Shown here: in pieces, positions 1 to 64,000 of the stretch
Position numbering within the stretch: position 1 is the first letter of the stretch
Layout: every line of letters begins with the position of its first letter
Origin: Marivirga arenosa
GTDB lineage: Bacteria > Bacteroidota > Bacteroidia > Cytophagales > Cyclobacteriaceae
NCBI RefSeq assembly: GCF_030503895.2
Contig: NZ_CP129970.2
Span: 1,366,001-1,430,000, forward strand
Reading direction: 5' to 3'
Length of the DNA stretch: 64,000 nt
Position numbers and translations under genes: made by a program
The notes under the pieces: generated by a model
Told to the model about the DNA's origin: nothing
Databases searched by the model: none
What the model saw: only the letters and a program-made list of their open reading frames with translations

Positions 1-843
1 TGCAAATCGGTGTTGCTCATTATTATAATTGTAATCTAAAGGATAATGTTGAACTGTTTTATCAGTAAACATGGCTTCAGGTAAACCATACCAATGTTCC
101 ATGGAAGTCAAACCTGCTCTTGCGGAATTTAAAACATTCCATCTGGCAACATCTAATTGCGCATGATGCATGGCAGAACGTAAACCTAGCTTCTTATTTT
201 CTTCAAGAGCGGCTTGCATAATTTCAGGTGCTGCACCAAAAAACTTGATGCCATCCGCACCATTTTTAGCATTTTGTTGTACCCATTCTTGAGCCATGGC
301 GGGAGTACTGATCGGCTCATCACTACCTTGCCCGAAAGCAGTATAGGCTAGAATTCTTGGTGCTGTTATTTTATTGGCAGCACTTTTTCTTTTATGCTCT
401 AACACCCAGTTTAAACCATTTCCGGCAGAAGGATCGCGAATAGTGGTAATTCCATGCCCCATCCATAATTTGAAAACATATTCGGATGGAGTTCCTTGAG
501 ATTCTCCGCCAATATGACCATGCATATCAATAAAGCCTGGCATTAAATACATGCCTGAAGCGTCTAATTCTTTACCGCCTTCTTTTAATTTGGGTCTACT
601 CTCATCCTTGATTTCAACCCCTGGATATCCTACCGTTTCAATTTTTACAATTTTGTTTTGTTCCACTACTATGTCAACTGGACCCAATGGAGGGGCTCCG
701 TTTCCATTGATCAGTGTAACGCCACGGATGATGAGTTGAGGCCAAGGACCTTCACCTTCTGTTCTTTCGGGAGCCTTTTCAATTTGAGCCCAAACAGCAG
801 TTTGAATGAATACTGCAATTAGTATTAGTAATGTCTTTCTCAT
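1..843 (-). CDS. Secreted amidohydrolase (metallo-dependent hydrolase), C-terminus cut off by window edge
   Basis: Translating the complement from the ATG at 843 gives an open frame of 281 codons that runs off the left edge, so only the N-terminal part is here. The first 20 residues are a signal peptide ending in VWAQ, which suggests export to the periplasm or surface. About residue 105-112 there is MPGFIDMHGHIGG, the HxH metal-binding motif of the amidohydrolase (M38/urease-like TIM-barrel) superfamily, preceded by the usual beta-sandwich entry strand (IIRGVTLINGNG). A later segment with GADGIKFFG agrees with imidazolonepropionase/prolidase-like members. The substrate cannot be told. It is separated from the next gene by 86 bases and could be monocistronic. 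Confidence 0.85.
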   Translation of the reverse strand, partial: MRKTLLILIAVFIQTAVWAQIEKAPERTEGEGPWPQLIIRGVTLINGNGAPPLGPVDIVVEQNKIVKIETVGYPGVEIKDESRPKLKEGGKELDASGMYLMPGFIDMHGHIGGESQGTPSEYVFKLWMGHGITTIRDPSAGNGLNWVLEHKRKSAANKITAPRILAYTAFGQGSDEPISTPAMAQEWVQQNAKNGADGIKFFGAAPEIMQAALEENKKLGLRSAMHHAQLDVARWNVLNSARAGLTSMEHWYGLPEAMFTDKTVQHYPLDYNYNNEQHRFA

Positions 844-929
844 ATTTAAATGCTTTTGCTAATAAATTCAATATAAGAAAGATTGTTTGAATGATAGAGT
901 TGTATTTGAAGAGTGGAGAAATTTTCAGC

Positions 930-2738
930 TTACTCAATAATATCTATCCCCATTTTCCGCATTAAAGGCACTGCATTAAAAGTATGGCAAGGACCATTAT
1001 GTAACTTATAATCAAACAGAATTTCTTCTCCGCTTACATCACTATTGAAACTATAGTTTTGGAAGTTGTTCAGTTCGTTTTCTAATTTAGCTAAGGATAA
1101 ATCATGAGTTGATATTAATCCCATACTGTTGGTTTTCATCAACTGACGAATCAAACTCTCAGCCCCTATATTTCGGTCTTCAGAATTGGTTCCTTTTAAA
1201 ATCTCGTCTAGCAAATAGAAAATTGGCCGCTCTTGAGGTCTTTTGGTCATATCAACCAGTTGCTTTAGTCGTTTTAATTCAGCATAAAATGAAGAGGTGT
1301 TTTCTTCCAAATTATCCTGTGTACGCATGCTCGTAAATAACTGCAATGGACTCATTGCAATACTTTCTGCACAACAAACCGCCCCCATTTGTGCTAAGAT
1401 CATATTAACACCCAATGAACGTTCAAAAGTACTTTTACCACTCATATTGGCTCCCGTAATTAATGTGACTGCACCAGGACCGGTCATTTCAAAATCATTG
1501 CAAACCCTCTCATCATGTTTTAATAAAGGATGTCCAAGGTCTTTTGCTATTAAATCACATTTTGCATCTAATATTTCAGCGTTTTTATATTGCTCATGAG
1601 CAAAAGAAAATTCTGCCATACTCATGATGGCTTCCCATTTCCCAATAGCATCAAACCAATTTTCTATAGATTTTCCATAGTCATTTTTCCATTTTATTAA
1701 ACTATTTAAAACCCAATAATCAATTAATACAAAAGGATTAATGATCCAATACATCATCCCATTTCGAGCATGTAACCAATTAAAAATTTTAGACAGCCTC
1801 TTTATTTTTGTGGATGCTTTAGGGTTTTGAAAATACTGTTGAAATTGCTGTAGTAGGGCAGAAGATACTTGCTTTTCCTCCGCCATTTTAAATAGGTTTT
1901 TATGCTGTTCCAGATGTTCAGCAATAGGCTTAGTTTCGGATTGCAGCCTCATAATGTTCTTTTGAACTGGGGCCAACACTAAAATATTAATCAGAAAACC
2001 AAGCCCTACAAATGAACCTGCTATAATTCCAGTAATCGCCAAAATGATTAAAACCAAAAGTTGGGTAATCGCTACATAGGGTAATATCCTAAAAGCTGGT
2101 TTAACTGATTCTTTTTCGGTATGACTAAAATATTTAAAGACCGCTTTTAATTCATATTCATCTTCCTTACCTTCTTTTATTCTACTTTCTGCCCACCATT
2201 CTAATCGCCAGTCAAAATCATCTTTTATCTCAGCAACTGCCTCTTGTCTTTGAATGATCTCACTTTTGCTGGCTGGTTTTTTAAACCAATTTGCTAAGGC
2301 GTTTTGGCCAAAACTCAAAACGCTTCTATTCAATAAAGAGAAAAGAGAATGCCTACCAAATACATCCATATCGGCAATATATTCATGTAAATGCTCATTG
2401 AATTGTTCTCCATCAGGAAGCGCATCTAATTTCAGGTTTAATCGGTCAATTTCTCCCTTAAGAAAGTTGATTCTATTTCGACATAATTCTAAACTTCTTT
2501 TTTTAGACTTATGCTTATTCACTAACCAGCCAAATATCAATGGAAAAGGAAGTAATACAATTGCAGTTGATGCTCCGTCTCTTTCGTTAATAAAATAAAC
2601 CGCTAGAATAATTGAGGCCAAAAAATATAGCACTCTTATAGTACCAAATTGGTTAGTTTGCTTTCTGTACTTTTCTACATCAGTTCGGAAACTTTCAATC
2701 TTACCTTTATAAAAATCAATCTTTTGTGCTGTGCTCAT
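930..2738 (-). CDS. Membrane-anchored MutS-like ATPase
   Basis: The 602-residue protein ends in a MutS ATPase domain: Walker A GANMSGKST near residue 430, Walker B YLLDEI near 510, followed by the conserved LKGTNSEDR and a STHD histidine motif. Unlike mismatch-repair MutS it has no mismatch-recognition domain I. Instead it carries two hydrophobic helices near residues 34-75 and two more near 221-265, so it should sit in the inner membrane. Such short membrane MutS homologues occur in Bacteroidota; their role is not established, and I would not call it mutS. It is about 130 bases from the upstream gre-like gene on the same strand. Confidence 0.85.
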   Translation of the reverse strand: MSTAQKIDFYKGKIESFRTDVEKYRKQTNQFGTIRVLYFLASIILAVYFINERDGASTAIVLLPFPLIFGWLVNKHKSKKRSLELCRNRINFLKGEIDRLNLKLDALPDGEQFNEHLHEYIADMDVFGRHSLFSLLNRSVLSFGQNALANWFKKPASKSEIIQRQEAVAEIKDDFDWRLEWWAESRIKEGKEDEYELKAVFKYFSHTEKESVKPAFRILPYVAITQLLVLIILAITGIIAGSFVGLGFLINILVLAPVQKNIMRLQSETKPIAEHLEQHKNLFKMAEEKQVSSALLQQFQQYFQNPKASTKIKRLSKIFNWLHARNGMMYWIINPFVLIDYWVLNSLIKWKNDYGKSIENWFDAIGKWEAIMSMAEFSFAHEQYKNAEILDAKCDLIAKDLGHPLLKHDERVCNDFEMTGPGAVTLITGANMSGKSTFERSLGVNMILAQMGAVCCAESIAMSPLQLFTSMRTQDNLEENTSSFYAELKRLKQLVDMTKRPQERPIFYLLDEILKGTNSEDRNIGAESLIRQLMKTNSMGLISTHDLSLAKLENELNNFQNYSFNSDVSGEEILFDYKLHNGPCHTFNAVPLMRKMGIDIIE

Positions 2739-2865
2739 GCTTCTTCCTTTTGGAGGTGTAAAGGTAAAGCTTGAAGATAATTTAAAAAGCTAAAACTTGG
2801 AGTTTCTTTAAAATTATAAAAGGCGTCTACATGAGTGGAAAAATTCCAGCCGATGTGCAAGAGTA

Positions 2866-3309
2866 TTAGTGAATTTCTTCAATCATGATTTTATTTCCGT
2901 TCCAATCAAATTTATCTCCAACTTTTTTATCAATCATTAATTGCGCTAAGGGGCTGATAGCAGAAATTAAAACCACTTCTTTTTCCTCAATATGTAGCTT
3001 TCCGTATGAAACTGAAATCAAATACTTTCCTTCTGAAGTTGTGACTAAGGCTCCAAACTGAACAGAATTATACTCTTCATGAGTATTAATGTTTTGTAGG
3101 ACCGCCAAGTTTCTGTTAATTACTTCCAACTGAGCCTGTAACTTATCTTGCTCCTGCTTCATCATTTCCCTTCCCGTTTCATATTTATCTCCTGCGGAAC
3201 TTTTCGTATCAGCAGTCATTGAATTCTTCAATTCATCAATATCCTTTTGAAGATTTTCTCTATAATTCCTTAAGTTTTCTCTGCATTTTTCAATTATTGC
3301 TGACTTCAT
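2866..3309 (-). CDS. GreA/GreB-family protein
   Basis: This is a 147-residue protein with a charged, probably coiled-coil N-terminal half (residues 1-75, with GDKYETGREMM) and a C-terminal globular part from about residue 80 that carries the Gre signature SPLAQLMIDKKVGD. Gre factors insert a coiled coil in the RNA polymerase secondary channel and stimulate cleavage of backtracked transcripts. The protein is slightly shorter than GreA (about 158), and I cannot confirm the acidic tip residues, so it may be one of the divergent Bacteroidota Gre-like proteins rather than the main GreA. The next gene upstream stops only 2 bases before its start, so the two are co-transcribed. Confidence 0.75.
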   Translation of the reverse strand: MKSAIIEKCRENLRNYRENLQKDIDELKNSMTADTKSSAGDKYETGREMMKQEQDKLQAQLEVINRNLAVLQNINTHEEYNSVQFGALVTTSEGKYLISVSYGKLHIEEKEVVLISAISPLAQLMIDKKVGDKFDWNGNKIMIEEIH

Positions 3310-3311
3310 AT

Positions 3312-3977
3312 TTATTTGTTAATTCTTTCAAACATTGTAAATAATTTTGACCTGTTTTTACGCAATTCTCCTATGGTACTTTCATAACTTTTTAATGAAA
3401 AGATATTTGGGATACTCAGTTTTCCCATTGCAATTGTATAGCTTATGGTGATGGGCACGTAATTCAAAAGCATTATAATTTTTTGAGCATTTTTAGTTTT
3501 TACCTTTTTAAATCCTAACCTTTCGGCAGTGTGAGGATTAATAAAATAAGCATTTGCTTCAATTTTAACATCATCCTGATCTTTACTAAATGAATCCAGC
3601 ATATTAATCATACCTTCAATGTAACTATAAAGGATCGCCTTCTTATTTCTTGATTCACTTTTGTGAATACTTAAGGTATAATAATAATCGAAAAGCGTAC
3701 CGCCATGAAGCTGAATTTTATTATGCTTAAGGGCTGATGATAGCAACAAAGGGGAATAGTAAACTAAGTTACCGTTTTTTCGAGCAGTAGGCACATCAAT
3801 AAAGGAAGCAAATACTGATAATACAGGCTGAATAAGGATTAATAAAAACCAAACGCCGGTGCTCCATGCCATAAATACTATTATTGCTACCAGTATAAGT
3901 AAATTAAAAACAAAAGACCATAACTTTCTTTTTTGATCTCTCCTGGGCAGTATATAATAGCGATGAACAACTTTCAT
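3312..3977 (-). CDS. Conserved membrane protein, unknown function
   Basis: This 221-residue protein has a basic N-terminus followed by two closely spaced hydrophobic segments (residues about 21-40 and 42-62), which predicts a hairpin anchor with most of the protein cytoplasmic. The remainder is rich in Lys, Tyr and Ile and shows no motif I recognise. It is followed after 2 bases by the Gre-like gene, which implies co-transcription and perhaps a shared role, but no function can be assigned. Confidence 0.7.
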   Translation of the reverse strand: MKVVHRYYILPRRDQKRKLWSFVFNLLILVAIIVFMAWSTGVWFLLILIQPVLSVFASFIDVPTARKNGNLVYYSPLLLSSALKHNKIQLHGGTLFDYYYTLSIHKSESRNKKAILYSYIEGMINMLDSFSKDQDDVKIEANAYFINPHTAERLGFKKVKTKNAQKIIMLLNYVPITISYTIAMGKLSIPNIFSLKSYESTIGELRKNRSKLFTMFERINK

Positions 3978-4012
3978 AAAATGAATATAATCTCCAAAAG
4001 GCTAAAAAATTT

Positions 4013-4966
4013 TTAAAAAGGCAATCTTTTCAAATCAACATTTCCACCACATAATATGACCCCAACTTTATGCCCTTTATACCTTTCTTTCGATTTTATC
4101 ATAGAGGCAAAAGGAACAGCTCCTGAAGGTTCAACCACCAATTTTAAATAGTTGAAAATTAACCTCATCGCTTCAATTATCTCTTGATCGCTAACGGTAA
4201 TAATATCTTCAATATGCTCTTGAATGATAGGGAAATTTCTTTCCCCCAAAGAAGTTCTTAAACCATCTGCTATGGTATCAGGAAATTCCATAGGAATTAT
4301 TTTGCCAGCTTTCCATGATCTGTAAGCATCATCAGCACCTTCGGGTTCTGCGCCAATCACTGGAATTTTATGACCAAAATACTGAGATGAAAGTAAAGTT
4401 CCAGCCATAAGTCCTCCACCCCCAATTGGAGCATATATAGCTTTTAAATGATCCGTATCTTCTATCATTTCCTTAGCACAGGTTGCTTGGCCTGCAATCA
4501 CATCATAATTATCATACGGATGAATAAATGTAGCTCCCGTTTTAGCTACAACATCTTTTAAAGTTTCTTCCCGAGCATTAAGAGTTGAATCACAATAAAT
4601 CACCTCTGCTCCATATCTTCTTACCGCTTCTACCTTAACTTCAGGAGCATTTTGAGGCATCACAATATAAGCTGGTATTTTTGATAGCTTGGCAGCTAAA
4701 GCTACCGCCTGAGCATGATTACCCGATGAATGTGTAGCCACGCCCTTTTTCAATTGTGCTTTTGTTAGTGATAATATTGCATTTGATGCACCTCTCATTT
4801 TGAAAGCACCTACTTTCTGCAAATTCTCACATTTGAAATACACATTAACTCCTAAAATTTCATTCAATGTAGTAGAAGTAAAAACCGGAGTTCTATGAAC
4901 ATAGTCGTGAATTCTTTTCTCAGCTGAAATAATGTCTTCTTTTTTTGGTATTTCTTGAAGCAGCAT
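4013..4966 (-). CDS. PLP-dependent threonine/serine dehydratase (or serine racemase)
   Basis: A 317-residue fold-type II PLP enzyme. The PLP lysine lies in FKMRGASNAI near residue 58, followed by SSGNHAQAVA (substrate-carboxylate loop) and the phosphate-binding glycine loop GGGGLMAG near residue 182. It lacks the C-terminal ACT-like regulatory domain of biosynthetic IlvA, so it resembles catabolic TdcB or eukaryote-like serine racemase. Expected activity is deamination of L-threonine or L-serine to the 2-oxoacid and ammonia in the cytoplasm. Family assignment is firm; choosing between dehydratase and racemase is not possible here. The gene is divergent from the lipoprotein hydrolase at 5053. 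Confidence 0.9.
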   Translation of the reverse strand: MLLQEIPKKEDIISAEKRIHDYVHRTPVFTSTTLNEILGVNVYFKCENLQKVGAFKMRGASNAILSLTKAQLKKGVATHSSGNHAQAVALAAKLSKIPAYIVMPQNAPEVKVEAVRRYGAEVIYCDSTLNAREETLKDVVAKTGATFIHPYDNYDVIAGQATCAKEMIEDTDHLKAIYAPIGGGGLMAGTLLSSQYFGHKIPVIGAEPEGADDAYRSWKAGKIIPMEFPDTIADGLRTSLGERNFPIIQEHIEDIITVSDQEIIEAMRLIFNYLKLVVEPSGAVPFASMIKSKERYKGHKVGVILCGGNVDLKRLPF

Positions 4967-5052
4967 AAGGCTATCTTAGTTAGAATTTAATATATTGCTA
5001 ATCAGTTTTTATGATTATTATCATAAATAGTAAGTAGTAATAAAATCACAAT

Positions 5053-6297
5053 ATGCAATCTAATAAGTTTCTTCGATTATTTAGCCTAGTTATTCTCTCA
5101 GTTTTAGTTTTTGCCTGCAATAATGATGATGATTTAGAGAATGAATTTAATTTTCAACATGTAGTCAGCTATGAATTTCTGGATTCAATCTCAACTGAGG
5201 ATATTAGTGCTCGCTTTGGTGGAAATAATTTAGTAGGTGGATTTATCAATTTCGATATCACGGCTCATAAAATAACCTACATGACGGAAAATTATGATGG
5301 AACAGAAGTAGAAGCTTCCGGATTAATCTTGATTCCTATTGTTCAAGGTTCTGCTAAACTTACCAGTTTTCAGCATAGCACATTAGCAAAAGATGCAAAT
5401 CCCCAAATTGATCAAGAAAATAGAGCTCCCTCTTATTTACCAGAAAATAATGCAGAAATTCATTTATCCGCTGCTCTTTTTGCTGCAAATGGTTATATGA
5501 TCTCAGCCCCTGATTATATCGGTTATGGAAGCACAGGAGATATGTTTCACCCATATGAGCATGCTCAAACAACAGCTACTACTAGCTATGATATGTTAAT
5601 TGCAGCAAGAGAATATGCTGAGTTTTTAGAGGTAAAAATGAGAGCTGATGATAACGGAACTGAGGAATTACATTTATTAGGGTATTCTCAAGGAGGAAAT
5701 TCGACTATGGCGCTGCATAAATACATTGAAGAAACACAACCAGGTGAATTTAATATTATAAGAAGTGCGATGGGTGCTGGTGCCTATCATAAATCAGCTG
5801 TTGGGAATTACATTTTCAATTTTGAAGGGGAATTAGGTTTCTCAATCAGTCTATATTTATGGGTAATGGATACTTACGATAGAGTATATTTACAAAGAGG
5901 CTTGGATTATTATTTAAATGAACCTTATGCAACAGAAGTTGAAAATGGTGGTTATTTTGCCTTATCAAATACTAACCCTCAAGAAATATTTACCACTGAA
6001 TTTATAGATGAAATCAATGACCCTAATAGTGGATTTAGCCAAGCATTAGCTGACAATAATGTACATGATTGGAAAGCCAATGCTCCTATAAAGTTGTATC
6101 ACAGTAGAAATGATGGCTTGGTCCCTTATTTCAATTCTGTTGATGCTTATGAAAACTTAACTGCAAATGGCAGTGAAGAAGTATTATTTGAAACTTACGA
6201 ATTCGGCAGTGATGTAGCTGTTGAAGATATACATGGTGCTGGAGGCGGAAGATTCTTTTCTGATGTACTTTCTAGATATTTTTTATCAGGTATTTAA
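5053..6297 (+). CDS. Lipoprotein alpha/beta hydrolase (secretory-lipase-like)
   Basis: The 414-residue product begins with a lipoprotein signal (hydrophobic core ending VLVFAC, then NNDDD), so it is probably anchored in the periplasm or outer membrane. The nucleophile elbow GYSQGG is near residue 217, an acidic segment HSRNDGLVPY near 353 supplies a likely catalytic Asp, and EDIHGAGG near 396 the His. The arrangement fits the LIP/secretory lipase type of alpha/beta hydrolase, and an ester or lipid substrate is likely. It is followed after 31 bases by a lone receiver on the same strand, so they may be co-transcribed, although no functional link is obvious. Confidence 0.85.
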   Translation: MQSNKFLRLFSLVILSVLVFACNNDDDLENEFNFQHVVSYEFLDSISTEDISARFGGNNLVGGFINFDITAHKITYMTENYDGTEVEASGLILIPIVQGSAKLTSFQHSTLAKDANPQIDQENRAPSYLPENNAEIHLSAALFAANGYMISAPDYIGYGSTGDMFHPYEHAQTTATTSYDMLIAAREYAEFLEVKMRADDNGTEELHLLGYSQGGNSTMALHKYIEETQPGEFNIIRSAMGAGAYHKSAVGNYIFNFEGELGFSISLYLWVMDTYDRVYLQRGLDYYLNEPYATEVENGGYFALSNTNPQEIFTTEFIDEINDPNSGFSQALADNNVHDWKANAPIKLYHSRNDGLVPYFNSVDAYENLTANGSEEVLFETYEFGSDVAVEDIHGAGGGRFFSDVLSRYFLSGI

Positions 6298-6328
6298 TAA
6301 ATAATCAAAAGAGAAGGTAATAAGCATT

Positions 6329-6748
6329 ATGTCATTAAAAAATGAGGATTTTGAAGTGTTAATTGTGGATGATGATGACATGACTGTTTTTTTACATGAT
6401 GTACATGTAAAGGAAACTCAGTTTCATCCAGCACCTAAAAGTTTCTATAATGGAAATGATGTCGTTGACTATCTGAAAACCTATTATAATGTTAAAAAGC
6501 AATACTGCATATTGCTAGACATCAATATGCCTATCTTAAGCGGTTGGGAAGTAATGGATGCTATTATTGAAAATGGAATGGATAAAAATATAGCTGTTAT
6601 TGTATTAACCTCATCGATTAATACTGCCGATAAAATTAAAAGTGAACAATATGATATGGTGATTGACTATGTAGAAAAACCATTATCTGAGCAAAGATTA
6701 TTAGAGCTTAAATCTGAAGAAAAGTTCAAAGCATTTTATACTGAATAA
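6329..6748 (+). CDS. Single-domain response regulator (CheY-like receiver)
   Basis: A 139-residue stand-alone receiver with no output domain. The acidic cluster VDDDD (residues 13-17), phospho-acceptor Asp64 in LLDINMPI, the Thr/Ser of VLTSS and the Lys of VEKPL are all present, so it should be phosphorylated. Receivers of this family in Bacteroidota usually signal by protein contact. Its partner kinase is not evident. The gene converges on the DUF3365 gene of the YfiR sensory trio with 9 bases between them, so a connection to that trio is possible by position only. Confidence 0.9.
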   Translation: MSLKNEDFEVLIVDDDDMTVFLHDVHVKETQFHPAPKSFYNGNDVVDYLKTYYNVKKQYCILLDINMPILSGWEVMDAIIENGMDKNIAVIVLTSSINTADKIKSEQYDMVIDYVEKPLSEQRLLELKSEEKFKAFYTE

Positions 6749-6766
6749 GCTTTCAACTTAAAGCTT
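6747..6766. terminator. Weak hairpin at convergent gene ends
   Basis: A 7-bp perfect stem (AAGCTTT at 6747-6753 with AAAGCTT at 6760-6766, 6-base loop) spans the stop codons of the converging receiver and DUF3365 genes. It is AT-rich with only a short T run, so termination activity is an inference. Confidence 0.35.
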
Positions 6767-7420
6767 TTGAACTATCTCTTTCTTCAAAAACTTTAAACTC
6801 CACATTCCTCTAAGATCGCCCACTTCATAGTTTATTGCCTTATCATTAGGATATTCTTTTTTAAGAATTGCTTGAACCTCTTTAGAAATTTGGTTCTTTG
6901 TACCATGACAATTTAAGCATAATTTTGATGGGATTTTAATAGGTTTATTATAAAGAATGGTGTCACCAGGCCTAATGAACTGCACATTAGCTCCAATTTC
7001 ATCACCACGTTCAGAGGAATATTCAAAAGCCTCTAAAATATTCTTTTCAATATCTGATGGAGTATTTATAGGGTTTCTATTTTTATTACTTACTCTCTTA
7101 AGGAAAACCTTGTATTGATCGGCTAAACTGTCTGTTAAAGGATACGCATTCATGCTACAATATTTTGCAGCAGCTTCATATCCTCCTCTTGCATACTCCT
7201 TTGAGATTTTAGACATGAAAACAGCCCCTACTACTTGAGTTATAGAATCTCCAAGTTGGGTAGTTTTATTGATGATTTCAGCTTCCGAAACTTTTTTAAC
7301 CACTCTTTCTTCAAGAGTATCTTGAATGCGTTTGGGCCTGCGCTTTTCAGTTGAAAAACCACAGGCCCAAATAGATAATATAATTAATAAGCTTAATGCT
7401 TTGGCAATTGAATACCTCAT
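6758..7420 (-). CDS. DUF3365 (Tll0287-like) c-type haem-binding lipoprotein
   Basis: The 220-residue protein starts with a lipoprotein signal peptide (LSIWAC at residues 15-20) and carries one c-type haem motif, CLNCH, near residue 170. Length, the single CxxCH near the C-terminus and a PAS-like sensory body match the DUF3365/Tll0287-like family, regarded as redox or gas sensors. It should be periplasmic with covalently bound haem. It lies 13 bases downstream of the HAMP-GAF-PAS sensor gene, so the two are almost certainly in one transcript, and this protein may act as the haem-bearing input for that sensor. Confidence 0.85.
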   Translation of the reverse strand: MRYSIAKALSLLIILSIWACGFSTEKRRPKRIQDTLEERVVKKVSEAEIINKTTQLGDSITQVVGAVFMSKISKEYARGGYEAAAKYCSMNAYPLTDSLADQYKVFLKRVSNKNRNPINTPSDIEKNILEAFEYSSERGDEIGANVQFIRPGDTILYNKPIKIPSKLCLNCHGTKNQISKEVQAILKKEYPNDKAINYEVGDLRGMWSLKFLKKEIVQKL

Positions 7421-7433
7421 AGATTTTAAATCA

Positions 7434-9344
7434 TTAATCTTTATTGATTACTGATCCTATCATTAGATAACTGCTTCCTCCTGAACTCTGACCACTTAAT
7501 GGACCACAAGAGAATTGAGTGTCTACCACATCTCCTGCTTTATTCTTCATCTTGATAGTGCCCGACCAAGTTTTGTTAGCTTCTAGTGATGACTTCATTG
7601 ATTTTAAAGCATCTTTAGATTCCACTAACATGGACAGCTCAGAACCTCCAACTTCAGAAGAAGTATAACCCAACTTATCATTCGTAACATTATTAATGCT
7701 GTTTATGTAGAAAGAACCGTCAAGTTCAATCATCATATTCGTGTAATTGATGATTTTTTCTTTATCTTCTCTCTCACGTTGAGATCTTTCCATTTCTTCC
7801 TGAGTTGCTTGAAGCTCTTCCATATTCTGACGCATCTCTTCTTCCTGAGAACGCATCTGTTCAGTCATTTCTCTTGACTCTTCTAATAATTTAGAAGTTC
7901 TTTCATTGATCTTAACAGATGAAATAGTGGATGCAATATTTTCAGCAATTTTCTCTACGAATTCCCTTTCATAATCTTGGAACTCATTGAAAGATGCCAA
8001 TTCAATTATACCATAAATCTCATCATTCACTTTCAATGGAACGATTAAGATACTGTTTGGATTAGCTTCTCCTAAACCTGAAGTAATCATCACATAATCC
8101 TGAGGTACTTCAGTCATATAAATAGTCTCCCCTTCTAACCAAGCCTGACCTGTTAAGCCTTCTCCTTCATATATCTTTTGTTCCAGATATTTCTTTTTAT
8201 CCCAAGCATAACAAGCAGTTAGTTCTAGAAATGGCTCATCATCCTCTTCGCTATTGATTACGAAAATACCTCCTTGGTTAGACTTCGTATATTTTACAAG
8301 GTTTGAGATAATATCATCAGAAAGCAATGAAATATTATCATTGTTCTTCCTTAAAATATCTCCAAACATAGCCAAACCTTCAGTTGACCAATTTCTTTTC
8401 TTATCTTCTTCTGCTACCTTCCTTAGGTTGCCTCTCATATTGATAAGGGCATTTCCTAATACATCTTCCTCACTCAATGGCTCATAATCAGAATCGTATT
8501 TACCATTACCAATATTTTCAGCAAAGTATGAAGTATCTTTCAATCCATCTACTAATTGGCCAACAGCAATAGCCATTTCACCAATTTCATCATTTCCAAA
8601 TTTCCGTTCATTATCTTCAGGTAAAATTCCTTTACCTAATTTCACAATAATATCTTTGATATAATTTACTGGTTTTGTGATTGAAGATGCTAACCAGAAT
8701 GCTCCAATTAAACCTAAAATCACGAAAATTACACCTAAAATAATTGAGGTGTTTCTTAAACTATTTGATGAGTCTAGTACTTCAGCTTCATATTCTTCCG
8801 ATTCTTCTTGTTTCTGGACAAGTATTGTGTTCAAGTGAGAAATAACAGAATCTGTTCTAGGAATTACTTCTCTCTCTATTGATTCTGAAGCCATGAATTT
8901 AACAATGGGGTCCTCATAATCTTCGAAAGTAATTAAACTTCCCATGATCTCTTTCTGAACATCGAGGAGACCTTCAAACTCAGTGAATACCGTATCCATT
9001 TCGAGCCTTTGAACTTCGCTGTCCCAATTTTCCTTTAAATCACTGATTTTTTCCTTCATGGCAGGATATTCTTCCTCATGAAGTGTTCTTAAACTTTCTT
9101 TATCGGTTTCGTTACTTTGAAGATATACCCAGTTGGTTACAAGCATTTTAGACCTAATAATTAAAAGGTTAAAATCTTTAATGCTCGTTAAAGAGGGTTT
9201 AATTACATTCGAATTGGTTTGCGTTAAACTACTATTTTGACTTACTGTGAAAATTGTAATTCCAGCATAAATGATGAAAATCAAGATCAGGGTTATAAAC
9301 CCTCCTAAAATTTTATTACCAATCGTAAATCGAAAGTTTCTCAT
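7434..9344 (-). CDS. Membrane sensor with HAMP, GAF and PAS domains, no enzymatic output
   Basis: This 636-residue protein has a transmembrane helix near residues 13-33, a periplasmic helical region of about 160 residues, a second helix near 196-218, a HAMP linker near 219-275, a GAF domain near 325-475, a Gln/Glu/Met-rich coiled coil (475-530) and a C-terminal PAS-type domain (about 535-636). I see no kinase, GGDEF/EAL or MCP hairpin, so it must pass its signal by protein contact. It lies between yfiR-like and DUF3365 genes on the same strand, which suggests a three-part sensory module spanning periplasm and cytoplasm. Confidence 0.85.
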   Translation of the reverse strand: MRNFRFTIGNKILGGFITLILIFIIYAGITIFTVSQNSSLTQTNSNVIKPSLTSIKDFNLLIIRSKMLVTNWVYLQSNETDKESLRTLHEEEYPAMKEKISDLKENWDSEVQRLEMDTVFTEFEGLLDVQKEIMGSLITFEDYEDPIVKFMASESIEREVIPRTDSVISHLNTILVQKQEESEEYEAEVLDSSNSLRNTSIILGVIFVILGLIGAFWLASSITKPVNYIKDIIVKLGKGILPEDNERKFGNDEIGEMAIAVGQLVDGLKDTSYFAENIGNGKYDSDYEPLSEEDVLGNALINMRGNLRKVAEEDKKRNWSTEGLAMFGDILRKNNDNISLLSDDIISNLVKYTKSNQGGIFVINSEEDDEPFLELTACYAWDKKKYLEQKIYEGEGLTGQAWLEGETIYMTEVPQDYVMITSGLGEANPNSILIVPLKVNDEIYGIIELASFNEFQDYEREFVEKIAENIASTISSVKINERTSKLLEESREMTEQMRSQEEEMRQNMEELQATQEEMERSQREREDKEKIINYTNMMIELDGSFYINSINNVTNDKLGYTSSEVGGSELSMLVESKDALKSMKSSLEANKTWSGTIKMKNKAGDVVDTQFSCGPLSGQSSGGSSYLMIGSVINKD

Positions 9345-9442
9345 TTTATGGCCTTTAAAAAATTATTTCTTTTTAAACTTAATGAAAATAATTGAATTAT
9401 AAATTTTATCCATTATTTCCATTTATGATTTTTATGTAATAT

Positions 9443-9961
9443 TTAATTTATTTCTTCTCCAAATCGAGTTAATTCCTGTGACATTTTTAAGCCCGCTGAC
9501 TTTAGAGTAGTATTGTTCACTTCGAACCTTAATTTCCCGTTTACATCTTTAAAATTAATCATAGATCCATTTCGAGCCATGTTTTCATATTCAGTAACTA
9601 ACAAACACGGTTGATTATTCATAGCACTTTTTATCTTAGGGAAACTTCCATTTTTTTCAGAAGGGACAAATAGAATATGGTAAAAATCTGTGCTTTTGAT
9701 ATCATCAATTTTTACAACTCTAATATTTCTATCCCCTACCTTTTTGATCTCAGCCATTTCCTCTAAAAGCGGAATAATATCAGATTGCCCGTAAACAGCA
9801 ATTACAAAATCCCCAGTTTTTTTTGACTCTGGCCAATCAATATACTTTGTAAAGCTGTAGAAAAATACCTTGTGAAATCTATAATTCTTTTCCTGCGCAA
9901 TACTATCCTTTGCAATGAAAAGGAAAACGAAAAATATGATAACGATTTTTAAATGTCGCAT
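9443..9961 (-). CDS. YfiR/DUF4154-family periplasmic protein
   Basis: The 172-residue product has a signal peptide (residues 1-23, ending DSIAQ) followed by the family start FHKVFFYSFTKYIDWP and the later FEVNNTTLKSAGLKMSQELTRF. This is the YfiR-like (DUF4154) family; Pseudomonas YfiR is a periplasmic repressor of the diguanylate cyclase YfiN under redox control. Family members often have conserved cysteines; here I see only one (QPCLLV), so the redox mechanism may differ. It is first in a same-strand trio with the HAMP-GAF-PAS sensor 98 bases downstream, and the YfiR-like protein probably acts on that sensor's periplasmic part. Confidence 0.88.
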   Translation of the reverse strand: MRHLKIVIIFFVFLFIAKDSIAQEKNYRFHKVFFYSFTKYIDWPESKKTGDFVIAVYGQSDIIPLLEEMAEIKKVGDRNIRVVKIDDIKSTDFYHILFVPSEKNGSFPKIKSAMNNQPCLLVTEYENMARNGSMINFKDVNGKLRFEVNNTTLKSAGLKMSQELTRFGEEIN

Positions 9962-10038
9962 TCGAAATAAAATTATTCTATATGGTTAAAAGGTATAGTT
10001 GCAAGTTATACTTTTAAGGTCAATTAAACTTACTCATA

Positions 10039-10056
10039 TTTCATTTTAAAATGAAA
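10039..10056. promoter_or_regulatory. 18-bp perfect palindrome in divergent intergenic region
   Basis: TTTCATTTT and its exact reverse complement abut at 10039-10056, between the divergent yfiR-like and prfA genes. An operator for a dimeric regulator is possible, but AT-rich DNA yields such palindromes by chance fairly often. Confidence 0.3.
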
Positions 10057-10192
10057 AAATAGTGATTTTTCGACTAAAACGGAAGTATAATTCACGAAAG
10101 GACTTACAAATCCTTTTTAAGTGTTCTCTACTTCTTATAACTATGCAAAAATATGATAGTTTTTTGATTTTAATCTATTGATATATATTTAG

Positions 10193-10200
10193 TAGTTTTG
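10193..10200 (+). promoter_or_regulatory. TAnnTTTG -7 box upstream of prfA
   Basis: TAGTTTTG matches the Bacteroidota -7 consensus exactly and lies 22 bases before the prfA start codon. No well-spaced -33 TTTG was found: the nearest TTTTG ends 26 bases upstream. Confidence 0.5.
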
Positions 10201-10222
10201 TGATACTAAAACCAATAGCTGA

Positions 10223-11293
10223 ATGTTAGACAGACTTGAACGTATGAAGGAGCGCTTTCAGGAAGTAGGCCAATTAATGGTACAGCCTGATGCGATGTCG
10301 GATATGAAAAAATTTACTGAGCTCAGTAAAGAATATGCAGAATTAGAAAAAGTAGTACAAGCATATGATGCTTACGCAAAAGTTCTAGATGACATTCAGC
10401 AAGCCAAAAACATTCTGGAAAACGAAAAAGAGGCTGAATTTAGGGATATGGCTAAAATGGAGCTGGATGAGTTAAAGCCAGAGCAAGAGCGATTAGAGGA
10501 TGAGCTAAAGAAAATGTTGATTCCGAAAGACCCTAATGATGAAAAGAATGCCGTATTGGAAATTAGAGCAGGAACTGGTGGGGATGAAGCTGCTATTTTT
10601 GCAGGGGATTTATTTAAAATGTATCAGAGATTCTGCGACAAAAACGGATTGAATTTAACTGTGTTAGATTTAACTTTTGGGACTGCTGGGGGCTATAAAG
10701 AAATCATCAGTACCGTGACCGGTAAAAATGCTTACGGTACTTTAAAATACGAATCTGGAGTTCATAGGGTACAAAGAGTGCCTCAAACCGAAACGCAAGG
10801 AAGAGTTCATACCTCTGCCGCAACAGTTGCCGTACTTCCTGAAATAGATGATGTAGAAGTAGAAATCGATATGAATGATGTTCGTAAGGATACTTACTGT
10901 TCATCAGGACCTGGAGGTCAATCTGTAAACACTACTTATTCAGCAGTACGATTAACCCATGAACCCACTGGATTGGTCGTTACTTGCCAGGATCAAAAGT
11001 CACAGATTAAAAACTTTGAAAAAGCACTAAAGGTATTGCGTTCTCGTTTGTATGAAATTGAGCTTGCTAAACAAAATGAAGAAGTAGGAGCCCAAAGAAG
11101 AAGTATAGTAAGAAGTGGAGACCGTTCTGATAAAATAAGAACTTACAATTATCCTCAAGGAAGGGTAACTGACCATAGAATTAACTATACAGTTCACAAC
11201 TTACCTAATATTATGAATGGTGAAATTGAAGACCTTGTCGAAAATTTACAAATTGCCGAAAATGCCAGCAAAATGGACGAAACGGATCAATAA
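10223..11293 (+). CDS. prfA: Peptide chain release factor 1
   Basis: The 356-residue protein has the standard class I release-factor layout. The catalytic GGQ loop is in SSGPGGQSVNTT near residue 230, which enters the peptidyl-transferase centre to hydrolyse peptidyl-tRNA. The recognition segment HRVQRVPQTETQGRVHTS carries PQT at the position of the RF1 PxT tripeptide that reads UAA/UAG. Length is normal for RF1, and there is no in-frame TGA such as autoregulates prfB. The beta-helix lipoprotein gene starts 32 bases before the prfA stop, so the two are probably translationally coupled. Confidence 0.96.
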   Translation: MLDRLERMKERFQEVGQLMVQPDAMSDMKKFTELSKEYAELEKVVQAYDAYAKVLDDIQQAKNILENEKEAEFRDMAKMELDELKPEQERLEDELKKMLIPKDPNDEKNAVLEIRAGTGGDEAAIFAGDLFKMYQRFCDKNGLNLTVLDLTFGTAGGYKEIISTVTGKNAYGTLKYESGVHRVQRVPQTETQGRVHTSAATVAVLPEIDDVEVEIDMNDVRKDTYCSSGPGGQSVNTTYSAVRLTHEPTGLVVTCQDQKSQIKNFEKALKVLRSRLYEIELAKQNEEVGAQRRSIVRSGDRSDKIRTYNYPQGRVTDHRINYTVHNLPNIMNGEIEDLVENLQIAENASKMDETDQ

Positions 11294-12653
11294 GGCCGTT
11301 TTCATAGCGATTTGTAGTTTTTGTATCCTCACTTTTTCTTTCTGTTCCTATGAACCAGAACCAACATCTGAGGCAATAAACTTAACTTTTTCTACTGATA
11401 CACTTCAATTTGATACTTTATTTGCTGAACGTTTGAGTATTACCAAGCGTCTAAAAATAATTAATCCTTCAAATAAGGCTATTAATATTTCTTCAATTGG
11501 ATTAAGAAATCAAACAGACGATTTTCAATTGACATTGAATGGTAGAACCGGTTCAACTTTTTCAGATCAACTATTATTACCAGAAGATAGCTTATTACTA
11601 TTAGTGTCCGCAAATATTGATCAAAGTGATGAGAATAATCCATTTGTGATAAGAGATTATCTGGAAGTTGTCAATCAAGAAAATAGTCAATCTGTAGTAT
11701 TTGAGGCCTGGGGTCAGAATGCAAATTATTTAAGCGACAGCACCTTAACTTGTAATAGCCGATGGACTAATGAAAAGCCCTATGTTTTATCGGGCACTAT
11801 CCTACTTGACTCTGCCTGCATTTTAAATATTGAAGCAGGCACTAAAATTTACAGTGCAACTGAAACCTTTCTAGTTATTGATGGAACCATTCAAGTTGAA
11901 GGAACAGCTGATTCCAGTGTATTATTCACTAATGACAGATTAGATGAACCTTTTGCAAGTTCCGCAGGACAATGGGGAGGCATTGTGTTTTTAGGAAATA
12001 GCACTAATAATTATTTCAAATACACTAGCATTAAAAACGCACTTTTTGGATTGAACTTAAATGTATTCAATCCTGATAATGAAGCGGATGTTTATATGGA
12101 GAATTGTTTTGTTGGTAATATGGCCATTTCATCTGTAATCTCACTTAATAGTGATTTTGCAGCTACTAATTCCGTCTTTTATAATACCGCTTCAAGCACT
12201 GTATCGCATACTGGGGGAGGCAGCGCATATTATACGCATTGCACCATTGCGAACTACTTCAATACGGCAAGGGAAGATCCTGCTGCCTTATTTTCTGATT
12301 TAGCTGTGGATAATAATGAAAACCAGATTTTAGCTCCTTTGGAAGTACAACTTTTGAATACAATTATCTATGGCAGAATAGCAGGTGAAATTCAGTTTTT
12401 TGAGCAAAACCCAGGCAACTTAAAATTGTCCTTTTCTCATAACTTGGTGCGTTCAGGCATTGAAGGATTAGATAATAATTCTATTCAAAATCAAGACCCG
12501 GAATTTGTTGAGCCTAATAATGACGATTTTCGTCTTACTCCAATTTCTCCAGCAATTGGCGCTGCATTAGATACTGAAATTAATCAGGATGTAATCGGCA
12601 CAAAAAGGGATGATGCTCCTGACATAGGAGCTTATGAATTTATTGAAGAATAA
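11262..12653 (+). CDS. Secreted right-handed beta-helix lipoprotein-like protein
   Basis: I place the start at the ATG at 11262 (MPAKWTKRINK), giving 463 residues, because a hydrophobic export signal follows directly and ends at a cysteine (SFCSYEPEP); an ATG at 11217 would add 15 untypical residues and deepen the prfA overlap. Downstream there are repeated short beta-strand/turn elements such as AGTKIYSATETFLVIDGTIQ and GGIVFLGNSTNN, plus the C-terminal IGAYEFIEE typical of Bacteroidota parallel beta-helix surface proteins. The first 100 residues may form a separate Ig-like domain. Function unknown; surface or cell-envelope location is likely. Confidence 0.78.
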   Translation: MPAKWTKRINKAVFIAICSFCILTFSFCSYEPEPTSEAINLTFSTDTLQFDTLFAERLSITKRLKIINPSNKAINISSIGLRNQTDDFQLTLNGRTGSTFSDQLLLPEDSLLLLVSANIDQSDENNPFVIRDYLEVVNQENSQSVVFEAWGQNANYLSDSTLTCNSRWTNEKPYVLSGTILLDSACILNIEAGTKIYSATETFLVIDGTIQVEGTADSSVLFTNDRLDEPFASSAGQWGGIVFLGNSTNNYFKYTSIKNALFGLNLNVFNPDNEADVYMENCFVGNMAISSVISLNSDFAATNSVFYNTASSTVSHTGGGSAYYTHCTIANYFNTAREDPAALFSDLAVDNNENQILAPLEVQLLNTIIYGRIAGEIQFFEQNPGNLKLSFSHNLVRSGIEGLDNNSIQNQDPEFVEPNNDDFRLTPISPAIGAALDTEINQDVIGTKRDDAPDIGAYEFIEE

Positions 12654-12676
12654 TATTCAAAATTTGAAATAAAAAA

Positions 12677-12698
12677 GCCTTTTCAATTACGAAAAGGC
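12677..12698. terminator. Bidirectional hairpin terminator
   Basis: An 8-bp GC-containing stem, GCCTTTTC (12677-12684) with GAAAAGGC (12691-12698) and a 6-base loop, is flanked by an A6 run on the left and CTTT on the right. It lies between the converging beta-helix and GH97 genes and can serve both. Confidence 0.8.
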
Positions 12699-12723
12699 CT
12701 TTACTCAACTTAAATCTACACTC

Positions 12724-14889
<2,166 letters not shown>

Positions 14890-14952
14890 ACAAATGAAAT
14901 GCTGTCTAAAAGCATTAAGTGTATTTTTTACACTAAGCAGAATGGAAACATG

Positions 14953-16080
14953 TCAAAAAACTTCTCCATGAGTTTGTTGGATCAGCTTTTTAGCTAAAAG
15001 AGGAAATGCTTTTACAAACTTGATAGCCAAAGAAGATCTGAATTGATTACCAAAAAGATTCTGAGTTTTACGCCCCACCCACAGCCGATTTGAAAAATTC
15101 TTTTCCCAATTTTTTTTATAATCAGTTTCAATCTTTTCCCTTCTGTTTTCACTACTATTATAAAATTTGATGATAGAACAACTTGCCAAATATCCGCTAT
15201 GAATTGCCATGGCCATCCCGTTGCCGCATAGTGGAGTGATTAATCCTGCAGTATCTCCGGTCATCAGCATATGGTTTTCGATTGTTGATTTTTGTTCGAA
15301 AGAAATTTCATTGATTACCTCTGGCTTATCAAACAAAAAGACTGAACCCTCAAAAATTTCTTTTAAAATCGGGTTTTCGAAAAGAAATTCTTTTTCCATA
15401 TCCGCTATGGATTTGTGCTTTTTAAGATTTTTTCTTTTGGTTAAATAGCAAATGTTCACAGTATTATCTTCTACATGACTTACACCACAATATCCCCCTT
15501 TAAAGTTATACAAACCGATTACATCTTTAGGAAAATCTACCTTCGCATGATATTTAACACCCATAAAAGGTGAGCGCTTATTAATAAAGTTTCGATTAAA
15601 TTCTTTGTCTAATTTTGATCTCTTACCATAGGCATTAATCACAAACTCAGCCTGTAAACTATTACCAGTTTTCAGATGAACCGTAAATACATCATTCTTG
15701 AATTGAATATCAGTAACTTCAGTATTTGTAAATATTTCTACTCCACATTCTAATGCCTTTTCATATAAAAACTCATCAAAAGCATATCTACTAACTCCAA
15801 ATCCACCCAATGGTAAATCAACTTTTGCCACATTACCTTTTATATCTGATAAATTGAAATGTGTTAATTCTGAAGGATTTAAATGCTCAGGATATAGATT
15901 TAATCGTTTTAAGAAAGGTGCTACTTCTTTAGAAATATATTCTCCACACACTCTATGAAAAGGATATTGCTTCTTTTCAATAAGACATGCTTGAATTCCT
16001 GTTCTTTGCAGACATATAGAAGATATCAAACCCGCAAGGCCACCTCCTACAACAATAACTTGATTCTTCTTTTTATCCAA
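14953..16080 (-). CDS. FAD-dependent oxidoreductase, geranylgeranyl-reductase/FixC-like
   Basis: The 375-residue protein opens with the Rossmann motif VVGGGLAGLISSICL, followed by an acidic IEKK that binds the FAD ribose and by FHRVCGEYIS, a Cys-containing signature of the geranylgeranyl reductase-like flavoprotein family. A second FAD motif, TGDTAGLITPLCGNGMAMA, is near residue 275. Such enzymes reduce isoprenoid double bonds or hydroxylate/halogenate aromatic substrates; the substrate is unknown here. It lies alone, divergent from the MMPL exporter, so the context does not narrow the function. Confidence 0.85.
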   Translation of the reverse strand: MDKKKNQVIVVGGGLAGLISSICLQRTGIQACLIEKKQYPFHRVCGEYISKEVAPFLKRLNLYPEHLNPSELTHFNLSDIKGNVAKVDLPLGGFGVSRYAFDEFLYEKALECGVEIFTNTEVTDIQFKNDVFTVHLKTGNSLQAEFVINAYGKRSKLDKEFNRNFINKRSPFMGVKYHAKVDFPKDVIGLYNFKGGYCGVSHVEDNTVNICYLTKRKNLKKHKSIADMEKEFLFENPILKEIFEGSVFLFDKPEVINEISFEQKSTIENHMLMTGDTAGLITPLCGNGMAMAIHSGYLASCSIIKFYNSSENRREKIETDYKKNWEKNFSNRLWVGRKTQNLFGNQFRSSLAIKFVKAFPLLAKKLIQQTHGEVF

Positions 16081-16212
16081 AATTTTGATTTTATAGAACT
16101 ATTAAACACTCTCTTCGTCAAGTAGTTTTACAAACAACAAGTAAAATTCATAAAAATACTACATTCAAGCCGAAAAGCATGGTTTTAGAAGTGTCTCGAC
16201 TAGAAAAATCAT

Positions 16213-16220
16213 TACCTTTG
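16213..16220 (+). promoter_or_regulatory. TAnnTTTG -7 box upstream of the MMPL gene
   Basis: TACCTTTG matches the -7 consensus exactly, 16 bases before the chosen ATG at 16237. This favours that ATG over the TTG at 16225, which would lie in the expected transcription start zone. No clear -33 element was found. Confidence 0.5.
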
Positions 16221-16236
16221 TGGCTTGCTTAAAAAT

Positions 16237-18675
16237 ATGTGGACAAAACTAGCGCATAACGTAATAAAATACAGGCTGCCATTAATCATAATTTTGGCTT
16301 TAATAACTGCCTTTATGGGATACCGTGCCCGTAATGTTGAGTTAGATTATGACTTAGCAAAATTGGTACCCGAAACAGATGAAGATTATAAAACGCTGCA
16401 GAATTTTGAAAAAGAATTCGGAGTGGATGATAATATATTGGCAATAGGTATTAAAGACAGTGCTTTATATACGCCACAAAATTTTGCCAGACTTCAATAC
16501 TTTGCCGAAGCAGTAAAAGATATAAAAGGTGTAAATAATTTACTTTCAATTGCGAATCTTCAAAAACTGCAAAAGAATTCTCAAGAAAGAAAATTCGAAA
16601 TGCAGCCTTTAATTACCAACTTACCCGAAGATCAGGAAACTCTTGATAGTTTGTTGCAAGAAATAAAAGATCAGAAATTCTTTTCTTCTCAGTTGCTAAA
16701 TTCTGAAAATGGGGCAACAGCCGTAATCATTACCTTAGATGAGGAAATCTTTAATTCGCCCGACAGATTAAGATTAATGTCAGACATCACTCAACTAGGT
16801 GATGCATTTGAAGAAAAAACAGGAATTGAGCTTCATTACGCAGGCTTACCTTTTGTGCGGTCTACTATGATGACCAAAGTTAGGCAGGAGATTATTCAGT
16901 TATTGATATTGTCTGTAATTGTTACAGCCTTAATATTATTAGCTTTCTTCCGTTCATGGGATGCTGTTTTATTCCCGTTATTGGTAATTTTCTCGGTAGT
17001 AATTTGGTCAGTAGGAACACTAGATTTATTAGGGTATAAAATCACCATATTAACCAGCTTAATCCCGACCATTATTGTGGTCATTGGAATTCCAAACAGT
17101 ATCTATTTACTCAATAAATACCATCAAGAATTTGAAGAGCATGGTAATAAAATAAAAGCTATAAGTACGATCACTCGGAAAATTGGGATAGTAACCTTAA
17201 TTACTAATTTCACAACTGCGGTAGGTTTCTTAGTACTTACTTTTACAGAAATTAAACTATTAGAGGAATTCGGTATAGTAGCAGGTGTAAACATCTTTGC
17301 TACTTTTATTGTCAGTATCATTTTGATTCCTGCAGTGTTTTCATACCTACCAGAACCCGGTAGAAAGCAACTGAAGCATATGAATTTCAAAATGACAGAT
17401 TTTGTTTTAACCTGGTTAAACAAGACCGTTCATTACAACAGAAGTGTTATTTATATTGCCACTATAGTTATTGTGAGCTTAGCTATAGTTGGAGGCTTTA
17501 AGTTGAACTCCATTAGCCATATGGTTGATGACTTACCTAAAGACGGCAAAACCATAACTGACTTAAGATTCTTCGAGGATAATTTTAGTGGAATCATGCC
17601 ACTTGAAATTGTAATTGATACCAAGAAAAAACGAGGTATAATTCAAAGAACTACCTTAAGAAAAGTAAATGAGTTTGAAGAATTTTTAGATAGTATCCCA
17701 GCAATCAGCCAGCCTATTTCGGTAGTTAGTATGGTTAAAGCAACAAGGCAAGCTTATTATAATGGAAACCCTTCCTTTTATGCTTTGCCTAATTCGCGTG
17801 ACTATAATTTCATTATGCGTTATCTACAACAGGATGAAGAAAATGTATCCGTTTTAGAAAGCTTTACTAATGAAGATTTATCATCCATGAGGGTATCTTT
17901 AAAAATTGCTGATATTGGATCTGATAAAATGAATACTCTAATCGAAAATTCTATTAAACCTAGAATGAATGAAATTTTTGAAGGAGAGGATTTCGATATC
18001 TCCATCACTGGAACCACTCCAATATTCATTAAAGGAAACGAATATTTAGTTGAAAATTTAAGATTAAGTCTTCTCATTGCCTTCTTAATTATAGCATTGG
18101 TGATGGGTATTTTATTCCAAAACATACGAATGATCATTATTTCTATCATCCCAAATGTTATTCCATTAGTAATTACAGGAGGTTTAATGGGTTATTTAGG
18201 GGTGCCTCTGAAGCCAAGTACTGTATTAGTATTTAGCATTGCCTTTGGTATTTCAGTGGATGATACTATTCACTTTTTAGCAAAATATAGACAAGAATTA
18301 TTCGCTAATAATTTCTTTGTACCATTAGCAGTTACTAAAACATTAAAAGAGACCGGAAAGAGTATGATTTACACTTCTATTGTGCTTTTTGCAGGCTTTA
18401 TTATTTTTGTAACCTCAAGTTTTGGAGGCACAGTTGCTTTGGGAGCTTTAACCTCCACTACCTTATTGGTAGCAATGTTCACTAACTTATTAGTATTACC
18501 TTCTCTATTGCTTACTTTTGATGATGGCAAGCGTAATAAATTAAGTCATCCATTGATCGAGCAATATGACGAAGACTTCTACTTAGAAGAAGAAGACGAA
18601 GAAATTAATTTATCAAGAATTAAAAAAGCTGAACCTAAAGTTCCTTTTAAGCCTGAGGAGCAGAAAAAATCATAA
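16237..18675 (+). CDS. RND/MMPL-family transporter (HAE3-like)
   Basis: From the ATG at 16237 (MWTKLAHNVIKY) the protein is 812 residues; an upstream TTG at 16225 is in frame but less likely. It shows the duplicated RND layout: a TM helix near the N-terminus, a large periplasmic domain starting with ELDYDLAKLVPETDEDY, five TM helices near 215-390, then the same pattern repeated, with AFGISVDDTIHFLAKYRQEL in the second TM bundle near residue 670. This single-chain form resembles the hopanoid/lipid exporters of the HAE3 family. The C-terminal 45 residues are acidic and cytoplasmic. It is followed after 2 bases by ileS, so it is probably co-transcribed with ileS and lspA. Confidence 0.9.
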   Translation: MWTKLAHNVIKYRLPLIIILALITAFMGYRARNVELDYDLAKLVPETDEDYKTLQNFEKEFGVDDNILAIGIKDSALYTPQNFARLQYFAEAVKDIKGVNNLLSIANLQKLQKNSQERKFEMQPLITNLPEDQETLDSLLQEIKDQKFFSSQLLNSENGATAVIITLDEEIFNSPDRLRLMSDITQLGDAFEEKTGIELHYAGLPFVRSTMMTKVRQEIIQLLILSVIVTALILLAFFRSWDAVLFPLLVIFSVVIWSVGTLDLLGYKITILTSLIPTIIVVIGIPNSIYLLNKYHQEFEEHGNKIKAISTITRKIGIVTLITNFTTAVGFLVLTFTEIKLLEEFGIVAGVNIFATFIVSIILIPAVFSYLPEPGRKQLKHMNFKMTDFVLTWLNKTVHYNRSVIYIATIVIVSLAIVGGFKLNSISHMVDDLPKDGKTITDLRFFEDNFSGIMPLEIVIDTKKKRGIIQRTTLRKVNEFEEFLDSIPAISQPISVVSMVKATRQAYYNGNPSFYALPNSRDYNFIMRYLQQDEENVSVLESFTNEDLSSMRVSLKIADIGSDKMNTLIENSIKPRMNEIFEGEDFDISITGTTPIFIKGNEYLVENLRLSLLIAFLIIALVMGILFQNIRMIIISIIPNVIPLVITGGLMGYLGVPLKPSTVLVFSIAFGISVDDTIHFLAKYRQELFANNFFVPLAVTKTLKETGKSMIYTSIVLFAGFIIFVTSSFGGTVALGALTSTTLLVAMFTNLLVLPSLLLTFDDGKRNKLSHPLIEQYDEDFYLEEEDEEINLSRIKKAEPKVPFKPEEQKKS

Positions 18676-18677
18676 AA

Positions 18678-21600
18678 ATGGGTCAATACAAAGAATACAA
18701 AAACCTAAACTATGCCGAGCTGGCAGATGAAGTATTAGAATTTTGGAATGAGAATGATATCTTCCAAAAATCGATGAGTACCCGAGAAGGGAATCCTACT
18801 TTCACTTTTTATGAAGGACCGCCCTCTGCAAATGGCACTCCTGGTATTCATCACGTAATGGCTCGTGCGGTAAAAGATATTTTCTGCCGATATAAAACCC
18901 TAAAAGGATTTCAGGTCAAAAGAAAAGGAGGTTGGGATACTCATGGTTTGCCAGTAGAGCTTCAAGTAGAAAAGGAATTAGGCATCACGAAAGAAGATAT
19001 TGGGAAAAAGATATCTGTAGCAGAATATAATGACAGATGCCGTAAAGCGGTTATGAAATTCAAAGGCGAGTGGGATGAGCTTACTCGTAAAATGGGCTAT
19101 TGGGTTGATCTTGATGATCCATATATCACATTTGACCGCAAATACATGGAAACACTTTGGCACTTGCTAAAGAAATTCTACGATAAAGATTTATTATATA
19201 AAGGTTATACGGTTCAGCCATTCTCCCCAGCAGCTGGTACAGGATTAAGTTCACACGAATTAAATCAACCAGGCTGCTACAGAGATGTAAAAGACACTTC
19301 AATTACTGCTCAATTCAAAGTAAAGAAAGATGAAAAATCTGCTTTCCTTTTTGAAGATGATAATGAAGATGTTCGTTTCATTGCTTGGACTACTACTCCT
19401 TGGACTTTACCTTCAAACTGTGCTTTAGCAGTAGGAGAAAAAATAGAATATGTAAAGGTTAAAACCTTTAATCAATATACATATAAGCCCGTTTCAGTAG
19501 TTTTAGCAAAAGACCTAGTGAATAGTCATTTCAAAGCGAAAGCGAAAGACTTGAAACTTGAAGATTATAAAGAAGGTGATAAGTTAATTCCATTTGAAAT
19601 TTCTCAAACTTTCAAAGGTAAAGATTTAGTAGAAACTCGTTACGAGCAACTAATGGATTATGTAACGAGCGAAGACTTAGAAAAAAATGCTTTCCGAGTA
19701 ATCCCAGGTGATTTTGTTACGACTGATGATGGTACGGGTATAGTTCATACTGCTTCTGTTTTTGGTGCTGATGACTTTAGAGTAGCACAGCAAAATAATG
19801 TTCCGGCAGTATTAGTAAAAGACGAGCAAGGCAAAGAAATGCCTTTAGTAGATAAGCAAGGTAAATTTGTTACTGAAGTAACAGATTTTGCAGGTCGATT
19901 TGTGAAGGAGGAATATTATGATGATGAAACTCGTAAAGACCCTGACTTCAAGCCTACAGATGTTTTAATCGCCATCAAGCTTAAAGAAGATAACAAAGCT
20001 TTTAAGGTAGAAAAATACGAGCACTCTTACCCGCATTGCTGGAGAACTGATAAGCCTATTTTATATTATCCATTAGATTCTTGGTTTATTAAAACTACAG
20101 CCATGAAGGATCGATTGGTGGAATTAAATAAAACCATCAATTGGAAACCAGCCTCCACAGGAGAAGGTCGTTTTGGTAATTGGCTGGAAAATCTTGTAGA
20201 CTGGAATTTAAGCCGCTCAAGATACTGGGGAACTCCTTTACCGATTTGGGTAACTGAAGATAGAAAAGAAGAAAAATGTATTGGTTCACTTGAGGAATTA
20301 AGAAGTGAAGTAGCCAAATCTGTTGAGGCTGGCTTTATGAAGGAGCAAATTGCTGAAGACTTCGATTTACACCGCCCATATGTGGATGATGTAGTTTTAG
20401 TGAGTGAATCAGGTCAAAAAATGTTCCGTGAACCAGATTTGATTGATGTTTGGTTTGATTCAGGAGCTATGCCTTATGCTCAATGGCATTATCCATTTGA
20501 AAACAAAGAGATTTTCGATAAAAACTACCCTGCAGATTTTATAGCAGAAGGTGTTGATCAAACGAGAGGTTGGTTCTTTACACTTCACGCCATTGCAGGA
20601 ATGCTATTTGATTCTGTAGCTTACAAAAATGTAATTGCAAATGGATTAGTTTTGGATAAAGATGGTAACAAAATGTCTAAGCGTTTAGGCAATGCCATTA
20701 ATCCATTCGAAACCTTAAAAAAATATGGCCCAGATGCAACTCGCTGGTATATGATCAGCAACGCAAACCCATGGGACAATTTAAAATTCAACTTACAAGG
20801 TGTAGAAGAAGTACAGCGTAAGTTCTTTGGTACACTTCAAAACACCTACAATTTCTTTGCACTTTATGCGAATTTGGATGGCTTTACTTTTGAGGGTGAA
20901 AGCATTCCATTAGAAAAGCGTACGGAAAGTGATCGTTGGATACTATCAAAACTTAATTCGCTGAAAAAAGCGGTAGATGCTGCTTATGATGATTATGAGC
21001 CGACAAGAGCTGCCAGACTTATTCAGGATTTCGTTCAGGATGATGTGAGTAACTGGTATGTTCGTTTGAACCGTAAACGATTCTGGAAAGGTGAATACAA
21101 TGAAGATAAGAAAGCGGCTTACCAGTCACTTTACGAGTGTTTAGAAAGCATCGCTATTTTGAGTGCACCAATTGCTCCATTCTATATGGATAATTTATTC
21201 CAGAGCTTAAATAAAGTAAGTGGAAGAATGTCTGAAGAATCAGTGCATTTAGTAAACTTCCCTCAAGCAGATGAAAGTGTTATCGATAAAGATTTAGAAG
21301 AGCGTATGTACTTAGCTCAGCATATATCTTCTTTAACTCACTCAATCCGAAAGGCACAAAAAATTAAGGTAAGACAGCCTTTACATAAAATATTAGTGCC
21401 GGTTTTAAATGAAAAAACCAAGCATCAAATTGAAGCTGTTGAGGATTTAATTACCTCTGAGGTGAATGTAAAATCTATTGAATATATAGATGATGCTTCT
21501 GGTGTGTTAGTCAAAAATGTAAAGCCTAACTTCAGAAAATTAGGTCAGCATTTTGGCCCTAAAATGAAAGCAGTTACCCAAATTATCAATCAATGGGGGC

Positions 21601-22040
21601 AAGACGAAATAGCAGATATTGAGAAGAATGATGCTTTTGAAATTGAAGTTGATGGTGAAAAGCATACCCTTAAATTAGAGGATGTAGAAATTACGTCTCA
21701 GGACATACCGGGTTGGTCTGTAGCTTCTGAAGCAGGTATCACAGTTGCTTTGGATATCAGCATTGACGATGATCTAAGAAGAGAAGGCTTTGCTAGAGAT
21801 CTAGTGAATCGTATTCAAAACCTAAGAAAAGAAAAAGGCTTGGAGGTACAAGATAAGATTGCCGTTGCCGTTAAGCAAGGTAATGATTTAGTGGACACTG
21901 CTATATCTCAAAACAAAGACTACATTTGTTCCGAAACTCAAGCAGTTTCATTAGATTTGGCTGATAATTTAACCGAAACCACAGAACTAGAAATAGATGA
22001 TTTAACAGTTGAGTTGTCTGTTGTGGTGAAAAACCAATAA
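18678..22040 (+). CDS. ileS: Isoleucyl-tRNA synthetase, long eukaryote-like class
   Basis: The 1120-residue class I synthetase charges tRNA-Ile. The HIGH-type motif appears as GTPGIHHVMAR near residue 53 and the KMSKS loop as NKMSKRLGN near 670, with the editing (CP1) domain between (WTTTPWTLPSN). The KMSKR form and length above 1000 fit the eukaryote-like IleS class found in many Bacteroidota; members of this class in other bacteria are associated with low mupirocin sensitivity, which is only an inference here. It lies between the MMPL gene and lspA with 2-base gaps. Confidence 0.97.
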   Translation: MGQYKEYKNLNYAELADEVLEFWNENDIFQKSMSTREGNPTFTFYEGPPSANGTPGIHHVMARAVKDIFCRYKTLKGFQVKRKGGWDTHGLPVELQVEKELGITKEDIGKKISVAEYNDRCRKAVMKFKGEWDELTRKMGYWVDLDDPYITFDRKYMETLWHLLKKFYDKDLLYKGYTVQPFSPAAGTGLSSHELNQPGCYRDVKDTSITAQFKVKKDEKSAFLFEDDNEDVRFIAWTTTPWTLPSNCALAVGEKIEYVKVKTFNQYTYKPVSVVLAKDLVNSHFKAKAKDLKLEDYKEGDKLIPFEISQTFKGKDLVETRYEQLMDYVTSEDLEKNAFRVIPGDFVTTDDGTGIVHTASVFGADDFRVAQQNNVPAVLVKDEQGKEMPLVDKQGKFVTEVTDFAGRFVKEEYYDDETRKDPDFKPTDVLIAIKLKEDNKAFKVEKYEHSYPHCWRTDKPILYYPLDSWFIKTTAMKDRLVELNKTINWKPASTGEGRFGNWLENLVDWNLSRSRYWGTPLPIWVTEDRKEEKCIGSLEELRSEVAKSVEAGFMKEQIAEDFDLHRPYVDDVVLVSESGQKMFREPDLIDVWFDSGAMPYAQWHYPFENKEIFDKNYPADFIAEGVDQTRGWFFTLHAIAGMLFDSVAYKNVIANGLVLDKDGNKMSKRLGNAINPFETLKKYGPDATRWYMISNANPWDNLKFNLQGVEEVQRKFFGTLQNTYNFFALYANLDGFTFEGESIPLEKRTESDRWILSKLNSLKKAVDAAYDDYEPTRAARLIQDFVQDDVSNWYVRLNRKRFWKGEYNEDKKAAYQSLYECLESIAILSAPIAPFYMDNLFQSLNKVSGRMSEESVHLVNFPQADESVIDKDLEERMYLAQHISSLTHSIRKAQKIKVRQPLHKILVPVLNEKTKHQIEAVEDLITSEVNVKSIEYIDDASGVLVKNVKPNFRKLGQHFGPKMKAVTQIINQWGQDEIADIEKNDAFEIEVDGEKHTLKLEDVEITSQDIPGWSVASEAGITVALDISIDDDLRREGFARDLVNRIQNLRKEKGLEVQDKIAVAVKQGNDLVDTAISQNKDYICSETQAVSLDLADNLTETTELEIDDLTVELSVVVKNQ

Positions 22041-22042
22041 AA

Positions 22043-22639
22043 GTGAAATACGCAAAATATTTTTTATTAACATTATTTATAATCGCCCTCGACCAAGTAG
22101 TTAAGCTTTGGGTTCATTTCAATATGGAAATGGGCGTTGCAGGGCAAATTGAAGTTTTTGGCGATTGGTTTAAGTTGTATTATACACTAAATCCTGGAAT
22201 GGCTTTCGGGATGCAATTTGGTTCTGAATACGGTAAATTAGGATTAAGTCTTTTCCGATTAGTAGCCATGTTCTTTATTGGTTACTACTTATATAAATTA
22301 GCTAAAGAAAAAACTCATCCAGGTGTATTATGGAGCATAGCCGCAGTTCTAGCAGGCGCTATCGGTAATTTGATTGATAGTATCTTCTATGGTGTGTGGT
22401 TAGACAATGCACCGTACAATGCTATCTCACCCTGGTTTCATGGTCAGGTAGTAGATATGTTCTACGTTGACATCTGGGAAGGTAGAGTTGCCGATTGGGT
22501 TCCACTCTGGGGAGGTGATTACATCTCATTATGGCCGATTTTCAATGTAGCTGATGCTAGTATATTCTGCGGTGTAGCCGTTATCTTAATCTTCCAAAAG
22601 AAATTTTTTAAGGCGGTGAAACAAGAGACAGTAAGCTAA
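22043..22639 (+). CDS. lspA: Lipoprotein signal peptidase (signal peptidase II)
   Basis: Translation starts at a GTG, 2 bases after the ileS stop. The 198-residue membrane protein has about four TM helices and the two catalytic aspartates, in GAIGNLIDS (near residue 115) and FNVADASIFCG (near 175). It cleaves signal peptides before the lipid-modified Cys of prolipoproteins in the inner membrane. It is longer than E. coli LspA (164) because of an insertion between the two active-site motifs (FYGVWLDNAPYN to WVPLWGG), a common feature of Bacteroidota LspA. The ileS-lspA arrangement is conserved in many bacteria. Confidence 0.96.
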   Translation: MKYAKYFLLTLFIIALDQVVKLWVHFNMEMGVAGQIEVFGDWFKLYYTLNPGMAFGMQFGSEYGKLGLSLFRLVAMFFIGYYLYKLAKEKTHPGVLWSIAAVLAGAIGNLIDSIFYGVWLDNAPYNAISPWFHGQVVDMFYVDIWEGRVADWVPLWGGDYISLWPIFNVADASIFCGVAVILIFQKKFFKAVKQETVS

Positions 22640-22662
22640 ATAGTAGTTTATTTTTAGTCTTC

Positions 22663-22701
22663 AATGATTAATTACTAATTCTTAATTAGTAATTAATCAT
22701 T
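22663..22701. terminator. 18-bp perfect inverted repeat at convergent lspA/TPR ends
   Basis: Arms 22663-22680 and 22684-22701 are exact reverse complements (start AATGATTAATTACT) with a 3-base loop CTT. It lies between the converging lspA and TPR genes and overlaps the TPR stop codon. It has almost no GC, so terminator function is inferred from position and perfect pairing; a protein-binding site is the alternative. Confidence 0.55.
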
Positions 22702-23392
22702 ACTCAGTAAACTTCTCTAACTGCTTAATGCATTTCTTCTGTGCCCTCACCATATCTTTATAAATATTTTTATTTTGGTTTTCAGGTTCAGCCTCTTCAT
22801 AGGCATTAACAGCTTTCAGGTAGGCCATCTTAGCATTCAATGCTTGTTCTACCATCATATTAACTTCTGCTAATATATAAAGCTCTAGGTAGGTTGCATC
22901 TTCTTTATTCTCAACCAAGTCAATCACTTTTAACAAGCAAGTTTCAGCTTTTACTCTATGCTTATCGGCAAACTTAATCGGTAAGTCAAAATCCTTAAAT
23001 AATAGTAAGTGGGTAGTCGCTTTACTTTTTAGACATAGCAAATTATCAGGGTCAATTTCTAAAGCCTCATTAAAGTTTTTTAAAGCTTCTTGCTCTTTCC
23101 CTTTTACAAATTGAAGTGCAATTCCTTTGTAATAATAACCTTCAGGAGATTTAGGGGCTAGCTTTTTTACAGTATCTGCGTAAGAGGATAATTGATCAAA
23201 ATCCTTTGCTCTCTCTAATACTTCACACGCTAACAAGACCATATCTACATTATTTGGATCCTCCTCCAATGCTGCTAAAATTTTATGCAATGAAGGTTTA
23301 ACCTTTCCTGAGTAGTATAAAGCTTTTAGTGTTTCGTAAGTATTTCCCTCTTTCTTTTGCTCCGCCATTATATTATTAACCTTTTGATTCAA
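22700..23392 (-). CDS. Tetratricopeptide-repeat protein
   Basis: This 230-residue soluble protein has helical repeats with TPR signatures, e.g. GYYYKGIALQFVKGKEQEALKNFNEALEIDP split over residues 84-114 and an earlier unit ending LEEDPNNVDMVLLACEVLERAKD. There is no signal peptide, so it is probably a cytoplasmic scaffold. Two starts are possible: the ATG at 23392 (MNQKVNNI) and the ATG at 23368 (MAEQKKEG); the second gives a more typical N-terminus. Partner and role are unknown. A well-formed promoter precedes it. Confidence 0.85.
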   Translation of the reverse strand: MNQKVNNIMAEQKKEGNTYETLKALYYSGKVKPSLHKILAALEEDPNNVDMVLLACEVLERAKDFDQLSSYADTVKKLAPKSPEGYYYKGIALQFVKGKEQEALKNFNEALEIDPDNLLCLKSKATTHLLLFKDFDLPIKFADKHRVKAETCLLKVIDLVENKEDATYLELYILAEVNMMVEQALNAKMAYLKAVNAYEEAEPENQNKNIYKDMVRAQKKCIKQLEKFTE

Positions 23393-23425
23393 TTAAGACT
23401 GTATAGTGTTTCGTCTATGAGAGTA

Positions 23426-23454
23426 CAAAGTTACGAAACCTATGACTTATCAAA
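23426..23454 (-). promoter_or_regulatory. Bacteroidota-type promoter for the TPR gene
   Basis: On the minus strand TTTG (23451-23454) is followed after 17 bases by TAACTTTG (23426-23433), matching the -33 TTTG and -7 TAnnTTTG elements with acceptable spacing. It lies 34 bases before the upstream start codon. This is the best complete promoter I see in the window. Confidence 0.7.
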
Positions 23455-23534
23455 AGTTTATCGCGGATTGATTCCAAAATCTTTTTAAAATCTGAAAATC
23501 AAGCCAAAGTTTAATCATCCTTTGGTTCTACATA

Positions 23535-24155
23535 TTAAGCTATACATATAAAACCTAAATAAGGACTGGGTGAAGAATATTTAATACTTTCTTTTAAATT
23601 TCCATTTTCCAACAATTCTCCATTATTACCCCCCTTGGCGATACCTTCTTTAGCAGTCATTTCTGAAACATTAGAGAAATCATCATAAACTTGATTTTTG
23701 ATATTCTCTCTGCTTTGTAGATAATATTTTTCAGAAGCAGCTTTCTTTAATTATTTTAAAGTTCTACTAATCTTTATTTCATTTTCTCTCAGTAATACCT
23801 GTGCAATTTCTTCACATTCTTTAACAGTTGGTAATCGATAATTAACAATAATTCCAAGTTTTTTACTTACCACTTCTAAACGCCATTGACAATAGGCAAC
23901 TGCTTGTTCATGGGTAACCAATGTGATAGGTTCGTATCTACAGCCTTTTATTTTATATCAGGTATTTGAACTATCGGGATTTATTTTCCAATATTCGAAA
24001 GGATCAAGTTCTTGTTTTAGATAATATTGATATTCTAGCCAATGTAAATTAGTAGCTTCAGTTTTATCGACATAATAATCACCTACTTTTACTGTTGCTG
24101 ATGGGGTAGTTTTTTGAAATGATAAAGTTATAAACAGAATTAGAGTGTAAATCAT
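23535..24155 (-). pseudogene. SUMF1/GldK-like formylglycine-generating-type protein, two in-frame stops
   Basis: A single reading frame of 207 codons runs from the ATG at 24155 to the TAA at 23535-23537, interrupted only by TGA at 23958-23960 (codon 66) and TAA at 23751-23753 (codon 135). All three segments are recognisably one SUMF1-domain protein: YYVDKTEATNLHWLEYQYYL at the start, THEQAVAYCQWRL and NYRLPTVKECEEI in the middle, SNVSEMTAKEGIAKGG and PSPYLGFICIA at the end. The N-terminus looks like a signal peptide. No frameshift has accumulated, so inactivation appears recent. Many secreted Bacteroidota proteins, including gliding protein GldK, share this fold. An assembly error is possible but would need two separate errors. 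Confidence 0.8.
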
Positions 24156-24324
24156 GTAAATTTTTAATATTTCTGAACTCTATTTTTTTGAGTTATAGAG
24201 ATTAAGGTTTTGGTTTCTGATGATCTAATATATTAAATATAAAAATATTTAGGTTCGCTTCGATAATCATAGAAAACAGTGTATATAAATTTAAGCATTT
24301 TTAATAATCAAATCGTGTCATGAT

Positions 24325-25986
24325 TTATTTTGAAGATTGAAAACAACCTAATTTAAAAAACTCAATATTCATTAAATTCTGCCCCGATACTCTAAAAGCA
24401 ATAATCTTCCCTTCTTTATCTCTATCAAAATCCAGCTTCCCGAAAAAAGACCTTCTAGAAAAGAAACTATCATCCTCAATTGGGTGAAGACTAATATCTT
24501 CCATTCGCATATGTCTTGCCTTTAATTCTTTATCTTCAATTAGCAGTTCAAAGAACACATTAAATTCTTCGTTTTTATAAATGCCAATATATTCTGAAAG
24601 ATCAATCTCCTCAGCCTTTACAGTTTCTAATTGTACTTTCTTACAGTCATACTTGAAATCTGCTATATTGAAAATGAAACCATTTTCATAAAAAGAGAAT
24701 TTCGTAGTTGGTATATATGGAAATAGAAACTCATCATCACCTATGATAGGAAGTGGAGCTATATCCTTAGTTCCATAGTTCTGAAAATAGAGCGTGTCAT
24801 GCTTTGCAATTATATTAAAATAATTACCTGGAAACATTTGATAAGTCCCTTCAAAGGATTTTAATTCTTTGCTGCTGTAATGAGTCTTTTCTGGTTTTGT
24901 GGGTTCTTTTAATACATCCTTTAAGAAAAGATCAATTATATCATATACAAGCAGAGGAGCAAAGTCATCAGTATTGCTAAGCAAGACAAGCGAAAGCTGA
25001 TATGCTGGAATATGCAAGATATAGGAACGATATCCGACATCTCCACCACCATGGAAAACAACTTCTAATCCTTTATACTTTTTAGTCTCTAGCCCCAACC
25101 CATAAGATATGCTTTGACCCGAATTAAGTTGAGAAGGCTTTTGCATTTTTTGAAATATTGCCTGTGCCTTCGGATCTGGCTGCTGGAACTTTATTGCCCA
25201 ATTACTTAAGTCGGCAATGGTTGTTCGAATTCCCGATGAACCGTTGGTCATTAAGTTTAACTCATTATTCTGATAACCGTCTTCTACTAACATATAGGAA
25301 CGTGCTCTATTCTTAACAATCAAAGCTGGATCATCAATGGCCTGACTAGCATTCATCCCTTCTGGATTGAAAATCCTTTCTTTCAAGACTTGCTGAAAAG
25401 GCAATCCTTCCACCCTTTCTATTATTTCTGCCAGTAAAGCAAAACCAGTATTATTATATTGATATTGTTCACCTGCTTTGAAATTGACAATTCTAATGTT
25501 CAAGAGCATCTTAATTACTTGCTGATGGGTCATTATATTTTGAGATCCAATTCCCTTAAGGTGGACGAGCTCAGAAAGATTAGGCAATCCATGGGTGTGG
25601 TTTGCCAATTGATATAAGGTAATTTTGTAGGGAAGAGCTTCTAATTCTGGTAGGTATTTTCGGATATCATCTTCCATAGATAGCTTCCCTTCTTCTTCCA
25701 GCAAAAGCGCCAAATAGGCGGTGAATTGTTTAGAAACAGAGGCAATATGAAAGGAGGTGGAATCACTAATAGCAATCTCATTTTCCATATCAGCCATTCC
25801 TATCGCGTTCTGGTAAATAGTTTTTCCAGTTGATATTATGCTAAGAGCTATGCCAGGTGTATTTTTGTTATAATGATGATTTAAGATAGAATCTACCTTA
25901 GGAAAATGCTCTTGATATAGATTTTGTGCAAAAAGCGCTTGACCTAAAAAGCTTACTAATAAAAGGCTAAGAAGTGATCGTTTCAT
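24325..25986 (-). CDS. Secreted serine hydrolase, class C beta-lactamase family
   Basis: I start the gene at the ATG at 25986 (MKRSLLSLLLVSFLG), giving 553 residues, because a clean signal peptide ending LFAQ follows; the open frame extends 29 codons further but without that feature. The active-site SxxK is in IASVSKQFTAYLA, the YxN motif is YQYNNTGFALL, and HGGGDVGYRS occupies the KTG-like third position. This is the serine beta-lactamase/DD-peptidase-like (PF00144) fold, with an extra C-terminal beta-rich domain of about 200 residues. Likely activity is an esterase or D-amino-acid peptidase rather than a true lactamase. The membrane AraC regulator gene lies just upstream on the same strand. 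Confidence 0.88.
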   Translation of the reverse strand: MKRSLLSLLLVSFLGQALFAQNLYQEHFPKVDSILNHHYNKNTPGIALSIISTGKTIYQNAIGMADMENEIAISDSTSFHIASVSKQFTAYLALLLEEEGKLSMEDDIRKYLPELEALPYKITLYQLANHTHGLPNLSELVHLKGIGSQNIMTHQQVIKMLLNIRIVNFKAGEQYQYNNTGFALLAEIIERVEGLPFQQVLKERIFNPEGMNASQAIDDPALIVKNRARSYMLVEDGYQNNELNLMTNGSSGIRTTIADLSNWAIKFQQPDPKAQAIFQKMQKPSQLNSGQSISYGLGLETKKYKGLEVVFHGGGDVGYRSYILHIPAYQLSLVLLSNTDDFAPLLVYDIIDLFLKDVLKEPTKPEKTHYSSKELKSFEGTYQMFPGNYFNIIAKHDTLYFQNYGTKDIAPLPIIGDDEFLFPYIPTTKFSFYENGFIFNIADFKYDCKKVQLETVKAEEIDLSEYIGIYKNEEFNVFFELLIEDKELKARHMRMEDISLHPIEDDSFFSRRSFFGKLDFDRDKEGKIIAFRVSGQNLMNIEFFKLGCFQSSK

Positions 25987-26088
25987 TATGTTTGAATATT
26001 TAATTTTACCCAAACCTAGCGATCGTTTTTTGCTTAAAAGTCCGATTAAAAAAGTCGGACTAATTAAAAACACTGTTTAAATAGCTTT

Positions 26089-27243
26089 TTATTCCGCAAG
26101 AGCGGATTTTCTGTAGGCAGTCGGAGTTTGATCCGTGATTTTTTTGAAAGCCGTATAAAAAGACGATTTTGAATTGAAGCCAACTTGATAGAGAACTTCG
26201 AGTATTGTAAGCTTTTTATTTTCTGGATTTCTAAGAATCTTCTTAGCTTCTTCAATCCGATACTCATTTATAAAATCGAAGAAATGTTTCCCCAAATGGT
26301 GGTTAATCAAAATGGATAAATCCTTTTCCTCCATTTTCAATTGATTTGCTAGTTTTTCCAGGGTGAGTTCGTAATCGAGATATGGTTTTTTTCTTTCCAT
26401 GAAATAAGCAAGACTTTCAATAGCAGAAAGCGTATCCATATCTCTTTCAGCAACAAGTTCCTTATTATCCAATTTTGCTTTTAAAGGTTCTAGTTCGCTT
26501 TTAATGCCCGTAAAAAGATGTGGGTTGTATAAAGCTTTTAACACAAACCAACAAATAATTATTAGAGCTGAACTAGAGATGAAGAGGTATAGCAATTTCA
26601 GATAGCTTTCGCCTATTCCACTCATTAAAGCTCCTGTTTTTAGTAAAACAAAAAGATGTGCAAAACAAAAATAAAGTGTAATTTGGAATAACCATTTATA
26701 AGCGGAACGATCGGCTTTAGCGTAATTTTCCAAGTAGATAGTTCTGTATTTACTCAAAGAATAGAAAATTAATATGATATAAGCGAAATATTGTAGCTCG
26801 CCTACAATTCTAAAATAGAAAAGGCTCTGCTCAGAAAAGGAAGATATCTTAAAGATATAAACAAAGAAAAAAAACATTAGAGCATGCAAAGCATGTTTGC
26901 TGTTTAATTTAAAATCTGAATAACAAACAGCTAGCACATACAAATAGAAAAGTGGCATTTGTAATAGAACAGAGGAAGTTTTCAGAATCGCAAAGTTAAA
27001 ATGTGTCCTTATGAATTCACCAAGGAATAAGCCGGATAAATCAAAGGCTGTGATCAGAAGAAATATAGAAAAGATACGATTAGCTAATTGATTTTTGCTC
27101 TTGACGGTAAACAAAAAAACCGCAAAGAGAAGCATCATAAAAACAATAATCTGTCCTAAACTTGAAATAAATTCTATACTAATCAATAGTGCTATAAACT
27201 TAAAGCGCATTAATAATCTATTGGTAAAAATAGAAATTTTCAC
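26089..27243 (-). CDS. Membrane-integrated AraC-family transcriptional regulator
   Basis: The 384-residue protein has about seven hydrophobic helices in residues 10-245 and a C-terminal AraC-type DNA-binding domain (about 280-384). Its second helix-turn-helix is clear in VGFNSKSSFYTAFKKITDQTPTAYRK, shown here in parts: VGFNSKSSFY and TAFKKITDQTPTAYRK. Such one-component membrane regulators are common in Bacteroidota and are thought to sense an extracellular or membrane ligand. An internal ATG at 27210 (MRFKFIAL) is an alternative start. It lies 102 bases upstream of the serine hydrolase on the same strand, so it may regulate that gene. Confidence 0.88.
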   Translation of the reverse strand: MKISIFTNRLLMRFKFIALLISIEFISSLGQIIVFMMLLFAVFLFTVKSKNQLANRIFSIFLLITAFDLSGLFLGEFIRTHFNFAILKTSSVLLQMPLFYLYVLAVCYSDFKLNSKHALHALMFFFFVYIFKISSFSEQSLFYFRIVGELQYFAYIILIFYSLSKYRTIYLENYAKADRSAYKWLFQITLYFCFAHLFVLLKTGALMSGIGESYLKLLYLFISSSALIIICWFVLKALYNPHLFTGIKSELEPLKAKLDNKELVAERDMDTLSAIESLAYFMERKKPYLDYELTLEKLANQLKMEEKDLSILINHHLGKHFFDFINEYRIEEAKKILRNPENKKLTILEVLYQVGFNSKSSFYTAFKKITDQTPTAYRKSALAE

Positions 27244-27866
27244 TTTGTCATTTGGCCTAATTACAAATTAAATAAGGCTTCAGGATTTCAAATTCCATAA
27301 AGTAACTTTGAAATTTGAATTTGATATAAGACAAACCTTGATTAAAAGACGTTAAGCTTTATACAATCCATACTAAACTTCTTGATGATAGCATTTAGCT
27401 TTGTAGACTGGGCTGGGCTTATATTTAGTTTTTTGTTTTGATGTTGTTTTGTACCACTTCTTTCTCTTTAGGCCCTTCAATTAAAGGAAGAATGGCTTGA
27501 AGTCTTTCCCGAAAGTTAATGGGATCTGCTTTGTTCCAGCTAATACAGCAAAATAAAATAGCTTTGTTTTACGAACAGGTTTTTTCCAAAATTCCATTAG
27601 TAGCATAGTCTTAAAAAGCATAAGCAATAAACATTATTTTAACATTACAGATATCCTAAGCATTCAATATAATTAGCCATTAAGCCACCTCTTTTATTAA
27701 GGCTAAACATCAAATTAAATAAAATTTAAATTTAAGATTACCAATTTGTATTAACACAAAATTTATTGTTAACCAATTGTTGAGCGAAGCTTAATACAAT
27801 AATATTCTTCCTTTTTTCCGCTTCAAGTACTTTTGATTTCATAATTAAACCCATAAAATCAAAAAA
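27244..27866. other. 623-base intergenic region with possible gene remnant
   Basis: No intact gene is visible between the AraC regulator and the PhoX-like gene. On the minus strand at about 27430-27575 there is a stretch of some 47 codons ending in TAA that reads like protein (NFRERLQAILPLIEGPKEKE), but it has no start codon and is bounded upstream by a stop. This could be the tail of a decayed gene or chance. The last 40 bases hold the promoter box of the next gene. Confidence 0.35.
27828..27835 (+). promoter_or_regulatory. TAnnTTTG -7 box for the PhoX-like gene
   Basis: TACTTTTG matches the Bacteroidota -7 consensus, 31 bases before the start codon at 27867. No good -33 match is seen at the right spacing. 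Confidence 0.5.
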
Positions 27867-29408
27867 ATGAAACTAAAAGATTTACCCCTTTATTTAATCG
27901 GAACGCTTGTTTCAATAGCAACATTTACAAGCTGTGGAGATGAAATTACAGAAGTAACTGAAGTTATTTATCGTGACACAACCATTACAGTTACTAATAC
28001 ATTTGACACTACTATCATTATTAACAATGTAGGAGACTCAGTATTCTTTACAAATCGTTCAAATTTAGAACCTCTAGTGGCCGTATCGCCACAGTTTAAC
28101 TTTGTTAAAGCATATTCCTTATTGAGTTCTTCCGATACCTTGGAGAATAGAAATGGTGATTTATTCCGTTTAGGCGGATCTGCTGATGGCGCTGGTTTAC
28201 TAAAAAATGGAGACGAATATGTTTTTATGGTGAACTGTGAAGATCACTATTCGGTAGCAAGGGTATTCCTTGATAAAAACTTCAAACCGATCCAAGGTGA
28301 TTATATGCTGAATTCAGGTGTAGCCGATTTAGCCAGACAATGTTCTGGTACCATGTGGGAATCTGAAATTCACGGAGGCAGTCAGGACTTATTCTTATCT
28401 GCATCAGAAAGCTTTAATTATGATGTTAAAGGAATTGACCCTTATATGACTCCTAACCCGACTGCTGATTTTGGCTTGGATGCATTAGGCGAATTCTCAT
28501 GGGAAAATGCAGTTCCTTTACCCAAAAATACCTACGCAGGTAAAACAGTTATTATTGGTGGAGATGATGATTCTTCAGATTCTGAAGGACAAGTAAGCTT
28601 ATATTTTTCAGAGAATGGAGATGCTGATTTAGAGAATGGAGACATTTATGTATTAAAAATGAAAGACTCCAGCAGAATGGTAAATGAAGGAGAAATTGCA
28701 TTTGGAGAAACTTATGATGTTGAGTTTGTTAAAATTGAAGGAGGAAAAGAGATGACGAAAAATGAGATGGAAGATGCTTCTATAGCTGCAAATGCATTTC
28801 AATTTATGAGAGTAGAGGATGTAGATTATGGAAAAGGATCTGACGCTGCGGGTAGAAATGTTTACTTCGCTGTTACAGGCCGAGGACCTGGCAGAGGGAC
28901 ATACAATGATTGGGGTACTGTATATAAATTAGAATTAGACGAAGCTTCTCCATTAAATGGTAAACTGACACAAATTATTAGTGGAAACACAGATACCAAT
29001 AATATGGACGGAAACCTTTCTTTATTACAAAGTCCGGATAACATTTGTGTGACAGAAAATTTCATATATACTCAAGAAGACCCAAATTCATTTTCGAGAA
29101 ACCACTCTGCCTACATCTACCAATCTGATTTAAATGGGAATAATCCTAGAGTAGTTTTAGAATTAGTGGAAAGAGCTGACTTATCAAGAGATAAAAACAT
29201 TTCAAATTCTGGTGAATTTGGAGCATTAATTGACATCTCTGATAAAATTGGGGTTCCCAATACTTTTATGCTGGCTGTTCAGCCACATTACTGGGAAGAT
29301 GATGCATTTAAAGGCGTTGATGGCCACAATAACGAAGGCAATTCAAACGGATCAAGGGAAGATGATCAAGGATCGCAGATCGTAATTCTATACGGGCTTC
29401 CAAGATAA
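27867..29408 (+). CDS. PhoX/DUF839-like beta-propeller lipoprotein
   Basis: The 513-residue protein starts with a lipoprotein signal (TFTSC at about residues 19-23, then GDE). The body shows features of the PhoX/DUF839 family: EYVFMVNCEDH near 120, QCSGTMWESEIHGG near 160, TVIIGGDDDSSDSEGQVSLYF near 230, and a late NICVTENFIYTQEDPN. PhoX enzymes are secreted calcium- and iron-dependent alkaline phosphatases; related members have unknown roles. I cannot confirm all metal ligands, so phosphatase activity is unproven. It is followed by a terminator-like hairpin and then a di-haem peroxidase gene on the same strand. Confidence 0.65.
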   Translation: MKLKDLPLYLIGTLVSIATFTSCGDEITEVTEVIYRDTTITVTNTFDTTIIINNVGDSVFFTNRSNLEPLVAVSPQFNFVKAYSLLSSSDTLENRNGDLFRLGGSADGAGLLKNGDEYVFMVNCEDHYSVARVFLDKNFKPIQGDYMLNSGVADLARQCSGTMWESEIHGGSQDLFLSASESFNYDVKGIDPYMTPNPTADFGLDALGEFSWENAVPLPKNTYAGKTVIIGGDDDSSDSEGQVSLYFSENGDADLENGDIYVLKMKDSSRMVNEGEIAFGETYDVEFVKIEGGKEMTKNEMEDASIAANAFQFMRVEDVDYGKGSDAAGRNVYFAVTGRGPGRGTYNDWGTVYKLELDEASPLNGKLTQIISGNTDTNNMDGNLSLLQSPDNICVTENFIYTQEDPNSFSRNHSAYIYQSDLNGNNPRVVLELVERADLSRDKNISNSGEFGALIDISDKIGVPNTFMLAVQPHYWEDDAFKGVDGHNNEGNSNGSREDDQGSQIVILYGLPR

Positions 29409-29429
29409 TTAATTCAAGTTTTCAAAATT

Positions 29430-29454
29430 CAGCACTCTAATTAATGGGGTGCTG
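29430..29454 (+). terminator. Hairpin terminator/attenuator between PhoX-like and peroxidase genes
   Basis: CAGCAC (29430-29435) pairs with GTGCTG (29449-29454), extendable by two pairs including one G-T wobble, and is followed by TTTTAATTTT. It lies in the 69-base gap between two co-oriented genes, so it may partly terminate or set the ratio of their expression. Confidence 0.65.
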
Positions 29455-29477
29455 TTTTAATTTTAACCTATTTCAAC

Positions 29478-31307
29478 ATGCGTACGTATTTACCTCTTCT
29501 TTTCCTCATAATTTTTGCTGCATGCAAAAACACAAGTGAGCCTCAGCAAATCAATTGGAATTTAAGTCAGGATTATTATCAAACCGCTTTAAAGAAAGCA
29601 ATTGATTCTTTGGAGCATCTCAACACTAAAATGAATCAAGCTCATGCTATTCAAAGTTTAAAAGATATTCGTTTAAATTTTAAAAAAGCAGAGTCCTATG
29701 CAGCTCATATTAACCCTGAAGTAGGGAGTAAGGTAAACGGACCAGCTTTACCCATTTTCAAAGAAGATAATTTAAAAATATTAGACCCTATTGGTTTACA
29801 AGCCATTGAAGAAACCCTATTTGAAGATTTCCAAAACCGGACATTACTAGAGTATCAAATTGAAAGAACGATTGGCTATTTAAATAATTTACTTGCTGGT
29901 ATTAAGGAAAGAAACCTAAGCCCAGAGCGTTATTTCATTGCTCTACACGAGCAATTTCTTCGAATTTTGAGCTTTGGTATCACTCATTTTGATACTCCTA
30001 TCAGCCATTGGGGGTTTGAAGAGTCTGCTGCTAGCCTTCATTCTATTAAAACTACTGTTCGTTTGACTATCGGAACTGTTGTAAATGATCATAATCAAGA
30101 AGTATATGATAATTTTATCACCTACTTGAATCGCAATATCGATTACTTAAATAAGTCTTCAGCTTTTAACGAATTTGACTACTATAGATACATAAGGGAT
30201 TATTTCAATCCGCTAACTAAAAGCTGGGTTGCGTTAAGAAATAGTACTAATCTTTGGGAACCTTCCACCAATAAAGCCTTGAATTTCAATTCCACTACAT
30301 TTTTTGAAAAAGATGCATTTAACACCTCTTTCTTTGTAAATCCTTCCACTGGTCTTGGGGATAAAGAAGACTTGTTGCTGGGTGAAAAATTGTTTAATGA
30401 TAAAAGGTTATCCTTATCAAATTCTTTATCTTGTTCTAGTTGTCATCAGAAAAAAGAAGCCTTTTCTGATGCTTTGCCAACCTCTTTGGGAGCTTCAGGG
30501 AAACCGTTAAAGCGAAATGCCCCAACCTTAATAAATACAATTTTCAACAAACGTTTTTTTTGGGATGGCCGCTCAGGAACTATAGAGAGCCAAATCAGGC
30601 AAGTGTTTAATGCTCACGATGAATTCAATCGATCTTTGAATAATATTCCTGAGGAACTGCTTTTAGATGCAGAGTATGATAAATTATTTAAGAAAGCCTA
30701 TGGTGGGAAACCAAAATCTGTAAATCAACTAATTAAAAGCTTAGCACAATATGTTGCCAGCTTACAGGCTTTCGATAGTAAATTTGATAGAAATATGCGT
30801 AAAGAAGAAACATCATTTACTGAACTTGAGAAAAAAGGCTTACAACTTTATATGGGAAAAGCACTTTGTGGATCCTGTCATTTTATTCCTCTGATGAATG
30901 GAACTCTGCCACCCTTTTATAAACATACTGAAAAGGAAGTTATTGGAGTGCCTTTGGTTGCCACAAACGATCAATTGGACACGCTAGATCTGGGATTTTA
31001 TACATTTTATGAAGTCGATATTCACAAAGGAATGTTTAGAACACCTACTGTTCGTAACAGTGCATTAACAGCTCCGTATATGCATAATGGTATATATAAT
31101 TCTTTGGATGAAGTAATTGATTTTTATAATAGAGGCGGAGGTAAGGGGCTTGGGCTTGCAGTTGAGCACCAAACTTTACCATTTGATTCTTTGTCCTTGA
31201 ATTCGAAAGAAAAGGAAGCGCTGATCGCATTCCTTGAAACACTAAATTCGACTCCAGAAAAAAAGCCAGACACAACTACGAATATTTCATTATCATCCTT
31301 AAATTAA
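29478..31307 (+). CDS. Di-haem cytochrome c peroxidase-family lipoprotein with N-terminal extension
   Basis: The 609-residue protein has a lipoprotein signal (IIFAAC at residues 11-16). A helical N-terminal region of about 270 residues precedes the peroxidase part. Two c-type haem motifs, CSSCH near residue 318 and CGSCH near 469, mark the MauG/bacterial CCP fold, with FRTPTVRNSALTAPYMHNG giving the typical C-terminal ligand region. It should be periplasmic and reduce hydrogen peroxide or oxidise a partner protein. The N-terminal extension is common in Bacteroidota members and may be imelysin-like (iron-related), which I infer weakly. It sits directly downstream of the PhoX-like gene. Confidence 0.88.
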   Translation: MRTYLPLLFLIIFAACKNTSEPQQINWNLSQDYYQTALKKAIDSLEHLNTKMNQAHAIQSLKDIRLNFKKAESYAAHINPEVGSKVNGPALPIFKEDNLKILDPIGLQAIEETLFEDFQNRTLLEYQIERTIGYLNNLLAGIKERNLSPERYFIALHEQFLRILSFGITHFDTPISHWGFEESAASLHSIKTTVRLTIGTVVNDHNQEVYDNFITYLNRNIDYLNKSSAFNEFDYYRYIRDYFNPLTKSWVALRNSTNLWEPSTNKALNFNSTTFFEKDAFNTSFFVNPSTGLGDKEDLLLGEKLFNDKRLSLSNSLSCSSCHQKKEAFSDALPTSLGASGKPLKRNAPTLINTIFNKRFFWDGRSGTIESQIRQVFNAHDEFNRSLNNIPEELLLDAEYDKLFKKAYGGKPKSVNQLIKSLAQYVASLQAFDSKFDRNMRKEETSFTELEKKGLQLYMGKALCGSCHFIPLMNGTLPPFYKHTEKEVIGVPLVATNDQLDTLDLGFYTFYEVDIHKGMFRTPTVRNSALTAPYMHNGIYNSLDEVIDFYNRGGGKGLGLAVEHQTLPFDSLSLNSKEKEALIAFLETLNSTPEKKPDTTTNISLSSLN

Positions 31308-31315
31308 TTCCAATA

Positions 31316-31834
31316 TTAGCCAGCTGCTCCAGAAGCAGCTGCGCTTTGCATATTTTGAATTAGGTTTATACAATAAGCACAAAATAGTAGTATTTCAATT
31401 AATTGATTTCCTTTTAGCTTATCATGGATATCTGTAACAGGATATTCATATTTAAACTTTCTCCACAAGAATTGTGATCTGATGATTAGTAAAATATTCC
31501 CCTCTTCATCAGATAATTCATAATGCTGTTTCCAAAACCCCTTTAATTTAAAATGTAGTTGGTAAGTCTCACCATCATCTAAAAAATAGGAAATCACAAG
31601 ATTTCCTTTCCAGTTCATTTTTATGCTTCCTATTTCTTTTCCTGCTTTAGAAATTAAATAGGTGCTTTTCCAAATCGAAGGTGCGGTAATTTGTATAGAC
31701 TGATCATCAAGTTCGGAACTGGCTGATCTCGACATCCAGCTTTTATAATTCAATGAAGCCACTAGCTGTTCATCTTTTTGAATGGCAAGATTACCTTTTC
31801 CTGAAGTGGAGATCAATTTAATGTTAGATACCAT
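31316..31834 (-). CDS. Hypothetical protein, beta-rich
   Basis: I do not recognise this 172-residue protein. It has no signal peptide; residues 1-130 alternate hydrophobic and polar residues with frequent GK/GN turns (GKGNLAIQKDEQ, GSIKMNWKGNL), suggesting antiparallel beta strands as in tubby/LURP-like folds, and a hydrophobic helix near 143-160 is followed by an Ala/Gly tail (AAASGAAG). It may be a tail-anchored membrane protein. It converges on the di-haem peroxidase with 8 bases between stops. Confidence 0.6.
   Translation of the reverse strand: MVSNIKLISTSGKGNLAIQKDEQLVASLNYKSWMSRSASSELDDQSIQITAPSIWKSTYLISKAGKEIGSIKMNWKGNLVISYFLDDGETYQLHFKLKGFWKQHYELSDEEGNILLIIRSQFLWRKFKYEYPVTDIHDKLKGNQLIEILLFCAYCINLIQNMQSAAASGAAG
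31321..31341. terminator. GC-rich hairpin at convergent ends
   Basis: CAGCTGCT (31321-31328) pairs with AGCAGCTG (31334-31341) around a 5-base loop, inside the last codons of the minus-strand gene and 14 bases after the peroxidase stop. There is no T tract, so it may only block read-through. The repeat may also simply reflect Ala codons. Confidence 0.35.
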
Positions 31835-31951
31835 AGATAATGAATAAATAAGGGTTCTCTTTAAAGATGCATAATGGATTATAATGTTACAATGAATGTT
31901 TTAAATTATTAAAGGTGATGATTTAAACAATACTAATGTTTCTATATCGTA

Positions 31952-32980
31952 TTAGTATTCATAATCGGCAGGTAAGATCATCGCCATCTTTTTCTTACTC
32001 ATGGCACCTGAAAACATTATTTGATCAAATTTAGAGTATAATCCATAGCCGTCAATTAAAAAATTATCAGTATAAAAACTTATTGAAGTTTGATCATTCT
32101 TCTTGTACAATACTTCAAAACTAGAGACTAAATTTTTGGGTTTAAACTTAATATCTTTCTGTTTTACTTTTACCTCAGCCATAACTCCAATGTTTTGTAG
32201 CTCCAGTAATTGTGTAATATTTGTTTGAAAGCCTTTAAAAAATATTTGAAAGCCTTCCTTTTTTAAATTATTAGCTTTTAAAGCTCTAAAGAAGTGTAAA
32301 GTTGAATTTTCATAGGCCTCCTTCCTTCTTTTTCGATAATTTTTATTCAATTCCATGGGCAAAAATTGAGTGGTACCCATATAAGTACTACTTTTCAGAA
32401 AATTTGTATTTAGAGTAAAGCGCTGAAAGTTTAATTCAAATTTCAAAAGATCATAATTGATGGTGTAGCCTAAATAATGATTCTCGATTTTAAGCGGTTT
32501 TTCGGATAGGGCTGTAAAAGTTAAAGTTTGAGGGTTATAACGAAAGCGTATGTCTTCTTCATTTATAATTTTACAAGTCTTTTGTAACTTCCGATCTCCA
32601 ATAAATTCATCTCTAAAAACTTGCAGCATTTCCTCTCTTGAATACGGATTATTATATACTACTAATTCCTTCATCTCCGAAACATTTGGCTCAAGTTGTA
32701 TTAAATATGGCTTCTGAGTATCTGGATTTTCTATATAAACTTTTTGATAGCCAACAAAACTCACAATAAGTACTGCATTAATTTCTTTATCTATTTCGAA
32801 ACTAAATTCTCCCTTTATATCAGAAATATCACCTATGGTGGTTCCGTCTATATAGACAGATGCCCCTAATAAAGGCTCTTGGTTTTCGTCTAAAACTTTT
32901 CCCGAGATCTGTTGAGCGAGAATACTTGTGGAATAGCAAGAAAGAAGACAAAATAGAATAATAAAGGCTTTACGAACCAT
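31952..32980 (-). CDS. Secreted protein with carboxypeptidase-regulatory-like domain
   Basis: I choose the ATG at 32980 (MVRKAFIILFCLLSCYSTS) because a signal peptide ending ILAQ follows; the frame extends 14 codons upstream. The 342-residue product carries a CarboxypepD_reg-like beta-sandwich at residues 20-110 (SGKVLDENQEPLLGASVYI, then GEFSFEID), the domain that precedes TonB-dependent receptors, but no plug or barrel follows. The C-terminal 230 residues are Lys/Phe-rich and of unknown fold. Many Bacteroidota have such stand-alone proteins of unknown role. It lies downstream of the chemosensory operon, with a near-consensus promoter (TTTG, 16 bases, TAGTTTTA) in the gap. Confidence 0.75.
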   Translation of the reverse strand: MVRKAFIILFCLLSCYSTSILAQQISGKVLDENQEPLLGASVYIDGTTIGDISDIKGEFSFEIDKEINAVLIVSFVGYQKVYIENPDTQKPYLIQLEPNVSEMKELVVYNNPYSREEMLQVFRDEFIGDRKLQKTCKIINEEDIRFRYNPQTLTFTALSEKPLKIENHYLGYTINYDLLKFELNFQRFTLNTNFLKSSTYMGTTQFLPMELNKNYRKRRKEAYENSTLHFFRALKANNLKKEGFQIFFKGFQTNITQLLELQNIGVMAEVKVKQKDIKFKPKNLVSSFEVLYKKNDQTSISFYTDNFLIDGYGLYSKFDQIMFSGAMSKKKMAMILPADYEY

Positions 32981-33050
32981 AGTATTGAGATTTACTAAAA
33001 CTACTATATGATTAGTTGTCAAATATTGTGCCGTCTTTTAAATTTAGGCA

Positions 33051-36000
33051 CTAGGTAAGGATACCAATGGTAACAACGGTTCCTGCAACTTCATTATTTT
33101 CCATTACATCTTGAATATAAAATGAAATATTATGATTCTCATTAATTAATTTCAATCGCTCTTCCGTCAGTTTCAAACCCATAGATTTATGTTTCGGAAA
33201 ACTCTTTTTACGCAGTTTTTTAGCGGCTTCTCTTCCAATTCCATTATCAAGGATTTTGAAATATATAACGTCTCCTTTTTCAGTAACTTCCAGCGTTAAT
33301 TTCCCTTTGCCTTCTTTATTATATAATCCATGCAGAATAGCATTTTCAACATAGGGTTGAATTAATAAGGATGGTACTTCAATGTAATCTAAATCAAGAT
33401 CTTCATCTACTATCAATTCAAAATCGAACTTATTATCGAATCGTAGCATTTCCAGCTCCACATAATTTTTCAGCATCTCAATTTCTTCCGACAGTTTTAT
33501 CTTATTATCCACCGAGTGAGTTAATATTCCTCTTATTAATTTCGAGAAAGTAGAGAGATAATTGATGGCATTAAGTCTATCATTTTTACCAATAAAAAAT
33601 TGAATAGAATTTAGCACATTGAATATAAAATGAGGGCTCATGACTGAGCGCAATGCCATTAGCTTTAGCTCTCCAATCTTTTTATTGGCTTCCGCTAACA
33701 GTTTATTTTTCTCAATTCTCTCACTAATGTCTATAATACTTCCTCTAACAAATAAACCTTCTTTTGATGGGACTTTGGTCAAACGAACTTCAGTAGGAAT
33801 TTGGTTACCTTCAAGATCAAGGAAAGTCCAATCAAAAGCAATCATATTATATTTGGTTGCCTTCAGAATATACTTCCTAAGTTGAGTTCTTGATTCTTTA
33901 CCATCGGGTTGGTATTTAGGGCTCAAATCAGATATGGACATATCCAACAATTGATCATGTGAAGTTTTGAATAAATCAATAGCACTATTGCTAATATGAA
34001 CAAAATCACCATCTTTTGCTTTAAAAACTACTAATGCTTCAGAAGCATTTTCAACTAAATCACGATAGCGCTCTTCACTTTCTTTTAGCTCTTGTTGTGC
34101 TTTTATCCTATTCGTAATATCTCGGGCTACTATGGTTGATCCAATAAGATTATTTGATCGATCTTTTAAAGGGAAAAAAGATATTGAAATATTTCTCCAC
34201 CCTCCCTTTTTCAACCATTTCTTTTCCAAATTTTCAATCAGCAAATCATCATTCATTACTAAAGCCAAATCCTCATCGTTAGGAAGTATTTCAGAAGGAA
34301 TGATTTCATTTAATTGATGATTTATTGCTTCCCATGGTTTTAAATCAAATATTTTTTGAGCTCCCGTATTCCAAGAGTTTATAAAACCATCTATTGAAAT
34401 ACTTATTATGGCTTCGTCTATCGATTCCACTATGGAACCTAAAAGAGCCTGCTCTTTTTCGAATTGCTTACGATCCGTAATATCTACTAAGGTTCCAATG
34501 ACAGCTGGCCTTCCTTTATAAGTTATATTACTACCATAAGCCTCCACCCATATAATTTTACCCTGCTTATCAACACCTTTAATTTCTGTTCTGGCTTTCA
34601 ACAACTCGCCATTCATTCTAGCGGCTACATTGGCTTTTATTTTTTGCTGATCATCTTCATGTACTAAATCAGAAAAATCATTTAAACTCAACATCTCACT
34701 TTCAGTGTATCCAAAGAGTTTGTAAAAAGCAGGATTCACATATTCAAAGCGATCATCTTGAATAATATATACCCCCACTAGTGACCTTTCAACCAAGGTT
34801 CTGAATCGTTCTTCTGCCTCAATAAGCTGACTTTCTGAGTTTTTCCGATCGGTTACATCTTGAATTTGCGCCACATAATAAAAGTCCTCTTCATTTTCAG
34901 GATTCTTAATAATAGAGGTAGAAATACTTACCCAAATAATAGCGCCAGATTTATGAATATATCTCTTTTCTTTATTGTATGAACTGGCTTCCCCTCGTTC
35001 TAACATATTGGTATAATCAGCATCACGAGGTAAATCATCCTTATAAGTAATATCTGAAAAACTTACTTCTTTCAATTCATTAGCACTATATCCGGTGATT
35101 TCACATAATTTTTCATTTACCTCCATAAAATAGCCTTCTTTAGAAAGTAGTGCCATTCCATTAGCAGAAAATTCAAAGGAGGTTCTAAATTTTAATTCAC
35201 TTTCGATGATTCTTTGTTCAGCTAATTTTAGTTCTGTAATATCCCTAAAGGTGAGAATCAAATTATCATGATCCAGATAACCAATGAATAATTCAATTTG
35301 AAGTATGTTACCAAGGATAGTGGAAATTTCACCTTCCATTTTAAAGTTATCTATCTCATAAGAAGTTTTTATGGCTTTATTGAGATCAAACCTAAGTAAA
35401 GTATTGATATCATGATATATGAATTCGTTTCTTTCAGCCTCGATGAGATTGTCAAAGCTTTCATTAGCATCTAACACCAACCCTTCTTTATTAATTAAAA
35501 TAATAGGATAAAAAGATTGCTTAAATAATCCTTTATATTTCCTTTCATTTGATTTCAGTAATTGTTCTGATTCCTTGAAATAGGTTATGTCCTTACAAAC
35601 CCCTCTTATTATTGCTTGCTGTCTATCATTTTTTATCACGTAAAAGAAGAACTCCACCCATTTGTGGTATCCGATAGGTGTGGTGATGGGCAATGTAATT
35701 TTGGTCTCAAATTCTGCTTCAAGAACCAGTTCGACTGTATCCTCAAATTTATTTTTTTCATTTACTTTAAGGAAATCAGATAGTTTTATTTGGGTAACCT
35801 CTGTACTATCATCAAAACCAAAAATATTATACATTTCTTTTGACCAAAAGGTGAATTTACCATTGCTATCACATTCCCAATTCCCGATATTGGCCACCTT
35901 TTGAGATTGTGACAACATAAATTCTCTATGCTCTAATTGCTTTACTTTTTCCGATAATTCTGTATTTAATTGCGCTAAATTACGATCTGATTGCTCTTGA

Positions 36001-36653
36001 ATTTCTTTATTTTTATGGGCTAATTCTTCTTGAAGGTGGAAATTCTCTAAATCACTTTTATCCACCAGAAAACGTAATGAAAAACTAGAAGCGGTAATTA
36101 TAAAATAAGCAATAAACGACCTGATTCTATTAATGTGATAGTAACCATCTTCCATTCCAATCTGTCCAAATCCTAATTCAAAAAAACTAAAAATAGATTC
36201 AAAGAATAAGATTACTATTAAACTTGGCAGAATACCAAATACCGTTAAAGCGAGTTGATTTCTTCCAAAAAGAATAACAGGAATACTTCCACTTGCGATA
36301 ATGTAAAACTTTAAACCATCGTAAACGGTTGGCGATACATTTTCCTGACCCTCAATTGAATACATAAAAAAGAGGGTGACTAATATTGGAGGCACCCATG
36401 ACAAATAAAAATTGCTAAGCGTATATAATTTCAGGTGATTCAATAAAAAAGGAAATGCAAAAATAGCTATTGCAATAGCTGATTCTCTTATTGCTTCTAA
36501 GTTATGATTACCAGGTATTAAAATTAAAAGCAATACATTGATAATCACCAATATCCAGCTTATATAATTAGAGAGGAGTATTGATCTTTTTTGAAATACT
36601 AATGACTCTTTTAATCTATTTTTAGTTAGTATGGATTTCGCCTTATTGATCAT
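33051..36653 (-). CDS. LytS-type sensor kinase with six PAS domains
   Basis: The 1200-residue protein has about six TM helices within residues 25-200, a coiled coil, then six PAS/PAC units starting near residues 245, 365, 485, 605, 730 and 860 (e.g. KVANIGNWECDSNG, FEFSANGMALLSKEG, ESIDEAIISISIDG). It ends with a His_kinase (PF06580) domain, phospho-acceptor His in SPHFIFNVLNSIQ near 1004, and an ATPase domain with DNGIGREAAKK. This kinase class normally pairs with LytTR response regulators. The only LytTR regulator in the window is at the other end of the chemosensory operon (46504-47247). It follows cheB by 30 bases and is likely the last gene of that operon. Confidence 0.9.
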   Translation of the reverse strand: MINKAKSILTKNRLKESLVFQKRSILLSNYISWILVIINVLLLILIPGNHNLEAIRESAIAIAIFAFPFLLNHLKLYTLSNFYLSWVPPILVTLFFMYSIEGQENVSPTVYDGLKFYIIASGSIPVILFGRNQLALTVFGILPSLIVILFFESIFSFFELGFGQIGMEDGYYHINRIRSFIAYFIITASSFSLRFLVDKSDLENFHLQEELAHKNKEIQEQSDRNLAQLNTELSEKVKQLEHREFMLSQSQKVANIGNWECDSNGKFTFWSKEMYNIFGFDDSTEVTQIKLSDFLKVNEKNKFEDTVELVLEAEFETKITLPITTPIGYHKWVEFFFYVIKNDRQQAIIRGVCKDITYFKESEQLLKSNERKYKGLFKQSFYPIILINKEGLVLDANESFDNLIEAERNEFIYHDINTLLRFDLNKAIKTSYEIDNFKMEGEISTILGNILQIELFIGYLDHDNLILTFRDITELKLAEQRIIESELKFRTSFEFSANGMALLSKEGYFMEVNEKLCEITGYSANELKEVSFSDITYKDDLPRDADYTNMLERGEASSYNKEKRYIHKSGAIIWVSISTSIIKNPENEEDFYYVAQIQDVTDRKNSESQLIEAEERFRTLVERSLVGVYIIQDDRFEYVNPAFYKLFGYTESEMLSLNDFSDLVHEDDQQKIKANVAARMNGELLKARTEIKGVDKQGKIIWVEAYGSNITYKGRPAVIGTLVDITDRKQFEKEQALLGSIVESIDEAIISISIDGFINSWNTGAQKIFDLKPWEAINHQLNEIIPSEILPNDEDLALVMNDDLLIENLEKKWLKKGGWRNISISFFPLKDRSNNLIGSTIVARDITNRIKAQQELKESEERYRDLVENASEALVVFKAKDGDFVHISNSAIDLFKTSHDQLLDMSISDLSPKYQPDGKESRTQLRKYILKATKYNMIAFDWTFLDLEGNQIPTEVRLTKVPSKEGLFVRGSIIDISERIEKNKLLAEANKKIGELKLMALRSVMSPHFIFNVLNSIQFFIGKNDRLNAINYLSTFSKLIRGILTHSVDNKIKLSEEIEMLKNYVELEMLRFDNKFDFELIVDEDLDLDYIEVPSLLIQPYVENAILHGLYNKEGKGKLTLEVTEKGDVIYFKILDNGIGREAAKKLRKKSFPKHKSMGLKLTEERLKLINENHNISFYIQDVMENNEVAGTVVTIGILT

Positions 36654-36683
36654 CGGTATAAATATATTTAATTAGACCGTTTT

Positions 36684-37748
36684 TCAATCTGTGGCTATCC
36701 CTTTATTTTCTAATAATTGTATTACGGCAGGAGCTATTTCATTTAAAGGCATTATTTGAGTAACACCTTTGTTTTGAATGGCTTTCATAGGCATTCCGAA
36801 TACTACGGATGAATCTTCATCTTGCGCAATAGTGAAAGCACCTCGATCAAACATATTTTTCATTCCCAAGGCACCATCATCTCCCATTCCAGTCATTATA
36901 ATTCCAATCGCATTTTCACCTGCTGACTTAGCCACAGAATTGAATAGTACATTAACCGAAGGCCTATGACGATTAACTAAATCCCCCTTAGTAATCCGAA
37001 TATATTTTTTGCTTAAATTATAATGTAAGGACATATGAAAATTTCCTGGCGCAATGTAAACCGTATTCTTTTTTATTTCCTCATTATTCTCCGCCTCCTT
37101 TACATGAAGTGAACATAGCTCATTTAATCTTGCAGCAAAGCTAGCCGTAAACTTTTCGGGCATATGCTGCACTATTAATATTGGGGGCATTTCCGAAGGA
37201 AGGGATTGCAGGAAATCCTTAATTGCCTCCGTTCCTCCTGTGGAAGCTCCCACCGCTATCACTGTATTATGATGATGAAAAGCTCCTGAATTAGAAGTTA
37301 TGTTATTTTTATTCTTTAGTCTTTCCTCCTTTATTTTTTTCGATTTTCGTCCCGCATAATAGGCGGATTTCACTTTGTCAATTAATAATACTTTGCTCTC
37401 TTCTATTTGCTCCTCATTGGAAATATTGGGTTTTGAGATAACATCAACCGCACCGTATTCCAATGATTTCATTGCTAATTCTGCCCCTTTATTAGTTTGA
37501 TTAGAAATTACAATCACAGGGATTGGCGCCTGTTTCATTAATTTCTTAAGAAAGGTTAAACCATCCATTTTAGGCATCACCATATCGAGCGTGATCACAT
37601 CAGGTTTTTCTTTTGCAATTCGTTCAGCCGCCACAAAAGGATCTCGAGCAGTAGCGATTACTGATATTTCTCTATCGCTTTCTAATATTGCTTTAAAGCT
37701 TTGTCTTACCAAAGCTGAATCATCTACAATTAATACTTTTATGGCCAT
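36684..37748 (-). CDS. cheB: Chemotaxis protein-glutamate methylesterase CheB
   Basis: The 354-residue protein has an N-terminal receiver (Asp55 in TLDMVMPKMDG, with SNQT and SKPN) joined by a Lys-rich linker to a methylesterase domain with the catalytic Ser in GASTGGTEAI (near 169), His in VQHMPEKF (near 196) and Asp in MTGMGDDGA (near 290). It removes methyl groups from, and deamidates, receptor glutamines when phosphorylated by CheA. Together with cheR and cheD in the same operon it completes an adaptation system. Confidence 0.96.
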   Translation of the reverse strand: MAIKVLIVDDSALVRQSFKAILESDREISVIATARDPFVAAERIAKEKPDVITLDMVMPKMDGLTFLKKLMKQAPIPVIVISNQTNKGAELAMKSLEYGAVDVISKPNISNEEQIEESKVLLIDKVKSAYYAGRKSKKIKEERLKNKNNITSNSGAFHHHNTVIAVGASTGGTEAIKDFLQSLPSEMPPILIVQHMPEKFTASFAARLNELCSLHVKEAENNEEIKKNTVYIAPGNFHMSLHYNLSKKYIRITKGDLVNRHRPSVNVLFNSVAKSAGENAIGIIMTGMGDDGALGMKNMFDRGAFTIAQDEDSSVVFGMPMKAIQNKGVTQIMPLNEIAPAVIQLLENKGIATD

Positions 37749-37774
37749 ATTACTAGTTGAAATAATTACATAAG

Positions 37775-38920
37775 TTACGCTATAATTTGATATTTTAATT
37801 CAGATCCTAGCGATTTATCGATTGCTCGTGTTAAATCAATTTGTACCTCTGTGAATTGATCGAGTTTACTTTCGAAATGAAGTTCCATTCCTATTTTATT
37901 TAATGCTATTTTACTAATAAATAATCCTAAGCCATTGCCTTGCGATTTATCAGTACCTACGTGAAAGATACTCGAAATCTTATCCAGTTCCTCTTTATAA
38001 ATACCGGGTCCATTATCTCTTATCATCAAATAATAGCTGTCATTTTTCTGAACTAAATTAATTTCAATAATGATAGATTGAACCTCTTTCTTTAGGCATG
38101 TATAATAGATGGCATTTTCTATGATTGGCTTTAAACCATTTTGGAATATTGTGGTGTCGGTTTCAAGCAAAATGTCATGTGAAATATTAGTTTTGATTGA
38201 GTGTTGGAAGAAATGAGTTTTTAAAATTTTTGAAATGAAGCTATGCAGTTTAAATTTTTTTGGCTTTATAACTGAAGACTTAATCTCTCCAATTTTTGAT
38301 ATTTGATGATTGACATATGACATCTTATCAATCGTCTTTTTAAGCATTTTCATATATTCATGCTGACAAATATCAGGTTTTTCATATTGCAATAATTGAA
38401 TTAAGCCCTCCATGCTAGATAAGGGCGAGCGAAGCTTATGGGCGGTTTGATAGAAATATTGATGTAAATCATTTTGTACTTCTTTCAGTTTGAATTCTTG
38501 CTTTTGCAAATCATTTTGAAGGGACTGTTTTTCAGATATACTCTTTAATTTTTCTTTACTAAGATTAATTTGTGTAAATACTCTGGCAATCATTTCGAGT
38601 TCATTAAAAGGCTTCAAAATATAATCAGAAGCCCCTGCCATTAAACCCAGCTCTAACTTTCTGGTATCTGAAGTAAGCAATAAGACAGGTCGGTGTTGAT
38701 AATTGGGTAGTTTCTTTAAAGTTTTACAGACCTCAATACCATTCATATTGGGTAAGTGTATATCCAAAATGATTAAATCATACAAATGATTTTGAGCTGC
38801 TTCTATTCCACTTTCTCCAGTCTCACAATAGGTGATTTCGCATCCTCTAGGTTCTAATACAGATTGAATTTTTCTGTAAATACCTTTTAAGTCATCCACT
38901 ATGAGGATTTGATGGTTCAT
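37775..38920 (-). CDS. Receiver-histidine kinase hybrid (REC-HisKA-HATPase)
   Basis: This 381-residue soluble protein starts with a receiver (Asp53 in ILDIHLPNMNG, TSD, KPF) followed by a coiled coil, a HisKA-like dimerisation helix with His in TAHKLRSPLSS near residue 161, and a HATPase domain with N box IENAIYY, and IRDNGPG plus NGLGLFISK. A receiver at the N-terminus makes it a phospho-regulated kinase: phosphorylation of REC, perhaps by CheA, may control its autokinase. It sits 5 bases after cheA and 26 before cheB, which makes it part of the chemosensory pathway and a candidate branch point. Confidence 0.9.
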   Translation of the reverse strand: MNHQILIVDDLKGIYRKIQSVLEPRGCEITYCETGESGIEAAQNHLYDLIILDIHLPNMNGIEVCKTLKKLPNYQHRPVLLLTSDTRKLELGLMAGASDYILKPFNELEMIARVFTQINLSKEKLKSISEKQSLQNDLQKQEFKLKEVQNDLHQYFYQTAHKLRSPLSSMEGLIQLLQYEKPDICQHEYMKMLKKTIDKMSYVNHQISKIGEIKSSVIKPKKFKLHSFISKILKTHFFQHSIKTNISHDILLETDTTIFQNGLKPIIENAIYYTCLKKEVQSIIIEINLVQKNDSYYLMIRDNGPGIYKEELDKISSIFHVGTDKSQGNGLGLFISKIALNKIGMELHFESKLDQFTEVQIDLTRAIDKSLGSELKYQIIA

Positions 38921-38925
38921 ATCAC

Positions 38926-40962
38926 CTAATTTTTAAGTTTCAATGCATTTAAAATTAATGCAGTAGTACCATCCCCAAGAATAGAAGCTCCTGAGAAGCA
39001 GTCTATATCTTGAATTAATTCATTTAATGGCTTATAAACCGTTTGATATTGACCAATAATATCATCTACCACTACTGCTATCCTAACATCATTCTTCTTT
39101 ACAATAATGACGGTTTCCTTTTCTGGGTGCTCTTCATGGCCAAAGTGATTTCTTAAGGAAACGAATGGAATGAATACATTATCATAATTAATTAGTCTTC
39201 TGTTATTTTTGAACAATACTGCATGATCTTCCTCATAACAATATTCAATTTCATTGATAGGTATTAAATACTTCTCTTCAGAAACTTTAACTACTAAGGT
39301 ATCTAGTATTGTTAAAGTAAGTGGAAGTCTTAAAGTGATGATAGTCCCTAAACCGTCTTCTGTGCTTATATCAATATCTCCTCTTAAAGATTCTATCTCC
39401 TTTTTCACCACATCCATTCCCACACCTCTTCCACTTACTTTGGTAACTTCATCTGCAGTTGAAAAACCAGGAGACATCATAATATTTATCAACTCCTGTT
39501 CAGTGCATTCTTGTTTGGCTTTTATAAGGCCCTTCTCTATTGCTTTCTTCTTAATTTTTTCAAAATCAATTCCATTTCCATCATCCTGGATTTGAATAAA
39601 AACATGGTCTCCACTATTATAAGAGTATAATTTCAATAAGCCTTTTCTTGGCTTATTTCTACTTTCTCTTTCGTCAGGTGACTCAATTCCGTGGTCTAAG
39701 CTGTTTCGAATAATATGCATTAATGGAGCTTCAAGTGCCGTAATAATGCTTCGGTCAAGCTCCGTATCTAGACCTTCTGTAATGAATTCTATTTCTTTAT
39801 TTAAATCTTTGGAAACCGTTCTAATTAATCTTTGAAGCTTAACCTGAAGGATATTAATCGGAACTAATCGGATATTAAATGCAGAATCTCTTAATCTTAA
39901 GGTTAGAAACTCTAATTTTTCTACCGCTTCCGTTATTTCATTGTCTTTTTCATCACTTAATAAGTGTTGCATTTCAGAACGGAAGGTCACCAGTTCGCTC
40001 ACAATATTGATTAAATCATCAAGCTTATCAGTACTTACATTGATATGCGCTGACTTCTTAGATGATTTTTTTATGGCTATCGTTTCTACCTGCTCCTCTT
40101 CTTCTTGCAACTCTTGAAGTTCATGCTTTACCTCTTGAAGTATAGCAGATTTATTGGTTTTTTCTTGCTGTGCTTGCTTGTTGAAAATCTCTGCATCAAA
40201 AGACTGCAGTTTACCAAGTCGGAATTCTACCTCATCATCGTTTAAAACAACCTGTTTTTTATATTCCTCATTAGTAAAGCTTTCCTTACTTTCAAGCTTC
40301 AAAACTTGAAAATCTTGATCATTTAAAAAAAGAAAAACATCATCAACCGCTTCTCGTCCTTCTTCAGAAACGGCTAAAATTTCTAGCCATGAAACAAATT
40401 TCTGATCTGCTAATTGTTTTTCAAACGGTACTGATTCATTATGAATAATAATTTCATGCCAAGTAAGATCTTCCAAATCTTCCAACATGGCACTAACGTT
40501 TATTCCTCTTTTAAAAAGAGTTTCCGTTGGACGAAAAAAAATACTAAATGCTTCCTTTTTATTATTATTTGCGGTTAAAGACTGAGATGATTCAAGACTA
40601 GCTTCTTGCCCTCTTAAGGTAATGATAGATTCAATAATCTTATCTGTAGGCCCACTATCCACACTTCCTTCAATTAAATCATTCAAAATATCAATCGCAT
40701 GGAGGGTGAGATCAAGAACATATTCGTCTATTGTCCTAATGCCGTCACGTATATCTGTATAAACGTTTTCCAATTCATGAGTTAAACGCTCCATGTCCTT
40801 AAAATCAAACATACCAGCACTGCCTTTTACAGTATGTAAATAGCGGTAGATATTATTGATTTCATCTGGCTGATTAGGCTCTTGGTCAAGCAGCATGATA
40901 GACTTTTCCAAATTCTTCAAAATCTGCTTTACTTCTTCAATATATTCTTGCTTAAAGTCCAT
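38926..40962 (-). CDS. cheA: Chemotaxis histidine kinase CheA
   Basis: The 678-residue protein has all CheA domains: Hpt (P1) with His43 in YLHTVKGSAGMFDF, a P2-like region with SIFFRPTETLFKRG (about 145-240), P3 dimerisation with STDKLDDLINIVSELV, P4 ATPase with HIIRNSLDHGIE, DDGNGID and GRGVGMDVVKKEIE, and a C-terminal CheW-like P5. It phosphorylates CheY and CheB receivers in response to receptor clusters. The P1-P3 linker is rich in Glu/Gln/Lys. It is preceded within 2 bases by a CheY-like gene and followed within 5 by the receiver-kinase hybrid. Confidence 0.96.
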   Translation of the reverse strand: MDFKQEYIEEVKQILKNLEKSIMLLDQEPNQPDEINNIYRYLHTVKGSAGMFDFKDMERLTHELENVYTDIRDGIRTIDEYVLDLTLHAIDILNDLIEGSVDSGPTDKIIESIITLRGQEASLESSQSLTANNNKKEAFSIFFRPTETLFKRGINVSAMLEDLEDLTWHEIIIHNESVPFEKQLADQKFVSWLEILAVSEEGREAVDDVFLFLNDQDFQVLKLESKESFTNEEYKKQVVLNDDEVEFRLGKLQSFDAEIFNKQAQQEKTNKSAILQEVKHELQELQEEEEQVETIAIKKSSKKSAHINVSTDKLDDLINIVSELVTFRSEMQHLLSDEKDNEITEAVEKLEFLTLRLRDSAFNIRLVPINILQVKLQRLIRTVSKDLNKEIEFITEGLDTELDRSIITALEAPLMHIIRNSLDHGIESPDERESRNKPRKGLLKLYSYNSGDHVFIQIQDDGNGIDFEKIKKKAIEKGLIKAKQECTEQELINIMMSPGFSTADEVTKVSGRGVGMDVVKKEIESLRGDIDISTEDGLGTIITLRLPLTLTILDTLVVKVSEEKYLIPINEIEYCYEEDHAVLFKNNRRLINYDNVFIPFVSLRNHFGHEEHPEKETVIIVKKNDVRIAVVVDDIIGQYQTVYKPLNELIQDIDCFSGASILGDGTTALILNALKLKN

Positions 40963-40964
40963 AA

Positions 40965-41330
40965 TTATCTCAGCGCTTTAGTTACAATTTTCAGAAATAC
41001 ATCTGCTTGAAAAGGTTTTTTAATCCATGCCGTAATGTTTTCATCTAAGGCAGCTTTCAATTTTACCTCATTTACTTCCGTAGTTAACAATAAAATTGGA
41101 ATGAATGAGTAATCAGATGTAGCTCTTACTTTTTGAATCAGTTCTGCTCCATTCATTTCTGGCATATTAAAGTCTGTGATAAGCATATCGACCTTACGAC
41201 CGTCAAAATAGGAAGCGGCTTCTTTACCATCAGAAGCTTCAATTACATGGTGTCCCGCTTTTGTTAATACACTCGCTATTATTTTACGAGAAACATTAAA
41301 ATCTTCGGCTATTACAATATTTTTATTCAT
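40965..41330 (-). CDS. CheY-like response regulator
   Basis: The 121-residue single receiver has the acidic pocket AEDF, phospho-acceptor Asp53 in LITDFNMPEMNG, the conserved Thr in LLTTE and Lys in KKPF. Its position directly upstream of cheA (2 bases) identifies it as the pathway's CheY. No flagellar switch proteins are encoded here, so its target is unknown; in gliding Bacteroidota it may act on the gliding motor or on non-motility targets. The motif fit is full, and I leave out the symbol only because the target is not known. Confidence 0.93.
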   Translation of the reverse strand: MNKNIVIAEDFNVSRKIIASVLTKAGHHVIEASDGKEAASYFDGRKVDMLITDFNMPEMNGAELIQKVRATSDYSFIPILLLTTEVNEVKLKAALDENITAWIKKPFQADVFLKIVTKALR

Positions 41331-41358
41331 GAGGTTATGATTAATGATTTAAATAATT

Positions 41359-41820
41359 TCAATTCAAGTTTTTTATAAAGAGCTTTCCGCTGTGGGTTAA
41401 TAGTTTTAATTTTCTTCCACTTGCTCCACCGGTTTGTCTTCCTACTACTTTAATTTTATAGGTTGATAATATCTTTTCAGCAACAGCTACATTCTTTTTT
41501 CCTATTTCAAAAGTCTTATTGATTTGCTCAGAGCCCCCAACAATTCTTGCTTCTAGGTTTTCAATTTTACTACCCATCGCTTCAAATTTTTTTATCAAAC
41601 GTTCTGTAGCTATATCGCCATACATTTCAGTAGGTGCATCCTTTTGATTCCAATAAGGCAGCATAAAATGATTCATACCTGAATATTTATTCTCTTTATC
41701 ATGAAGCACTACCGCTACGCATGAGCCTAAAACAGTCCAAATAATTTCTTTAAATCTTGAAACCCTTAGCATTCCCGGATGAACGAAATGTTCTTTCAAT
41801 ATCAATTCAAGCATTTCCAT
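41359..41820 (-). CDS. cheD: Chemoreceptor glutamine deamidase CheD
   Basis: The 153-residue protein has the CheD active site: Cys34 in VLGSCVAV and His51 in SGMNHFMLPY, followed by RIVGGSEQINKTFEIGKKN. CheD deamidates specific receptor glutamines and can interact with CheC; no cheC or cheX is visible in the operon. Its start overlaps the end of cheR by 14 bases, indicating translational coupling. Confidence 0.95.
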   Translation of the reverse strand: MEMLELILKEHFVHPGMLRVSRFKEIIWTVLGSCVAVVLHDKENKYSGMNHFMLPYWNQKDAPTEMYGDIATERLIKKFEAMGSKIENLEARIVGGSEQINKTFEIGKKNVAVAEKILSTYKIKVVGRQTGGASGRKLKLLTHSGKLFIKNLN

Positions 41821-42685
41821 GGCTTAAAACTTTTCTATATCCTGTATGGGTAACCTGCTGAAGAGGTAAGTCCAAACCTATTATAGATTCAGAATGACCT
41901 AGAAATAAATAACCCCCAGTTTTAAGTGAACCGCATAACTTTTTTATCACTTCATATTGCGTTTTGCGATCAAAATAGATCAATACATTTCTACAAAAGA
42001 TGATGTCATATTTACCTTTAGTGGGGTAATTCGAACTCATTAAATTAAATCTATAAAAGTTGGCTCTGGCTCTAAGTTTTCTGACTACTTTAACCTTTGG
42101 CCTGATTTTATCCCTACTTCTTAGAAAATACTTTTGCTTCAATGAATTTGGAATAGGAGCAATATCTGCTAAATCATATACCCCGCGAATACATTTTCTT
42201 AGTACATCAGTTGATATATCAGTACCGTCTATTGAATAATTGAACTGGAAGCTATTCACATTCATAAATTCTTCAATTACCATAGCGATGGTATAAATTT
42301 CTTCACCCGTTGAAGAAGCTGCACTCCAAACTTTTAATTCCTTTCCATATTTGGTTGCCATTTCAGGTAATAATACCTTAGACATATAATCAAAGTGAGA
42401 TTTTTCTCTGAAGAAATCCGTTTTATTAGTGGATACTACATTGATCATATTGATGATCTCTTCTTGATTTTTAGAAGAGATCACCTGCTTTACATAATCC
42501 TTAAAATTGGTGAGGCCAGCTGCTCTAAGTCTTTTTTGCAATCTACTTTCCAACAAAACACGCTTTGCATCCGTCAGGTTGATCCCATAATGATCATGGA
42601 TAAAGCTACTCAACTTATAGTATTCACGATCGAGTAACTTGATGGTGTTGTTATTATTGCTCATGACAGTTGTTGTTGACGTCAC
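41807..42685 (-). CDS. cheR: Chemoreceptor methyltransferase CheR
   Basis: The 292-residue SAM-dependent enzyme has the CheR N-terminal helical domain (LTDAKRVLLESRLQKRL), the linker FREKSHFDYMSKVLLPEM, the SAM-binding VWSAASSTGEEIYTIAM and the motif DIIFCRNVLIYFDRKTQ. It methylates receptor glutamates for adaptation. The receptor gene lies 55 bases upstream, so all adaptation genes are next to their substrate. The N-terminus (MTSTTTVMSNNNN) is low-complexity; an internal ATG at residue 8 may be the real start. Confidence 0.95.
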   Translation of the reverse strand: MTSTTTVMSNNNNTIKLLDREYYKLSSFIHDHYGINLTDAKRVLLESRLQKRLRAAGLTNFKDYVKQVISSKNQEEIINMINVVSTNKTDFFREKSHFDYMSKVLLPEMATKYGKELKVWSAASSTGEEIYTIAMVIEEFMNVNSFQFNYSIDGTDISTDVLRKCIRGVYDLADIAPIPNSLKQKYFLRSRDKIRPKVKVVRKLRARANFYRFNLMSSNYPTKGKYDIIFCRNVLIYFDRKTQYEVIKKLCGSLKTGGYLFLGHSESIIGLDLPLQQVTHTGYRKVLSHGNA

Positions 42686-42740
42686 CTTAATTTTAGGATT
42701 AATTCAAGCATACTGAAGAACAGCATGCCTGATTTCTATT

Positions 42741-44522
42741 TTAGAATTTTTCAAATTTTGAATCATCTTCATCATCCTCTTCATTATCGAGGATTAGCTT
42801 GAAGCCATCATTTTCTAATTCTGCTTCTTTTTTTCCATTTAATGACTTGCCATTTTTATGCTTACCATTCTTAGCTTTATCTGCTAATTCTAATGGTGAG
42901 TCTGGTAATGCATCTATATCATCATTAAGATTAATCATTAATGGATCATCGCTTACCTCTTCAGTTGCCGCACCATTAGAATCTTTATCAAATTTGAAGA
43001 AAGCAATAGCTCTTTTTAATCCATCTGCCTGGAAGTTCAATTCTTTAGAATTTGAAGCTAATTGTTCTGCACTAGCCGCATTTTGTTGTACTACAGAGTT
43101 TAATTGCTGAATAGCATCATTAATTTGATTGGCTCCTTCATTTTGTTCCAAACTTGCTGCAGTAATTTCAGCTACCAGATTACTTGTTTTCTCGATTTCA
43201 GGAACTAGTTTTCCTAACATATCACCAGCATTGCGAGCCACTTTCTCACTAGTATTTGAAATATCATCAATCTCTTTAGCTGCGTTCTGACTTCTTTCTG
43301 CTAACTTTCTAATTTCCGAAGCTACTACCGCAAAACCTCTACCATGCTCACCTGCTCTTGCAGCTTCAACTGCAGCATTCAAGGCTAATAAGTTCGTTTG
43401 TCTTGCTATTTCCCCTATGATAGAGTTCTTTCTAACGATTAGGTTCATTGAATCTACCGTTTCCAGTACTGCATTATTAGAGCTTTCAACTCTTAGAGTA
43501 GTATTTTTTGCGATGGTTTCTGTTTCTTTAGCATTGTCAGTATTTTGCATAATATTAGCCGCCATTTGCTCCATAGAAGAAGAAACCTCTTCTACTGAAC
43601 TCGCCTGAACAGATGCACCTTGTGATAGCTGGCCTGCTGAAGAGCTTAATTCTACACTCGCTCTATTGATGTATTCAGCTCCGCTACTTACAGCTGAAAT
43701 AACTCCTTTGATCTTTTTGGCCATTTCATCCATCTTTAATAGAAGGAAACCAATCTGATCCTTTTTATTGTATTTATCTTTATTGATGTTGATATTCAAG
43801 TTACCTACCGACATCTTCTCTACTATTTCTGTAGCCTCATTCAATGGTCTTGAAATACTGTTTTTCAAGAATATTCCACCAGCAAGGATGAAGAAAAACA
43901 CAGCCCCTACTATAATCATCGAGTTTCTGAAGATGCCATCACTTAATACAATACTTGAAGCATAAGCTTTCTCAGATGAATCTAAACTTAATTCTGTGTA
44001 TTTATCCATGGCGGAACGCATAGGTTCAAAAGCTTCCATATAAGCTCCATAGTACAGCTCACCTGCATGCGTTATTCTTCTATTCTTTAGATCCTCTATG
44101 ATTTCATTGCTTAATTGCTGAAGCTCTTCATGGTTTTTTCTGAAGGTAGCATCAAAACTATCATACTGATTGAACTCCTCTAGCTTAGTAAAAGCTGATA
44201 TTTCAAAAAACTGATTATATCTATCTGATACCTGCTGTAAATTAGTTTGGACGTCATCCTCTACTTGTGCTAAATAGTCATCCTCCGAGCCATTTTTATT
44301 AGAAAGTGCTTGAGCAATTGCAATGCTAGATTGGTACGCATCTCTATCCGCTTCAATTAAATAGTCAATACTTAATAAGTTGTCATTGTAAATTTTATCA
44401 ATTTCTGTTTTTAACTTTTGAGTTTGGAGTGAATTATACACCGCTCCTCCTACAGAAATTAAGATCACGAAAGCGAAAATGTAAACGATTCGCTGATTGG
44501 TGGTTAGTTTTACTAGTTTCAT
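42741..44522 (-). CDS. Methyl-accepting chemotaxis protein, four-helix-bundle type
   Basis: The 593-residue receptor has TM1 near residues 12-32, a periplasmic helical region of about 165 residues (4HB_MCP-like), TM2 near 201-222, a HAMP domain (about 220-275), and a cytoplasmic signalling domain whose hairpin tip [27 protein letters not shown] is near residues 365-392 (split here as [19 protein letters not shown] and AGEHGRGF). The C-terminal 80 residues are acidic and disordered (e.g. [15 protein letters not shown]) and lack an obvious NWETF-type CheR tether. It is the only receptor in the operon. An outer-membrane barrel gene lies 11 bases upstream. Confidence 0.94.
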
Positions 44523-44533
44523 TGTTCCTCGTT

Positions 44534-45805
44534 TTATTTTTTGTCAAATTTGAATAGATTGGGCTTAGCACTTAACATTACTAAAGCCCATTGCTGATAT
44601 CTGTTACTATCACCACCTTTGATGATCTCCATAGTTGGAGTTGCAAACATGGTAGCATAAGCGAATCTGATGCTTAAATATTTGTTGATTTTATGCTTCA
44701 ATTGAAGGTCAATCTCGTCACCATATTTGCCGTTTGCTGTAGTTAATGCTGTTTCATTTGGATCAACCAAGGCACCTGCTACATTAAAACCGTGATAAGA
44801 AACTTCTAATTCAGTTCCCGGCTTGAATGTATAATAAATACCTGCCATCATTTCATTTACTCCAGCACCTTGTGTATTGCTTTCAACATTTAAGAAGTAA
44901 TCCATTAAACCATAGTATCTGTGGCCATCACCAAAAAGCTTATTGAATGATCTGTTTACTGTTGGGTTAACTTCAGTTTGATCATTTCCACTTAGGTGAT
45001 TCATTCCCGCAAATAATTTCACTTTGTCATTCACTTTATATGCTGGTATTACAGAAAATAAATTTGCTTGCTGATCTAAACCGCTAGTGTGAGTTCCGTA
45101 TTGATAATAAGCCGATGCTTGTAAAGAGAAAGGGCCTGAATTTTTAAATTGTAGATAAGCCCCAGTAGTTTGCCTTTCAAAGTGTCTATTGATATCATTA
45201 GGGTCTTGATTTGCATCAGTTGAATGCAATAAGGATACTGATAAACCATTATCAAATTTCTTATTAGCATGGAAGAATACTAAATATTTGTAATAGCTAA
45301 GTGTATAGTCCGCTTCTTGGTAAATGTTCTTTTGATTATTGTAAGCTCCGCCAGTCTGTATCGTAAAACCCTTATTCTGATAAGTAACTTTTGCTAAATC
45401 GTGTGAAACAGCAATATCATTCCAGTTTCGCAATCCGAAGATTCTACCATCATCTAATACTAAATGCTGTCTACCGACTTTTACTGAAAAGGCATCGCTA
45501 ATATTATATTTCAGATACCCCTCAGCTAAATTAAGGTTAGGAACATTACCTCTTTCATCATCCTGTCCCCAGATTCTTGCATTTTGAATGGTGAATTTAA
45601 ATTCAAACCCATCATCAATGTAAGTACTTACTAATCTGGTTCTTTGTGAACTTACGAATGAAGGAGTCATTGTATCATCTAATAAGATACGAGAACCATC
45701 CCTATACTCTGAGCGTGCTCTAAATTCAGCATCCATTGAAAATTGTGCGAAGGCACAACTAACTGATAGGAATAAAATAATTGGAGTTAAAAATGTCTTT
45801 TTCAT
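44534..45805 (-). CDS. Outer-membrane beta-barrel, alginate-export-like
   Basis: The 423-residue protein has a signal peptide (residues 1-20, ending AFAQ) and alternating amphipathic strands throughout, starting [18 protein letters not shown] and including [17 protein letters not shown], a pattern of the alginate_exp porin family (16- or 18-stranded barrels for anionic polysaccharides or small solutes). Its start codon overlaps the cheW stop as TAATG, so it is translationally coupled into the chemosensory operon. A porin between cheW and the receptor is unusual; it may bring a ligand to the periplasmic receptor domain or be a receptor partner. Confidence 0.82.
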
Positions 45806-46326
45806 TATTTCTTTGTTTTTGCTTTTGCTTTTGATTTTGCTTTGGGCTCTGTTTTCAATTTGATTTCTCCTACTGAAAAAGCTTTGTCGATGTCAATCAC
45901 CATTACAAATTCTTCATCTATCTTAGAGATGCCCTTGATATAATCTAGATTATAGTCGGAGTCTACAGATGGGGATGCTTGTAGTTTTTCCTTACCTAAT
46001 TCAAATACTTCAAGTACTTGATCTACCAAAATTCCAAACTCCAATTCTCTGTCTTCATCATGTAATTCGATGATAACAATGCAAGAATCAATAGTAATGT
46101 CAATGGGAGTTAGTCCGAATTTCAGACCTGCGTCAATTACAGGGATTACTTTCCCTCTGAGGTTAATGACTCCCTTCATGTATTTGGGAGCTTTAGGTAT
46201 GAAAGTAATCTTGGGTACTTCCAATATCTCAACCACTTTTTCTACTTCCACTGCGAACATCTCTTCCTTTAATTTGAAGGAGAGAAAGGAGTCCACATTT
46301 TCTAGTAAGCTTAATTCATTTATCAT
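45805..46326 (-). CDS. cheW: Chemotaxis coupling protein CheW
   Basis: The 173-residue protein has the CheW beta-barrel pattern: FLSFKLKEEMFAVEVEKVVEIL, given here as FLSFKLKEEMF and AVEVEKVVEIL, then APKYMKGVINLRGKVIPVID with the conserved NLRG loop, and FGILVDQVLEV. It links receptors to CheA. The last 16 residues form an unusual Lys/Ala tail (EPKAKSKAKAKTKK). It is the first gene of the chemosensory operon. Confidence 0.93.
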   Translation of the reverse strand: MINELSLLENVDSFLSFKLKEEMFAVEVEKVVEILEVPKITFIPKAPKYMKGVINLRGKVIPVIDAGLKFGLTPIDITIDSCIVIIELHDEDRELEFGILVDQVLEVFELGKEKLQASPSVDSDYNLDYIKGISKIDEEFVMVIDIDKAFSVGEIKLKTEPKAKSKAKAKTKK

Positions 46327-46390
46327 GGTCTTTTTCCGATTTATTGATAATCAAATCTTGCTTTTTATATCAGGAAAAGGAATCCAAAAT

Positions 46391-46431
46391 GATTAGGTGG
46401 GAGGAAAATTGAGTAAGTGGGAGGGAAAATT
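46391..46431. promoter_or_regulatory. 20-21 bp tandem direct repeat upstream of cheW, candidate LytTR operator
   Basis: Two abutting copies, 46391-46410 and 46411-46431, share GTGGGAGG and AAAATT (17 of about 20 bases identical); the GTGGGAGG cores start 20 bases apart and the AAAATT parts 21 apart. Direct repeats with about two helical turns spacing are the known operator layout for LytTR regulators (AgrA, YpdB, BtsR). The repeat lies 65-105 bases upstream of the cheW start, between it and the LytTR regulator gene. Confidence 0.55.
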
Positions 46432-46437
46432 AAAAGC

Positions 46438-46466
46438 AAAAAAAAGCTGATTTAAATTAAATCAGC
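46438..46466 (-). terminator. Hairpin terminator of the LytTR regulator gene
   Basis: On the minus strand a perfect 8-bp stem (46446-46453 with 46459-46466, arms GCTGATTT/AAATCAGC) is followed by eight T residues (46438-46445). It is about 40 bases after the LytTR stop and separates that gene from the chemosensory operon. Confidence 0.8.
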
Positions 46467-46503
46467 AGACTTTTTAAAATTGAAAATGTATTTAATTGTG
46501 GCT

Positions 46504-47247
46504 TTAATACCCTATCATCTGAAGAAACCCAGACTTTTTTCGCTTAGATACATCTAATGATTTATCATCATGCATGATCACATAACCACCATCGCCTCGT
46601 ACATATTTTTTGAGGTAATCTATGTTAATCATATGCGCATTATGGATGCGACAGAACTTCGTATTACTTAATAAATCTTCGTATTCTTTTAATGTTTTGC
46701 TTACAATATGAGTTTGACCATCCTTCATATGAAAAATAGTATAATTGCTGGAGGCTTCTAGGTATACAATATCTTCTAAGCTTGCAAACACCAAACCATC
46801 ATGACATGGCAGCGCTACCTTTTTAAATTCTTTATTTTGAGGGGAAATTGTTTCTAAAAGGTAATCTAGTCGAGCTGAAATATCAGATTTCTTTCTTTCT
46901 GTGATTTTATTAACCGCCCTATTTAATTCCTGTATATCTATTGGTTTTAATAAATAATCGATAGCACTATATTGAAAAGCCTTAATGGCATATTCCGAAA
47001 ATGCAGTGGTAAAAATGACTTCGAAGTTTTTCTTGTCTAGCTTAGATAGCAAGTCAAAGCCCGTTTCTCTTTGCATCTGAATATCTAAAAAAACCACATC
47101 AATATCATGTGATTTAATGGCCTTCAAGCCTTCATCCACATTTTGGCAGAGTGCTAACACTTCTACATTTTCACAAAAATCAGTAAGCAATATTTGCAGA
47201 CTTTCTCTGCTTTTCAATTCATCATCAACAATAATGCTCCTAATCAT
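46504..47247 (-). CDS. LytTR-family response regulator
   Basis: The 247-residue protein has an N-terminal receiver (acidic VDDE, phospho-acceptor Asp55 in VVFLDIQMQRETG, TTAF, KPI) and a C-terminal LytTR DNA-binding domain from about residue 140 (VYLEASSNYTIFHMKDGQ, then SKTLKEYEDLL and FCRIHNAHMINIDYLKKY). LytTR regulators bind direct repeats and pair with LytS-type kinases. The LytS-type kinase at the far end of the neighbouring operon is a plausible partner, and the tandem repeat before cheW a plausible target. Confidence 0.93.
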   Translation of the reverse strand: MIRSIIVDDELKSRESLQILLTDFCENVEVLALCQNVDEGLKAIKSHDIDVVFLDIQMQRETGFDLLSKLDKKNFEVIFTTAFSEYAIKAFQYSAIDYLLKPIDIQELNRAVNKITERKKSDISARLDYLLETISPQNKEFKKVALPCHDGLVFASLEDIVYLEASSNYTIFHMKDGQTHIVSKTLKEYEDLLSNTKFCRIHNAHMINIDYLKKYVRGDGGYVIMHDDKSLDVSKRKKSGFLQMIGY

Positions 47248-47453
47248 AATCTTTTAATAGTTATTAGCTAAAATGCATGAAAAGCTTATAAAAAGTTAAA
47301 TTTCTGTAAGGCTTTTTGGAGGAATATTTAAAAATAATGAAAAGTAAAATAATAAAGAACTAATGCATTTACTTTCAGATAGTAATTTTACAAGTTATCG
47401 ACAGAACCATCATTAATATCGATTACTTTTACAGATGTAGATAAACGATTAAA

Positions 47454-47479
47454 AAGCCAGCACTTTTCAGTACTGGCTT
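47454..47479 (-). terminator. Hairpin terminator of the M16 peptidase gene
   Basis: AAGCCAG (47454-47460) pairs with CTGGCTT (47473-47479), with two further pairs inside after one mismatch. On the minus strand the stem is followed by a T5 run. It lies 25 bases after the peptidase stop. The rest of the 257-base gap to the LytTR gene shows nothing else. Confidence 0.78.
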
Positions 47480-47504
47480 CTTATTCATTTCAATTATAAA
47501 AAAC

Positions 47505-50363
47505 TTATTTTCCGCCTTCCATATTAGTTTGCTCAACCGGCTCACCTTTGGCATTAAGCTTTACAATATCATAGCCTAATTTTCTTAAGCCTTCGATATT
47601 TGTAGCTTCATCACCTACCACTACAATTACCATTTGATCGGTTTTGATTCTTTCTTTTGCAATTGCATCAAGGTCTTTTTTAGTCATCTTATTCAAGATT
47701 TTCATTTGATCTTGAACATAATCTTCATCAAGATCATAATGAACTACTCTTCTTAAGAAGCCCGCTTTTTGTCTTGGAGTTTCGTAGTTTAAGGCATCCT
47801 GCTGACCAATAGATTTCTTCATAAAATCAACTTCTGCTTCTGTTACTCCATCTTCTCTATATTTTGTCATTACGGTCATGAATTCATAAACAGAACTATC
47901 AGTAGCATCTGCTTTAACACCTGCACTCGCAGTGAAAGGGCCAGGGTTATCACCAGTATCAAAATAAGAACGTGCTCCATAAGTCCAGCCTTTTTCCTCT
48001 CTTAGTTTTAAGTTAATACGACTGTTGAAAGCACCTCCTAAATTGTAATTCATTAAATAGGCTTTATATGATTCCCCTGTTGGGTCATATTCCATATCCG
48101 TTAAATAACCGATTCTGATTTGAGACTGCGCAGCATCTTTTTTGTCAACCAAATATATTTTAGTTTTCTCAGTATCTGCCTCAAAAGTTAATTTAGGCAT
48201 TTTAACTGCTGGACCTTCCCATTCTTTTAAGAATGATAATTTAGGTAAAATCTCGTCCTGAGAAACATCACCCACTACTACTAGCTCCCCAACGGATGGT
48301 GAATAATAGCTTTTGTAAAATGATTTGATATCTTCTAAAGTAATATTTTCAACTGTTTCAGCTAAGCCAGATGAAGGAACAGAGAAGATGTGATTATCAC
48401 CGTAAATTAGTTTATCATACACAAAACTTGCGATAGCTGCTGGATCAGTTTCACTTGATTTAATACCCTCTATCGTTTGCTTTTTATTTCTTTGGAAATC
48501 TGCTTCATCAAATCTTGGATTCATCAAAGCATCTTCAGCCAATTCTAAGGTTTTATCAATATTCTTCACTAAAGAGCTGATGTATAAATTAGTAGAATTT
48601 TGACCTGCCCCGAATGATATTGAACTTCCAATTTTTCTCAGTTCTTCTTGGAATTCCTCAGAAGTTAAAGAAGTGGTTCCCTCATTCATCATGGCAGCAG
48701 TTAAGCTGGCTAATCCTGCTTTAGTAGGATCATTAGCATCTAACTGATGCCCTCCATTTAAAGTAACCTGAATAGTTACCGTTGGGATTTCTTTGCTTTC
48801 TGTACCAATAATTTTCATGCCATTATCCCAGTTTTCTTTCCATATCTTTGGAACCTTAACCAATGGGCTTTGTCCTGGAGTTGGCTTTTGGCTTCTATCA
48901 TACTTACCATCATCAGGGCGGTTATAGCTTAAACCAGAATAGTCAGTAGTTGGGAAAGGATTTTCTCCTTCTTTTTTAGGCTCATAGTTGTCAGGAGCTG
49001 CTTTCTCTACCTCTTCATTTGGTATAACACTTTGGATAACTGCCGGCTTTCCTTTGATGTATTTATTGAAAACTCTGATAACATCTTCTTTCGTTACCGC
49101 TAAATATCTCTCTAAATCCTTTTGAATATAATCAGGATCATTTCTGAAAGTTTGATAAGAAGCAAGCTGACTTACTTTACCACTTACACTCGCCAAACCA
49201 TTAATGGTGTTGGATTCATAGTTCGCTTTGAATTTTTCAATATCTGCATCCGTTACACCATTCTCTTCAAACTCCTTTAAGATTTCTCTTACTTGGGTCT
49301 CAAAGTCTGATAATTTTTGACCTGGGAATGGTAAAGTAAACATCGTAAACTCTCCCGCTAATTCTGAAGTAGGATGAAAAGTACTTGCTTGTAACGCTTT
49401 CTGTGTTAAAACGAATTTCTTATAGAAATAAGAGCTTTTACCTGCACCTAATATCTCAGAAAGACAATCTAAAGCAGCTTCATCTTCGTGAAATCTTGGT
49501 ACTGTTGGGAAAGTAAATAACAATAAAGGGAAACGAATATTCTTATCCACATAACTTACATATCTGTCCTCATCAATGGTAACTGGATCAAGCTTCATTG
49601 GCTCTACAGCAGGGCCAGATGGAATGCTTCCAAAATACTTCTCCACTTTCTTTACTACTTCTTTAGGATCCACATCACCCCCTACTGTTAAAGTAGCATT
49701 ATTTGGTCCGTACCATCTTAGGAAGAATTTCTTCAAGTCGGATACATCCACTCTATCTAAATCTTCTAGTTTACCGATGGTTAACCATGAATAAGGATGG
49801 CCATAAGGATATAAGGAAGCTGCATTTACTTCTCTGAATAAACCATAAGGACGGTTATTATAATTCTGTCCTTTTTCGTTTTTTACTGTAGCTCTCTGTA
49901 CCTCAAATTTTTCCTGCGTAACCGCTGGTAATAAGAAACCCATTCTATCCGCTTCTAACCAAAGCATTCTATCCAACTGATTACTAGGAACTGTTTCGAA
50001 ATAGTTGGTTCTATCGCGATTCGTTGTTCCGTTTAAACGCCCACCTGACTCGGTTACTAATTTAAAGTGCTCTTCATCGGCTACATTTTCAGATCCCTGA
50101 AACATCATATGCTCAAAAAAGTGAGCAAAACCAGATTTGTTCAATTCTTCTCTAGCAGAACCCACATGATAAGTTACGTCAACATGCACCACAGGATCAG
50201 AATGATCTTCATGAATAATGAGGGTCAGACCATTTTCTAATTCATACTTTTCGTAAGGAATTACGATTTTGCCCTCTACCTGAGGGACTTTTTCAATTAA
50301 TTTCGTTTGAGCAAAAGCCTGTATACTAATAAAGGCTAATACAAACACAAAGATTTTCTTCAT
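47505..50363 (-). CDS. Secreted M16 family zinc peptidase, two-domain
   Basis: I start at the ATG at 50363 (MKKIFVFVLAFIS, signal peptide ending AFAQ), giving 952 residues; the frame extends 12 codons upstream. The first M16 half has the inverted zinc motif HxxEH in HFFEHMMFQG near residue 81, with the downstream Glu region near 155-165 (TVKNEKGQ). A second M16 domain from about 510 lacks HxxEH and serves as the structural half, with the R/Y signature GWTYGARSYFD. Such pitrilysin-like enzymes degrade peptides in the periplasm. No partner gene; it is divergent from the M20 peptidase, and both could process peptides taken up from outside. Confidence 0.92.
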   Translation of the reverse strand: MKKIFVFVLAFISIQAFAQTKLIEKVPQVEGKIVIPYEKYELENGLTLIIHEDHSDPVVHVDVTYHVGSAREELNKSGFAHFFEHMMFQGSENVADEEHFKLVTESGGRLNGTTNRDRTNYFETVPSNQLDRMLWLEADRMGFLLPAVTQEKFEVQRATVKNEKGQNYNNRPYGLFREVNAASLYPYGHPYSWLTIGKLEDLDRVDVSDLKKFFLRWYGPNNATLTVGGDVDPKEVVKKVEKYFGSIPSGPAVEPMKLDPVTIDEDRYVSYVDKNIRFPLLLFTFPTVPRFHEDEAALDCLSEILGAGKSSYFYKKFVLTQKALQASTFHPTSELAGEFTMFTLPFPGQKLSDFETQVREILKEFEENGVTDADIEKFKANYESNTINGLASVSGKVSQLASYQTFRNDPDYIQKDLERYLAVTKEDVIRVFNKYIKGKPAVIQSVIPNEEVEKAAPDNYEPKKEGENPFPTTDYSGLSYNRPDDGKYDRSQKPTPGQSPLVKVPKIWKENWDNGMKIIGTESKEIPTVTIQVTLNGGHQLDANDPTKAGLASLTAAMMNEGTTSLTSEEFQEELRKIGSSISFGAGQNSTNLYISSLVKNIDKTLELAEDALMNPRFDEADFQRNKKQTIEGIKSSETDPAAIASFVYDKLIYGDNHIFSVPSSGLAETVENITLEDIKSFYKSYYSPSVGELVVVGDVSQDEILPKLSFLKEWEGPAVKMPKLTFEADTEKTKIYLVDKKDAAQSQIRIGYLTDMEYDPTGESYKAYLMNYNLGGAFNSRINLKLREEKGWTYGARSYFDTGDNPGPFTASAGVKADATDSSVYEFMTVMTKYREDGVTEAEVDFMKKSIGQQDALNYETPRQKAGFLRRVVHYDLDEDYVQDQMKILNKMTKKDLDAIAKERIKTDQMVIVVVGDEATNIEGLRKLGYDIVKLNAKGEPVEQTNMEGGK

Positions 50364-50500
50364 ATTATTAATAGTTTCGTTTTGGATACAAGTTAGCAAA
50401 AGACTATAAATATTTTGTGATTTAGTTTTAAACTTTTGACTTTAAATAGGTTTATTAAAACAATGCATTATTAATAAGACTAATTTATTAACTTAATCAC

Positions 50501-51796
50501 ATGAAAAGATTTTTTAGCCTTCTCCTCATTATTTCCTATTGCGTTTTAAATCTAAATGCTCAGAACAATAAAACAGAAAAAAAACTGCTTGCTTCAGTTG
50601 ATCAGCATAATGAATATTATACAGAGCTTCTCAAGAAGATAGTAAACATGAACAGTGGCACCATGAACTTTGAAGGGGTGCAAGCAGTGGGAATGGTATT
50701 AAGAGCAGAGTTTGACAAACTGGGTATGGAAACGGAGTGGTTGCCAGGAGAAAGTTTTAATCGAGCAGGTCATCTAGTGGCTAGAACTAAGGGGAAAAAA
50801 GGCCCTAAACTTTTGCTTATAGGTCATCTAGACACCGTTTTTGAACCAGATAGTCCTTTTCAAAAATATGAGATGCAAGATGGAAATATTCTAAAAGGCC
50901 CTGGAGTAGCAGATATGAAAGGTGGAGATGTGATTATACTAATGGCGCTTAAGGCTTTGAAGGAAGCAAAGCTTTTAGAGGATATGCAAATAGAGGTAGT
51001 CATGACGGGTGATGAAGAAAAAAGTGGTAGCCCAATCGAATTGTCTAAAAAAGCATTGACCGATGCAGCAAAATGGGCTGAGATAGCTTTAGCTTTTGAA
51101 AATGCAGATGGTGATCCTAAAACTATAGTTGTTTCACGAAGAGGTTCATCCGGATGGAGCTTAAATGTGAAAGGAAATGCAGCTCATTCTTCTCAAGTTT
51201 TTTCGGATAAAGTAGGTGTTGGAGCTGTTTACGAAGCCGCAAGAATATTAAACGAATTTTATGTTCAGCTATCAAAAGAGGAAAACCTCACTTTCAACCC
51301 TGGGGTTATTTTAGGTGGAACTTCCGTTCAATACGATGAAGGAGAAAGCGGAGGTACTGCCTATGGCAAAACGAATGTAGTGGCTCAAGAGGTAAAGGTA
51401 AGTGGAGACATAAGAGCGGTTTCATTGGAGCAATTGAAAAGGGCGAAAAAAATCATGCAAGAAATAGTCGCTGATAATTATCCCGGAACCTCGGCAAAAT
51501 TAGTTTTTAAAGAGGGGGGTTATCCTCCACTTGCACCATCAGAGGGAAATCGTGAATTGTTAGAAAAATATAATCAAGTAAGTCAAGATTTAGGCTTTGG
51601 TGAAGTGGTAGCTGTTAACCCAAGAAATGCGGGTGCTGCGGATGTTTCTTTTACATCTGGCTATGTTGCCATGGCCATAGATGGGATGGGATTGAGTGGA
51701 GCTGATGATCATACTATAAATGAAACTGGAGATTTAAGTAAGCTCAGCATGCAAGCAAAAAGAGCTGCTTTTTTAATGTATCGATTGATGGAATAG
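50501..51796 (+). CDS. Secreted M20 metallopeptidase, glutamate carboxypeptidase-like
   Basis: The 431-residue protein has a signal peptide (residues 1-21, ending LNAQ). Zinc-ligand motifs are LLIGHLDTV near residue 109, GPGVADMKGG near 138, the catalytic Glu pair in GDEEKSG near 171, AFENADGD near 205 and the final His in GADDHTINE near 408. The arrangement is that of the M20 di-zinc peptidases, closest in layout to carboxypeptidase G2/glutamate carboxypeptidase. It is followed after 21 bases by a metallo-beta-lactamase-fold gene, likely in the same transcript. Confidence 0.92.
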   Translation: MKRFFSLLLIISYCVLNLNAQNNKTEKKLLASVDQHNEYYTELLKKIVNMNSGTMNFEGVQAVGMVLRAEFDKLGMETEWLPGESFNRAGHLVARTKGKKGPKLLLIGHLDTVFEPDSPFQKYEMQDGNILKGPGVADMKGGDVIILMALKALKEAKLLEDMQIEVVMTGDEEKSGSPIELSKKALTDAAKWAEIALAFENADGDPKTIVVSRRGSSGWSLNVKGNAAHSSQVFSDKVGVGAVYEAARILNEFYVQLSKEENLTFNPGVILGGTSVQYDEGESGGTAYGKTNVVAQEVKVSGDIRAVSLEQLKRAKKIMQEIVADNYPGTSAKLVFKEGGYPPLAPSEGNRELLEKYNQVSQDLGFGEVVAVNPRNAGAADVSFTSGYVAMAIDGMGLSGADDHTINETGDLSKLSMQAKRAAFLMYRLME

Positions 51797-51817
51797 AATC
51801 TCATTAAATTAACTATT

Positions 51818-52711
51818 ATGAAAAAACTTGCATTATTATCCTTAGCAATTTTATCAATTCTTAACTATGGATCAGCACAAAAAGATGAAGTTGAATTAAA
51901 GCCTACTAAAGTTTCTGAACACGTTTACATGCTTGAAGGTAGGGGTGGAAATATAGGACTTACTATCGGAGAAGATGGGGTTGCTATTATAGATAATCAA
52001 TTTGCTGATCTTTCTGAGAAAATTCAAAATGCAATATTAGAATTAGGTGGAGGAAAGGTTGATTATGTCATCAATACTCATCTTCATGGTGATCATACAG
52101 GAGGAAATGAAAATTTTTCTGAAAATGGAGCCACAATAATCGCTCAGCAAAATGTTAGAGAAAGACTAAGCAAGGAGCAGCATAATGAATTATGGGAAAG
52201 AACTACGCCCGCAAGACCAAAAGCTGCATTACCCGTAATCACTTTTGAAAAGTCTATCAATTTATACTTCAATAATAACGAGCTATACATTTTTCATGCT
52301 GCTTCTGGACATACTGATGGAGATGCTGCGATATTTTTTAAAGATGAAAATGTAATTCATGTTGGAGATAATTTTGTTACCTATGGATTCCCATTTATTG
52401 ATAAATATTCTGGTGGCACCTTAAATGGTATGATTGATTTTAATGAGCAGGTTTTGAAAATAATTGATGAAGATACCAAGATTATACCTGGACATGGAGC
52501 TTTATCAAAAAAAGAAGATTTAAAGGCATTTAATAATCTCTTAACAGAAATTCGAGAACTTTTGCTAAATGAAATAAGGGCTGGAAAAACAGTTAAAGAA
52601 GCTATTGAGGCAAAGCCGCTTGCTAAATATGAAGAAGAATGGGGAGGAAACTTTATCAGTTCAGATAACTTCATCCTACTAACTTGGGACGACTTAAAAG
52701 CCAATAATTAA
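51818..52711 (+). CDS. Secreted metallo-beta-lactamase-fold hydrolase
   Basis: The 297-residue protein has a signal peptide (residues 1-20, ending GSAQ) and the metal motif THLHGDHTGG near residue 87-96, with later ligands in AASGHTDGDA and IIPGHGALS. It is of the periplasmic MBL-fold/cyclase type rather than a proven beta-lactamase, as it lacks class B-specific context. It lies 21 bases after the M20 peptidase, which suggests a shared role in degrading exported compounds. It converges on the permease gene with only 5 bases between stops. Confidence 0.9.
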   Translation: MKKLALLSLAILSILNYGSAQKDEVELKPTKVSEHVYMLEGRGGNIGLTIGEDGVAIIDNQFADLSEKIQNAILELGGGKVDYVINTHLHGDHTGGNENFSENGATIIAQQNVRERLSKEQHNELWERTTPARPKAALPVITFEKSINLYFNNNELYIFHAASGHTDGDAAIFFKDENVIHVGDNFVTYGFPFIDKYSGGTLNGMIDFNEQVLKIIDEDTKIIPGHGALSKKEDLKAFNNLLTEIRELLLNEIRAGKTVKEAIEAKPLAKYEEEWGGNFISSDNFILLTWDDLKANN

Positions 52712-52716
52712 ATTAT

Positions 52717-53976
52717 TTACCTTAACTTCTTTAGTATATAAGGTCTGAAAACGAAAATAGATACAGTGACAATTACTAGCGCTCCGATTGCATAAGGATT
52801 TTTTTTCAGCTGTTCGATAATATCTGCTATCACTGCTAATCCACAACCTATTGCCCCAACTAAACTAATCCACCTGTATTTTACCTTTTGTTGAAATGCA
52901 ATCAAATTGACTGTACCAAAAGTGAATAAGAATATAATACTGGCCGCATCAACCAAACTACCTAGGCTGCCAATTACTGCTAATAAAATCGCTACTCCTG
53001 CAATACTTAATAATGCATAAATGGGTATGTTGGATTTATTTTCAATAGCAAAAATATTAGGTAAATCTTTCTTTTTCGCTACATTCTCCATCAATCTCGC
53101 TGTTGAAAATAAGGTAGCATTTATGGCCGATCCTGTAGAAAAAGCTGCTGCTATTGTAACTACCACTAAACCCGTAAAACCCATTGCCTTTTTACCTGCA
53201 ACTGATAATGCTACTTCCTTTTTCTCAATTAAAGTTTCGGCCCCTACTAGCATGGAAGTCCCAAATGTGACCAAGAGGTAAATAATAATAACAGCAATTA
53301 CAGCCCAAATTGTAGCTTTAGGAAGGGTTACATTAGGGTTTTTTAAATCTTCATAATCATAAGAAAGCAATTGAAACCCTTCATAGGCCATAAATATTGT
53401 ACCAGCACCGATCAAAGATGCGTGCCATGGTTTTGGAGAAATACCTTCAGTTAAATTTTCGGGTGACCACATCCATAAACCAATGGAAGCCAAACCTAAA
53501 AGAACAAAAAGTTTCCCATAAACTGTTATGATTTCAAGCTTTGAAGCACTACCTACTCCTTTCAAATTTACTGCGGTAAGAGCTGCAATGATAGCCAATG
53601 CTAAAACTCGGGGAAGCCAAGCACCCAGATTAAAAATATGCGCCACATAATGTCCAAAAGTAAAAGCATAAACTGAAAGTGTAAGGATATAACCTAAAAT
53701 TAAAATCCAAGATAAACTACCTGCAAATCCTGTACGATTAATCTTCCTTAAAAAGGTAAAAGCACCCCCGCCTTCATTGTATTGGAGTGATAGCTGGCTG
53801 TAACTATGAGCCGAAACTAGTGCAATTAAGCCTGCTAGTAAAAAACTAAGCCAAGCCCACTGTCCTGCTGTTTGAATAATTACACCTAAAACTGAAAAAA
53901 TTCCTCCACCCACCATACCACCTACAGCCATTGACCAAGTGGCATTAAAATTCATCTTTTTATTATTTGAACTCAT
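52717..53976 (-). CDS. APC-superfamily amino acid permease
   Basis: The 419-residue membrane protein has about eleven to twelve hydrophobic helices and the APC start motif MAVGGMVGGGIFSVLGVII near residues 16-34, in which the unwound glycine segment binds the substrate amino-acid backbone. FMAYEGFQLLSYDYEDLKNP in the middle is typical of the YfnA/cationic amino acid branch. Substrate unknown. The SpoIIAA-like gene lies upstream on the same strand, 88 bases away. Confidence 0.9.
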   Translation of the reverse strand: MSSNNKKMNFNATWSMAVGGMVGGGIFSVLGVIIQTAGQWAWLSFLLAGLIALVSAHSYSQLSLQYNEGGGAFTFLRKINRTGFAGSLSWILILGYILTLSVYAFTFGHYVAHIFNLGAWLPRVLALAIIAALTAVNLKGVGSASKLEIITVYGKLFVLLGLASIGLWMWSPENLTEGISPKPWHASLIGAGTIFMAYEGFQLLSYDYEDLKNPNVTLPKATIWAVIAVIIIYLLVTFGTSMLVGAETLIEKKEVALSVAGKKAMGFTGLVVVTIAAAFSTGSAINATLFSTARLMENVAKKKDLPNIFAIENKSNIPIYALLSIAGVAILLAVIGSLGSLVDAASIIFLFTFGTVNLIAFQQKVKYRWISLVGAIGCGLAVIADIIEQLKKNPYAIGALVIVTVSIFVFRPYILKKLR

Positions 53977-54064
53977 AAATTATACAATTATGCATCACTC
54001 CTCATCAGAGGCTTATAAATTATGGTTGATGATTTTTCAAAAAATTAGGTTTAATTTCAAAATG

Positions 54065-54451
54065 CTATTCATGCATATTCACAAACTTCATGGCTTCATC
54101 CATCTGGGAGACATCAAAATATCTTTCGTATCTTCCTTCGCGAGCCCTTTCAAAAAACAAATTATCAATTGGAATTAAAGCTTTTAAAATTTTTGAGTGC
54201 GCTACAATGGCAAAATGCCCAAGCTTCTTAAAGTTTCTCAAAGTCCAAATACCATCTTCCATAAAAGCTTTTACACTGCTATGCCCTATTTTGAATTCAT
54301 CTAGTTTTACTAGAACATTTACATGGTCGTATCCACGTTTTATCTTTTCATCAAATAGTTTTTGAAAAAGCTTTTCATCATTTTCAGTAAAACCATCAAT
54401 AACTTCCAGCGCTAAGCTATTATTAGCACTTGTTTTTAGTTGTTCTATCAT
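54065..54451 (-). CDS. SpoIIAA-like (STAS-fold) protein
   Basis: The 128-residue protein fits the SpoIIAA-like family (PF11964): an ALEVIDGFTENDEK start, then DHVNVLVKLDEFK, GHFAIVAHSKILKAL and a late RYFDVSQMDEAMKFV. These proteins have a CRAL-TRIO/STAS-like fold and are often found near stress or membrane-lipid genes; no phosphorylation site is proved. It lies between the permease and the TPP enzyme, all on the minus strand, perhaps one unit. Confidence 0.8.
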   Translation of the reverse strand: MIEQLKTSANNSLALEVIDGFTENDEKLFQKLFDEKIKRGYDHVNVLVKLDEFKIGHSSVKAFMEDGIWTLRNFKKLGHFAIVAHSKILKALIPIDNLFFERAREGRYERYFDVSQMDEAMKFVNMHE

Positions 54452-54542
54452 AATGATTAACTTTTGGTATTCATTATAATTAACGCATTCTACCTAAGAA
54501 GTTACAAGTGTAGGATAGTATTTTCCGTGATCTGAAAGTCTA

Positions 54543-56294
54543 TTAATTAAGCTCTTTGTCAATAAAAGATAAAAGCTCATTTTTAATGTTTTCCCAATTT
54601 TTTTGATCTCCTTTTGCCGCTCTTAATCCTTCTTTAATTTTAGAAAAAGCGAAATTTTTAGCCATCTCAAAATTAATATTTGGTGGCAACGAAAGTTCGC
54701 CTCCGTTAACACGTGCATCCACAATAACAGGCTTTGAGGATTGACTTGCTTCAAGTATTGCCTGTTCGACATTATTTGTGTCTTCTAGCTTTATGCCATG
54801 GCCTCCTACTAAATCTGCAAAAGCAGCAAAATCAAAATTCTTTACTTCCAATGCATCATAATTGGGGCTCAACCCTGCCTCTTCCATTTCAATTTTTACG
54901 AAGCCTAATTCCTCATTACTTAAAACAATGATTTTAATTGGTAAGCCATATTCCACTGCTGTAGAAAAATCATGTAAAGTCATATGAAAAGCACCATCAC
55001 CAACTAATGCCCAAATTTCTCGATTAGGAAATTGAATTTGAGCTCCAATCGCTGCAGGTATACCTACAGCCATTGATCCGTGGTTAAAAGCGCCAATTAA
55101 TCTTCTTTCTGAATGAAAATTCATAAAATTACTAGCCCAAATAGCAGATGTACCTGTATCGATTACAAATACCGCATCCTTGGACGCTTTATCACTGATT
55201 TCTTTTGCCACTACTTGAGGATGCAAAACTTTAAAATCCGATTCTGAGGAAGATATTTTTCCATTATGCTTTATCCATTTTTTAAAATCTTTATTTAAGG
55301 CATTAACCCATTGAGGATCCCTTTTTAATTTACATTTTTCATTAAGGTATTCTAAGGCATCCTTAATGTCAGAATGGATTCCAAGATCAACAGAAGTTCT
55401 ATTTCCAATATTTTCAGGCCGGATATCTATTTGTATAGTTTTGGTACCATGTGGTAAGTATTCTGAATAAGGAAAATCTGTCCCTAGCATAATAAGTAAA
55501 TCACAATCCATTACCGCTTTATAACCTGATGGATTTCCTATTAAACCCGTTAACCCTACAACATTCTCCGTGCTATGATCAAATATATCTGAGGCTTTTA
55601 CGGTATGGGTGATGGGGGCATTCAATAGTTTTGAAAACTTTATGACTTCCTCTTTAGAATTTCTACATCCTACCCCTGCTAATATGCCTACCTTTTTAGC
55701 TTGGTTGATAAGCTCAGCAGCTTCTTCTAATACTTTTATCTCAGCAGTAATTTTTGAATTAGACCTGAATGACTTTTGCAAAAAATCTTGATTAGCAGCG
55801 GGTAATTCTGCAATATCAGCAGGCAACTCAATTCTACAAACTGCCTTATAATTAACAGCTATTCTGATTGCCCTAAGGATAACTTTGGGGGCTTCTTCGG
55901 GAGATCGTATGACTGCTTGATATTCACATATATCATCAAAAATCTTCGTTAAATTTACTTCCTGATGATAATTAGTACCTAGATACTCCGTTGGTATTTG
56001 CCCCGTAATAGCAACCACTGGGCTTCTTTCCTTTTTTGCATTGTAAAGCCCATTAATTAAGTGTAAAGCCCCAGGGCCTACGGTGCTGGCGCATACACCA
56101 AAATTGTCCCCTAATTCACCTTGTGCAAAAGCTGCAAATGAAGCATTTCCTTCATGCTTCATCTTTACCCATTTTATTTGGTCTTGATTTCCAATGGCAG
56201 AGACCAAGGGATTTAAAGCATCGCCTGCTACGCCAAAAATATGTTTTACTCCTTCTTGTTTAAGGATTTCTAAAAGTTGTTCCGATACATTCAT
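54543..56294 (-). CDS. Thiamine-pyrophosphate enzyme, pyruvate oxidase/dehydrogenase (PoxB)-like
   Basis: The 583-residue protein has the three-domain TPP fold: N-terminal PYR domain with the catalytic Glu in KMKHEGNASFAAFAQGE near residue 48, a central FAD/ADP-binding-like domain, and a C-terminal PP domain with GDGAFHMTLHDF and the Asn in VLSNEELGFVK. Length and sequence style match pyruvate oxidase/PoxB-type enzymes, which convert pyruvate to acetate and carbon dioxide. Acetolactate synthase is the main alternative, but no ilvN or amino acid genes are near. It is preceded by a PAS kinase gene 249 bases upstream with nothing recognisable between. Confidence 0.88.
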   Translation of the reverse strand: MNVSEQLLEILKQEGVKHIFGVAGDALNPLVSAIGNQDQIKWVKMKHEGNASFAAFAQGELGDNFGVCASTVGPGALHLINGLYNAKKERSPVVAITGQIPTEYLGTNYHQEVNLTKIFDDICEYQAVIRSPEEAPKVILRAIRIAVNYKAVCRIELPADIAELPAANQDFLQKSFRSNSKITAEIKVLEEAAELINQAKKVGILAGVGCRNSKEEVIKFSKLLNAPITHTVKASDIFDHSTENVVGLTGLIGNPSGYKAVMDCDLLIMLGTDFPYSEYLPHGTKTIQIDIRPENIGNRTSVDLGIHSDIKDALEYLNEKCKLKRDPQWVNALNKDFKKWIKHNGKISSSESDFKVLHPQVVAKEISDKASKDAVFVIDTGTSAIWASNFMNFHSERRLIGAFNHGSMAVGIPAAIGAQIQFPNREIWALVGDGAFHMTLHDFSTAVEYGLPIKIIVLSNEELGFVKIEMEEAGLSPNYDALEVKNFDFAAFADLVGGHGIKLEDTNNVEQAILEASQSSKPVIVDARVNGGELSLPPNINFEMAKNFAFSKIKEGLRAAKGDQKNWENIKNELLSFIDKELN

Positions 56295-56543
56295 AGTTTA
56301 AAAAGTATACTAAAGGAACGACTCAAAAATGAAGTTGTTTATATCATTTCTTTAATCAGGTTTCATGAAACCAGCAGTTGATCAAAAGATAAATTTGCTT
56401 CGCCAATTTGAATTGAATAAGATGTACAATTACAAAAACACTTTTTTTTCTATTACTGATTAATCAGTTTATTTTCTATTCATACTGGATGCTGACAAAA
56501 TGAGAATTTTTTGCGATCGACTGCAAATAAATTTAACATGCGA

Positions 56544-57731
56544 TTAATCATGATTGTACATAGGCAATGTAAAGCTAAATTCTGTTCCATTTCCCTCAGT
56601 ACTTTCAGCCCATATTTCTCCACCATTTCTATCTACGAACTCTTTACAGATCAACAAACCTAATCCTGAGCCTTTTTCCTTATCTGTTCCCGCTGTGCTA
56701 TTAATTTTTGAGATATCAAATAAAGATTCAAGCTTTTCTTTGTTCATGCCAACTCCATTATCACTTACAGACACTTTTATAAAATGCTCATTTGGCGTAG
56801 CATTAATGGTAATATTTCCTCCTCTATGGGTAAACTTTACTGCATTCGAAATCAAGTTTCTCAAAATAAGGCGCAACATATTTTCATCTGCATGTGCGCT
56901 TATACCATCTTTAGGAGTAAAATCAATGCTTATTTCTTTAGAATGCCATAGCGGTTTTTTCAACTCAATTACATTAAGCATCACCTCATTTATATCTATT
57001 TTCTTCGGATCAAAACTCAACTGACCAGTTTGTGATTGGGACCAGTTTAATAAGTTTTCTAATAGAATTATACCGCTTCTTGTGGAAGAAGAAATCAAAG
57101 TAGCATACTCTTTAGCCTTGGCTATCTCATTATTTCTCAACTGCTTAAGCATAAGTTCAGAAAGGCTTTTTAAATTATTGAAGGGCCCTCTAATATCATG
57201 AGCTATAATTGAAAATAATTTATCTTTTGTGTTGTTAAGCTCGCATAATTTCTTTTCGCTTTCTTTAATAATTCGTTCGGCTTCTTTTCTTTTTGTTACA
57301 TCTCGAATAATCATAGAAGTACGTTTAAGCCCTTCACTATTCGTAAAGACATTACTTGTATATTCTCCTATAAACTTAATCCCTCCCTTTTTCACAAAAA
57401 TCAATTCTCCTTCAACATAGCCTTCCTCTTTTCGTTTTTGCAAAGCTTTCTTTAAGGATTCTTGCGATGAATCAACTAATAAATCACGGCCTCCCTTATA
57501 AATTTCTTCTTCAGTCCAACCAAACAAATCACATCCTGCCTGATTTACAGAATGAATACTTCCATCAGGAGAAGTAATCAATAAGGCATCAGAACTATTC
57601 TCGTAAAATAGCCGATATATCGTTTCCTGATCGAGAACTTCTTGCTCACGCTTTTTACAGGCTTCTAATTCATTTTTTAAATGAATAACTTCCTCTTCTA
57701 ATTCTTTATAATGTTGGTTAAAATCAGACAT
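56544..57731 (-). CDS. Soluble PAS-domain histidine kinase
   Basis: The 395-residue protein has no TM helix: an N-terminal coiled coil (1-40), a PAS/PAC unit (about 40-155, DALLITSPDGSIHSVNQAG, GEYTSNVFTNSEG), a HisKA with His in SIIAHDIRGPFNNLK near residue 176, and an ATPase domain with NLISNAVKFTHRGGN, DNGVGMN and GSGLGLLICKEF. It is cytoplasmic, so it probably senses an internal cue. No response regulator is adjacent, which makes it an orphan. Confidence 0.92.
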   Translation of the reverse strand: MSDFNQHYKELEEEVIHLKNELEACKKREQEVLDQETIYRLFYENSSDALLITSPDGSIHSVNQAGCDLFGWTEEEIYKGGRDLLVDSSQESLKKALQKRKEEGYVEGELIFVKKGGIKFIGEYTSNVFTNSEGLKRTSMIIRDVTKRKEAERIIKESEKKLCELNNTKDKLFSIIAHDIRGPFNNLKSLSELMLKQLRNNEIAKAKEYATLISSSTRSGIILLENLLNWSQSQTGQLSFDPKKIDINEVMLNVIELKKPLWHSKEISIDFTPKDGISAHADENMLRLILRNLISNAVKFTHRGGNITINATPNEHFIKVSVSDNGVGMNKEKLESLFDISKINSTAGTDKEKGSGLGLLICKEFVDRNGGEIWAESTEGNGTEFSFTLPMYNHD

Positions 57732-57912
57732 ATCCTCTATTTGCTGTGAATAATTTCGGGTTGGATATAGTTTTTATCATATTGTATAATAGCAATATAT
57801 AAAATATTATGATAAAAATGCTGTAAACCAGATAGATAGATATAGAGATTGGGTTTAAAGGAAAACTACCGTTAGATTAATTTATATGAAATAGTTCTTT
57901 GGTCTTTTCAAA

Positions 57913-58860
57913 TTATCTCATCACTGGCAAAAAAGAAATCAAAACCTTAGCTTTTGCGTGACCCGCACTTAAATACTCCATCGCTAAATCCGTTTGTTCC
58001 ATTTTATATACTTTCTCAATGGATGGTTTTATTTTTCCCTTTTCGACTAAATCTGCAACAAAAGCCAAATCCTCTGAAAATGGTTTTGCTGCTACCGCTT
58101 TTATTTTCTTTTTCCCAAAAGATAAAATTTTTCCAAATAAAAGTGCTTTAAAGATTTGCTTTAAACTACCTCCAACAGCAACGTATTGGCCGCTATTGCT
58201 CAACATCTTTTTACATTTTAACAGTGGGTAATTTCCGTTTATAGCTAAGATTAAATCATAGCAATCATCACGATCAAAAAGGTCTTCTTGGGTATAATCG
58301 ATGACTTTATCGGCCCCCAAATTATAAGATTGCTCAACCGACTTAGTACTGCAAACGGCCGTGACATCCGTTTCAAAATATTTGGCTAATTGAAGGGCGA
58401 AAGTTCCTACCCCTCCAGCAGATCCAATGATCAAAACCTTTTCTCCTTTTGAAATACCGCCTTTCCTTAAGGCCTGCAAAGCAGTAGTAGCCGCAACTGG
58501 CAAAGCAGCTGCCTCCTCAAAGGATACTCCCTTTGGCTTGTGCACTAATACTGAAGTTTTAGTTGCCTTAAATTCGGCAAATCCTCCCATACCCACATCG
58601 GCTAAATCCGCTATTACTTCATCTCCAACTTTGAATTGGCTAATGCCTTTACCTACTTCTTCAACTATGCCCGAAATAGCAGATCCTAAGATGTTATGCT
58701 TAGGTACAATTCGCATTTGGATAGAGCGATAATCAGCCGCATTAGGTGAAGCACAGTGTACCTTTACCAAAACTTCGTCATCCTGAATATTTGGCTTGGG
58801 CACTTCATGAATTTGAAATTTTTGGTATGGATTTTTACGATCAAACAGGACAGCTTTCAT
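57913..58860 (-). CDS. MDR-superfamily NADPH:quinone oxidoreductase-like protein
   Basis: The 315-residue cytoplasmic enzyme has the GroES-like N-terminal domain (HCASPNAADYRSIQMR) and a Rossmann domain with VLIIGSAGGVGTFALQLAK near residue 147 for NADPH. No catalytic zinc ligands are evident, so it belongs to the zinc-free quinone oxidoreductase/zeta-crystallin branch. Substrate unknown. It lies on the same strand as the small barrel gene 60 bases away. Confidence 0.88.
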   Translation of the reverse strand: MKAVLFDRKNPYQKFQIHEVPKPNIQDDEVLVKVHCASPNAADYRSIQMRIVPKHNILGSAISGIVEEVGKGISQFKVGDEVIADLADVGMGGFAEFKATKTSVLVHKPKGVSFEEAAALPVAATTALQALRKGGISKGEKVLIIGSAGGVGTFALQLAKYFETDVTAVCSTKSVEQSYNLGADKVIDYTQEDLFDRDDCYDLILAINGNYPLLKCKKMLSNSGQYVAVGGSLKQIFKALLFGKILSFGKKKIKAVAAKPFSEDLAFVADLVEKGKIKPSIEKVYKMEQTDLAMEYLSAGHAKAKVLISFLPVMR

Positions 58861-58920
58861 GCAAATTAAGGTTAGTTTCCTATGAAAGTAGTTAATTTAA
58901 AGCAAAAGCAATTGAGATCA

Positions 58921-59460
58921 TCAAAAACTATAGCCTACACTAAAAGCTGCCATAAAATGAAAATCAGAAATAATTTTTCTATATGACTTAGGTATATAAT
59001 ATTCCGATTTTAAATAATCTGTCTCCATAATAGGTGTAATGCCAATCCTCCACAGAAATCGACTGTCTGGTTTTTGGTACCTATATCCTAAACGAGCTGA
59101 GAAAAAAGTATCCCAACTCCAGTCTACTGCTTGGTTGTCTGCATCTCGAGTTGAAGAATAGACTTTAATTATACCTAAGCCTCCTTCTATATGGTGACTT
59201 AACCCAATCTTATAAATCTGATTAATACTCATTGGTAACCATAAATCGATAAAACCAACAAAGGGCGGATAATAAGCCATTCCAAATTGGGCAGTAGTTT
59301 TCCATTTCGACTGATCAAATATTATGCGTTCGTAATTTAAAGAATAGGCTAAACCATGGCCCCCTAGCTCTAATTGGACATTATTTTTATAGTTGAATTC
59401 CTGAGCGGATAGCTGGTTAGAAAGGGAAATTAACAGAATTAAAAATGAGAGTCTTTTCAT
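58921..59460 (-). CDS. Small outer-membrane beta-barrel protein, unknown function
   Basis: The 179-residue protein has a signal peptide (residues 1-19, ending LSAQ) and alternating amphipathic strands (VQLELGGHGLAYSLNYERI, FSARLGYRY, FMAAFSVGYSF), ending in Phe as expected for outer-membrane insertion. It is of a size for an eight-stranded barrel. I do not recognise a specific family. The accessory region with the 21-bp repeat array begins just upstream. Confidence 0.7.
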   Translation of the reverse strand: MKRLSFLILLISLSNQLSAQEFNYKNNVQLELGGHGLAYSLNYERIIFDQSKWKTTAQFGMAYYPPFVGFIDLWLPMSINQIYKIGLSHHIEGGLGIIKVYSSTRDADNQAVDWSWDTFFSARLGYRYQKPDSRFLWRIGITPIMETDYLKSEYYIPKSYRKIISDFHFMAAFSVGYSF

Positions 59461-59684
59461 TTTTTGTTTTAGTGGATAGATATGTGAAACGGTAGAAGGT
59501 AAGGACTATTGCATAGCTCTTATTACTTTAATTCTTAATCAATTTTTTCAGTTCTAAATTCAGTATTAACGATCTCTCCCCAAATTGCAAGAAGAAGCAT
59601 TATCTGCCTTAGCTACTCATATAAAAGACTATTCCAGCGGATATTTCGAATGAGATAAACCTCTTCATATAGGGTATTCCTGAA

Positions 59685-60091
59685 GCAGGAGGCCTATATT
59701 TTTACGCAGGAAAGGCAAAATTTAGCGCAGGAAGGGTCATAAGTCTTGCAGGAAGAGGTATAATTTACGCAGGACGGCTAAAAAATGGCGCAGGAAAGGG
59801 TATAAGTACCGCAGGAAGCCTCAATAGTCTCGCAGGAGAGGGTCATATTCACGCAGGAAGGGGCGAAAGTGGCGCAGGAGTGCGGTTTAGTCATTTTAGA
59901 TAGCAGGTAAATGATCTTTTCTTGCGGGTGAACGATTTTTTCTTGCGGGTAAGCCATTTTTTAATGCGGTTATATCATTTTATAGCGCGGATAAATGATT
60001 TTATTGAGCGGTTGCGTCATTTTGGAAAGCGGTTGGGTAATTTTCGGAAGCGATTGGGTGATTTTGCTTGGCTTTCTTGAAAGCTCAACAA
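59685..60091. repeat. Strict 21-bp-period repeat array, two sub-blocks
   Basis: Sub-block A has GCAGGA starting at 59685, 59706, 59727, 59748, 59769, 59790, 59811, 59832, 59853 and 59874, exactly 21 bases apart with no mismatch in the hexamer. After an 8-base phase shift, sub-block B has GCGGtT-type hexamers (GCGGTT, GCAGGT, GCGGGT, GCGGAT, GCGATT) at 59882, 59903, 59924, 59945, 59966, 59987, 60008, 60029 and 60050, each with ATTTT near unit positions 12-16. The other positions differ strongly between units. One plus-strand frame is open for 76 codons over block A (59673-59900) but has no start codon. Confidence 0.9.
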
Positions 60092-60127
60092 AAAGCTTAG
60101 CAAAATAAGTAAAAGGATTTTTTTCAT
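60017..60127 (-). CDS. Short signal-peptide ORF entering the 21-bp array
   Basis: On the minus strand an ATG at 60127 opens a 36-codon frame: MKKILLLILLSFLLSFQ, then ESQA as a likely signal peptidase site, then heptapeptide repeats KSPNRFR and KLPNRFP coded by the first units of sub-block B, before a TGA at 60017-60019. The same frame stays repeat-like (KxxxRxx, then AxxxxxP) through the entire array but meets further TGA and TAA codons. It may be the head of a decayed repeat-coding secreted protein, or a genuine small exported peptide. Confidence 0.4.
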   Translation of the reverse strand: MKKILLLILLSFLLSFQESQAKSPNRFRKLPNRFPK

Positions 60128-60294
60128 GTGGTTAAATTTGTTGATAGTTTTTTAGAATGATATAGTTAAAAATAAATGCCCACTATGCAGAGCATGGCGG
60201 AAACCCTAAAGCTACAGTAAGTGCGGGATTTTGAAACACCATCTTGTCTGGCTTAACAAAGTTTATTAATTGTAATATGTTAACCTTATATAGT

Positions 60295-61450
60295 TTAATC
60301 CGAATTGGCTATAGCTACGGTTGGTGGAAGTAATAATTCTTTTCTTAATTCTGTATTAAGATTTTCCTTTGTCAACCCAACATCATTTAATAAATCCCAC
60401 ATCTCGCCTTTTTCTAATAATGTTAATAACTTTTCTTTTCCATACAAACGAAACGTCCTTTCACATATCAATGCACCTATCATATACGGAATTGAAGTTT
60501 CTCCGGCAAAGAATCTTTCAAAAGGTTCTAAGTGCAAGCTTAAGTCAATTTCAGGGTTTTTTGTAAGGTATGTTTTTAAGTTTTTTTTTATGCCACGTAT
60601 AGCTGTACTTTCGACTGCCACCAAAATATGTAGCCATCCCTTCATTGAACAGTTGAGCTCTAGAATAATAAAAAGCAATAATATAAAGATGCATGATTTC
60701 ATGAGTATAGAACTCCGAACTATTTGCTGAAAAAACTATATTCTGGCGAGCAGATAGACCTCCACCACCTTCTCTATACATAATTGGATTATAGTCGAAG
60801 CCTTTGATTTGAAATAGTTCTTTAAGGTTTGTACAAGAATAGTAGGTAATCGGTAAGGGCTCGGTGTTAAAAAAGTCACTTATTTTTTCGATATCTTTTA
60901 TTTGCTTTTCAGCTTCTTGTTCATTGAACTCCTTATTCGGAGAGATAACATAACTTAGACTCCCTTTCTCAATTTTCTTCCAGTCCTTTGTAAAATATTG
61001 AGTTGAATTAGAAAGAACAACGCCTGAGTCCGATTTCGTTGCTAAAATATTGTAAATATACTTTAATGTATTTTCTTCTGTAACAGTATTATGACCTATA
61101 TATGCCACTTTAATAAGTTTCTTGTTCTCCTTATCCGTGTCCACGATGTGTAACAAAGTAGGCTGATAAAAATTTGAAATACTATCTTTATCTTCAATTC
61201 TGTAAATGTCCTGATATGGAAACCAATAGGTATCAAAGTCATCTGATGACCAATATGTATTTTCATAGTTGGATTTATTTTTTGTTGACAAGAATCCGCG
61301 GAGGGTTTTAATAATTTCCTGATTTATCTGAGCTTCTTGATCTACAGTGGGTGAGATAGTCAAATTAAAAGTTGATGAACATTCTTTTTTTTCTGCCGAA
61401 TTACAGCAACATCATATTAAAAGTAAAATTAGACAGGAAAATCTAGTCAT
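60295..61450 (-). pseudogene. Broken lipoprotein zinc metallopeptidase (gluzincin)
   Basis: The reading frame is continuous from an ATG at 61450 except for TGA at 61412-61414 (codon 13), in the hydrophobic core of a lipoprotein signal (MTRFSCLILLLI, stop, CCCNSAEKKE), and a -1 frameshift at a run of nine A (60581-60589, minus strand). Removing one A joins the upstream part (61363-60551 in one frame) to the downstream part (to 60295 in another), restoring about 384 residues. The zinc motif HEIMH (60689-60703) and the third ligand in LFNEGMATYFGG identify a gluzincin/peptidase MA-like enzyme. An internal TTG at 61363 could start translation but would lack the export signal. Confidence 0.75.
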
Positions 61451-61540
61451 ATTGCTTGATTAATTTACTATGAACGGCTATGTTTTATAAATACGCTTGC
61501 ACTTTCCAATATCACTAAAGTATCAAATTGTGCTGAAAAT

Positions 61541-61738
61541 TTAAAGTAGCTCAATAGTGCATTCACTATAAATTTTGTTAGATTTTCTTGCTTTTCGTTC
61601 TGGGTTTGTTCCTTTCATATTCCACAGCGCACCGGACAGCCATACTCTTTGATAAGTTTTGGGTTTGAGTGTTAGTTTTGCGGGACTTAGCAATGTGTAT
61701 TGTTGAAAGAGTTGGTTAAGTCTGAGTTGCATATACAA
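61541..61738 (-). CDS. Possible short ORF, unknown
   Basis: A 65-codon frame starts inside the last codons of the EcoRII-like gene (23-base overlap). It is basic and includes TYQRVWLSGALWNMKGTNP, with no signal peptide or known domain. It may be a real small gene, part of a dispersed repeat or chance. Downstream, 61451-61540 shows nothing else. Confidence 0.25.
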   Translation of the reverse strand: MYMQLRLNQLFQQYTLLSPAKLTLKPKTYQRVWLSGALWNMKGTNPERKARKSNKIYSECTIELL

Positions 61739-62885
61739 CCTCTATAAATCCTTCAAGTGTTAGTATATTCGCACGATGTTCAGTAGGAAAGCTGCTTAAA
61801 TATGCTCGCGGAACGACTAATTGCACGCCATAGTTATTCATCTCTTCAAGTTGATTTTTCGAAATCCCTTGCTGCAAAGTAAATAGATGCTTTGTTTTGA
61901 TACGGTCTGCTTCATTAAGAATCTGTCTCCACCTGTCTTTACAGGTTGTTTTTGAAGCAAGAAGAACAAGCTTATTTTCGTCAAATTTTGGGTCATTATA
62001 TGACTCTATATTCGGGAACATAAAGTCCGGCTTCTTATTGTTTTCTGTAGTTACCTGAGTTTGAAAAATCAATTCCGAAATTCGAAAGATCTCTTCTAAA
62101 TGATGCTCTAGCGACTTTCCTGCACGACTCTTCCTTCTGTTTAGGATAGTGTTAGCAGATTTAACTAGTTCTTCCACAGACTGAAAAGGAGTACGGATTA
62201 GTTCTGAGTACCGATCATTTTCGATTGTTTTGAAAAGGGAATATTCTGCTTCCAGCCAATTTAGTAATTCCTTATCAGGATTTGATTTGATCTGATTAGA
62301 AGTAATGTTATATGAGCTAATAAAACAAGTTCTCGCATTATTTGCTAGATCAATTGTTGGTGGAAAATCAACTTGTAAAGATTTTACATAAGCTAAGAAA
62401 CATTGTAGTAACCTATCTTCGGAAGTTTGTTCGACTTGCTTTGGTATTATTCCATTCGTCTCGGTTGATGAAATATTGAGTGCAGCAAAAAAGTCTTCTA
62501 TATCTTCATCACTACTTAAAACATATCCCTCAAAGAAATCTGCTGATTTTTTGACAAGTACGAGAAGATCACCAACATTATCGTCAGTCAAGTAAGGAAA
62601 TCCACGGCCAAACCTCGTTAACCTGTACTCATTTCTTGTTCCTACACCATAATAAATGAAACGACTGGAGGTTTCGAAGTCATCTTGCCAACGAATAGTA
62701 ACATAATGATCCTTGTTAGACCCTTTTTCTCCCGGTGAATTAAAGAATAGCGGCCAAGAGTTCTTATGCATATGGAAGCCCGCTTGATGTCCGCCAGTTG
62801 CACCTGTGTCGTTAGGTTTTATAAATTTACTGAATGATACTTCAGACTGCTGCGCTGATTGTATTGCCTTTTCTAATATGCTCAT
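61716..62885 (-). CDS. EcoRII-like type IIE restriction endonuclease
   Basis: The 389-residue protein matches the EcoRII two-domain plan. The N-terminal effector-binding domain (about 1-150) has [20 protein letters not shown] and [13 protein letters not shown]; the C-terminal PD-(D/E)xK nuclease has KPDFMFPN near residue 280 and [19 protein letters not shown] near 308, holding the catalytic lysines, then [15 protein letters not shown]. EcoRII-family enzymes cut around CC(A/T)GG or related CCNGG sites, and EcoRII needs two sites; specificity here is inferred. Its start lies inside the methyltransferase gene (44-base overlap), so the pair is co-translated. Confidence 0.92.
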
Positions 62886-64000
62886 CTAATCTGGCTAGTT
62901 CATTAACAATTTTTTCTCCAACGGCCTGCATTAAAGGTCTTACCACTGAGTTACCAAATTGCTTATAAGCCTGAGTATCTGAAACTGGGATTTCAAAATT
63001 ATCAGGAAAACCCTGCAATCTGGCACATTCTCTAGGAGTTAGTCTTCTTGGATTTTTTCCTTCTTGAGGGATCAAAATTTCCGATCCATCTTTGTAATAG
63101 CGTGCGCTTAAAGTCCTTGATATTCCATCCATATCAACAAGTCCAAAACCAAAGCCATTGCCTTTAGCTTTATGTTTAGCTGAATAAGCTTGTAGATAAT
63201 TCCACAGTTTGTCTGATAAAGTATATTTAGGATCTGGGTTTGGGTCTAAAATGTCTTCTATAGCATGTGTTTGATCTGGCATTTCAGGAAAATCAAACTG
63301 TTCATTTGCATTGTACCGATCCATATCAAAACCGACAATTACAATTCTCTCACGATGTTGTGGCACAAAATGTTTCCCGTCTAAAACTTGGAAGTGAATA
63401 TTATATCGCAATTTTTTCAAAGTTTTTTGGATCACTTTAAAGGTGTTGCCCTTATCATGTGATACGAGGTTTTTTACATTTTCAAGCAGGAAAGATTTCG
63501 GTCGTTTTTCCTTCAGTATTCTTTTAATATCAAAGAATAGAGTTCCCTGAGTTTCATCTTTAAACCCATGCGCTTTACCTAAGCTATTTTTCTTCGACAC
63601 CCCTGCTATTGAAAATGGCTGACATGGAAAACCCGCAATTAAAATGTCATGCTCAGGAATTTCTTTCTCACCTATTTTAGTAATATCTCCAAAAGGAACT
63701 TCTCCGAAGTTGCAGTGATATGTCTTTTGAGCATATTGATTCCATTCAGAGGTAAAAACGCATTTTCCCCCCAAATTGTGAAATGCCATTCTGAAACCAC
63801 CAATGCCCGCAAAAAGGTCAATGAATTTGAATGTTCCATTCTCATGTGGGGGGAATGGAATATCCCACTCAAAAGGAAGATATCCTTGAAAATAAGGTTC
63901 ATTTACTATTGAAGGATCTAGAGACTGCCCATACTCTATGGCAGATTTTCGAAAATAATGGGAAACTCCGTTTTGGTAACTCTGAAAGTAGTGGGTAAGA
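62842..64000 (-). CDS. C5-cytosine DNA methyltransferase (Dcm-like), start beyond window
   Basis: The reading frame runs from the stop at 62842 to the right edge without a convincing start. An ATG at 63789 (MAFHNLGG) exists but would delete motif I, which is encoded just upstream as [12 protein letters not shown], and before it about 60 more residues (including [16 protein letters not shown]) that fit a Dcm/EcoRII-type N-terminal extension. Further motifs: PCQPFS with catalytic Cys, [31 protein letters not shown] and QFGNSVVRP. It methylates cytosine in the site protected from the neighbouring EcoRII-like enzyme. Confidence 0.92.

Follow-up and report, generated by a model that had tools for sequence, protein, structure and literature searches.

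The array of 21-bp units at positions 59685–60070 of the window, i.e., the whole stretch of 64,000 nucleotides of the Marivirga arenosa genome analysed here, is, to judge from its sequence, most likely the relic of an element formed by a gene and an array and resembling the copy at a related locus (L080). The computation showed three properties of this element: the array is linked to the gene of one protein family, its core is particular to each copy, and its step is kept at 20–22 bp. These data point to a protein-and-array system, so far undescribed, that occurs in many bacteria and whose motif differs between copies; an enigmatic repeat in a single genome can prove to be its fossil. No description of this gene-plus-array system was found in the full text of openly licensed papers.

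Direct reading of the window confirmed the repeat as it had been reported in the preliminary description. Array 1 (59685–59881, + strand) consists of ten 21-bp units with the core GCAGGA, the ten exact hexamers following one another at a 21-base step (59685, 59706 and so on up to 59874) and the last unit being cut short by array 2. The latter (59882–60070, + strand) begins after a shift of 8 bases and includes nine 21-bp GCGG-type units at the same step, with the different core GCGG[GTA]T: GCGGTT (59882), GCAGGT (59903), GCGGGT (59924 and 59945), GCGGTT (59966), GCGGAT (59987), GCGGTT (60008 and 60029), and GCGATT (60050). The pattern scan gave eight matches across array 2, most units of which contain CAT or GAT at an offset close to that of TCAT in array 1. 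The periods returned by TRF were 21, 42, and 84, and no similarity to the array DNA was found in plasmids at E ≤ 1. As for the rest of the unit, described as freely varying, the bases outside the core do vary, but their composition is biased by position: among 195 units, taken from related arrays and identified by six CAGG- and CGGG-type 5-mers, positions 8–10 are 63–75% G+C and positions 13–16 are 77–89% A+T.

Alignment to L080 revealed, just ahead of array 1, the 3' end, reduced to roughly its final 12 codons (59623–59660, + strand), of a gene of the family encoding a helical protein of about 232 aa. It is followed by a terminator-like hairpin, TCCTG-AAG-CAGGA, and then a T run (59665–59705, + strand), the 3' arm of the hairpin being the first array unit. 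Region 59623–59684 is identical to the L080 gene end and hairpin arm at 48 of 62 aligned bases, with an alignment score of 48 versus a maximum of 27 in 2000 shuffles, and also lies within a longer blastn match; the window and L080 share 82% over 175 bp of array. Hairpins of this kind were also observed after the intact gene in L009, L080, and L084, and ahead of the array in L082. The window locus was assigned to the element according to this order, i.e., the last codons and the TCCTG/CAGGA hairpin preceding the GCAGGA array; the rest of the gene is absent from the locus. An intact homologue does not explain the entire region as a pseudogene, since the homologous gene stops at the beginning of the array.

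The gene to the right of the array (60295–61363, − strand), for which no Pfam family was found at E ≤ 1, is broken into overlapping frames in the window; a locus of the same species (L078, 2907–4061) harbors a single 384-aa frame, 96% identical over 270 aa to the split gene. Positions 61716–63999 (− strand) code for an EcoRII-type restriction enzyme (EcoRII-N plus EcoRII-C) beside a C5 cytosine methylase, that is, a type II restriction-modification pair.

Related arrays were searched for with the pattern (CAGGA N16)x4, with at most one mismatch, alongside a control pattern. CAGGA at 21-base spacing occurs in the host genome (G000; 3.94 Mb, one contig), with seven forward and four reverse matches versus none for the control, and in seven of the ten genomes of the genus, the control giving 0 in all ten. 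Within the family, 46 of 390 genomes match the pattern; many of these matches appeared by eye to be coding or other repeats, and clear relatives were found in five genera. The second array of the host genome (approximately C1:3800540–3800810, core TCAGGA/GCAGGA) has an intact gene beside it, while three genomes (G056, G211, and G223) harbor two-sided arrays, in which a palindromic centre separates the complementary core, on the left, from the core, on the right.

The host genome contains a third copy of the gene, in broken form (about C1:251970–252666, within L237, G000:C1:248500–253500), followed by an array with a TCAGG core. A dispersed repeat of about 100–240 bp flanks the gene–array segment in some copies, its sites being L079 3646–3800 and 7212–7368, L080 2166–2320, and G000:C1:248993, 258146, 1275856, and 2236941; near the intact element of L009, a tandem array of about five 119-bp units spans positions 1324–1957. 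The segment common to L079 and L080 extends from position 3694 to 4980 of L079. In the empty-site comparison, the unique flanks of L080 were not found in G000, so mobility of the element is only a possibility.

The flanks of the 22 arrays listed revealed one protein family beside many of them. Its gene lies 2–59 bp ahead of the array in L009, L079, L080, L084, and L097, and at a distance of 366 bp in L089 and 602 bp in L094; L081 has the gene as a broken frame, and a piece of it is kept in L082. The partner protein (about 232 aa) is all-helical and has neither a Pfam domain nor a recognised DNA-binding domain. Its AlphaFold model, also all-helical (mean pLDDT 91.2, pTM 0.68), gave no match to the PDB with Foldseek at E ≤ 0.001. 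The top VIA match was the S23-family protein BT_0352 (PDB 2rld; Z 8.6, rmsd 2.9 over 92 residues), which differs in having 116 residues, half the length of the partner protein; Nop5 coiled coils were matched at Z 7.0–7.2. Both matches lie in the range common among unrelated helical bundles, a Z of 7 being ordinary for these according to the tool's own note.

The distribution of the gene is patchy and often multi-copy: it was found in 24 of 245 genomes of the family, or in 27 of 390 when a profile was used, and a phylum-wide draw of 395 genomes retrieved the protein solely from the window's own. The scan of species genomes yielded 102 relatives, 80 of which were kept; 77 of them form the rows of the protein alignment (A2), from which L182 and L186 (both with an internal stop) and L152 were omitted. 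Relatives occur in Marivirga, Reichenbachiella, Marinoscillum, Fulvivirga, Aquimarina, Galbibacter, Prolixibacter, Labilibaculum, and others, and also in bins labelled Aminicenantes, Acidobacteriota, Neomarinimicrobiota, and Deltaproteobacteria. The closest relative of the host's intact gene in the named collection belongs to Marivirga aurantiaca (74%). Probing plasmids and phages with the L128 protein did not retrieve any relative at E ≤ 0.001, and none of the 87 stretches of viral contigs matching a pattern encodes one. Three PADLOC defence models were matched, each by one member, with E values of 0.002–0.009. ORFs resembling, by eye, REP-associated (Y1) transposases were observed within 3 kb in four of the 80 loci (L129, L133, L142, and L198), the one in L129 lying 228 bp past the gene.

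The linkage between gene and array was evaluated by defining an array as at least four exact 5-mers in steps of 20–22 bp, with one missing unit allowed, within 450 bp. Seventy-six of the 80 relatives were considered downstream (L131, L162, L180, and L205, with less than 300 bp, were omitted) and 73 upstream, three more having too little sequence on that side. An array was found downstream of the gene in 56 of 76 loci, leaving 20 copies without one by this rule, versus upstream in 2 of 73; dinucleotide shuffles gave none in 2280. The steps within the rule were 21 bp in 181 cases, 20 bp in 68, and 22 bp in 21. The histogram of distances from 8 to 70 between 6-mer repeats places 66 of 76 loci at distance 21, with peaks at 20–22, 40–43, and 61–64 and at most 13 loci elsewhere. 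The complete element can be depicted as a gene for the protein of about 232 aa followed, within a few hundred bases, by about 4–16 units of 20–22 bp, whose core of 5–8 bp is particular to each copy. Many copies also have a hairpin made of the core sequence, in some cases terminator-like, which lies ahead of the array or at its centre. According to these data, the suggestion of an unknown class of repeat element, put forward from the window alone, gains support, as the gene-plus-array arrangement recurs with the step kept.

The cores include GCAGGA, TCAGGA, ACAGGA, CCCGGGA, GCCGGGA, CCATGG, TGGGGA, TGGAA, GATAAC, CTATCC, AACTCGG, CATTCCGG, GCTATACC, CGTGGAAA, and others. Some of them recur across copies, and some genomes carry one core in two copies. 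In 32 of 75 arrays, two cores lie close together in inverted orientation, partly because some cores are themselves palindromic.

The constraint acting on the array was estimated from the divergence from another strain of the same species. In the intact copy, the gene has a dN/dS of 0.06 over codons 1–220, and changes affect 8 of 286 positions of the array, 47 of 295 upstream, 18 of 75 four-fold sites, and 7 of 61 positions past the array (array versus upstream, p = 2e-8; versus four-fold sites, p = 3e-8). Hence the rate of change in the array, including its variable parts, is 4 to 9 times lower than at neighbouring neutral-like sites, and the spacers are conserved to roughly the same degree as the core (7 of 232 and 1 of 60 positions changed, respectively). 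Since changes are so few relative to upstream and four-fold sites, the whole intact array, spacers included, is either constrained or recently converted. In the window copy, the arrays (9 of 298) changed like their flanks (5 of 162 and 7 of 184; p = 0.83), a comparison that tests the loss of constraint weakly, because divergence there is low. Thus, strong conservation of the array characterizes the intact copy and not the window copy. The comparison of unit number between strains at the window revealed differences of whole units, array 1 differing by 84 bp and array 2 by 21 bp.

The interpretation that we tentatively prefer, giving it a little less than an even chance, is that the array seen in the window is what is left, after decay, of an element whose protein binds the duplex DNA of its own array. 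The preference for duplex DNA is based on the two-turn spacing, the inverted two-sided arrays, the palindromic cores (such as CCATGG), and the lack of a consistent RNA fold. The residues following a conserved GYxSxY motif in the protein may help to read the core, and, at a spacing of two helical turns, the cores would all face the same side of the DNA, allowing many copies of the protein to assemble side by side. The assembled complex might act locally, either as an insulator or roadblock after the gene or as a partition-like platform; at the window, the protein gene would have been lost and the array would be drifting. The helically phased protein-binding array, one of the explanations originally proposed for the repeat, is supported by an element that couples gene and array at a kept 20–22-bp step. 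The conservation of the spacers in the intact copy exceeds what core-only binding would need, and recent conversion could also explain it.

The main alternative, which we consider unlikely but worth weighing, is that the array is transcribed and the protein binds the core as RNA, in the manner of the box motifs of TIGR arrays, the variable parts acting as guides or scaffold. In the excerpted text of PMC12045711, TIGR arrays likewise have a single adjoining gene upstream or downstream, with repeats that are fixed per locus and differ between loci, and short variable spacers; they most often consist of 5–15 units, in which two distinct alternating repeats of 8–12 nt and 9-nt spacers are processed into 36-nt RNAs. 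The conservation of spacers between strains at the intact copy would fit such a function, as would the likeness of every second unit (p < 0.05 in 14 of 52 arrays, 2–3 being expected) and an excess of folding: 19 of 63 arrays fall below a z of −2 in the sense orientation and 11 of 63 in the antisense one (median z −1.26), the window array reaching −3.08 on the + strand and −2.38 on the − strand. The Nop5 coiled coils among the fold matches point in the same direction, but a Z of about 7 is ordinary for helical bundles, and no Nop domain was detected by Pfam in G000 (PF01798 gave no match) or among the 25 of 41 matched families listed for the 77 members. Moreover, base composition in the variable parts depends on position, the step stays at 20–22 bp throughout, and arrays inverted around a palindromic centre, a feature that also separates them from TIGR arrays as described in that excerpt, would yield antisense cores within one transcript. 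Compared with the same description, the present arrays have one core per 20–22 bp instead of two alternating repeats with 9-nt spacers, and they also differ from TIGR-Tas in giving no match in the phage and viral collections searched.

It is improbable that the array is a neutral minisatellite, generated by slippage at a terminator hairpin whose tandem copies then diverged, with the gene as a mere bystander. The units do resemble the 3' arm of the hairpin, whole units (84 and 21 bp) were gained or lost between the two strains, and the window array changes like its flanks; nevertheless, the arrangement recurs with different cores in 56 of 76 copies, and the intact copy shows strong conservation of its array. 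This explanation is already strained for the intact element, and may describe the present state of the window copy.

CsrB carries many CAGGA sites, and the window has CAGGA about ten times in about 200 bp, which brings to mind a sponge for a sequence-specific RNA-binding protein. This is very improbable, given that other copies use CCATGG, TGGAA, GATAAC, or AACTCGG and that no Rfam family matched the window at gathering scores; the diversity of the cores excludes a CsrB-like sponge for the family. Lastly, the earlier idea of a decayed heptapeptide-repeat gene, which takes 21 bases as seven codons and finds the AGxxxxx frame open by eye through array 1, deserves practically no credence, as a different gene (that of the helical protein) ends just before the array, units of a relative such as GCAGGAAAGGGTTGAAGTGAT stop the AGxxxxx frame, and the mixture of 20-, 21-, and 22-bp steps in related arrays breaks it. 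In arrays with a TCAGGA core, one minus frame has, by eye, a TGA in every unit.

Returning to the binding of the array as duplex DNA, the residues after GYxSxY differ strongly among copies, and sequence comparison gave moderate support, short of proof, to the notion that core and protein tail vary together. Pairs of copies with bodies less than 55% identical were compared, drawn from the 75 of 102 distinct copies with an array of at least four (eight of the 75 being without a recognisable tail). The core 5-mer was shared by 43 of 141 same-tail pairs versus 145 of 1823 different-tail pairs, and none of 5000 permutations of the tails reached 43 (mean 15.6, maximum 31); when CGGGA–CGGGA pairs were left out, the values were 19 of 117 versus 99 of 1716. 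The pairings observed were YH with CGGGA (7/8), YN with CGGGA (5/8), YF with GCAGG (6/10), HW with CCATG (3/3), and YL with TCAGG (4/9). Relatedness explains part of this signal. In a test on 65 copies, two more doubtful tails having been dropped, one copy per body cluster at 60% identity (28 clusters) gave a sharing of 0.23 versus 0.07 with a median permutation fraction of 0.03, and the signal was absent with the stricter clusters at 55% (12 clusters) and 50% (five clusters). Of 57 loci, 3 had the core inside the codons of the tail, 3.67 being expected, and arrays with the same core did not have more similar spacers (0.493 versus 0.504; 25 arrays with distant bodies).

In one bin, two contigs share 99.7% identity along 3678 bp of upstream DNA and gene, after which tail, core, and flank all differ (MYHSK with CCCGGGA versus AYFRNR with GCAGGA); a mixture of strains in this bin is possible. 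Tail and core likewise differ between two paralogues of G001 that are 93% identical. The proteins of L129 and L130, representing the YH/CCCGGGA and YF/GCAGGA types, are alike almost throughout except in the tail. The tail rule was noted after L128–L207 and the first loci had been seen, and is not blind to them; it also agrees with the already seen L105, L117, L122, and L124 and, by eye, with L120, whose array score is only 3. Among copies unseen when it was noted, one of six with a known tail fits (L221, YLN with TCAGGA, like L098–L100), the others being L226 (YFR with CCCAGA), L223 (YFK with AACAGGA), L227 (YWA with GCAGGAAT), and L228 and L229 (YRS with GTTGTGAA); further exceptions are L118 (YFARK with TGTTTAGCA) and L175 (YHKK with CTACAGGG). 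The tail code is therefore a lead of moderate strength, as relatedness contributes to the signal, the cluster tests weaken it, and the rule mostly failed on unseen copies. Somewhat doubtfully, we envisage a widespread and unnamed recognition class, in Bacteroidota and perhaps other phyla, in which the short C-terminal tail of the helical protein would determine which core it recognises in its array, tail and core being swapped as a pair. With a transcribed array, this class would amount to a novel RNA-guided system comparable to TIGR-Tas; with an array read as DNA, to an array-binding nucleoprotein with a tail-to-motif code. In any case, a gene family of unassigned function is coupled to an array that keeps its 20–22-bp step but has different core motifs in different copies, and this offers a testable protein–DNA (or protein–RNA) pairing with dozens of natural variants and a possible specificity code in the tail.

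The element may represent a new kind of protein–array system beside CRISPR and TIGR. It differs from CRISPR in that a core of 5–8 bp lies within a 20–22-bp unit, instead of repeats of 25–36 nt with spacers of similar size, and in that no neighbour gene, as would be expected of cas genes, is common to more than six of the 80 loci, the size of the largest neighbour cluster. The iterons of plasmid origins are direct repeats of about 20–22 bp beside the gene of their binding protein; here, the contigs are chromosomal, the units strongly divergent, the helical protein is without a Pfam match, and no plasmid match was found. BrickBuilt, a minisatellite-MITE of Porphyromonas gingivalis made up, in the excerpted text of PMC4596501, of a 23-nt tandem array with a leader, a tail, and small inverted-repeat ends, is similarly a short-period intergenic array present in many copies per genome in a Bacteroidetes species; as described there, it has a single repeat unit, whereas here a protein gene accompanies the array and the cores differ between copies.

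The nearest described proteins are those of the PQLLE family (NF052641), which appear as distant relatives by profile: 33 of 77 members matched at E ≤ 0.001, the best E value being 8e-08, and L128 scored 22 bits. Four members of the element family, scanned singly, reached 21, 18, 37, and 27 bits, versus a cut-off of 80. The proteins matching the PQLLE profile differ from those of the element in having the array of 20–22-bp step on the opposite side of the gene, i.e., upstream in 13 of 19 loci and downstream in 0 of 19, with none in 380 single-base shuffles (20 loci, one without a testable upstream and one without a testable downstream region). Homology of these matches, which are from seven genomes, is less certain, because only 3 of the 22 matches listed pass the profile cut-off. 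Larger proteins (264–405 aa) matching the same profile were observed in L254–L259 and L262–L267; several of them seem, by eye, to end in a fibronectin-III-like domain, and several of the latter have arrays of 20–22-bp step upstream.
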